This document shows positions 1 to 33,048 of a DNA stretch of 33,048 bases, piece after piece; position 1 is the first letter of the stretch; each line of letters starts with the position of its first letter. The stretch comes from Halobacteriales archaeon QS_9_67_17 (GTDB taxonomy: Archaea; Halobacteriota; Halobacteria; Halobacteriales; Haloarculaceae). The translations under genes were made by a program, and so were the position numbers. The notes under the pieces were generated by a model that searched no databases, was not told the origin of the DNA, and saw only the letters and a list, made by a program, of their open reading frames with translations. The stretch covers positions 11,209 to 44,256 of the forward strand of contig PXSB01000012.1 of the NCBI GenBank assembly GCA_003023185.1, given 5' to 3'.

Positions 1-65
1 GCGGCGTAGCCGCCGCGCACCGGCCCCTTCCAGTCCCACCCGACCGCACTTGTTCGGTCGGCCAT
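1..65 (-). CDS. 5' end of an unidentified gene, truncated by window edge
   Basis: Reading the minus strand from an ATG at 65 gives an open frame to the left edge, beginning MADRTSAVGW and continuing DWKGPVRGGYA. Most third codon positions are G or C, as in the neighbouring genes. It lies 44 nt downstream of the acyl-CoA dehydrogenase stop on the same strand, so it may be its operon partner. A tryptophan followed by a GGYAA stretch near the N-terminus recalls some acyl-CoA thioesterase-like proteins, but 21 residues are too few to assign a family. It could still be a chance frame. Confidence 0.45.
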   Translation of the reverse strand, partial: MADRTSAVGWDWKGPVRGGYA

Positions 66-109
66 CGCGTGTCTGAACACCACCACCCGGACAGCCCGGA
101 GCCGCGCCG

Positions 110-1312
110 TCAGTACGACCGCGGGAGGCGAAGTTCGTTCTCGGCGACGTAGTTCAGGGCAAGCTGCTGGGTGACTGGGACGAGCCGGGTGAGCCGCGCC
201 TCGCGGAAGTAGCGCTCGACATCGTACTCGCGGGCGACGCCGAAGCCGCCGTGCGTCTGAACCGCCGCGTCCGCCGCCTCGTAACACGCCTCCGCCGCGA
301 GGTACTTCGACGTGTTGGCGAGCGTGCCGGTCGCGGTGCTGTCCTCGTCGGCCACCCGACCGGCGGCGTCGAACACCAGCCCCTTGGCCGCCTGCAGATG
401 CATGTACGACTCGGCGAGCGGATGCTGAATCGCCTGATTCGTCCCGATGGGCGCGTCGAACACCTCTCGCTGCTTCGCGTAGTCGACGCCGCGTTCGAGC
501 GCCGCCTCGCCGAGACCGATACACTCGGCCGCGATGGCGAGTCGCTCCTCGTTGAGTCCGTCGAGCACCTGATAGAAGCCGTCACCCTCCTCGCCGATGA
601 GTCGGTCGGCGGGCACGCGCAGGTCGTCGAACCACAGTTCGAAGGCGTGGACGGCGGTGCTCGCCGTCTTGGGGATCTGCTCCATGTCGAGAGCACCCTG
701 TCGGTTGGCATCCGCGAGATCGACGAGGAACATCGAGATGCCGCGCGTCCGCTTGTCCACGTCGGCCCGCGGCGTCGTCCGTGCCATCAACAGGAGATAG
801 TCGCTCTGGTCGACCCGCGAGGTCCATATCTTCTGGCCGTTGATGACGTACTCGTCGCCGTCCCGCTCCGCGAACGTCTCGATGGCGGTGGAGTCGGAGC
901 CGGCGTTCGGCTCCGTCAGCCCGAACGCCTGAATGGACTGCTCGCCGGCCGCGACCGCTGGAAGCAGTTCCTCCTTCAGTTCCTCGTGGGCGTACTTCAC
1001 CAGCGGGACGGAGTTGTAGACGCCGCCGTGGATCGCCTGTGCGGTGGCGAAACCGCCGCCGCTGGCGGCTATCTCCTCCATCATCACCACGACCTCCGGG
1101 GTGCTCATCCCCGCGCCCCCGTACTCCTCGGGGAGGAGGATGCCGAGCCAGCCGTGCTCGCCCAGCAGGTCGACGAACTCCGTCGGGTAGCGCGCCTCGC
1201 GGTCGTTGCACCGCCAGTACTCGTCGTCGAACTCCGAACACAGCTCGCGGATGTTGTCGCGGACGAGCCGCTGTGAGTCGCTCAGTTCGACAGAACAGCG
1301 AAGCCGGGTCAT
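110..1312 (-). CDS. Acyl-CoA dehydrogenase family protein
   Basis: A 400-residue FAD-dependent acyl-CoA dehydrogenase that would oxidise an acyl-CoA to the 2-enoyl-CoA in the cytoplasm. Family signatures seen are GLTEPNAGSD (about residues 131-140), WTSRVDQSD (163-171), QREVFDAPIG (281-290) and the C-terminal QTHGGFGVAREYDVER block (352-367). Length is normal for the family. The usual C-terminal motif with the MCAD-type catalytic Glu (YEGT) reads VPVT here (378-381), so that Glu is absent. A Glu-Arg pair at 256-257 sits where isovaleryl- and long-chain-type enzymes carry their base, so activity of that type is possible. The ATG at 1312 is supported by a TATA box 27 nt upstream. The MmgE/PrpD gene ends 30 nt upstream on the same strand, which suggests a joint catabolic role; the substrate is unknown. 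Confidence 0.93.
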   Translation of the reverse strand: MTRLRCSVELSDSQRLVRDNIRELCSEFDDEYWRCNDREARYPTEFVDLLGEHGWLGILLPEEYGGAGMSTPEVVVMMEEIAASGGGFATAQAIHGGVYNSVPLVKYAHEELKEELLPAVAAGEQSIQAFGLTEPNAGSDSTAIETFAERDGDEYVINGQKIWTSRVDQSDYLLLMARTTPRADVDKRTRGISMFLVDLADANRQGALDMEQIPKTASTAVHAFELWFDDLRVPADRLIGEEGDGFYQVLDGLNEERLAIAAECIGLGEAALERGVDYAKQREVFDAPIGTNQAIQHPLAESYMHLQAAKGLVFDAAGRVADEDSTATGTLANTSKYLAAEACYEAADAAVQTHGGFGVAREYDVERYFREARLTRLVPVTQQLALNYVAENELRLPRSY

Positions 1313-1333
1313 GGCTACGTATCCGGCGAGCGG

Positions 1334-1343
1334 CGTATAAATC
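1334..1343 (-). promoter_or_regulatory. TATA box of the acyl-CoA dehydrogenase gene
   Basis: On the minus strand AGATTTATAC is centred about 27 nt before the ATG at 1312, the spacing of a leaderless haloarchaeal promoter. It touches the stop codon of the upstream MmgE/PrpD gene, so the dehydrogenase can be transcribed on its own as well as by readthrough. Confidence 0.65.
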
Positions 1344-2704
1344 TACTCGGGCGCGAGCGACGCGACGACATCGGCGAGGGACGGTTCGTCAGCTAGCGCC
1401 GCCAGCCGGTCGTGTGTTCGCTCGGCGGCCGCCTCGTTGAGGACGCGGGTCGCGCATTCGAGATACTTCTCTCGGAGCTGTGCCGTCGACAGCGGGTCCT
1501 CGTGGACGCCCGGTGGGTCGGCCTGCGTCCGCTCGTGCGTCTCGCCAGCGGTCGTCACGACGCGGACGGTCGCGCCGTGGCCGTCGTACTCCCGACCGTC
1601 GTCGGTCTCAAAGGCGACCCGCTCGCGCAGCGCTGCGATGGTCGGGTCGGTGACGGCCTCCGGCTCAAACGCGCCCAGCCCGACGCGGTCACGGGCGAGC
1701 GCCGCGGCGACGCAGTGTTCCATCGAGAACTTCGCCTCCAGTCCCGTCTCGGGGTCGGGATTGACGAGCGCGTCGCCGGCCCCCCGCGAGGCGGTCACCT
1801 CGACCCGCTCGACATCGGCCGGCTCGATGCCGTGTTCGTCGGCCAGCGCCGCGGTCGCCGTGACGCTCGTGTGGGTGAAATAACAACAGGGGTAGTACTT
1901 GACGTGGATACCCTCGGTGCGGAGCCGCCACGGTTCGCCGGGTGGGGTCGGCATCGTCGTCGCGCCGCCGCCGTACAGGTCGAAGAAGCCGTCGTCGCCG
2001 CTCACCGGCGTCGCGTCGGCGCTGAACCCGTCGCGGGCCAACAGCGCGGCGGTGACGCCCGACCGTGCCGCGAGGCCGGCGTGGAGCGGCTTCGTCATCG
2101 ACCCGAAGTTCCGCTTCAGGCCCGACGGCATCGACGCCGCGATGCCGAGCGCGCGGTGGGTCGCGTCGGCGTCGAGACCGAGCACGGAACAGGTAGCCGC
2201 CGTCGCGCCGAAGGTTCCGAACGTCGCCGTCGCGTGCCACCCGCGCTCGTAGTGTTCCGGGCTGATCGGCTCGGCGAGATAACACGCCGTCTCGAAGCCG
2301 GCGACGAAGGCTGTCACGGCGTCCGCGCCGGTCGCGTCCGTCGCCTCGCTGGCCGCGAGGACGGGCGGGACGAGGACGACGCTCGGGTGGCCGTCCATCC
2401 CCCACGAGAGGTCGTCGTAGTCGAGCGCGTGACCGGCGGTACCGTTCGCCAGCGCCGCAGCCGGGAGGGTGGCGCGCTCGGTTCGGCCGACGAGCGTCGC
2501 GCCGCCGTCGACTGCACCCGCCTGCGTGGCGGCGAACCGACCGGCGCGCTCGCCCGCGTCCGCGTCGGCCCCGGCGAGCGTTACGCCGACGGTGTCGACG
2601 AACGCCCGCTCCGCCAGTGCGACGAGGTCACTCGGTGCGTCCTCGAACTCTAAGCCCGCGACGAACTCCGCGAGGACTCGCTCCGGTGTGGCTCTGTCTG
2701 TCAT
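1343..2704 (-). CDS. MmgE/PrpD family protein (2-methylcitrate dehydratase-like)
   Basis: A 453-residue protein of the MmgE/PrpD family, which includes 2-methylcitrate dehydratase and cis-aconitate decarboxylase and acts on small carboxylic acids. Seen in the sequence are an N-terminal helical part beginning after MTDRATPERV, the HALDYDD segment near residue 97, the GWHATATFGTFGA block and the KYYPCCYFTH block. Together these match the family from end to end at normal length. The open frame extends upstream to 3100, but the ATG at 2704 is preferred because family similarity begins right after it and a T-rich TATA-like element lies 27 nt upstream. The 3' end lies against the promoter of the acyl-CoA dehydrogenase. 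PrpD-type proteins next to acyl-CoA dehydrogenases suggest degradation of a propionate-like or branched acid, but the exact substrate cannot be read from sequence. Confidence 0.9.
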   Translation of the reverse strand: MTDRATPERVLAEFVAGLEFEDAPSDLVALAERAFVDTVGVTLAGADADAGERAGRFAATQAGAVDGGATLVGRTERATLPAAALANGTAGHALDYDDLSWGMDGHPSVVLVPPVLAASEATDATGADAVTAFVAGFETACYLAEPISPEHYERGWHATATFGTFGATAATCSVLGLDADATHRALGIAASMPSGLKRNFGSMTKPLHAGLAARSGVTAALLARDGFSADATPVSGDDGFFDLYGGGATTMPTPPGEPWRLRTEGIHVKYYPCCYFTHTSVTATAALADEHGIEPADVERVEVTASRGAGDALVNPDPETGLEAKFSMEHCVAAALARDRVGLGAFEPEAVTDPTIAALRERVAFETDDGREYDGHGATVRVVTTAGETHERTQADPPGVHEDPLSTAQLREKYLECATRVLNEAAAERTHDRLAALADEPSLADVVASLAPE

Positions 2705-2726
2705 ACTCGTGGACGCGTCGCCGCGA

Positions 2727-2790
2727 GCAAAAAGCCCTCGCCACGGCCGAGACGCGTTCGGCCGGGCCGGCGGGCCGACCTTTTTGCGAT
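2727..2790. promoter_or_regulatory. Divergent promoter pair (MmgE/PrpD and LLM oxidoreductase)
   Basis: The 106-nt space between the two divergent start codons holds a T-run element in each direction: GCTTTTTGC on the minus strand (2727-2735) and CCTTTTTGCG on the plus strand (2779-2788). Each is centred about 27 nt before its own start codon (2704 and 2811). The two elements are nearly identical, CTTTTTGC in both, which suggests matched basal promoters with leaderless or near-leaderless transcripts. Confidence 0.5.
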
Positions 2791-2810
2791 TCGGGGGCGT
2801 CTCCGCCGGC

Positions 2811-3803
2811 ATGGATCTCGAACTCCTGCTCGTGACCCAGTACGAGCGCGACCGGGCGCTTGCCGGGGTCGGCGAGGAGTTGCGCGAGCAGGTCGCCATC
2901 GCGCGGGACGGGGCGCTGAACGGGATCGGCGTCAGCGAACACCACGTGACCGACGACCACCAGTATCTACTGAACGAGGCCGTCGTCGCCCACCTCGCGG
3001 ACGCGGTCGGCGATATGCGACTCACGACCGCGCTGTGTCTGCTCCCGTACCACAACCCCGTCCGGATCGCGGAGTTCGGCGCGACGGTCGACGTGCTCAC
3101 CGGTGGCCAGTTCCGGCTCGGCGTCGGTCTCGGCTACCGCGACGCCGAATACGACGCCTTCGGCGTGGACCACGCCGACGGCCCCGGCCGCCTCATCGAG
3201 GGCGTCGAGATAATCGAGCGGCTCTGGACCGAGGATAGGGGGACGTACGACGGCGACCACTTCCAACTTGACGAGGTGACCATCCGACCCAAGCCGCTAC
3301 AGGAGCCGCGACCGCCCATCTGGGTCGGTGCGAGCAACGAGTCGAGTGTGCGCCGCGGCGCACGGATCGCCGACGGCTTCCTCGGCGCACACGTCCCGTT
3401 CGACCTCGCACGCCGACAGATCGCCGACTTCCGCGACGAGCGCGAGCGGACGGGCCGTGACCCCGGCGAGGTCGGTCTCCTCCGGGAGGCGTACGTCGCG
3501 GAGACGACCGCGGCCGCCGAGGCCGTCGTCACGGAGCCACTAATGGGTAAGTACGAGGGGTACACGGAGTGGGGCCAAGACGACGCCATCGACGACGACA
3601 CGTTCGAGTCGGAGTGGAACCGGCTCGCCGAGGACCGGTTCCTCGTCGGGAGCCCCGACGACGTGGTCGCGGAAATCGAGCGCTACCGCGAGGCGATGGA
3701 TCTCGATCACCTGTTCGTCCGCACGCAGTTCCCGGGGATGGACCCGGCCGACGTGCGCTCGTCTATTCGGCTACTCGCCGAGGAAGTCGCGCCGCGCGTG
3801 TGA
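2811..3803 (+). CDS. LLM-class flavin-dependent oxidoreductase
   Basis: A 330-residue luciferase-like monooxygenase-fold protein, probably soluble, using reduced FMN or coenzyme F420. The TIM-barrel hallmarks are seen: EHH at the end of an early strand (about residues 43-45), LTGGQFRLGVGLGY after residue 95, a RPKPLQ..RPPIWVG segment and a late GSPDDVVAEIERY segment typical of the C-terminal half. The ATG at 2811 gives the expected N-terminus MDLELLLVTQ; an open frame extends upstream but overlaps the divergent gene and lacks family similarity. The promoter element lies 27 nt upstream. The gene is divergent from the MmgE/PrpD gene and followed by a cupin gene on the same strand. Haloarchaeal members often use F420, but the cofactor and substrate here are not determined by sequence. 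Confidence 0.9.
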   Translation: MDLELLLVTQYERDRALAGVGEELREQVAIARDGALNGIGVSEHHVTDDHQYLLNEAVVAHLADAVGDMRLTTALCLLPYHNPVRIAEFGATVDVLTGGQFRLGVGLGYRDAEYDAFGVDHADGPGRLIEGVEIIERLWTEDRGTYDGDHFQLDEVTIRPKPLQEPRPPIWVGASNESSVRRGARIADGFLGAHVPFDLARRQIADFRDERERTGRDPGEVGLLREAYVAETTAAAEAVVTEPLMGKYEGYTEWGQDDAIDDDTFESEWNRLAEDRFLVGSPDDVVAEIERYREAMDLDHLFVRTQFPGMDPADVRSSIRLLAEEVAPRV

Positions 3804-3808
3804 AGATC

Positions 3809-3822
3809 GAGCGTCGACGCTC
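3809..3822. promoter_or_regulatory. 14-bp perfect palindrome after the LLM gene
   Basis: GAGCGTCGACGCTC is a perfect palindrome 5 nt after the LLM oxidoreductase stop and 70 nt before the cupin start. With no loop it is a poor RNA terminator and looks more like a dimeric protein-binding site. A chance occurrence in GC-rich DNA is possible. Confidence 0.3.
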
Positions 3823-3891
3823 TCTGGCATGCCGACAGCCCGTACCGACCGGCACCGTCAGGCTCACGCCGGCCGGCTCCGTGGACGGATT

Positions 3892-4233
3892 ATGCCGATG
3901 GACATCCGACCGTGGGACGACCCGTTCAAGACAGAGGCCGCCTACGAGGGGATCGAGCGTCGGGTGCTCGCGTTCACCGACGAGTTGATGCTGGTTCACT
4001 ACACCGTCGAGGCGGGTGCCGTCTTCCCGGCGCACACACACGAAGAGACCGAGCAGGCGGTGTACGTCATTGACGGTGAGATCGAACTGTTCGGCGACGA
4101 GTCGGCCGTGCTCGGAGCCGGCGACACCTTCGTCGTCGGTCCGGGCACCGAACACGGCGTCCGTGGCCGAGCGGAGGAGACCCAGCTGATCGACGCGTTC
4201 ACGCCGCCGATAGCCGAGTACGCAGAGGAATAA
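3892..4233 (+). CDS. Small single-domain cupin protein
   Basis: A 113-residue single cupin domain. Motif 1 is present as HTH (residues 48-50) with Glu54 and a downstream Gly; motif 2 is PGTEHGV with His88. These give the usual His-His-Glu-His metal set of the fold. The ATG at 3892 is chosen because the domain starts soon after; an in-frame ATG at 3829 would add 21 basic residues unlike the family, and ATG 3898 is also possible. It follows the LLM oxidoreductase by 88 nt in the same direction and converges on the carotenoid oxygenases. Such stand-alone cupins may be enzymes or ligand-binding proteins, and no substrate can be assigned. Confidence 0.85.
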   Translation: MPMDIRPWDDPFKTEAAYEGIERRVLAFTDELMLVHYTVEAGAVFPAHTHEETEQAVYVIDGEIELFGDESAVLGAGDTFVVGPGTEHGVRGRAEETQLIDAFTPPIAEYAEE

Positions 4234-4287
4234 GCACGCGCGCCGGCGCTCGGCATCGCGCCCCTCTCCTACGAGTCGAACCGGCCG

Positions 4288-5730
4288 TCAGTTCATCGTC
4301 CGGCCGTCGACGGGCGGACCATAGAACTGGCCGTGGAAACCGTAGGGGAGCCGATGCGGGAGTGGTGCGCGCGCCAGTTCGTCCATGCTCGCGGCGTCGA
4401 GACAGACGAGCACCGACCGATCCGCGTCGGGATCGAGAACGACCGACAGCAGCACGCCGTAATCGTCGATATCCTCGGGAGCGGGCACGAACACCGGCTC
4501 TCCGGGATAGCCACCGGCGTCGGCCCAGCGGGTCACCGTTCCGCCGTCGGGGGCGACCTGCACGAGCGCGGTCGGGAGGCTCGATTCGCCCCGCGTCTCG
4601 GCGAGATACAGGCGGCCGTACGGTCGGCCGTTGTCCCGGGCGTAATCGATCATCGGGAACTCGACGGGGCCGTCGTGGACTGTTCGCCGGGACGCGTCAC
4701 CGCCATCGAGCGGGATTCGATACCGGACGAGGTCACCGGACGGGAGCTTTGGCGCGCCGGCTCGCAGGTTCGCCAGCGTGAGGCCGGTCATCGCGCGCTC
4801 GTCCGGGTACGCGACGCAGTCGACCACCACCTCGCCGTCCGTCTCGTAGGCGTTGGCGTGGTGGTAGACGAACGCAGGCGGCGCGGCGACCGTCGCGACG
4901 TGGTCGCCGGTCGTCCGGTCGAGGACGACGAACCGGAGCGGCTTGTCCAGCGGTTCGACGGCGTCGATGAACGTGTCGCCGGTGACGACGCCAGTGAGGA
5001 GCGTGGTCGTGTCGAGACCGACGGGGTTCACCGTGACGACGGCGTACCGCTCGGTGAGCGCGAAGGAGTGGACGTACGGCGCGTCCTCGAACCGCAGGCG
5101 TGTCAGCGGGGTCGGGTCGCCGCCCGCAGCGGGGCGCTCGAACAGCGTGTACGTCGCGCCCCGGTCATAGCTCACGCCGAGGTTGAGGAATCGGTTGCCG
5201 TCGCGGTGGAGATGCGCGAGCGTCACGTCACAGTCCAGCCCGGCGGTGAGGTCGACTCGATCCGTCGTTTCGAGCGTCTCCGGGTCGAATCGGATCCCCC
5301 ACGGCGACTCCGTGACCGCGAGGTAGTCGTCGCCGTAGCGGACGACGCCGACGGAGGGGTTGTCCTGAAACGCGTCGGTCAACGCTTGCCGGAGCCGCGT
5401 CCACGGCGGCCGGTCCGCGGGCGTCCCCGGCAACATCGCCCGGACGCCGTCCTGTTCGCGGGCGAACCGGAAGTCCTCGCTCCGGACGAACCGGTTGCTG
5501 TACCGGACGCCGTCGTCGAAGGTGAACGACCGGAGCATCGCCAGCGCATCGAACCAGTGGCGAAGGTCGGTGTCGCCGGCCTCGAACGCGCCGGGCCCGT
5601 TCGCGATGTAGCGGCCGCGCAGCCAGTCCGGGAAGTGACCCTCGACGGACAGCGACACGTCCTGCAGTTCTTCGCGCTGGGTCTCGAACCCGCGGCGGTA
5701 GCCCGTCCCGGTTTCCTGCTCACTTGCCAT
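4288..5730 (-). CDS. Carotenoid oxygenase (CCD/RPE65 family), copy 1
   Basis: A 480-residue non-haem iron dioxygenase of the carotenoid-cleavage/lignostilbene family, which cleaves a double bond in carotenoids or related polyenes and stilbenes. The four iron-binding histidines of the seven-bladed propeller can be placed at His173 (LAHLHRD), His221 (YVHSFAL), His290 or 291 (YHHANAYE) and His466 (GFHGQFYG). An RYIANGPGAFE segment near the N-terminus (about 40-50) and FDDGVRYSNRFVRSE (71-85) are typical. The ATG at 5730 is preferred over the long upstream extension because family similarity begins just after it and a TATA-like box lies 26 nt upstream. It is 35 nt downstream of a paralogue of almost the same length. 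The substrate is unknown; haloarchaeal retinal is usually made by the unrelated Brp/Blh family. Confidence 0.92.
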   Translation of the reverse strand: MASEQETGTGYRRGFETQREELQDVSLSVEGHFPDWLRGRYIANGPGAFEAGDTDLRHWFDALAMLRSFTFDDGVRYSNRFVRSEDFRFAREQDGVRAMLPGTPADRPPWTRLRQALTDAFQDNPSVGVVRYGDDYLAVTESPWGIRFDPETLETTDRVDLTAGLDCDVTLAHLHRDGNRFLNLGVSYDRGATYTLFERPAAGGDPTPLTRLRFEDAPYVHSFALTERYAVVTVNPVGLDTTTLLTGVVTGDTFIDAVEPLDKPLRFVVLDRTTGDHVATVAAPPAFVYHHANAYETDGEVVVDCVAYPDERAMTGLTLANLRAGAPKLPSGDLVRYRIPLDGGDASRRTVHDGPVEFPMIDYARDNGRPYGRLYLAETRGESSLPTALVQVAPDGGTVTRWADAGGYPGEPVFVPAPEDIDDYGVLLSVVLDPDADRSVLVCLDAASMDELARAPLPHRLPYGFHGQFYGPPVDGRTMN

Positions 5731-5750
5731 ACCCGTCGTAGGCACGCGTG

Positions 5751-5760
5751 CCGTAAGTGT
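5751..5760 (-). promoter_or_regulatory. TATA-like box of carotenoid oxygenase copy 1
   Basis: ACACTTACGG on the minus strand is centred about 26 nt before the ATG at 5730 and fills the 35-nt gap after the upstream paralogue. It suggests that copy 1 can be transcribed independently. Confidence 0.45.
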
Positions 5761-5765
5761 CCCCG

Positions 5766-7220
5766 CTACGGCACCAGCTCGGGGAAGAACCGGCCGTGGA
5801 AGTCGAACGGGAGTGCGTGGGGGAGCGGTGCCCGCGCCCGTTCCGTCAGCGTCTCGCCGTCGAGCACGACCAGCGTCGACCGACCCGCCTCGTGGTCGAG
5901 TGTCACCGTCAACACGACGCCGTCGTCCGCCGAGTGTGCGCGCTCGTCGTCGGTGGGCCGCGCCGACCCCGAACGCGGGACGAATATCGGCTCGCTGACG
6001 GGGGTGTCGTCGCTCCACTCGGTCACCCGACCGGTGACGGTGTCCACCTTCCGGACGGCGCGTGGCCACCGTGTCACCGGCGTGTCGGTCCCCTGCGCGT
6101 ACACGTAGCGGTGCTCGTGTAGCCGCGTCGCGGGCGAGACGGTCGGCAGGCCCGTCCCGGTGGCGAAGCGGGCGGTCCGCTCGACCGTCGGCTCGCCCGC
6201 TGGGTCGGTGACTCGATACCGGTCCAGCCGCCCGGCGACAGCGTCCAGTTGGCCCGCGCGCAACGCGGCGAGGTCTAAACTGTCCACCGCGTCGGCGTCC
6301 GGCAGGGTTTCGAGGTCGAACACCACGTCGCCGTCGGTCTGGTAGGCGTTGACGTGGTGGAAGCCGAAGACGGGCGGTGCGGTCGCCTCGCCCACGACGC
6401 CGCCGCCGTGCCGGTTGATGACGTACACGGTCGTCCCGGCGTCGGGCCGCCAGCGGAAGTTCTCGACGAACGGCCCCTGACGCCCCGGCTTGAAGAAGGC
6501 GAGCGGGTTCACGTCGAAGGGGAACGCGGTCAGGACGACGTAGTCGGGCGTCAGCGCGAAGCTGTGCATGTAGCTCGGGCGGTCCGTCGGGACGGAGGCG
6601 AGGAGCTTCCGGCGCTCCGGCGACCGCATCGCGTACACGTGGTAGTAGCTGGGCCGTCCGAACTCCGTCTCGACGTTGACGTGGAGGTCGCGGTCAGGGT
6701 CATACCGGAGGTGTGCACAGGCGAGGTCGCCGCTCGGGGCCGGGCCGTCGTACCGGCGATGCCCCAAGGTTTCGAGGCTCGTAGGGTCGACGCGGACCCA
6801 CCGCGGGCTCTCGGTCAACGCGAGATACTCGTCGCCGATCCGTTCGAGGATGATGTTGGTGTTGTCGTACGGGTCGCCACGGAAGGCGTTCCAGAGCCGC
6901 TCGCGCAGCGTCGACTCGCCGGTGGCGAACCCGCCGTCGAAGCGACCCGCCCGCGCCGCCTCGTAGGCGTCGGTCCGGAGGAAGCGGTTGCTGTACCGGA
7001 CGCCGTCGTCGAACGTAAACCGGGTGAGCATCGCGAGCCCGTCGAACCAGTGGTCGACGCTCCCATCGCCGACCGAGAAGGAGCCGGGACCGTTCCGGAC
7101 GAGACTCCCCGACAGCCACTCGGGGAGGCTCCCCTCGACGGGGAGGGCGACGGTCGTCTCCGTCGACAGCGAGTGGAAGCCGAGCCGGTCGTCGGGGCCA
7201 GAATCCTCCGAGCGTGCCAT
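5766..7220 (-). CDS. Carotenoid oxygenase (CCD/RPE65 family), copy 2
   Basis: A 484-residue paralogue of the downstream gene, same strand and family. The iron ligands can be placed at His170 (ACAHLRYD), His219 (YMHSFAL), His288 or 289 (GFHHVNAYQ) and His475 (FDFHGRFF), so the metal site appears intact. Shared blocks are VRNGPGSFSVGD (41-52), FDDGVRYSNRFLR (70-82) and the C-terminal RARAPLPHALP. The two copies are clearly diverged, with different lengths between the second and third histidines, so this is an old duplication or separate acquisition and not a recent copy. The ATG at 7220 has an ATAT-containing box 27 nt upstream. The protein may act on a different polyene or cleave at a different bond from copy 1. 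Confidence 0.92.
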   Translation of the reverse strand: MARSEDSGPDDRLGFHSLSTETTVALPVEGSLPEWLSGSLVRNGPGSFSVGDGSVDHWFDGLAMLTRFTFDDGVRYSNRFLRTDAYEAARAGRFDGGFATGESTLRERLWNAFRGDPYDNTNIILERIGDEYLALTESPRWVRVDPTSLETLGHRRYDGPAPSGDLACAHLRYDPDRDLHVNVETEFGRPSYYHVYAMRSPERRKLLASVPTDRPSYMHSFALTPDYVVLTAFPFDVNPLAFFKPGRQGPFVENFRWRPDAGTTVYVINRHGGGVVGEATAPPVFGFHHVNAYQTDGDVVFDLETLPDADAVDSLDLAALRAGQLDAVAGRLDRYRVTDPAGEPTVERTARFATGTGLPTVSPATRLHEHRYVYAQGTDTPVTRWPRAVRKVDTVTGRVTEWSDDTPVSEPIFVPRSGSARPTDDERAHSADDGVVLTVTLDHEAGRSTLVVLDGETLTERARAPLPHALPFDFHGRFFPELVP

Positions 7221-7243
7221 CGTGGTTCATACGGCTACCAGCC

Positions 7244-7251
7244 GGATATGT
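7244..7251 (-). promoter_or_regulatory. TATA box of carotenoid oxygenase copy 2
   Basis: ACATATCC on the minus strand is centred about 27 nt before the ATG at 7220, the leaderless haloarchaeal spacing. It is the likely promoter of the oxygenase pair. Confidence 0.55.
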
Positions 7252-7308
7252 GCTGGCGTCGCCCACACCCGTTCCTGTGCTCGGGCGTGTGGGTCGTCGG
7301 GGCGCGTA

Positions 7309-7620
7309 TCAGCCGTCCGTCCTCTCGACGCCCGAATCGATTCGTACACTGTCGAGCGCGTCCTCGACCGCCGCCCGCATCCCCTCGCGGAACGCCTCGA
7401 CGCCGTACTTTTCGGCGGTGGCCGCGATGTCGTCGGCCGACAGCGCGACGCCGTCCGTCTCGAACCGGTCGAGTGCATCTCGCAGGTTGTCCGGCCCACG
7501 GTCGTACAGTAGACCCGTCTCACCGTCGTCGATCTGGTGTTGGGTGTAGCCGTCTCGGACGCCGATGACGGGCGTGCCGCTGGCCAGCGCCTCGACCGGG
7601 ACGATACCGAAGTCAACGAC
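7309..7620 (-). pseudogene. Glycosyltransferase family 4, C-terminal remnant
   Basis: Translating the minus strand from 7620 gives 103 codons and a TGA at 7309-7311. The reading starts V-V-DFGIVPVEALASGTPVIG, continues VRDGYTQHQIDDGETGLLYD, and ends DSGVERTDG. DFGIVPVEA, then GTPVIG, then ETGLLY is the nucleotide-sugar-binding C-terminal lobe of GT4 enzymes, and it matches the DFGIVPIEA block of the intact enzyme at 13895-15016. No start codon or N-terminal two thirds remain: upstream of about 7620 the reading becomes unrelated (SLRTGIRRRYTSHA). The piece is therefore a truncated relic. It abuts another relic on the opposite strand. Confidence 0.85.
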
Positions 7621-7622
7621 CG

Positions 7623-7769
7623 CGTGAGAAGTATACCGGCGGCGAATTCCGGTTCTCAGAGAGACAGTTGCCGTGGCGGGAGACGTTCATCGATCCCAGC
7701 ATGTGGTATGATGGCGACGAGATCATCTTTCTTATCGAGGGGCCGGGAGTGCCAAACTACACGCGATAG
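7623..7769 (+). pseudogene. C-terminal remnant of an unidentified protein
   Basis: On the plus strand the frame of codon 7623 reads REKYTGGEFRFSERQLPWRE and then TFIDPSMWYDGDEIIFLIEG and PGVPNYTR to a TAG at 7767-7769. The composition looks like real protein: aromatic and hydrophobic strands, acidic turns and no low-complexity arginine/serine shadow pattern. To the left the frame runs into the glycosyltransferase remnant read from the other strand, and no start codon with family sense is visible. I interpret it as the 3' end of a gene whose 5' part was lost. I do not recognise the family. A chance open frame is possible, but the sequence is unlike the antisense frames elsewhere in the window. 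Confidence 0.5.
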
Positions 7770-7780
7770 GCTACAATTGC

Positions 7781-7827
7781 CCAGACCGAGTCGTGCATTC
7801 AGAGAGTCAAGCGATACTTCGGTCTGG
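7781..7827. repeat. 9-bp inverted repeat, 29-nt spacer
   Basis: CCAGACCGA (7781-7789) and TCGGTCTGG (7819-7827) are perfect inverted copies. They lie between the plus-strand gene remnant and the stop codon of the flippase gene. They could be a weak terminator for convergent transcripts or leftover ends of a mobile element. No transposase or target-site duplication was seen. Confidence 0.35.
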
Positions 7828-7879
7828 TGTGGGGTATGAGAGTCCTGAAAAGACGCTGAGGTCTCACAGGTGCCAGCCC

Positions 7880-9316
7880 CTACAGGAGCCCGGCGTCCCG
7901 GGAGATGGCCCGCACGGTGCCGCGGAACGGTTCGCTAATAGCCACGAGTGTCGCGAAGTAGACGGCACCGCCTAACCCGACGACGAAGACGACGTACCCC
8001 CACCAGCGGAGCGGTAGGGCCTCGCGGGCGCCGTACACAACCACGCCCATCACGAGGCCACTAACACCCTGTTCGATCAGAGGTCGCGGGAGCAGCGACA
8101 GTGAAGGAATGATCGACCGGACTGCGTACGCGGCACCCACGTATGCGACTGCCTCGCTAATCACCGTCGCGGCGACGACACCGATTGGGCCGACGGCGAA
8201 GAACAGGCCGACACCGAGGACAACGTTCAGCAGGAAGACGACGGTCGAGATACGGAGGTTCAGGTCCGGGCGGTCGAAGCCATCCAAGGTTGATACCAAG
8301 ACGGATTTCTGTGAGCGGAAGAGGTGGAATAGTGCGAGGCCGGCAATAAACGCCCCGGCATCCGCGTACTGTCCGCTGAATATCGTCACCACAACTGGCG
8401 TGCCGATGATGAGTGCGCCGACGAACAACGGGATGGCGACGATACTCACGTACGAGAGGTTGTTCTGGATGTCGCGGTCGACATCCTGCTGCTTGCTCCG
8501 ACGATTGCTGATACGCCCCATCAGGCCGCTACTCGCCACGCCGGCGACGAACATGGCGGGTGTCGTCAGTCGCAGCGCAACCTCGTAGTTTCCGACGATT
8601 CCCGGCGTCGCTAGGAATCCGAGTAGGAGCGTATCCATTCGGTTCTGCGCTGTACCAACGAATCCATTGGGGATGCTCGACTTCGCAAACGTCCATATCG
8701 CCCGGATGGTCTCTCCGCTCGGAACCATTGGTCGGATGCCGAGGAAGTAAATCACTAACGGGGCTATGAGAAGGTTCGCTAGTACTATCCCTCCGACCAT
8801 CCCAGCGGCCCCGAGTCCGGCAAGCACAAGCGCCGCCTGTGCGATGATTCTGACGACATCGCGCCCGGCCATCATCCACTGGCTGCTGCCGAAGTTGGCG
8901 CTAGCCTTGAGTATCTCGAGGGTCGCTACGTACGTCACCATGCCTACGAACAGTACGGACAGGAGTAGCCAACCCCTCGGTTCACCCGTGAAATCGGCGA
9001 TCAGTGGAGACAGCAGCCACGCGCCGGTCGTGACGATCACCGCTGACACGGCCACGCCGAGCAGCGTCGAGCCGACCGCTTCCCCAGACGGGAACCCTGC
9101 CTCGGTGAGTCGTTTCCGGCAGGCGTTCGCCCACCCCGTGACCGGATTGTCGAGGATCGACACCACGGCCATGAGGATGTAGAAAGCGCCGTAGCGGTCA
9201 GGCCCGAGTTCACGGGCAAAGAGGATGGCGCCGAGGAACGCCACGAGCATCGTCACGACCCGGCCGACGAACCCGATACCGACCTGCACGCCGAAGTCCG
9301 TGTCGCCGATGTCCAT
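7880..9316 (-). CDS. Polysaccharide/lipid-linked oligosaccharide flippase (MOP superfamily)
   Basis: A 478-residue integral membrane protein with about 12-14 hydrophobic helices spread evenly through its length, as in Wzx/RfbX and AglR-type transporters, which move lipid-linked glycans across the cytoplasmic membrane. Typical features are the N-terminal GFVGRVVTMLVAFLGAILFAR followed by ELGPDRYGAFYI, where the G-x-YG turn after helix 1 is characteristic, and a long helix-rich C-terminal half ending FRGTVRAISRDAGLL. It is the last gene of a minus-strand run with two AlkP-superfamily genes, and its ATG lies 3 nt after the stop of the preceding gene. With the glycosyltransferases nearby, it most likely exports the product of this cassette. 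A remnant of a second flippase lies at 15391-15540. Confidence 0.9.
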   Translation of the reverse strand: MDIGDTDFGVQVGIGFVGRVVTMLVAFLGAILFARELGPDRYGAFYILMAVVSILDNPVTGWANACRKRLTEAGFPSGEAVGSTLLGVAVSAVIVTTGAWLLSPLIADFTGEPRGWLLLSVLFVGMVTYVATLEILKASANFGSSQWMMAGRDVVRIIAQAALVLAGLGAAGMVGGIVLANLLIAPLVIYFLGIRPMVPSGETIRAIWTFAKSSIPNGFVGTAQNRMDTLLLGFLATPGIVGNYEVALRLTTPAMFVAGVASSGLMGRISNRRSKQQDVDRDIQNNLSYVSIVAIPLFVGALIIGTPVVVTIFSGQYADAGAFIAGLALFHLFRSQKSVLVSTLDGFDRPDLNLRISTVVFLLNVVLGVGLFFAVGPIGVVAATVISEAVAYVGAAYAVRSIIPSLSLLPRPLIEQGVSGLVMGVVVYGAREALPLRWWGYVVFVVGLGGAVYFATLVAISEPFRGTVRAISRDAGLL

Positions 9317-9319
9317 GCG

Positions 9320-10654
9320 TTACACCTTGTACCCTAAGTCTTCCAGTTGGCGCATCGTCTCGTCGTCGATGTCCGGGTCCGAGTCCGTGGTTGGTCGTGC
9401 GACCGACTCTATGGACACGGTGAACTCGTCGCGAACGGGTTCGGGAATCGCCACCGTCTCCGCGTCTCCGTCGCGGGACGTCTCGATCTCGTACCGAAGC
9501 GTCCGTCCCTCCGTGTCCCACTCGTAGCGTACGTCGCCCTCGTAGACGGTGCGGACGCCTCGCGTCCAGTACTCGTCCTCACCGTCGAAGAACAGCATCC
9601 CCGGCCGTTCGGCCGACACACGCTCGCGTGAGATCTCGGGGACTCGGCCGTCCTCAACGATGCCGCGCACCACCTCGCCAACATCGAGCAACGAGGTCAG
9701 GCCGGCGTCGTCGGGACCCTCTGCGCCGATGACCACGAACGGGACGTGAAGCAGTGCTGTCGAGAAATCCATGTGGCCGAGGTCACGCTCGCCGGGGAGC
9801 CGGAGTTCCTCGCCGTGGTCGGCGGTGACGATGACGACGGTGTCTTCGTCCGTCCGCGCCTGAAGTCGCTCAACGAAGGCCGCGACCTGCTTGTCGAGGT
9901 ACCGGACGCTCGCCGCGTAGAGATCGCGGTAGTTCTGGAGGTACTCGTCGATGGTCTCGGGGGCAGCCTCACGGACGGTCTCGGCGGAGAGAGACCGCGA
10001 GTGCCAAGCGTAGGGTACGTCCGAGTCGAGAATGCGGAGGTTCTCCATTGGCCCGTGCGCATCGATAAAGTTCGCGAACAGCAGGAAAGGCTCGGCGGCC
10101 GCTTCCCGCAACGCCCGGTCGATAACCGCCGTCGCGCCGAAGTCCCCCAGCTTCGGCACCCGCGTCCCAGTAAGCCATTCGTTGAGTTTGATGTACAGGC
10201 CGTTGCGCAGACTCTCCGTCAGAACGTCCCGCTCGCGCGCCATGGAGACGTACTTTCGGTAGCGGTCGAGTCCGGTCGTGTCGGCCACCTCACCGAAGCT
10301 CACGGCGTCGAACGAGCGCTCGTCGTTACCCGCGAACGAGTCGAACGTGTCGAACAGCGCCTCCGCGCCGAACGACTCCGAGACGGCGCCGTTAGCGCTC
10401 AGTCCGACCGACCGGTGGTTGAGATCGTTGAAGAACGTCACCTCCAGATCCGCGTAGTTCGGATTGTAGCTGTGGACGCCGTGGTGGCTCGGGAGCCGCC
10501 CATTGAACATCGATGCATGACTCGGGACGCTCCAAGAGCTGGGCGCGTAGCAGCGGTCGAACTCGACATCCGCCAGCTCCCGTAATCGTGGAGCGTGCTC
10601 GTCGAAGTAATCCTTCCGGACCGTGTCTAACACGAGGAGGGCGATGTTCGTCAT
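9320..10654 (-). CDS. Sulfatase-like (alkaline phosphatase superfamily) protein, long form
   Basis: A 444-residue metal-dependent hydrolase or transferase of the AlkP/sulfatase superfamily. The order of motifs is intact: metal-binding Asp10 in VLDTVRKD, the nucleophile segment SSWSVPSHASMFNG (39-52), FIDAHGP (196-202), TADHGE (277-282) and GHMDFS (293-298). In place of the C-x-P-S-R formylglycine motif of true sulfatases it has S-V-P-S-H, so it need not be a classical sulfatase and may act on phosphate esters or transfer groups. No signal peptide or membrane helix is seen, so it is probably cytoplasmic. The ATG at 10654 is chosen because MTNIALLVLDTVR aligns with the family start; the longer upstream frame overlaps the previous gene. 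It lies 1 nt after that gene and 3 nt before the flippase, so the three are one operon. Confidence 0.88.
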   Translation of the reverse strand: MTNIALLVLDTVRKDYFDEHAPRLRELADVEFDRCYAPSSWSVPSHASMFNGRLPSHHGVHSYNPNYADLEVTFFNDLNHRSVGLSANGAVSESFGAEALFDTFDSFAGNDERSFDAVSFGEVADTTGLDRYRKYVSMARERDVLTESLRNGLYIKLNEWLTGTRVPKLGDFGATAVIDRALREAAAEPFLLFANFIDAHGPMENLRILDSDVPYAWHSRSLSAETVREAAPETIDEYLQNYRDLYAASVRYLDKQVAAFVERLQARTDEDTVVIVTADHGEELRLPGERDLGHMDFSTALLHVPFVVIGAEGPDDAGLTSLLDVGEVVRGIVEDGRVPEISRERVSAERPGMLFFDGEDEYWTRGVRTVYEGDVRYEWDTEGRTLRYEIETSRDGDAETVAIPEPVRDEFTVSIESVARPTTDSDPDIDDETMRQLEDLGYKV

Positions 10655-10655
10655 C

Positions 10656-11621
10656 TCACACCTTGTAGCCGAGGTTGCGGAGTCGCTTGTCGACTTCGCC
10701 CTCGTCGGCCTCGTGATGGCTGATCTCGCCGTCAACGATGCGGCGGCGCGAGCCCACCTCCTTGACGGCCCACGGCACCTCGGTGAGCTTCGGGTGACGA
10801 ACACCATCCGGGTGAGCGTAGCAGCGGAGCGGGAACGGCCAGAGCCACTCGCCAAACAGTTCACCGTGGTCGGCGGTGAACACTGAGCGTCCGCCGAGAT
10901 CCTCGGCGAGTTCTTCCGCGTAGTGCAGGGCGTACAGCAGATTGTCGAGGTAGCCGTCCCAGACCTCCTCGCGGGTCACGTTGCCCTCTTTGAGGTCGTC
11001 GCCGGGGTGAAGCCCGCTCTGTGTCTCGGGCTTCTGCGTCCCGTCGCTGTTCCCGACGATAGGGGCGTGCGGCTGGAAGTAGTGGACGACGAGCCGCTTG
11101 TTTGGGTAACGCTCCTGCACCTGCCGGGCCGCCTCGGAAAGCGTGTCGGGATGGATAGTCACGCCCCCGCTGACGCCGACGCCATCAATGGCGCCGCCGG
11201 CGTCTTGAATCTCCTGTTCACTGAGTTCGCCGCTCTCGACCCAGAGATTCACAATGTCGTGAAACGAGTCGGGCGCGATCTTCGAGATCCAAGGATTCGC
11301 CGTCACGTAGACCGTGTCGGGGTACTCGCGGCCGTCGAACGTCTTCTCCATCCACTCAGGACTGGAGCAGCCAATAGAGTGGACGCGGCGGTACTCGTCG
11401 AACCGAGGGGTGTCTGTCGCCTCCTCGAAGAGGTCGGCGCGACACGCGTCGAGGATGAGGAGGTTGTCCCAGTCCTCCTGCATGTAGTCGATTCCCGTGT
11501 TGCCGTGGAGCTTTCCGAGGACAGGACCGGCGATTCGCGAAGAGAAGCGGAGTCGCCACCAGTACGGGTCGTCGCCGTTGCGGGCGATTTCCGAGGCAGC
11601 GTAGCGGAGTTTCCCGAGCAT
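10656..11621 (-). CDS. Short AlkP-superfamily protein, glycan-cassette type, copy 1
   Basis: A 321-residue protein of the AlkP-like fold, shorter than usual sulfatases. Seen are LDACRAD (57-63) for the first metal ligand, a possible nucleophile region CSSPEW (85-90), VYVTANPW (104-111), HYFQPHAP (180-187), TADHGE (249-254) and the C-terminal LRNLGYKV. It is clearly paralogous to the plus-strand gene at 12905-13894: both begin with a LRYA..EI...DD.[YF]WWR.RF module absent from the long form. The ATG at 11621 is preferred over a GTG/ATG extension to 11645 because the paralogue starts at the same place and a TATA box lies 29 nt upstream. It is followed after 1 nt by the long-form gene. The role is unknown; glycan or phospholipid head-group modification is an inference. 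Confidence 0.82.
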   Translation of the reverse strand: MLGKLRYAASEIARNGDDPYWWRLRFSSRIAGPVLGKLHGNTGIDYMQEDWDNLLILDACRADLFEEATDTPRFDEYRRVHSIGCSSPEWMEKTFDGREYPDTVYVTANPWISKIAPDSFHDIVNLWVESGELSEQEIQDAGGAIDGVGVSGGVTIHPDTLSEAARQVQERYPNKRLVVHYFQPHAPIVGNSDGTQKPETQSGLHPGDDLKEGNVTREEVWDGYLDNLLYALHYAEELAEDLGGRSVFTADHGELFGEWLWPFPLRCYAHPDGVRHPKLTEVPWAVKEVGSRRRIVDGEISHHEADEGEVDKRLRNLGYKV

Positions 11622-11645
11622 CTTATCGTTAGCCCCCGGCTCCAC

Positions 11646-11654
11646 AATTAAAAG
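11646..11654 (-). promoter_or_regulatory. TATA box of the AlkP-AlkP-flippase operon
   Basis: CTTTTAATT on the minus strand is centred about 29 nt before the ATG at 11621. It supports a leaderless transcript covering the two AlkP-superfamily genes and the flippase. It lies in the 60-nt gap after the glycosyltransferase gene. Confidence 0.6.
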
Positions 11655-11681
11655 CCCTCTTGGTTTCGCCGTGCCGGTGCG

Positions 11682-12764
11682 TCAGCCGCATACGCCGACG
11701 AGCGAGCGGTACAGATCGGCGTGTGCCGACGCCACTGCGTCCATCCCGTGCTGGTCGCGGTAGCGCCGCATCGCCTCAAGTATGGAGGTCGGGTCGTCAA
11801 GGAGTTCCCGGACCGCCACCGCGCCAGCGTTGGGGTCGCCCTGTGGGAACACCACCGGGAAGCCGTAGTCGTCTTGGAGATCGGCGAACTGCTCGACATC
11901 GGTGCCGACGACCGGAACCTCGTACGCGAGACACCAGTTCAGGATGCCGCTCTGCGTGACCGTCTCGTAGGGGAGCAGCGCGACATCCATGGCGTTGAAC
12001 AGCGCGTGGAACGCCTCGTCGTCGAGTACACCTGTGATGCCGACGCGGTCGCCGCACCGCTCCCGGAGGTCCATCAAGTAGTCCTCGTAGGTCCCTTCGT
12101 GGATGCCGCCACCGACGAGGAAGGTTACATCGTCAACCCGCTCAGCCACGTCAACGAACAGGTGGTATCCCTTCTGCGGGCGGACAAAACCGGGCTCGGC
12201 AACAAGCGGTCGATTTGGGGAGATGCCCAGTTCGCGCTTCGCGTCTGCCTGCGGCATCGGATGCAGGTCGGTCGGCACGCCGTGCGGCAACACCTCCACG
12301 GACGAAAGCGGAGCGGTCCGTTCGAATATCTCGCGTGTGTCCTCGGAGAGAAAGATGGCGTGGTTGGTCACCGCCGTGAGGAGGCGGTTGTTGAGCCACA
12401 GGTACGCCGACTTAACCGATTCGACTGGGGGAGCAACGGTCTCCTGACCCCACGCGCTGTGAAAGGTAACGACCAGCGGTCGCCCCCGGAGCGTCGTCAG
12501 CAGCCAAAGCAGCGGGAATACGAGCCAGCTGGCGATGCTCTTCGGCCCGTAGATGTCGTACTCGTGCTGGACGTGGACTACATCGGCGTCCGTGAGTCCA
12601 GCGCGGACGCTCTGGACGACGTAGTGGAAGACATCAAGCGACCGGAGCTTCAACGGCGTGCGGGTGTGTTCCACCGACAGCGCGTTCTCAAGGGTCGTCG
12701 TGTACGTCGCGATACCGCAGTCTTGCTCGGAGCCGGTGACGAAGAACTCAACTTTCATTTGCAT
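11682..12764 (-). CDS. Glycosyltransferase family 4
   Basis: A 360-residue GT-B fold transferase, cytoplasmic face, moving a sugar from a nucleotide donor to a growing lipid-linked glycan. The N-terminal lobe begins KVEFFVTGSEQDCGIATYTT, with a glycine-containing early turn, and has DVVHVQHEYDIYGP (61-74). The C-terminal lobe has VLPHGVP (158-164), the linker-type PGFVRPQKGYHLF (191-203), VALLPYETVTQSG (261-273) and VPVVGTDV (283-290). Length is normal. MQMKVEFF starting at 12764 and MKVEFF at 12758 are both possible; the AT-rich 140-nt divergent region upstream holds TATA-like stretches (TTATTA, GATAAAAAG). It faces away from the short AlkP-superfamily gene copy 2. The donor sugar is unknown. 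Confidence 0.88.
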   Translation of the reverse strand: MQMKVEFFVTGSEQDCGIATYTTTLENALSVEHTRTPLKLRSLDVFHYVVQSVRAGLTDADVVHVQHEYDIYGPKSIASWLVFPLLWLLTTLRGRPLVVTFHSAWGQETVAPPVESVKSAYLWLNNRLLTAVTNHAIFLSEDTREIFERTAPLSSVEVLPHGVPTDLHPMPQADAKRELGISPNRPLVAEPGFVRPQKGYHLFVDVAERVDDVTFLVGGGIHEGTYEDYLMDLRERCGDRVGITGVLDDEAFHALFNAMDVALLPYETVTQSGILNWCLAYEVPVVGTDVEQFADLQDDYGFPVVFPQGDPNAGAVAVRELLDDPTSILEAMRRYRDQHGMDAVASAHADLYRSLVGVCG

Positions 12765-12904
12765 CAAATAACGGTTATCAAAGCTGTTGCCGTCGGCATA
12801 ATAACGCTTTTTATCGCCGCGACGCGCAGCGATTTGTCGGGCACAGCGGTCGACAGCCGAAAAACCGAAAATGAATTGACCAATCCCCGGGATTCCAGAA
12901 ATGA

Positions 12905-13894
12905 ATGAAGCCCCTCGGAGCGCTCCGGTACGCGTATCAGGAGATACGTGACAACTACGACGACCGGTTCTGGTGGCGGGACCGGTTCCTGCACCGTATC
13001 GTCGCGCCATTCCACCTCTCCGCCTATCCGACCCGGAAGGAGAGCGTCGACGTCATCTCCGAGGACTGGGACACCCTAGTCGTTCTCGACGCCTGCCGGG
13101 TCGACTTGTTTGAGTCATACGCGGACCTCGGAAACTACGACGAGTACGACATCGTACGGAGCCGCGGGAGCGCGACCCAAGAGTGGGTCCAGCAGAACTT
13201 CACCGGTGGATCCTTCGGCGATACCGTCTACGTGACTGCAAACCCCTTCGTCTCCCGTGAAGCCGGCGACGCATTCCACGCCATCTACGAACCGTGGCTC
13301 ACGAAGTTCGACGAGGAAACGCGGACGGTGCTCCCGGAGCAGACGACGGAAGCGGCTATCGAGGCGTATCGGGAGCACCCCGACAAGCGGCTCGTCGTCC
13401 ACTATATGCAGCCACACCACCCGTTCGTAACCGCACCGGACCTCCGGTTCCACGGCTGGCAGATCGACGACTTCGACGGCTGGACTGAGCATCAAGAGGA
13501 GACCGGCTTGAAAGACGCCACGGCTCACGGTCGTCCCCACACCCCGTGGGACGCCCTCTACATGGGGCTCGCCTCGAGGGAAGATGTGTGGGACGCGTAC
13601 GGCGAGAACCTCGACGTGGCACTCGACGCGGTCGCCGACCTGCTAGGAGAGGTCGACGGCCGGACCGTCGTCACGAGCGACCATGGCAACATGCTCGGCA
13701 AACGGACGTTCCCGGTACCGATGCGCGTGTACGGCCACCCGAAGGGCGTCCGGAACCGGGAACTCGTCGAGGTACCGTGGGCCGTCGTCGAGGGTGAGGA
13801 GCGCCGCGATGTCACCGACGACGGGACGGCGGCGGCCGAGGAGCACGACCAAGATGTCGTGCAGGACCGACTCGATGACCTCGGCTACGTGTAG
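12905..13894 (+). CDS. Short AlkP-superfamily protein, glycan-cassette type, copy 2
   Basis: A 329-residue paralogue of the gene at 10656-11621, on the opposite strand. Conserved blocks are GALRYAYQEIRDNYDDRFWW (5-24), VVLDACRVD (59-67), a possible nucleophile region GSATQEW (88-94), VYVTANPF (108-115), HYMQPHHP (166-173), TSDHG (257-261), VYGHPKGVRN and the C-terminal LDDLGYV. The metal-site Asp, His and Asp-His residues of the AlkP fold are therefore in place, and there is no signal peptide. The start at 12905 gives the N-terminus matching copy 1; a weak GAAAATGAAT stretch about 30 nt upstream may be the promoter. Its stop codon abuts the stop of the convergent glycosyltransferase with no spacer. 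The substrate is unknown. Confidence 0.82.
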   Translation: MKPLGALRYAYQEIRDNYDDRFWWRDRFLHRIVAPFHLSAYPTRKESVDVISEDWDTLVVLDACRVDLFESYADLGNYDEYDIVRSRGSATQEWVQQNFTGGSFGDTVYVTANPFVSREAGDAFHAIYEPWLTKFDEETRTVLPEQTTEAAIEAYREHPDKRLVVHYMQPHHPFVTAPDLRFHGWQIDDFDGWTEHQEETGLKDATAHGRPHTPWDALYMGLASREDVWDAYGENLDVALDAVADLLGEVDGRTVVTSDHGNMLGKRTFPVPMRVYGHPKGVRNRELVEVPWAVVEGEERRDVTDDGTAAAEEHDQDVVQDRLDDLGYV

Positions 13895-15016
13895 TCAGCC
13901 ACTGAGGTCGTTCAATGCCACCCACTGCGTCTCTATGGCAGACTGCAGAGACGACCTGAACCGATCCATGCTGAACTGTGTTGCTGTCGTTCCCGGCTCT
14001 CCGTTGATGCCGTTCCTTTCGAACCGCTCGATAGCTGCTATGATGTCAGCGGAGGTACCGTCGTGCGTGTATCCGTTCTCGCCGTCGGTGATATACTGCC
14101 CGGGGAATCCCTCATCGCGAGAGAGGACAGCCTTCTCACTGGCGTTGGCCTCGATAGGGACGATGCCGAAGTCCTCGTTGCGGCCGTTGAACATCACGAC
14201 GCGACACCGCGAGAGCAGGTCGAACTTCTCGTCCTCGCTCACGAACCCCCGGTACTCGATGTTCTCTGCGCGGTCGATGCGTTCCCGGACCGAGTCGTCG
14301 ATGTCCCCCATTCCACCGATCATTATGAGCCGTTGGTCCACGCTATCGAACGCCTCAACGACTGCCGGGACGCCTTTCTCCTCGTCGAGTCGCCCGAGAT
14401 GTAGGTAGTAGCCGTCGTCACCCTCGTTGTGATACTTTGAGAGGTCGAGCGGTGGATACAGCACCTCAGAGTCCCGCTTGTAATACTTCCAGAGGCGCCG
14501 TTTGATGATCGGTGAGTTGACAAGATAGTAGTCGACGCGCGGGTCGACGGTCTGGTCTCGGGTTCGAAGATACCGGACCAATGGCCGCGCTAATATCCCG
14601 CCGATTGATTCTTTTCGGTCGTGATAGAGGTCGTAGAACCATCTTGGCGGCGAGTGACAGTAGTTGACGTGTAGCGTATCATCCGGCGTGATGACCGCAC
14701 GCGTCGTCGCCCCCGAGGTGACGAGCACGTCAGGATCACCAAACTCGCGCCAGTCGACATCTTCCCACATCGCGTATTCGAAAACCCGGCCCGCGCGGTG
14801 CTGGAGATGGCGCATTAGCGTGTAGTCAAGCGATGGGATCACATTCTTGAATGTCACGTCACCGTACGGGTTTGAGGTGTCGGGAGCCGGTTCACCGAGG
14901 GTGTACACCGTCTCCTCGTCCAGCACTTCAGCGAGATGCGTCACGAGATACTCCGCACCGCCCCACGCGTTGACGTGCCAGTGAGCGATGGCGATGTCGA
15001 GGTTGGTCAGTGCCAC
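13895..15016 (-). CDS. Glycosyltransferase family 4 (WbaZ-like)
   Basis: A 373-residue GT4 enzyme. The N-terminal signature AHWHVNAWGGAEYL (11-24), with the double glycine that contacts the donor, is typical, followed by CHSPPRWFYDLY near residue 140. The second lobe has EVLYPPLD, LHLGRLDEEKG, NEDFGIVPIEA and an ENGY turn, all characteristic. The start is GTG at 15016, giving MALTNLDIAIAHW; no in-frame ATG gives a better N-terminus. A short ORF upstream overlaps this start by 10 nt. The enzyme converges without spacing on the short AlkP-superfamily copy 2. Its DFGIVP region resembles the remnant at 7309-7620, so two enzymes of this type once existed in or around the cassette. Confidence 0.9.
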   Translation of the reverse strand: MALTNLDIAIAHWHVNAWGGAEYLVTHLAEVLDEETVYTLGEPAPDTSNPYGDVTFKNVIPSLDYTLMRHLQHRAGRVFEYAMWEDVDWREFGDPDVLVTSGATTRAVITPDDTLHVNYCHSPPRWFYDLYHDRKESIGGILARPLVRYLRTRDQTVDPRVDYYLVNSPIIKRRLWKYYKRDSEVLYPPLDLSKYHNEGDDGYYLHLGRLDEEKGVPAVVEAFDSVDQRLIMIGGMGDIDDSVRERIDRAENIEYRGFVSEDEKFDLLSRCRVVMFNGRNEDFGIVPIEANASEKAVLSRDEGFPGQYITDGENGYTHDGTSADIIAAIERFERNGINGEPGTTATQFSMDRFRSSLQSAIETQWVALNDLSG

Positions 15017-15291
15017 CTCACCACCCCGTGCACGTATCCGGTACCCGCAGTCGACGTCAGCACCAGCAATATCACGAGTTGCTTCGTCCTCTCAGCTTCA
15101 GGATCACAAACCAGCCGTCGCCGGTTTGAGTGTGTCTTCTGCGGGGACTCTTTCGTCGGTCGGTCGTCATAGTTGGCAACTGTGATTTCAACTTGGCTCT
15201 CCCGGAATTCTTGATACTTCCTGAATTCGTCGCCGCCCCGTTCACAGTACCAAGGATGACCGGCCCGTGATTCGAGAGGCGTAGATTCCAT
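15007..15291 (-). CDS. Possible small protein upstream of glycosyltransferase
   Basis: An open frame of 94 residues beginning MESTPLESRAGHPWYCERGG. It is rich in charged residues, with a hydrophobic stretch KQLVILLVLTSTAG near the C-terminus. I do not recognise the family. Two observations favour a real gene: the ATG at 15291 has a TATA-like CTATTTTCTA centred about 25 nt upstream, and the stop overlaps the GTG start of the glycosyltransferase by 10 nt, as in translational coupling. Against it are less GC-biased codon use than neighbours and the remnant-bearing setting. It could be a leader or decayed sequence. Confidence 0.3.
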   Translation of the reverse strand: MESTPLESRAGHPWYCERGGDEFRKYQEFRESQVEITVANYDDRPTKESPQKTHSNRRRLVCDPEAERTKQLVILLVLTSTAGTGYVHGVVRWH

Positions 15292-15309
15292 ACAGCCCCC
15301 TGACACCCC

Positions 15310-15321
15310 GTAGAAAATAGA
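15310..15321 (-). promoter_or_regulatory. TATA-like box upstream of the glycosyltransferase unit
   Basis: On the minus strand TCTATTTTCTAC lies about 25 nt before the ATG at 15291 of the possible small ORF. It is the best promoter candidate for the glycosyltransferase at 13895-15016, with or without that ORF. Confidence 0.45.
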
Positions 15322-15390
15322 TTGGTGGTGAAGTGGTACAGGAATCTGTCATATTTCTTCTCTCCCAGTTGGTCCAGTGTTCTGAATCTG

Positions 15391-15540
15391 CTCACAGACC
15401 TCGTACCGAGCATCCGATTAGCCATCGGCGCGGCAGTCGGCGTCGGCGCAGTCGTCTACTTCAGCCTGTTACTGCTCGTATCGGGTGACTTCCGAGCCCT
15501 CGTCACCTCGATACTCCCGGTCGAACTCCCGAGTCCCTGA
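15391..15540 (+). pseudogene. Flippase (MOP superfamily) C-terminal remnant
   Basis: The plus-strand frame reads LTDLVPSIRLAIGAAVGVGA and then VVYFSLLLLVSGDFRALVTS to ILPVELPSP and TGA at 15538-15540. It aligns with the C-terminal end of the intact flippase at 7880-9316: GLGGAVYFATLVAISEPFR there and GVGAVVYFSLLLLVSGDFR here. Only the last transmembrane helix and tail remain. The open frame continues left to a GTG at 15322, but that part shows no membrane-protein character. It is therefore the 3' stump of a second flippase gene, converging on the SDR operon. Confidence 0.7.
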
Positions 15541-15553
15541 ACGGCCCAGCGGC

Positions 15554-16522
15554 TCAGCGGTCGCGCAACAACTCCCGAATCGACGCCTCGACGGACTGTT
15601 CGGGCGTCCAGTCGAGCGCCTGTTCGATGGCCGTCGTGTCGACGTCAAAGGTATCGACGAGCGTCTCGCCGCTTCGGGGATTCTCCGCGAGTTCGATGTC
15701 CACGTCGATGTCGCGCTCCTCGCGGGCGACCCGCTGGACCGTCTCGGCGACCGACATCACGCCGGGATCCTCATCGCTCGCGACCTCGAAGGCGCGAGCG
15801 CCCGTCTCGCCCGCCCGGTTCGCCTCGACCAGTCGCTCGGCGCTCCGGCAGAACGCCGTGGCCACGTCCTTCACGTGGACGAAGTTGCGCGCCTGCGTTC
15901 CGGGTTCGTACACCGTGAGCGGGTCGCCGGCGAGCGCGCGGTCGACGAAGAAGTTGATGACCGTGTTCTTGGAGACGCGCCGGTCGCCGACAGCGTGGTC
16001 GCCGTAGAGGTTCGAGATCATGAACAGGTGGGCGGGGACGGCGTCGGCGGCCATCGTCTCGACGGCCCGCTCGCCGAGCACCTTCGTCTCGCCGTACCAG
16101 TTCAGGGGGTCGCGCCGGGCGTCGGTCGTGATGGGGAATCCCGGTGGGTCGCCGATGACGGCCATCGAGAAGGGGAACGCGAGCGCCGCGCCGTGCTGGC
16201 GACACCAGTAGGCGACGTTGTTCGTCCCGACGACGTTCACCTCGTACGCGAGGTCGGGATTCGTCTCGCAGTCGTCCACGCCCGAGATGGCCGCGAGATG
16301 GAGGACGGCGTCCGCGCCCGCGAGCGTCTCGGCCAGTCGATCACGGTTCCGGATGTCGACGTGCTCGACCGGAACGCCGTCGATCTCGCGAATCTCACCG
16401 AGGTAGAAGTTGTCGAGCGCGGTGAGGTCCCAGTCGGGGTGTGCACGGCGAAGATCACGGACGACGCGGCTCCCGATGAAGCCGGCCGCGCCGGTGACGG
16501 CGACGCGTGGCGAGTCACTCAT
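15554..16522 (-). CDS. NAD-dependent epimerase/dehydratase (extended SDR), gene 3 of operon
   Basis: A 322-residue extended short-chain dehydrogenase acting on a nucleotide sugar. The N-terminal Rossmann motif is TGAAGFIGS (10-18), the cofactor Asp is at LDNFYLG (36-42), HLAAISG is at 75-81 and the catalytic Y-x-x-x-K is YGETK (143-147). The latter half carries the family's ARNFVHVKDVA segment. Length is normal. The ATG at 16522 directly precedes the Rossmann strand. It follows the second SDR gene by 90 nt, a gap that contains a 7-bp inverted repeat (CTTTCGC/GCGAAAG, 16555-16597). It could be a 4-epimerase, 4,6-dehydratase or related enzyme; the reaction cannot be fixed from motifs alone. Confidence 0.9.
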   Translation of the reverse strand: MSDSPRVAVTGAAGFIGSRVVRDLRRAHPDWDLTALDNFYLGEIREIDGVPVEHVDIRNRDRLAETLAGADAVLHLAAISGVDDCETNPDLAYEVNVVGTNNVAYWCRQHGAALAFPFSMAVIGDPPGFPITTDARRDPLNWYGETKVLGERAVETMAADAVPAHLFMISNLYGDHAVGDRRVSKNTVINFFVDRALAGDPLTVYEPGTQARNFVHVKDVATAFCRSAERLVEANRAGETGARAFEVASDEDPGVMSVAETVQRVAREERDIDVDIELAENPRSGETLVDTFDVDTTAIEQALDWTPEQSVEASIRELLRDR

Positions 16523-16612
16523 CGAGCGAGCAACCGCAGGGCGGCGTCAAGTGCCTTTCGCGTCGCAGGCTTCGACGCTTGGTGATTGAAGCGAAAGTAC
16601 CGACGACAAGGC

Positions 16613-17566
16613 TCAGTTCGACGACGTGACCCGACCCTCGACGAGCGCGTCTCTGAGGTCGCGAATGCCTTCGCGGAGCGTCCACTCCGGCTCGAACCCG
16701 GTCTCGGCGAGGCGGTCGAAGTTCACGTGATACGAGGGACCGGGGTGTTCGTCTTCGAGATACGTCACGTCGACCGGCGCGACCTCCTCGCTCACGATTT
16801 CGGCGATCTCGGCGATGCGGTAGTTGCCGGCGTTCGAGCCGACGTTGTACACGTCCCGATTCCAGTCGTCGGGGTTGAGGGCGGCAGCGCGATACGCACG
16901 GGCGGCGTCCTCGACGTGGATGAACGGCCGCCAGTTCGAGCCATCGCCGTACACCGTGAGCGGGCGGCTGGTGAGCGCCTGGAAGACGAAGCTGTTGACG
17001 ACGAGGTTGAACCGGACGCCCGGCGCGTGGCCGTAGTTGGTCGCCATCCGGAGCGCGACGCCGTCAACGTCGAACTCAGCGGTCGTCTCGCGGAGCAGTG
17101 TCTCCGCGTCGCGTTTCGTCTCCGCGTACGGGTTGATCGGTGCCGGCTCGACCGTCTCGTCGATGTCGGTCGTCGGCGCGCGGCCGTAGATGTTACACGA
17201 CGAGGCCAGTACGAGTGTGTTGACGCCGGTCTTGCCGGCGGCGGTGCAGACGTTGCGCGTCCCCTCGTAGTTAGTCGCGACCGTCTCCTCGCGGCGGTCG
17301 TGCGTGCTCGCAGCGCCGGTGATGGCCGCGAGGTGGATGATCGTATCCGCGTCGCGAGCGGCCGCCTCCACGTCGCCGTACTCGCGGATGTTGCCGTTGT
17401 GGAATCGAACGGTCCCGTCGCCCAGTTGCCCGGTCAGCGCGCGCGGCGACCCCGACGAGAGGTCGTCCATCACGGTCACGCGGTCGACGCGGTCGTCGGC
17501 GCGCAGTTGGGGAACGAGCGCGCTACCGATGTAGCCACAGCCGCCGGTGACGAGGACGTGGCTCAT
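16613..17566 (-). CDS. NAD-dependent epimerase/dehydratase (extended SDR), gene 2 of operon
   Basis: A 317-residue extended SDR. Motifs are TGGCGYIGS (7-15), MDDLSSG (33-39), HLAAITGAAS (78-87), SSCNIYG (122-128) and catalytic YAETK (147-151), followed by NYGHAPGVRFN and the NWRPFIHVEDAARAY segment typical of UDP-glucose-4-epimerase-like enzymes. It overlaps the upstream SQD1-like gene by 4 nt (ATGA), so the two are translationally coupled. It probably modifies the same or a sequential nucleotide sugar as its neighbours. Its exact reaction is not determined. Confidence 0.9.
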   Translation of the reverse strand: MSHVLVTGGCGYIGSALVPQLRADDRVDRVTVMDDLSSGSPRALTGQLGDGTVRFHNGNIREYGDVEAAARDADTIIHLAAITGAASTHDRREETVATNYEGTRNVCTAAGKTGVNTLVLASSCNIYGRAPTTDIDETVEPAPINPYAETKRDAETLLRETTAEFDVDGVALRMATNYGHAPGVRFNLVVNSFVFQALTSRPLTVYGDGSNWRPFIHVEDAARAYRAAALNPDDWNRDVYNVGSNAGNYRIAEIAEIVSEEVAPVDVTYLEDEHPGPSYHVNFDRLAETGFEPEWTLREGIRDLRDALVEGRVTSSN

Positions 17567-18750
17567 TGCAGCGCATCGGGGAGGAACCGGTCCTCGTGGC
17601 TGGTGATGACCTCGCGGTACCGGACCAGCGTGTCGAGGATGTCCTCGACGCCCTCGGCGAAGGTGGCGCGCTGCTCGCCGATCAGATCCATGTAGCGGTC
17701 GTTGTCGATCTCCATGCGGTGGGTCTCGTCCTCGTCGCGGGGGTTCTCGACGTGGGTGACCTCCACGTCAAGATCGAAGTCGGCGGCCACGTCGCGGATG
17801 GTCTCGGCCAGTTCGACGATGGCGATGGGTCGGGTGACCTGATTGTAGACGGTGAGACCCTCGGGCGCGCCGGCAGTCTCGTCGGTCGCATCCGGGCCGT
17901 CGCCGCACGCGAGTCGGGCTAACCCTTCGACGGCGTCCTCCAGCGAGACGAACGGCTTGCGTTGCTCGCCCTTGCCGTAGACGGTGAGCGGGTAGCCCGC
18001 GACCGCCTGCGCGGCGAACCGGTGGGCGACGACGCCGAAGTAGTAGTCGAAGTCGAACCGCGTCTTCAGTCGGTCGTCGGCGCGCGTCTCCTCGATCTCC
18101 GTCCCGTATGTGATTGCGGTGCGCACGTCCGAGATCGGGATGTCGAACTGCTGGGCGGCGAGCCGGAGGTTGGCTGCGTCGTGTGCTTTGCTCGTATGAT
18201 ACCACGACCCCGCCATCGCCGGGAACGGCACCTCGTCGCGCTCGCCGTCGTGTTCCATTACGGCCCCGCCTTCCGGGATCGGGAACTCGGGCGCGCCGTA
18301 GAGGCCCGTCGTCGTCGTCTCGACGAAGTGGGTGTCGGTGAGGCCCTGCTCGTGGAGCCCGAACAGGAGGTTCCGGGTCGCCTGCATGTTGTTGTGCTGG
18401 GTGTAGTTGGCGCGCTCACCGTTGATTTGTGAGTAGGGCGCGGACGGCTGTGCGGCCGTGTGGACGACGGTCGACGGTTCATGTACCTCCAGTAGCTCCG
18501 CGACGAAGGAGCGCTCCGTCAGGTCGCCTTCGACGAACGAGAGGTTCGACAGACTATGGACCTCGCGGGCGGCGTCCAGACGGGTCTCGATACTCGCGAT
18601 CGGCGTCGCGCTCGTGGCCCCGACCTCCTCGACCCAGCCACGACGGGCGAAGTTGTCGACGGCGAGCACACGTTCGTCTGTTCGGGTCGCGATACGGAGC
18701 GCGGTCGGCCACCCGATGTAGCCGTCGCCCCCGGTGACGATGATGCTCAT
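17563..18750 (-). CDS. UDP-sulfoquinovose synthase-like SDR (SQD1/Agl3 type), gene 1 of operon
   Basis: A 395-residue SDR with the features of the SQD1/Agl3 group, which makes UDP-sulfoquinovose from UDP-glucose and sulfite. Seen are TGGDGYIGWPTAL (6-18), VDNFARR (31-37), SATPIASIETR (47-57), QPSAPYSQING (101-111) and YTQHNN (116-121). Catalytic YHTSK (184-188) is followed by HDAAN, and PLTVYGKGEQRKPF is also family-typical. The His after the catalytic Tyr is kept. From memory of the plant enzyme, QRSAPYS and GTMGEYG are usual, whereas this protein has QPSAPYS and TTTGLYG, so an Arg and a Glu of the active site are changed. It may make another sugar or use another nucleophile. It heads a three-gene operon and has a palindrome directly upstream of its ATG. 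Confidence 0.8.
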   Translation of the reverse strand: MSIIVTGGDGYIGWPTALRIATRTDERVLAVDNFARRGWVEEVGATSATPIASIETRLDAAREVHSLSNLSFVEGDLTERSFVAELLEVHEPSTVVHTAAQPSAPYSQINGERANYTQHNNMQATRNLLFGLHEQGLTDTHFVETTTTGLYGAPEFPIPEGGAVMEHDGERDEVPFPAMAGSWYHTSKAHDAANLRLAAQQFDIPISDVRTAITYGTEIEETRADDRLKTRFDFDYYFGVVAHRFAAQAVAGYPLTVYGKGEQRKPFVSLEDAVEGLARLACGDGPDATDETAGAPEGLTVYNQVTRPIAIVELAETIRDVAADFDLDVEVTHVENPRDEDETHRMEIDNDRYMDLIGEQRATFAEGVEDILDTLVRYREVITSHEDRFLPDALQ

Positions 18751-18773
18751 GGTTACTCACGATATGAGTAACC
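18751..18773. promoter_or_regulatory. 9-bp perfect inverted repeat at SDR operon start
   Basis: GGTTACTCA (18751-18759) and TGAGTAACC (18765-18773) are separated by 5 nt and directly touch the ATG of the SQD1-like gene. A TATA-like AAACTACTT lies about 15 nt upstream on the minus strand, so the repeat would overlap the transcription start. This fits a repressor operator; as RNA it would be a hairpin at the 5' end masking the start codon. Confidence 0.55.
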
Positions 18774-18851
18774 ACGTGCAAGTAGTTTGCCATCGTCGGG
18801 CCGGAAGAGGTTTGTCGCCGGAAGTGCCAGAGTATGGTGGTGGGGGAAGCG

Positions 18852-19652
18852 ATGCGTATACTCGACAAACAAGGGCGGTTGTTCGGACGAATAAATATCA
18901 TCGATGCACTCGTACTCTTGCTGGTGATCGCAGTGGCGACAGCGGGTGCGACGCTCGTCGGGAGCGTCGCCGCGACGGCCGGCGTTCTGGCGCTTGGGGT
19001 CGCCGGATTCGCCGGGCTCTGGGCGGCCGGACCGCCGTCCGCGCCAGACGACGTAGAGGAGGACACGGGCGAAGAACGACTAGGGCAGTTCGCGCTGGTC
19101 GACGCCGGCACACATCCGCGAGCGGTGGTCGCGGATCTTACGGTGGAGACGCTCACGGCCGAGGGTGAGGCGACCGTTCATGAACTCGTGGAGACGCCCG
19201 CGCTCGACGGGACACACTTGTCCGTCCGTCTCGAAGCGACGGGCGACGAGCAGCCACCGTACGGGACGACGGTCGCGTTCGAAGCACCCGCCGCCCGGCT
19301 CACGGGGACGGTGGTCGCACACGTCGACGCGTCGCCGACACAGACCGTCGAGGTAGCGTTACAGACCGACGCGCCGCCGTCGGTGGTCGACGCCGTCGGC
19401 GATAGCGTCGAGCGCGTCGTCGACTCGACTGAGCTCCGAGTGACTCTCGACGCCGTCGCTGCGGGCGACCAACTCCGCTACGGAGGAACGACGCTTCGAC
19501 CCGGCGCACGCGTCGCGCTCGGCGGAGACGCGGCCGTCCTGACGGGGACGGTGACCGGGGTGGGCCGAGCGCCGTCGCAGGTGCGCGCCGGACCCGCCGA
19601 ATCCATCGCGGGGCGAGGGGCCAGCGTCGCGCCGTCTGTCGAAGACGACTGA
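18852..19652 (+). CDS. DUF4330 family protein, copy 1
   Basis: A 266-residue predicted membrane-anchored protein. It opens with MRILDKQGRLFGRINIIDAL, the DUF4330 signature (basic, then GRLFG+.N..DAL), followed by two hydrophobic segments (about 17-36 and 39-59) and a beta-rich domain of about 190 residues. A short module recurs inside it: YGTTVAFEAPAARLTGTVV (137-155) and RPGARVALGGDAAVLTGTV (216-234). The start at 18852 matches copy 2 and has a GGGGGA stretch 4 nt upstream; an ATG at 18834 adds six residues and is the alternative. It is divergent from the SDR operon and precedes copy 2 by 51 nt. Function is unknown; a surface-exposed domain is an inference. Confidence 0.75.
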   Translation: MRILDKQGRLFGRINIIDALVLLLVIAVATAGATLVGSVAATAGVLALGVAGFAGLWAAGPPSAPDDVEEDTGEERLGQFALVDAGTHPRAVVADLTVETLTAEGEATVHELVETPALDGTHLSVRLEATGDEQPPYGTTVAFEAPAARLTGTVVAHVDASPTQTVEVALQTDAPPSVVDAVGDSVERVVDSTELRVTLDAVAAGDQLRYGGTTLRPGARVALGGDAAVLTGTVTGVGRAPSQVRAGPAESIAGRGASVAPSVEDD

Positions 19653-19673
19653 CGGTCGACCCAGAGGGAAGTT

Positions 19674-19683
19674 GTTTTGTTAC
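19674..19683 (+). promoter_or_regulatory. TATA-like box of DUF4330 copy 2
   Basis: GTTTTGTTAC is centred about 26 nt before the ATG at 19704. It suggests a leaderless start for copy 2 in addition to readthrough from copy 1. Confidence 0.45.
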
Positions 19684-19703
19684 ACCGGCCGCGACCGGAG
19701 ATT

Positions 19704-20444
19704 ATGGAACTGATCGACGAGCGTGGGCGGCTGTTCGGTCGGGTGAACGTCGTCGACGCGCTCGTCGTCCTGCTCGTGGTCGCGGTGGTCGCTGCCGGCG
19801 TCGCGCTGGTCGCCGGCGGTGCGGGTGGCGGGATAGAGACGACCGCGGAGGAAACGAGCCGCGTCGTAACGGTGGAACTCGGGAGCCACCCCGACCGCGT
19901 CGCCACGCTCGTCGAACCCGGGAACGTCACCTTTGCCGGCGAGGACGCGACGATCACCGACGTGTATCGGTCGCCGACGGCCGACGGCGTACTGCTGGTC
20001 GCGGCCGTCCGCGTCGACGGTCAGCGAACGACCGGCGGCTTCGAGGTCGGCCGCACGCCGCTCCGGTACGGCACGGAGCCACACCTCGAAAGCACGAACT
20101 ACCGACTGAAGGGTCGCGTCGTCAGCGTCGGGAATCAGACGACGGTCGAAACGCGACAGCTCGCCGCGACGATGGAAGCGAACGTCTCGACGGCCGTCGC
20201 CGATGCCGTCACCGCCGGCGACGAACGGCGGATCGCTGGCGAGACAGTCGCCACGGTCGAATCGGTCGAAACCGTCGAGCGCGGCGACGGCTGGCGAGTC
20301 GTTCGCGTCGACCTGTCGCTGTTGACGCGTCCGACCGCAGAAGGGTTCACCTACGGCGGCAGAGCGGTCCGTATCGGGACTCACCTCGATTTCGAGACGA
20401 TGCGCTACCGGTTCCGTGGTCGCGTGGTCATGACGGAGCCATGA
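19704..20444 (+). CDS. DUF4330 family protein, copy 2
   Basis: A 246-residue paralogue of the preceding gene. It starts MELIDERGRLFGRVNVVDAL, has one transmembrane segment (about 17-41), then a beta-rich domain. An internal duplication is visible: PLRYGTEPHLESTNYRLKGR with VVSV (119-142) and AVRIGTHLDFETMRYRFRGR with VVMT (221-244), sharing R-[YI]-G-T, a Glu, Y-R and G-R-V-V. The spacing is about 102 residues, suggesting two repeats of a domain. The start at 19704 is set by the family N-terminus and the promoter box. It overlaps the next gene by 4 nt (ATGA). Function is unknown. Confidence 0.8.
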   Translation: MELIDERGRLFGRVNVVDALVVLLVVAVVAAGVALVAGGAGGGIETTAEETSRVVTVELGSHPDRVATLVEPGNVTFAGEDATITDVYRSPTADGVLLVAAVRVDGQRTTGGFEVGRTPLRYGTEPHLESTNYRLKGRVVSVGNQTTVETRQLAATMEANVSTAVADAVTAGDERRIAGETVATVESVETVERGDGWRVVRVDLSLLTRPTAEGFTYGGRAVRIGTHLDFETMRYRFRGRVVMTEP

Positions 20445-20884
20445 GTGAGACATCGGACGACCCAGCCAAGTCGCGACTCCGCACGGCCTTCCGAACGTCG
20501 TGGCTCCGGCGAACGGCCGAACAGGCCCGTGGCCGACTCGAAGCGGTCGCCGAGCGGTCGCGGCTACTCGACGCACTGGATCAGACAGGAGCAGTGCTCG
20601 GTCGCACACTCCGCTCCTCACGGCTCTACGCGTGGCTCACGGCCGAACCCGACCCGGAGGTGATCGTTATCGACCTCCGCGAGACGTACACCGTCGGACC
20701 GGTCGTCGCGGCCATCGACCGCGTCGCGAAACGAATCGGCCCGTGGTGGCGACGCTCGTGGCCGAAGCGGACCGGCGAGCGCGTTGCCGACGGTGTGCGA
20801 CCGATACTCGCCGACTCGCGAGCCGTCGACCTGCTCGCGGCGCTGCTCGTGCCGCCGGAGCCACCGGAGGACGAACGCGGGTAG
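20441..20884 (+). CDS. Hypothetical protein coupled to DUF4330
   Basis: A 147-residue protein, basic and arginine-rich in its first half and in the middle (GPWWRRSWPKR), with a possible strand PEVIVIDLRETYTVGPVVAA at residues 72-91 and an acidic-proline tail. No signal peptide is seen, and the hydrophobic stretches are too short for a confident membrane helix. Its ATG overlaps the stop of DUF4330 copy 2 by 4 nt, so it is very probably co-translated and may work with it at the membrane. I do not recognise a family. It converges on the cytochrome P450 gene with an 87-nt gap. Confidence 0.75.
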   Translation: MSETSDDPAKSRLRTAFRTSWLRRTAEQARGRLEAVAERSRLLDALDQTGAVLGRTLRSSRLYAWLTAEPDPEVIVIDLRETYTVGPVVAAIDRVAKRIGPWWRRSWPKRTGERVADGVRPILADSRAVDLLAALLVPPEPPEDERG

Positions 20885-20971
20885 ATTCCTTGGGTTGGCC
20901 GCGAAGACGGAACTACGGCGGAGACTACCATCCGTCACGACAGCCACGAAACCGGAGCAGGTGACGTCCGG

Positions 20972-22279
20972 TCAGCGCTCGCGGACGCGCATCTCCACAG
21001 GGTCGGCTGGCCGGGCCGTGATCGACGCGAGCAGGTCGAACTCCGCTGGGCCGACGAGGTCGAACTCGTAGCGCGGCAGGACGGTCGCAAGGACGAGCTT
21101 CGCCTCCAGTAGCGCGAACCGGTCGCCGATACAGCGGCGTGGACCTCCGCCGAAGGGGAAGTACGCGAAGTCGGGGAGACGCTCGCGGAGGCCGTCCGCC
21201 CACCGGTCTGGGTCGAAGGTGCGCGGGTCGTCGTAAAACCGGTCGTCGCGGTGGATCGCCCACTGGCTCATCGTCACCGTCGCGCCCGCGGGTATCTCGT
21301 AGCCGGCGAGCGTGTCCGGCTCCGTCGCCTCGCGGTTGATAGTGTGGACCGGCGGGTAGAGCCGCATCGACTCCGTGATCACGCGGTCGAGATACGGTGC
21401 GCCGAGCACGTCGGTCGCGGTCGGCGTACCGTCGATCTCGTCGAGTTCGGCGCGGAGTCGACCGGCGATGTCAGGGTGGCGTGCGAGCAGGTGGAGGGTG
21501 AAGGTGAGCGCGAGCGCGGTCGTCTCGTGGCCCGCGAGCAGGATCGTCATCACCTGATCGCGAAGCTGTTCGTCGTCCACGTCGTCCTCGCCTTCGAGCA
21601 GCGCCGTCACCACGTCGTCGGACGGGTCCGCCTTCCGGGCGCGGATGATCCGATACACCACCTCGTTGAGGGCGTCGATTGCGCGCCGGTAGCGGCGACG
21701 ACCGGGCGTCGGTACGCGCTTCGGAATGAATCCTTCCCACACCTTCTCCGTCTGTCGCATCGCCGTCTCCAAGGCCGCGCCGACCGTCTCCACCTCCTCG
21801 TCGACGGTCATCCCGAACATCGTGTCCGCGATGATGGCGAGCGTTACCTCCATCATGTCCTCGTGAACGTCTGTGACCTCGCCGTCGTCCCACTCCGCTA
21901 ACTTCTGTTCGGTGGCGTCGACCATCGCATCGGCGTAGCCCCGAACCCGGTCCGGGGTGAACGACGGCTGGAGGCGGCGGCGCTGCCCGCGCCACGTCTC
22001 CCCCTCGCTCGTGAGCAGGCCGCCACCGACGATTGGCCGGAGGAGTCCCTGCACGAAGTCGCCCTTCACGTAGTTCTCGTTGTTGTGGACGAGGACGCGC
22101 TCGATTGCGTCGGGGTCGTTGAGTTGGTAAAACGGACGGCCGAGCACCTCGTAGTACGCGATGTCGTCGTACGCGGCGGCGAGACGCTCGGCGAAGCCGA
22201 ACTGGTCGCGGGCGAACTGGTGTGTGTTGCCGAGTATCGGCAGTCCGTTCGGGCCGGGAGGGCGGCGGCGCGTTGCCAT
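20972..22279 (-). CDS. Cytochrome P450
   Basis: A 435-residue soluble P450 monooxygenase, with no N-terminal membrane anchor. It carries the proline-rich start RRRPPGPNGLPILGN, the I-helix oxygen-binding motif AGHETT (249-254), the K-helix E-x-x-R as ESMR (303-306), the PERF-like DPDRW (356-360) and the haem loop FPFGGGPRRCIG with ligand Cys383. All key residues are present. The ATG at 22279 is chosen because a strong TATA element lies 27 nt upstream; the TTG at 22288 is less likely. Haloarchaea carry CYP174-like enzymes of this layout, but the subfamily and substrate need comparison. No ferredoxin or reductase gene is adjacent. Confidence 0.94.
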   Translation of the reverse strand: MATRRRPPGPNGLPILGNTHQFARDQFGFAERLAAAYDDIAYYEVLGRPFYQLNDPDAIERVLVHNNENYVKGDFVQGLLRPIVGGGLLTSEGETWRGQRRRLQPSFTPDRVRGYADAMVDATEQKLAEWDDGEVTDVHEDMMEVTLAIIADTMFGMTVDEEVETVGAALETAMRQTEKVWEGFIPKRVPTPGRRRYRRAIDALNEVVYRIIRARKADPSDDVVTALLEGEDDVDDEQLRDQVMTILLAGHETTALALTFTLHLLARHPDIAGRLRAELDEIDGTPTATDVLGAPYLDRVITESMRLYPPVHTINREATEPDTLAGYEIPAGATVTMSQWAIHRDDRFYDDPRTFDPDRWADGLRERLPDFAYFPFGGGPRRCIGDRFALLEAKLVLATVLPRYEFDLVGPAEFDLLASITARPADPVEMRVRER

Positions 22280-22300
22280 CGGCGACAACTGTCTCGGCTA

Positions 22301-22310
22301 CAAGTAATAC
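22301..22310 (-). promoter_or_regulatory. TATA box of the P450 gene
   Basis: GTATTACTTG on the minus strand is centred about 27 nt before the ATG at 22279 and is preceded by GCAAAC, a plausible BRE. This is one of the clearest leaderless promoters in the window. Confidence 0.6.
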
Positions 22311-22358
22311 GTTTGCTTCTCCGACGGTCTCTCGGTATCGGAGACTGAGACCGTATCC

Positions 22359-22610
22359 TCAGGCGCGGTGACCGCTGCCGACAGCCATCGCGGCGACGTT
22401 GACAGCGAGCAGTGCGGCCAAGAGGCCCGGGCGTTCGGCCGTGATGCCGCTGGCGAGCATCGGCACCTGCGCGAACGCGAGGAGGATACCGGCCCAGAAG
22501 GCCGTGCCGCGTGCGAAGTGGCCAATCGTCGCCGCCGCGCTGGCGAGGTCGGTCGGGGCCGCGGCGGGGAGGGCCGCGGCGAGCGTCGAGGCGGGGTCTG
22601 CGGTGGACAT
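22359..22610 (-). CDS. Small two-helix membrane protein
   Basis: An 83-residue protein with an alanine-rich N-terminus and two predicted membrane helices (about residues 35-53 and 61-78) separated by ERPG. Its length and layout resemble small conserved haloarchaeal membrane proteins of unknown function. A GCATAGAGG stretch about 25 nt upstream of the ATG at 22610 may be the promoter. It lies 79 nt upstream of the P450 gene in the same direction, but the P450 has its own TATA box, so a shared role is not implied. Confidence 0.65.
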   Translation of the reverse strand: MSTADPASTLAAALPAAAPTDLASAAATIGHFARGTAFWAGILLAFAQVPMLASGITAERPGLLAALLAVNVAAMAVGSGHRA

Positions 22611-22781
22611 GGGCTGACTCGTCTACCTCTATGCCCCACACCCACATATACCGACCCGACGCTCAACGTCGTTTCGCGACGCTTCACGGGGGGAATGCGA
22701 CGACGGTGCTCCTCGACAGACGTTTTACGACAGTTCGAGAGCGGCCGAGAGCTTTTATTGCGGGAAGAGAGCGGCGTACTC

Positions 22782-22887
22782 GCTCGCGGCGAAAGCCGAG
22801 CGATTCGGCCTGCCGTCGGGCCGCTCGATACGCCGGGCAGTAGTCAACTACTATTGAACGAAGTTCAATCGAGATTGTAACGCTTTT
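22782..22887 (+). ncRNA. Candidate structured RNA or leader upstream of cbiA
   Basis: A TATA-like GAGCTTTTATTG (22749-22760) would place a transcription start near 22782. The sequence starting there can fold: CGCT-cg-CGGC-GAAA-GCCG-AGCG (22781-22802) is a hairpin with a GNRA-type GAAA loop, and CGGCC/GGCCG (22806-22823) is a second one. ATTGAAC-GAA-GTTCAAT (22853-22869) is a third, followed at 22884 by TTTT. That could be a short RNA of about 100 nt with a terminator-like end. The cobalamin-riboswitch B12 box was not seen. All of this is inferred from base pairing by eye. Confidence 0.25.
22840..22869. promoter_or_regulatory. Paired palindromes upstream of cbiA promoter
   Basis: GTAGT-CA-ACTAC (22840-22851) and ATTGAAC-GAA-GTTCAAT (22853-22869) lie side by side. 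A T-rich GCTTTTGT (22882-22889), about 29 nt before the cbiA ATG, is the likely TATA element. The palindromes would then sit just upstream of TATA/BRE, where an activator or repressor could bind. The second could alternatively act as an RNA hairpin. Confidence 0.4.
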
Positions 22888-22913
22888 GTCGCCGTAGTTC
22901 GTGGCGATGATCG

Positions 22914-24218
22914 ATGCGGGGTGTCGTGCTCGGCGGGACGAGTTCGGGAACCGGGAAGACGGTGGCGACGCTGGCGACGATTCGGGCCTTGCAGGCCGAC
23001 GGGTGGACGGTCCAGCCCGCGAAGGCCGGGCCGGATTTCATCGACCCCAGCCACCACGCGCAGGTGACTGACGCTCCTTCGCGCACGCTGGATCCGTGGC
23101 TGCAGGGCACCGGTGGCCTCCGGCGCAACTACGCGCGGGGTGACGGTGACCTCTGTGTCGTGGAGGGAATGATGGGGCTGTACGACGGGTCGGTCGCCAG
23201 CACGGCGAGCGTGGCCGAGGGACTCGACCTGCCGGTCGTGCTCGTGGTCGACGCCTCGGCCGGGATGCAGAGCGTCGGCGCGACGGCGCTCGGCTTCCGC
23301 GAGTACGCCGCCGAGGCGGGCCACGAGGTCGAGGTCGCGGGCGTGCTCGCACAGCGCGCGCACGGCGGCCGCCACGCCGACGGCATCCGCGAGGCGCTCC
23401 CCGACGGCATCCGCTATCTGGGTCGGATACCGCCGGACGACCGGCTGGAGATACCCGACCGCCATCTCGGACTGGCGATGGGCGAGGAGGCGTCGCTCTC
23501 CGCGGACGCGCTTGCGGACGCGGTGGCCAACATCGACGGCGAGGCGCTCGCGGAGTTGGCGCGAGAACCGCCCGCTGGTCCCGACTCGGAGCCGCGACCG
23601 GCGACCGACGCGACCGTTGCGGTCGCGGCCGGGCCGGCCTTCGCCTTCCGGTATCCGGCGACCGTCGAACGGTTGCGCGAGCGGGCCACGGTCGCCACGT
23701 TCGACCCCGTCGCGGGTGACCCGCTGCCGGCGTGTGACGGCGTCTACCTGCCGGGTGGGTATCCGGAACTGCACGCCGCCGCGCTCGCGGACGCGACTGC
23801 GCTCGACACGCTCGGAACGCGTGCGGCCGATGGACTCCCCGTCTACGGCGAGTGCGGCGGACTGATGGCGCTCGGGGAGACGCTCACCGTCGACGGCGAG
23901 ACGCACGCGATGGCCGGTGCACTGCCCGTCGAGACGCGGATGTGCGACCGGTATCAGGCGTTAGACCACGTCGAACTCGAAGCGCGCCGGGAGACGCTCA
24001 CGGCGGGGGCAGACGACCGTCTGCGCGGCCACGAGTTCCACTACTCCGAGCCGACGGTCGCCGGCGACGCCCGGTTCGCGTTTGACGTAGTGCGAGGCGA
24101 GGGGATCACCGACGAGCGCGAAGGGCTGTGTGAGCACGCGACGCTCGGTACCTACTGTCACGTGCATCCGGAGAGCGGCGCATTCGACGCGTTCCTCGAC
24201 CGGTTGGCGCACCGATAA
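22914..24218 (+). CDS. cbiA: Cobyrinate a,c-diamide synthase (CbiA/CobB)
   Basis: A 434-residue ATP- and glutamine-dependent amidotransferase that converts cobyrinate (or its hydrogenobyrinate form) to the a,c-diamide in adenosylcobalamin synthesis. The N-terminal dethiobiotin-synthetase-like domain has the P-loop GGTSSGTGKT (7-16), AGPDFIDPSHH (38-48) and the EGMMGLYDG motif (84-92). The C-terminal class I glutamine amidotransferase domain has LPGGYPE (279-285), the catalytic Cys314 in YGECGGL and HEFHYS near residue 380. Length and domain order are normal and complete. The ATG at 22914 precedes the P-loop domain directly. No other corrin gene is adjacent, so it stands alone with its own possible operator region, followed by a UPF0058 gene. 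Confidence 0.94.
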   Translation: MRGVVLGGTSSGTGKTVATLATIRALQADGWTVQPAKAGPDFIDPSHHAQVTDAPSRTLDPWLQGTGGLRRNYARGDGDLCVVEGMMGLYDGSVASTASVAEGLDLPVVLVVDASAGMQSVGATALGFREYAAEAGHEVEVAGVLAQRAHGGRHADGIREALPDGIRYLGRIPPDDRLEIPDRHLGLAMGEEASLSADALADAVANIDGEALAELAREPPAGPDSEPRPATDATVAVAAGPAFAFRYPATVERLRERATVATFDPVAGDPLPACDGVYLPGGYPELHAAALADATALDTLGTRAADGLPVYGECGGLMALGETLTVDGETHAMAGALPVETRMCDRYQALDHVELEARRETLTAGADDRLRGHEFHYSEPTVAGDARFAFDVVRGEGITDEREGLCEHATLGTYCHVHPESGAFDAFLDRLAHR

Positions 24219-24278
24219 CTGAAGCGACCGAACACGTTAGGTATCGATTTCGTCCGTGTGGCGGGCGCACCGAGTAGT

Positions 24279-24524
24279 ATGCGGAAGCAGGAACTCATCC
24301 ACGTTCACGAACTGCTCGCGGCGGTCGAACGGTTCTGCGAGTGTGAACTCGGCGTGCGCGTCGACGCGCCGGAGTACGAGTCGATGCGCGTCCGACCGCA
24401 CGCCATCCACGCGGCGAAAGCACGCCACGAGACGGCGGTGTTTCACCTCGCCGAGACAATCGACGAGGCGATGACCGATGCAGTCGCAACAGAGAAACCC
24501 GCCCCGGAAATGGCGGCGGACTGA
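24279..24524 (+). CDS. UPF0058 family protein
   Basis: An 81-residue helical protein beginning MRKQELIHVHELLAAVERFC, the characteristic start of the archaeal UPF0058 family, with a second helix around KARHETAVFHLAETIDEAM. Members are small, soluble and of unknown function. The ATG at 24279 is chosen because the family begins with M-R-K-Q-E-L; the upstream in-frame start at 24258 adds seven unrelated residues. It follows cbiA by 60 nt on the same strand, and its stop is 1 nt from the stop of the convergent glmS. Confidence 0.85.
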   Translation: MRKQELIHVHELLAAVERFCECELGVRVDAPEYESMRVRPHAIHAAKARHETAVFHLAETIDEAMTDAVATEKPAPEMAAD

Positions 24525-24525
24525 C

Positions 24526-26316
24526 CTACTCGACGGTCACCGACTTCGCGAGGTTGCGCGGCTTGTCTATCGGCCGGTCGAGCGCGTCCGCGACGTGGTA
24601 GGCGAACAGTTGGAGTTGGACGTTGGCGAGGACGGCCGCCGTCCGCGGATGCGTGTCGGGAATATCGAGGACCCGGTCCGCGTACCGCGCCACGTTGCTC
24701 ACCCCGTCGGTGACGGCGACGACGGGCGCAGAGCGCGCCTCGACCTCCTTCACGTTGCCGATAGTTTTGCGCGCGGCTTCGCCGTCGCCGGTGACGACGG
24801 CGATTACCGGCGTGTTCTCCGTGACGAGCGCGAGCGTGCCGTGTTTGAGTTCGCCGGCCGCGAACCCCTCCGCGTGGGCGTAGGAGATCTCCTTCAGCTT
24901 CAGTGCCCCCTCCATCGCGACGGGGTAGTTGAGCCGCCGACCGATAAAGAAGAAGCCGTCGCTGTCGACGTACTCGCGGGCGACCGCGGCGGCGTCGGTG
25001 TCATCGAGCAGTGCTCGCACGTCACCCGGGAGGTCGCGCAGCGCGGCGACGAGGCGGCGAACGTCGGTGTCACCCGGGCCGGCCGTCTGCAGCGCGAGCA
25101 GATTGAGCGCGGCCAACTGCGCGGAGAACGTCTTCGAGGCCGCGACGCCGATCTCCGGGCCGGAGCGGATGAACAGCGCGTCGGCACACTCGCGTGCCAT
25201 CGTCGACCCGACGACGTTCGTCACCGCGAGCGTCCGCGCGCCGCGCCGCCGTGCCTCGCGGAGCGCCGACAGCGTGTCGGCCGTCTCCCCGGACTGTGAG
25301 ACGCCAACGACGAGGTCACCCTCGATGGGCGGCGTCTCGACGGCGTACTCGTGGGCGTAAAAGGCCCGTGCGGAGACGCCAGCCGCCCGGAACAGCGCCG
25401 CTCCGTACAGCGCGGCGTGATACGAGGTGCCGCAGGCGACGAACTGGACGCGCTCCGGGGCGGCGTCGAGATCGAGGGCCACCTGCCCGCCGAGTTCGTC
25501 GACGCGCCCCTGCAGACACTGCCGGAGCGCCCGCGGCTGTTCGTGGATCTCCTTCAGCATGTAGTGGTCGTAGCCGGATTTCCCCGTCTCCTCGGGATTC
25601 CACTCGACCGTGTCGACCGGCTTCTCGCGGCGCGTGCCGTCGGGACCGGTGACGACGTAGCCGTCGACGTCGATGCGGGCGAACTCGCCGTCGTCGAGAT
25701 ACACGACGCGGTCGGTGTACTCGCGGAACGCGGGCACGTCGCTGGCGAGATACGTCGCGTCGTCGTCCACGCCGAGGACGAGCGGCGAGTCGCGTCGGGC
25801 CGCGAAGACGGCTTCGACGCCGGCGACCGTGACCGCGACCGCAAAGCTCCCCTCGAGGCGGTCGACGGCGGCCCGGACGGCCGTCTCGGCGTCGGCACCG
25901 GCGGCGAGTTCGGCCTCGACGAGATGTGGAACGACCTCGGTGTCGGTGTCGGAGGCGAACGCGTGGCCGTCGGCGGCGAGTTCCTCGCGAAGCGTCTGAT
26001 AGTTCTCGATGATGCCGTTGTGGACGACGGCCACCTCGCCCGTGCAGTCGACGTGTGGGTGGGCGTTCTCGTCCGTCGGCGGGCCGTGCGTCGACCAGCG
26101 TGTGTGGCCGACGCCGACCCGGCCGTCGAGCGCGCGCCCGGCCAGCGCCGCTCGGAGCGCGTCAAGCTCGCCGGCCTTCTTCACCACGTCGAGGCTGTCG
26201 TTCACGAGCGCGACCCCGGCGGAGTCGTAGCCGCGATACTCCAGCGTGTCGAGCCCGGAGAGCAGTGTCCCGAGCGTGTCGCCGTCGCGGCCGACACAGC
26301 CGACGATGCCACACAT
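24526..26316 (-). CDS. glmS: Glutamine--fructose-6-phosphate aminotransferase (isomerizing)
   Basis: A 596-residue cytoplasmic enzyme making glucosamine-6-phosphate from fructose-6-phosphate and glutamine, the entry to UDP-GlcNAc. The mature N-terminal nucleophile Cys2 follows Met directly (MCGIVGCVG), with LEYRGYDSAGV and HTRWSTHGPP of the class II amidotransferase domain. Two SIS sugar-binding domains follow (FVACGTSYHA, SQSGETADT, then YPVAMEGALKLKE). It ends in the expected PRNLAKSVTVE. Length matches bacterial GlmS (about 600). The start at 26316 is fixed by the need for Cys2; a longer open frame upstream is a shadow of the GlmU-like gene. The ATG shares one base with the stop of that gene (TGATG), showing an operon. 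Confidence 0.97.
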   Translation of the reverse strand: MCGIVGCVGRDGDTLGTLLSGLDTLEYRGYDSAGVALVNDSLDVVKKAGELDALRAALAGRALDGRVGVGHTRWSTHGPPTDENAHPHVDCTGEVAVVHNGIIENYQTLREELAADGHAFASDTDTEVVPHLVEAELAAGADAETAVRAAVDRLEGSFAVAVTVAGVEAVFAARRDSPLVLGVDDDATYLASDVPAFREYTDRVVYLDDGEFARIDVDGYVVTGPDGTRREKPVDTVEWNPEETGKSGYDHYMLKEIHEQPRALRQCLQGRVDELGGQVALDLDAAPERVQFVACGTSYHAALYGAALFRAAGVSARAFYAHEYAVETPPIEGDLVVGVSQSGETADTLSALREARRRGARTLAVTNVVGSTMARECADALFIRSGPEIGVAASKTFSAQLAALNLLALQTAGPGDTDVRRLVAALRDLPGDVRALLDDTDAAAVAREYVDSDGFFFIGRRLNYPVAMEGALKLKEISYAHAEGFAAGELKHGTLALVTENTPVIAVVTGDGEAARKTIGNVKEVEARSAPVVAVTDGVSNVARYADRVLDIPDTHPRTAAVLANVQLQLFAYHVADALDRPIDKPRNLAKSVTVE

Positions 26317-27503
26317 CAGCGGACCACCCGCCCGTCTTCCGGAATGTGACCGCTGGCGACCGCGCCGACGCCGACGCGGGCGTTCGCCCCGACGAGCGTG
26401 CCGGGCACACAGCGCGCGCCGCCACCGACGGTCGCCTGATCCGCGAGCACGGCCCCTAGTCGTTCGTCGGGGAACACCCGGTCGCCGACGCGCACGTCGG
26501 CACTGCCGCCGGGGATAACGGCCCCCGGCTCGACGGCGGCGGCGGTCCCGGTCACGCAGTCGCGGACGGTCGCTCCCGTCCACACCCGCGTGTCGGCATC
26601 GAGCACGGACCGCTCGACGGCGGCGTTGGCCCCGACCGTCGTGTTGCGACCCAGCGCCGTCTCCGGGCCGACGACCGCGCCGGCACCTACCTCCGCGTCG
26701 GCACCGACGACGACCGGTCCCTGTAGCGTCGCGTCCTCGTGGACGCTGGCGGTGTGGTGGACGTACACGTCGCGGGTGCGCTGGCTCTCGGTCACCCACC
26801 CGTCCGCGAGGAGGCGGCGCGTGACCTCCAGCAGGTCCCACGGGTAGGTCGCGTCGACCCAGACGCCGTCCGTCCGAACCGCCGGAACGCCCGCCTCGTT
26901 GACCTGTGGCGTCAGTCCGTCCGTGAGGATGAGCGAGCCGTCGCGTCGGGGCGTGTCGGCCAACTGCTCGAACCAGTCGCCCGGCAGCGCGTACACCCCG
27001 GCGTTGATGAGGCGGTAGGCGTCGTCTCCGGGCTTCTCGACCAACTCGACGACTCGGTCGCCGTCGAGTTCGACCGCGCCGTACTGGCTCGCGCGGGGGG
27101 GTTCGCGCACGGCCATGACGGGTTCGTTCCCGCCGAAGCGGTCGAGCGTCGCCGTCACCGTCTCGGGGTCGATGACGCGGTCGCCGTTCACCGCGACGAA
27201 CGACCCGTCAATCGTGTCGCGTGCCTGCAACAGTGCGTGCCCGCTCCCGAGTTGTTTCGCCTGTCGGACGTACGTCACCGGCACGTCGCGGTACGTCGAG
27301 CCGAAACGTTTCTGGACGCGGTCGCGCTTGTAGCCGACGACGACGACGATGTCCTCGATCCCAGCCTCGACGAGCGCGTCGAAGACGTATTCGAGGATGG
27401 GGCGAGTGCCGGCGGGTAACATCGGCTTGGGTCGGTTGCGCGTGAGCGGGCGGAGTCGGGTCCCCTCGCCCGCCGCCAGCACGACCCCCGTCGTCACAGT
27501 CAT
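26316..27503 (-). CDS. glmU: Bifunctional sugar-1-phosphate nucleotidyltransferase/acetyltransferase (GlmU-like)
   Basis: A 395-residue two-domain enzyme. The N-terminal nucleotidyltransferase domain has LAAGEGTRLRPLTRNRPKPM (9-28), the consensus NTP-binding and catalytic site, then GSGHALL and VNGDRVID. From about residue 245 the C-terminal half is a left-handed beta-helix of hexapeptide-type repeats (VVVGADAEVGAGAVVG and so on), as in GlmU-type acetyltransferases. The usual role would be to turn glucosamine-1-phosphate into UDP-GlcNAc, which fits the coupled glmS. Archaeal proteins of this build may also be glucose-1-phosphate thymidylyltransferase-like, so donor specificity is inferred from context. 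The ATG at 27503 has a TATA box 27 nt upstream. Confidence 0.88.
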   Translation of the reverse strand: MTVTTGVVLAAGEGTRLRPLTRNRPKPMLPAGTRPILEYVFDALVEAGIEDIVVVVGYKRDRVQKRFGSTYRDVPVTYVRQAKQLGSGHALLQARDTIDGSFVAVNGDRVIDPETVTATLDRFGGNEPVMAVREPPRASQYGAVELDGDRVVELVEKPGDDAYRLINAGVYALPGDWFEQLADTPRRDGSLILTDGLTPQVNEAGVPAVRTDGVWVDATYPWDLLEVTRRLLADGWVTESQRTRDVYVHHTASVHEDATLQGPVVVGADAEVGAGAVVGPETALGRNTTVGANAAVERSVLDADTRVWTGATVRDCVTGTAAAVEPGAVIPGGSADVRVGDRVFPDERLGAVLADQATVGGGARCVPGTLVGANARVGVGAVASGHIPEDGRVVR

Positions 27504-27526
27504 GCCAACTTAGTTACTCGCAGTCG

Positions 27527-27533
27527 TAGTAAA
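27527..27533 (-). promoter_or_regulatory. TATA box of the glmU-glmS operon
   Basis: TTTACTA on the minus strand is centred exactly about 27 nt before the ATG at 27503, preceded by CGAAGCG. This supports a leaderless operon transcript. Confidence 0.6.
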
Positions 27534-27543
27534 CGCTTCGGCC

Positions 27544-27768
27544 TCAGTCGTACATCCGGTCGTCCACCTCGGGGAAGTCGATGGAGCCCTCACCGAGGCG
27601 GGCCTGCACCCGACTCCGGTACAGCAACATCGCCAGCTGTGGGATGGCGTTCGGCTGGACCGGCATCGGCTCGTCGAACGCCTCCCCCGCCCACGCGTTG
27701 TAGTCGGCGGCGATGTCCATCGCGTCCTTGAAGGAGCGAAACATGAGCTCCTTGAACGGATCTTGCAT
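27544..27768 (-). CDS. Small conserved-looking hypothetical protein
   Basis: A 74-residue acidic, mostly helical protein beginning MQDPFKELMFRSFKDAMDIA, with no signal or membrane segment. It looks like a real haloarchaeal gene by acidity and GC-rich third positions. The family is not recognised with certainty. The ATG at 27768 is preferred to a TTG at 27774. It is divergent from the photolyase gene and ends 41 nt before the glmU start on the same strand; the glmU TATA box lies in that gap. Confidence 0.65.
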   Translation of the reverse strand: MQDPFKELMFRSFKDAMDIAADYNAWAGEAFDEPMPVQPNAIPQLAMLLYRSRVQARLGEGSIDFPEVDDRMYD

Positions 27769-27868
27769 ACGCAACGTTCGGGGGCCGGCCTCTTACGCCC
27801 GCTGGTCTCGGCCGAACGCGGGTCGCCGCGGAGGGCAGACACAAGCCGCTGCCGCTCTAACCGTAGGT

Positions 27869-29236
27869 GTGAACGTATTCTGGCACCAGCGCGACCTCCG
27901 ACTCCCAGACAACCGAGGCCTCACCGTCGCCACCAACGACGGACCGACGGTGGGCGTCTACGTCGTCGACTCAAACGTACTCGGCAGCGTCGGGAAGCGA
28001 CAGCGCGCGTTCCTGCTCGCCGGCGTCCGCGCGCTGAAGCAGGCGTACCGTGACCGAGGGAGCGACCTGCTTGTGCGGTCCGGTCCCGCCGTCGACGCGC
28101 TCGCAGATATCTGTGCGGATCTCGACGCGGAGACGGTGTACTACAACACCCACTATCGGCCGTCGCGGCGCAACCGACAGCGACGGGTCGACACGCGACT
28201 CGACACGGAGCGGGTGTCCGACCTGACGCTCGTCGACCCAGCGCGGCTCGACCCGGGCCACGAGACGCACAGCCAGTTCAAGCGCGCGTGGACCGATCTG
28301 CCGATACTCCCGGCGCTCGACGCGCCCGACGACAACCTCGCGGACGTGACCGACGCGACGACCGTGCCCGACGTGGAGGCGGATATCGACCTTCCCGAGG
28401 CCGGCTACGAGGCCGCCCGCGCCCGGCTCGACTCGTTCGTCGCGGACGGCATCGAGTCGTACAGCGCGACCAGAGACGACATGACGGCCGCCGTCGAGCG
28501 GCCGGCGAACTCCGTGTCGCGCATGTCGCCGTATCTCGCGACCGGGATGATCGGCATCCGGGAGACGTACGGCGCGGCGACGAGCGCGCACGACGCGGCG
28601 GACGGCCGCACGCGAAAACAGGTCGACAAGTACCGCGACGAGCTGTCGTGGCGCGAGTACAACTACTATCTGCTGTACCACGAACCGACGCTCTTGACCG
28701 ACAACTACGTTGATTTCCCGAACGACATCGCGTGGCGCGAGGACGACGACGGGTTCGAGGCGTGGAAACGCGGCGAGACGGGGTATCCGCTGGTCGACGC
28801 CGGGATGCGACAGCTCGCCCGCGAGGGGTACATGCACAATCGTACCCGACAGGTGACCGCATCGTTCCTGACGAAACACCTGCTCGTCGACTGGCGGAAG
28901 GGTGCCCGCTGGTTCACGAAGCAGTTACTCGACCACGACCCCGCCTCCAACTACGGCGGCTGGCAGTGGGTCGCCTCGACGGGCACCGACTCCGTCGACG
29001 TTCGCATCTTTGACCCGGTCAGCCAGATGGCGAAGTACGACGACGACGCCGTCTACGTCACCGAGTACGTCCCCGAACTGGCGGGCGTCGACCCCGAGAC
29101 GATAATCGAGTGGCCGAACCTCTCACGCGGCGAGCGCGAGTCGCTCGCGCCCGACTACGCACACCCCATCGTCGACCGGAACGAGGGGTACGAGCGCGCA
29201 CAGCGCGTCTTCGAGACGGCACTCGGCAAGCGGTGA
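27869..29236 (+). CDS. phr2: Deoxyribodipyrimidine photolyase (cryptochrome/photolyase family)
   Basis: A 455-residue light-dependent DNA repair enzyme that splits cyclobutane pyrimidine dimers using FADH-. The N-terminal antenna domain begins VNVFWHQRDLRLPDN, the photolyase start W-x-x-R-D-L-R, which fixes a GTG start at 27869; the open frame extends further upstream but overlaps the divergent small gene. The FAD domain has SWREYNYYLLYHEP (about 265), ETGYPLVDAGMRQL, MHNRTRQVTASFLTKHL and NYGGWQWVASTGTDS. These motifs are the classic DNA-binding and FAD-contact segments of class I CPD photolyases. Haloarchaea usually carry such a gene (phr2), consistent with strong sunlight exposure. No unusual features were seen. 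Confidence 0.94.
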   Translation: MNVFWHQRDLRLPDNRGLTVATNDGPTVGVYVVDSNVLGSVGKRQRAFLLAGVRALKQAYRDRGSDLLVRSGPAVDALADICADLDAETVYYNTHYRPSRRNRQRRVDTRLDTERVSDLTLVDPARLDPGHETHSQFKRAWTDLPILPALDAPDDNLADVTDATTVPDVEADIDLPEAGYEAARARLDSFVADGIESYSATRDDMTAAVERPANSVSRMSPYLATGMIGIRETYGAATSAHDAADGRTRKQVDKYRDELSWREYNYYLLYHEPTLLTDNYVDFPNDIAWREDDDGFEAWKRGETGYPLVDAGMRQLAREGYMHNRTRQVTASFLTKHLLVDWRKGARWFTKQLLDHDPASNYGGWQWVASTGTDSVDVRIFDPVSQMAKYDDDAVYVTEYVPELAGVDPETIIEWPNLSRGERESLAPDYAHPIVDRNEGYERAQRVFETALGKR

Positions 29237-29253
29237 GAGCCGAGCCGAGGTGG

Positions 29254-30057
29254 CTACAGCACCGTCACGAGCCCGCCGACGACCGCCAGCCCGCCGAGAC
29301 CGAGACAGACGAGCCAGAACGCGACGCGTGCAACGACCCGGAGCAGCGCGTCGATAGTGAGATAGCCGACGAGCGCGCTCACGGCGACGGCGACGAGCGC
29401 GGCGGTCGGTGACAGCGTCGGCACGCCGTCCGCGAGCACGAGCAGTCCGGCACCGAGCGCCGCCGGAATGGAGAGGAGGAAGGAGAGCCGGAACGACGCC
29501 TCGGGATCGTAACCGCGCAGGAGCAGCGCCGAGACAGTCGATCCCGACCGCGAGATGCCCGGCAGGATAGCGAGTCCTTGCAACACGCCGACGAGCAGCG
29601 CGTCGCCGAGCGTCGGCTCCGTCCGGTCGCCCAGCCGCGCGCTCGCAACGCGCTGGAGGACGCCCGTAGCGACGAGCAGGAGGCCGATGAGCACGATGAA
29701 CGTGCCACCCGCGAGCACGGGAAACAGTTCCTCCAACGTGGCGTAGGCGGCGATACCGACGCCGCCGGAGACGAGCGTCGCAAGCCCGAGAAACGTCAGG
29801 TCAGGCGTCGCGCCCGGCGCGGCGGGTCGCCACGACGGCAGTTCGCGCAGCAGTGCCGTTATCTCGCCGCGGTAGTAGACGGTCGCGGCGAGCGCCGTGC
29901 CGACGTGGAGAAACAGCGCGAACTCCGTGGCCGCGCTCGGCGGCAACCCCTCGACGACCGACAGGTACAGGGCGATGTTCCCCTCCGAGGAGATGGGTAG
30001 CCACTCGAAGATGCCCTGTAGCACGCCGACGACGACCGCGAGCCACAGCCGGTCCAT
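29254..30057 (-). CDS. uppP: Undecaprenyl-diphosphatase family protein (UppP/BacA)
   Basis: A 267-residue polytopic membrane enzyme with about eight hydrophobic helices. Motif 1 is QGIFEWLPISSEGN (14-27), with the Glu-Trp-Leu-Pro-Ile-Ser-Ser core, and motif 2 is GISRSGST (167-174); both are diagnostic of UppP phosphatases. These dephosphorylate a polyprenyl diphosphate so the carrier lipid can be reused. In archaea the carrier is dolichyl-type, so the gene probably serves N-glycosylation or surface polysaccharide synthesis, consistent with the cassette and sugar-nucleotide genes in this window. It converges on the photolyase with a 17-nt gap and sits 81 nt downstream of a membrane protein gene on the same strand. 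Confidence 0.93.
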   Translation of the reverse strand: MDRLWLAVVVGVLQGIFEWLPISSEGNIALYLSVVEGLPPSAATEFALFLHVGTALAATVYYRGEITALLRELPSWRPAAPGATPDLTFLGLATLVSGGVGIAAYATLEELFPVLAGGTFIVLIGLLLVATGVLQRVASARLGDRTEPTLGDALLVGVLQGLAILPGISRSGSTVSALLLRGYDPEASFRLSFLLSIPAALGAGLLVLADGVPTLSPTAALVAVAVSALVGYLTIDALLRVVARVAFWLVCLGLGGLAVVGGLVTVL

Positions 30058-30138
30058 ACCCGGACAGGTCGGCCGGCGTGCTTGAACCCGGCGGTTCCGG
30101 CCGCTGTCGCTTTACCCCCGCGCGCTGGAGGCGACTGC

Positions 30139-31050
30139 TCAGGCCTCTCCGCGTAGTTCCGCACAGTCGATCAGGCCGATAGTGTGTCTCCTGTCGAGCG
30201 TCGGACGCTCGTGGACGAGCCGTATCCGGCAGTCACCCTCAACGCCGACGGTGACCGTATCGCCCGGGCTGACGACCGTCGTGCCGTCGGGACCGGTAGA
30301 GACGCTCCCCTGCCACGGTCCCGGCTCGACCTGTTCCGCGTCGTCCACGTCGGCGAACCCTTCACCGGTGAGGACCAGACGGTCCACCGCAACATCGTCC
30401 CCGCCGTCGTGTCGGATCGTCACGACACCCCGGTCACCGTCGACCGCGGTGTAGTTCCCGTCGAACGCCACCTGTGGGGCCCGAAGCTGGTTGGTATCGA
30501 CGACGCTCCCCTGAAGTCCGGCACCGACTGCGGCACCCGTTCCGATGCCGACCACGACGAGGATGCCGACCGCGACGTGGGCGAACTGTGCGGGTGCGAG
30601 CCGGCGGAGACCGGCCACCCCGGCGCGGCGATGGGCGACGGCAAGTGCCGTGGCGATAACCGCGAGGAGGGCGGCCGCCACCTCGAACGGCGTAATCGCC
30701 GGCGGATAGCTCGTCGTCCACAGGACGCCGACTGGCAGCCCGGGGACTGTTGCCAGTGCCGCGGTGAGAAGCGCAGCCGTCCGAACGCGGTCGTCGCCGG
30801 CGAGCAACCGATAGCCGCCGACCGCGAGTGGGACGAGCGCGATGGACGCGAGAAGTGCGACCGACGCGACCTGTCCGAACTGCGCCGCGAACCGCGCGGC
30901 TGCGTCCGACCCGTCGGGCGTGAGATAGTAGTGCCCGCCGGGTATCGGTCCGAACGACATATTGGCCGCGACCCCGACTGCGGCCGACGTAACTGCCGTG
31001 ACGAACGTCAGCGCGAACGCGACGCCGAGGAAGCGGTGTTCCGGCTTCAT
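30139..31050 (-). CDS. Membrane protein with C-terminal pilin-like beta domain
   Basis: A 303-residue protein with about five predicted transmembrane helices in the first 175 residues (roughly 7-29, 60-82, 90-110, 117-140, 153-175), then a soluble domain of about 125 residues. That domain has the pattern of haloarchaeal pilin beta-domains: VVTIRHDGGDDVAVDRLVLT and, later, VVSPGDTVTVGVEGDCRIRLVH. Two cysteines near the C-terminus (GDCR and IDCA) could pair if the domain is outside the cell. I do not recognise the full-length family. The ATG at 31050 is 1 nt after the stop of the upstream gene, so the two are coupled. Confidence 0.7.
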   Translation of the reverse strand: MKPEHRFLGVAFALTFVTAVTSAAVGVAANMSFGPIPGGHYYLTPDGSDAAARFAAQFGQVASVALLASIALVPLAVGGYRLLAGDDRVRTAALLTAALATVPGLPVGVLWTTSYPPAITPFEVAAALLAVIATALAVAHRRAGVAGLRRLAPAQFAHVAVGILVVVGIGTGAAVGAGLQGSVVDTNQLRAPQVAFDGNYTAVDGDRGVVTIRHDGGDDVAVDRLVLTGEGFADVDDAEQVEPGPWQGSVSTGPDGTTVVSPGDTVTVGVEGDCRIRLVHERPTLDRRHTIGLIDCAELRGEA

Positions 31051-31051
31051 C

Positions 31052-31723
31052 TCAGGGGAACAGCGCGTAGACAGCCAACCCGAGCGCAGGCGCGAGCAAC
31101 GCGGTTAGCACGGTCAGATAGGCGAACGCGGTCCGCCGTTTCAGCGCGTTGTCCGGGAACAGCCCGGAGGCGTAGCGGTAGCCGACCACCTCGGCGACAG
31201 CGAAGAACGCCACGGTGGGGACGGAGACCAGCAACCGCGCGACCGTACACGAGACCGGTCCGCAGTCGGTGGCGAACTCCACGGCTTCGGGGTAGGTGGG
31301 CTGTACCCGCGCGGCCTCGTCCACGGTGAGCCCCTGCCGCTCGACCCACTCAGCCAGCGGTCCATCCTCGACATCCTCGAACCGGAGCGTCGGGTCGGTC
31401 GCCATTACCTCGCTGACGAGGTCGGAACGACTGTCGGCTTCCAGCAGCGCGGCCATCGCACACGGCTCACCGTTCGCCCCGACGAAACAGGGTACTCGCT
31501 CCGCGCTCCGGCGGTTCGTCGGGAAACGCCCCTGTTCCTGATACTCGTGCAGTCGGTCGAGGGTGCGCTCTCGACGGGCGGCGCGCTCCGGAGCGAGGTC
31601 GGGATCAGCATCGCGGAGGGCTCGCTCGCCACGCCGGAGGTGTGCGCGGATTCGAACCTCCTCGATTCGGCGACGCAGCAGCGAGAGTGCGCCCACGAGC
31701 CGACGAGGGCGGCGACCGAACAT
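31052..31723 (-). CDS. Two-helix membrane protein with CAMA-type domain of unknown function
   Basis: A 223-residue protein. Residues about 50-145 contain a domain with LHEYQEQGRFPTN, RVPCFVGANGEPCAMAALLE, then W.ERQGLT.DEAARVQP. I recall the same succession (FP.N, P.F....G..CAMA.L.E, GLT..EAA.IQP) from bacterial proteins of unknown function, often secreted. Two membrane helices follow (about 159-182 and 198-222). Four cysteines stand in two pairs: C79/C88 inside the domain and C154/C159 next to the membrane. The N-terminal 50 residues are very basic and look cytoplasmic. The ATG at 31723 has a TATA-like CTTACT 27 nt upstream. The gene is the first of a two-gene operon. Function is unknown. 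Confidence 0.72.
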   Translation of the reverse strand: MFGRRPRRLVGALSLLRRRIEEVRIRAHLRRGERALRDADPDLAPERAARRERTLDRLHEYQEQGRFPTNRRSAERVPCFVGANGEPCAMAALLEADSRSDLVSEVMATDPTLRFEDVEDGPLAEWVERQGLTVDEAARVQPTYPEAVEFATDCGPVSCTVARLLVSVPTVAFFAVAEVVGYRYASGLFPDNALKRRTAFAYLTVLTALLAPALGLAVYALFP

Positions 31724-31745
31724 ACCGTTGTCTTCTCAACTGCCG

Positions 31746-31752
31746 AGTAAGT
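31746..31752 (-). promoter_or_regulatory. TATA-like box of the two-gene membrane operon
   Basis: ACTTACT on the minus strand is centred about 27 nt before the ATG at 31723, following an A-rich CCCAAAAC element that may be a BRE. Confidence 0.5.
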
Positions 31753-31856
31753 GTTTTGGGGCGAGCGGGGGCTGTGGATTCGATAGCTGCTGTAATCATC
31801 AAGTAACGTTCGACGTGGTGTCGCCAGAATACGCTATCTGTGTGCGTTTCGATGGC

Positions 31857-31906
31857 TCCCGATAGTTCGGGACGGAACAGAGAAACGAGAAGCCGGTGCG
31901 GGCTTC
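31857..31906 (-). terminator. Terminator-like hairpins at the 3' end of pan
   Basis: On the minus strand GAAGCC-CGCACC-GGCTTC (31906-31889) starts within the pan stop codon and is followed by the T-rich TCGTTTCTCTGTTCC. A second hairpin, TCCCGA-TAGT-TCGGGA (31872-31857), follows. Together they look like a transcription end for pan before the membrane operon. Confidence 0.5.
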
Positions 31907-33048
31907 AGTAGAACGCGACGGGCGTTCCGGTGGCGTCCTCGCGGTCGATCTTGTCGAGGGCGTCCTCGAAGTCGGCCGTGTGGACCTCGGTGCGGCCGTC
32001 GCGGATGGCGAACATACCGGCCTCGGTACACAGCGACTCGATCTCGGCACCCGAGAACCCCTCCGTGCGTTCCGCGAGCTCGTCGAAGTCGACGCTGTCG
32101 GCGAGGTTCATGCCGCGCGTGTGGATGTCGAGGATTCGCGTGCGCCCCTCGGCATCGGGCTCGGGCACCTCGATGAGGCGGTCGAAGCGGCCGGGCCGGA
32201 GGATGGCACGGTCGAGCATGTCGAAGCGATTGGTGGCGGCGATGATAGAGATGTCACCGCGTGCCTCGAAGCCGTCCATCTCCGAGAGTAACTGCATCAT
32301 CGTCCGCTGGACCTCTGCGTCGCCCGAGGTCTTCGACTCCGTGCGCTTCGACGCGATGGCGTCGATCTCGTCGATGAAGATGATAGCGGGTTCACGTTCG
32401 GAGGCGAGTTCGAACAGGTCGCGGACGAGCCGTGCCCCCTCGCCGATGAACTTCTGGACGAGTTCGGAGCCGGCCATCTTGATGAAGGTGGCGTCGGTCT
32501 GGTTCGCCACCGCTTTCGCGAGCATCGTCTTGCCCGTCCCCGGCGGCCCGTGCAGGAGCACGCCCGTCGGCGGTTCGATGCCGACCTCGTCGAACTGGTC
32601 GGGGTTGGTGAGCGGATCCTCGACGGCCTCGCGCACCTCCGTCAGCTGCTGGTCGATGCCGCCGATGTCCTCGTACTCGACCGTCGGCTGATTCGTGACC
32701 TCCATCGCCTGTGCGCGGGCGTCGGTCTCGTCGTCAAGCACGCGCTGGACGGCGAAGGAGTCGTTGATGGCGACGCGGTCGCCGGCCTCCAGCTCCTCGG
32801 CGAGCCGCGGCGACACGTCCGTCAACACCTCCTGATTGTTGCCGTGCTGTTTCAGGACGACCTCTTCGCCCTCGTTGAGTTCTTCGACCGTCGCGATGTA
32901 CAGCGACGAGGTCTTCAGCGCCTCGTTCTCGCGCTGGAGATGGTCGACGTCCTCGCGGAGGTCGTCCTGTCGGCCGCGAGCAGATTCGAGCTGGTCGGCG
33001 AGTTCGTCGTGAACACCCACGATATCCTCGAAGTGATCGCGGAGCGCA
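31905..33048 (-). CDS. pan: Proteasome-activating nucleotidase, 3' part
   Basis: The visible 381 codons encode nearly all of the AAA ATPase that unfolds substrates for the archaeal 20S proteasome. It begins in a coiled coil (LRDHFEDIV, then [14 protein letters not shown]), passes an OB domain ([13 protein letters not shown], about 75 residues in), and has an AAA module with Walker A GPPGTGKT and Walker [11 protein letters not shown]. The second region of homology is [20 protein letters not shown]. The frame stays open to the window edge with no in-frame ATG before it, so a short N-terminal part lies outside; the GTG at 33020 is internal. The C-terminus is P-V-A-F-Y, with Phe rather than Tyr at the penultimate position of the HbYX gate-opening motif as I read it. 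Confidence 0.96.

Follow-up and report, generated by a model that had tools for sequence, protein, structure and literature searches.

The window, that is, the whole stretch of 33,048 nucleotides that was analysed, lies on contig C12 of a haloarchaeal draft genome (2.0 Mb, 102 contigs, 67.5% complete). In order along the map, positions 7880 to 15016 hold the genes for a polysaccharide/lipid-linked oligosaccharide flippase (7880–9316, minus strand; PF13440/PF01943), a long AlkP-type, sulfatase-like protein of 444 amino acids (9320–10654, minus strand), a short AlkP-type protein A (10656–11621, minus strand; 321 amino acids from an ATG, or 329 from an alternative GTG at 11645), the GT4 glycosyltransferase a (11682–12758, minus strand; start at 12758 or 12764), a short AlkP-type protein B of 329 amino acids (12905–13894, plus strand) and the GT4 glycosyltransferase b (13895–15016, minus strand). 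The cassette of three alkaline phosphatase (AlkP) superfamily proteins, one long and two short, together with GT4 enzymes and a flippase is thus present as an earlier note on this DNA had described it. On the minus strand the spacing is operon-like, with one base between the genes for short A and the long protein and three bases between the latter and the downstream flippase gene; short B is encoded on the other strand. Next to the cassette are two SDR nucleotide-sugar epimerases/dehydratases (15554–16522 and 16613–17566, both minus strand), followed by an SDR that resembles UDP-sulfoquinovose synthase (17563–18750, minus strand) and scores 339 bits against NF041015, under the cut-off of 575. 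A role in defence was dropped, as PADLOC gave no match in support of it. An origin from a phage or virus was also dropped, since phage records gave no match and in PHROGs the long protein alone had a hit, a weak unknown.

The AlkP fold of the models and the ordered metal ligands D, D-H and H with a Ser/Thr nucleophile indicate that all three proteins are members of the alkaline phosphatase superfamily. For the long protein this assignment draws on the Pfam Sulfatase model PF00884 (63.2 bits, cut-off 25 bits), alignment, an AF2 model (pLDDT 78.9) and Foldseek, which ranked choline sulfatase first and other sulfatases thereafter. Short B reaches 16 bits with PF00884 and short A has no match, and neither Pfam nor NCBIfam holds a model of the short type itself; some of its members are named ‘LTA synthase family protein’ in RefSeq. 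The AF2 model of the short type has a pLDDT of 88.9. In the PDB, Foldseek places phosphoethanolamine transferases (EptA, ICR and MCR; E ~5e-7 to 1e-5, TM-score 0.4–0.47, ~13% identity) closest to it and sulfatases next. A profile of 49 short-type relatives ranked choline sulfatases first in the PDB (E ~3e-5), with the PH.P and DHG motifs in register, and hhalign aligned the short and long profiles with 99.1% probability and with D, S/T, H, DH and H in register. The structure predictions that the earlier note had proposed support the AlkP fold for both types, and the conserved metal and nucleophile residues form a complete set in the sequences.

Short A and short B are 39% identical over 345 columns (BLASTP, E=5e-78), which is far past chance, and all short-protein motifs named beforehand were found. 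The two share their starts (LRYAASEIARNGDDPYWWR and LRYAYQEIRDNYDDRFWWR, of the form LRYA..EI...DD.[YF]WWR) and the core motifs LDACR[AV]D (LDACRAD in A, LDACRVD in B) and QPHxP (QPHAP and QPHHP). QPH.P occurs in 47 of the 49 short proteins and in none of the 27 long ones. The C-terminal L..LGY(K)V is likewise there in all three cassette proteins (LRNLGYKV, LDDLGYV and LEDLGYKV), and it is not special to this cassette, as 48 of 49 short and all 27 long relatives from haloarchaea carry a C-terminal L..LGY. In short A the LRYA..DD.YWWR module takes up about residues 1–47 and the AlkP core residues 48–321, with D58, S87, H185, D251, H252 and H270 as the catalytic set. Every one of the 49 short proteins keeps this set, with Thr (28) or Ser (21) at position 87, as well as W51, D52, C60, R61, H180, P184, P187, Y224, G257 and P283. 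In MCR-1 the corresponding residues, E246, T285, H395, D465, H466 and H478, follow in the same order with similar spacing.

In the long protein the set consists of D10, S42, H200, D279, H280 and H294. Across the long family D10, H200, D279, H280 and G281 are invariant and H294 nearly so, and position 42 is S or T among the rows listed. From the conserved positions of both families it follows that the residue set is complete and that Ser or Thr stands where formylglycine would be. The formylglycine (S1) sulfatase signature C/S-x-P-S-R is absent, in agreement with the earlier reading; the long protein has S-V-P-S-H, and the sequence in the short proteins is S-x-G-[CS]-x-[ST]-x-E-W. Inspection of the three sequences by eye showed no N-terminal hydrophobic segment, in keeping with the earlier reading that they lack an export signal.

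The N-terminal module had been taken as a feature of the short type as such. Both short proteins do share it, but the WWR module belongs to only one clade of the short family, and in more distant members the N-terminus differs or is shorter. The AF2 model of the short protein folds it into two helices (2–15 and 19–39) of low mean hydrophobicity. Over the short family the net charge per residue is +0.03 in the module versus -0.10 in the core, the rest of the protein being strongly acidic. A probable role of the neutral-to-basic WWR module is to dock the acidic core onto the membrane or the acceptor glycan. That the WWR segment forms a strong amphipathic helix was considered and dropped, because the moment of helix 19–39 is unremarkable (0.26).

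A comparable gene set is known from Halobacterium salinarum, in which an aglB-anchored N-glycosylation cluster encodes the AlkP-superfamily proteins VNG1056C, VNG1057C and VNG1063H (Zaretsky et al., 2025, PMC11980604). The di-sulfated N-glycan decreased about 250-fold without VNG1056C and about 50-fold without VNG1057C, either protein led to sulfation when expressed in Haloferax volcanii, and the two were renamed Agl30 (VNG1056C, membrane-associated) and Agl31 (VNG1057C, soluble) (PMC11980604). Some sulfation remained without Agl30 and Agl31, and deletion of VNG1063H left sulfation of the N-glycan, a tetrasaccharide, unchanged; the paper states no known target for VNG1063H (PMC11980604). Together with earlier work, the study places sulfation on the dolichol-linked glycan, ahead of transfer to protein (PMC11980604), and in an earlier case from Hfx. 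volcanii Agl7 likewise contributes to sulfation of a dolichol-linked sugar (PMC3871713). The claim that the present set is an undescribed system does not hold, since this similar cluster with three AlkP proteins, two of which are glycan sulfotransferases, was published in 2025 (PMC11980604). The cassette is of a known kind, as those relatives sulfate cell-surface glycans.

We compared the H. salinarum proteins through the peptides encoded by the published primers. The primer sequences had no match in 392 genomes of the order or in 13 genomes of a candidate Halobacterium-like genus, and genome_contigs gave two bacterial hits without relation to these genes. The VNG1063H primers encode VHYFQPH, KIDEDV and KELGYIE at short-type positions. 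VNG1063H has no InterPro family, and its top BLAST name is ‘LTA synthase family’, which some members of the short type also bear. The short proteins of the window have the same traits, namely VHY.QPHxP, a C-terminal LGY, a short length and no family model, and VNG1063H appears to belong to the short-type family by these sequence features. The VNG1056C primers encode DFGHLDM, where the long protein of the window has DLGHMDF, a motif carried among the ORFs collected only by this protein and its close orthologue. Like the window set, Agl30 and Agl31 are AlkP-superfamily proteins with a C-terminal L..LGY that cluster with glycosyltransferases and a flippase, and the long protein is an Agl30-like candidate glycan sulfotransferase. 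These primer-coded peptides, combined with family membership, are what lead us to infer orthology between the two sets. The clusters also differ. That of H. salinarum holds two sulfotransferases and one apparently short AlkP protein, VNG1063H, in a single copy, whereas the window has one long protein and two short ones; aglB is linked to the former but not to the latter; and VNG1056C has a predicted transmembrane segment (21–39), in contrast to the long protein, in which none was seen by eye.

The short type is widespread. A relative was present in 129 of the 146 genomes of the taxonomic family of the host, often in several copies, and in 30 of 148 genomes drawn from the phylum (23 in the order of the host, seven outside it). 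Outside the genus, the closest syntenic cassette is that of genome G003, where the order of flippase, short A, GT4 a, short B and GT4 b is the same. In the tree short A and short B fall into two separate paralogue lineages, and G003 has an orthologue of each, which indicates that the pair predates the genus. The proposed neighbourhood survey revealed strong co-occurrence of the short type with GT4, GT2 and flippase genes: among 120 genes flanking short-type genes at 19 loci, Glyco_trans_1_4 was found 21 times, GT2 16, Sulfatase 16 and Polysacc_synt 15, whereas in a control set of 120 genes, located some 200 kb away in nine of these genomes, none of the four ranked among the 25 most frequent families. 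In G003 aglB lies 3.5–5.7 kb from the short genes, and in another genome (G231) it is no more than about 10 kb from a long-short-flippase set. Eight of 102 short hits were less than 20 kb from aglB versus ~1.2 expected, a Poisson figure that is only a guide because hits within one genome are not independent, and most copies elsewhere are not near aglB. The genome of the window carries aglB on contig C75, where no AlkP gene is close by, and the cassette itself is without it.

The residue set, the AlkP fold, the lack of a visible export signal and the co-occurrence with GT4, GT2 and flippase genes together point to a cytoplasmic glycan-modifying set; in this outline the earlier note was right, although not in holding the set to be undescribed. 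We consider it probable that the cassette encodes AlkP-fold transferases that decorate a lipid-linked glycan at the cytoplasmic face before it is flipped. The cassette would build, decorate and flip this glycan, which would most likely be a dolichol-phosphate-linked N-glycan. The GT4 enzymes would assemble it, and the three AlkP-fold proteins would transfer a small anionic group to sugar hydroxyls at the cytoplasmic face. Activated by a metal site of D, H, D, H and H, a Ser or Thr acting as nucleophile (S42 of the long protein, S87 of short A) would take the group from a donor, and the resulting covalent Ser/Thr-ester enzyme intermediate would pass it on to the sugar, in two steps as in AlkP-fold transferases. 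The flippase would then export the decorated glycan. Since no export signal was seen and the flippase is in the operon, action at the cytoplasmic face before flipping is the simplest model. By analogy with Agl30 and Agl31, the group moved by the long protein is likely sulfate, and it is plausible that the short proteins also move sulfate, at other positions or to other sugars. Families, residues and gene context are read from the sequence here, and orthology, donor, acceptor and topology belong to the inferred part of the model. Sulfation by Agl30 and Agl31 was shown experimentally in H. salinarum only (PMC11980604). The location of aglB on another contig in the host and the distance of most short copies from aglB count against this explanation. 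The window proteins, with their AlkP fold, differ from PAPS-dependent sulfotransferases, which have the Sulfotransfer_1/Sulfotransfer_3 fold. A canonical enzyme of that kind was dropped as an alternative since neither Sulfotransfer_1 nor Sulfotransfer_3 had a match in six genomes of the genus. A search for APS kinase gave only weak or partial matches and none that was strong, which also counts against the explanation.

Sulfate transfer by the short type has two results against it, the unaltered sulfation upon loss of VNG1063H and the Foldseek ranking, in which transferases of phospho-groups come first. Both would fit an activity in which the short type moves a phosphorus group instead, such as phosphoglycerol or phosphoethanolamine from a membrane phospholipid, at the cytoplasmic face and in the manner of EptA/MCR or LTA synthase. 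Phosphoethanolamine transferases make up the first ten Foldseek matches, the order (D-S/T-H-D-H-H) and invariance of the catalytic residues are as in EptA, MCR and EptC, and the RefSeq name of some members points the same way. Still, we regard this as rather unlikely. EptA, MCR and EptC combine a membrane domain at the N-terminus with a catalytic domain outside the cytoplasm, whereas inspection of the short type showed no hydrophobic N-terminus and no transmembrane domain. The closest haloarchaeal relatives that were studied experimentally are sulfotransferases, sequence profiles favour choline sulfatases, and the literature surveyed contained no haloarchaeal N-glycan with a phosphodiester modification.

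The sulfatase resemblance could also imply that the AlkP proteins are hydrolases, that is, cytoplasmic sulfatases or phosphatases with a role in trimming or recycling the precursors of the glycan. Superfamily membership, the PF00884 match of the long protein above the Pfam cut-off and its closest structural match to choline sulfatase would agree with this. It seems improbable, since S1 sulfatases carry the C-x-P-S-R formylglycine motif that the window proteins lack, the glycosyltransferases and flippase form a biosynthetic context, and the studied relatives add sulfate in vivo. That no export signal was seen is a further difference from S1 sulfatases. Lastly, the sulfur of the glycan could be a sulfonate made through the UDP-sulfoquinovose-synthase-like gene, with the AlkP proteins having a role unrelated to sulfur. 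A short-type gene of another genus has the same trio of this gene and two SDR genes in its vicinity, and the 339 bits with NF041015 are in favour as well. We consider this highly improbable, because that score is below the curated cut-off, most short-type loci examined are without such a gene, and a sulfonate and a sulfate ester can coexist.

It is unusual for glycans to be sulfated by AlkP-fold sulfotransferases, and the connection of this activity with such genes dates only from 2025. What is new here is the short family, which is widespread and multi-copy and has a full set of active-site residues while lacking a Pfam or NCBIfam model. The unexplained VNG1063H of the 2025 study appears to be a member of this family, which is near-universal in the haloarchaeal genomes sampled. 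More speculatively, and with considerable doubt, the short type may be a separate and widespread archaeal class of soluble, cytoplasmic-face, EptA/MCR-like enzymes that transfer not sulfate but another group, a phospho-alcohol for example, to lipid-linked glycans; if so, the diversity of surface glycans would have a hidden source in the multi-copy short type. Naming the family would improve the annotation of many genes now called ‘hypothetical’ or ‘LTA synthase’, and with its active site named as well, the attached group and the acceptor become directly testable.

At locus L113 (G286:C35:17096-17979), one copy of the short-type alkaline-phosphatase-superfamily (AlkP) gene is interrupted by a TAG stop and has an intact short-type copy, a long AlkP gene and a flippase gene as neighbours; here one member of the short-type pair is in decay. 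Two genomes from other families of the phylum contain short-type matches at 12 (G453) and 7 (G462) places, several of which carry internal stops and many of which share one contig. These matches represent an array, expanded and partly decayed, beyond the order to which the window belongs.

The window also encodes a tandem of RPE65/carotenoid-oxygenase-family genes (PF03055; 4288-5730 and 5766-7220, both minus strand; 345 and 361 bits, respectively). In G003, which has the nearest syntenic cassette outside the genus, a 484-aa gene matching in length and strand adjoins the flippase; a relative of it lies close to aglB in the window's own genome.

Two adjoining genes for DUF4330 proteins (18834-19652 and 19704-20444, both plus strand) border the glycan region. 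The cassette is flanked by a minus-strand trio comprising a UDP-sulfoquinovose-synthase-like SDR (17563-18750) and two further SDRs (16613-17566 and 15554-16522). This trio recurs in another genus (G118, L111:935-4075), close to a short-type AlkP gene, and may supply a sulfonated sugar nucleotide.
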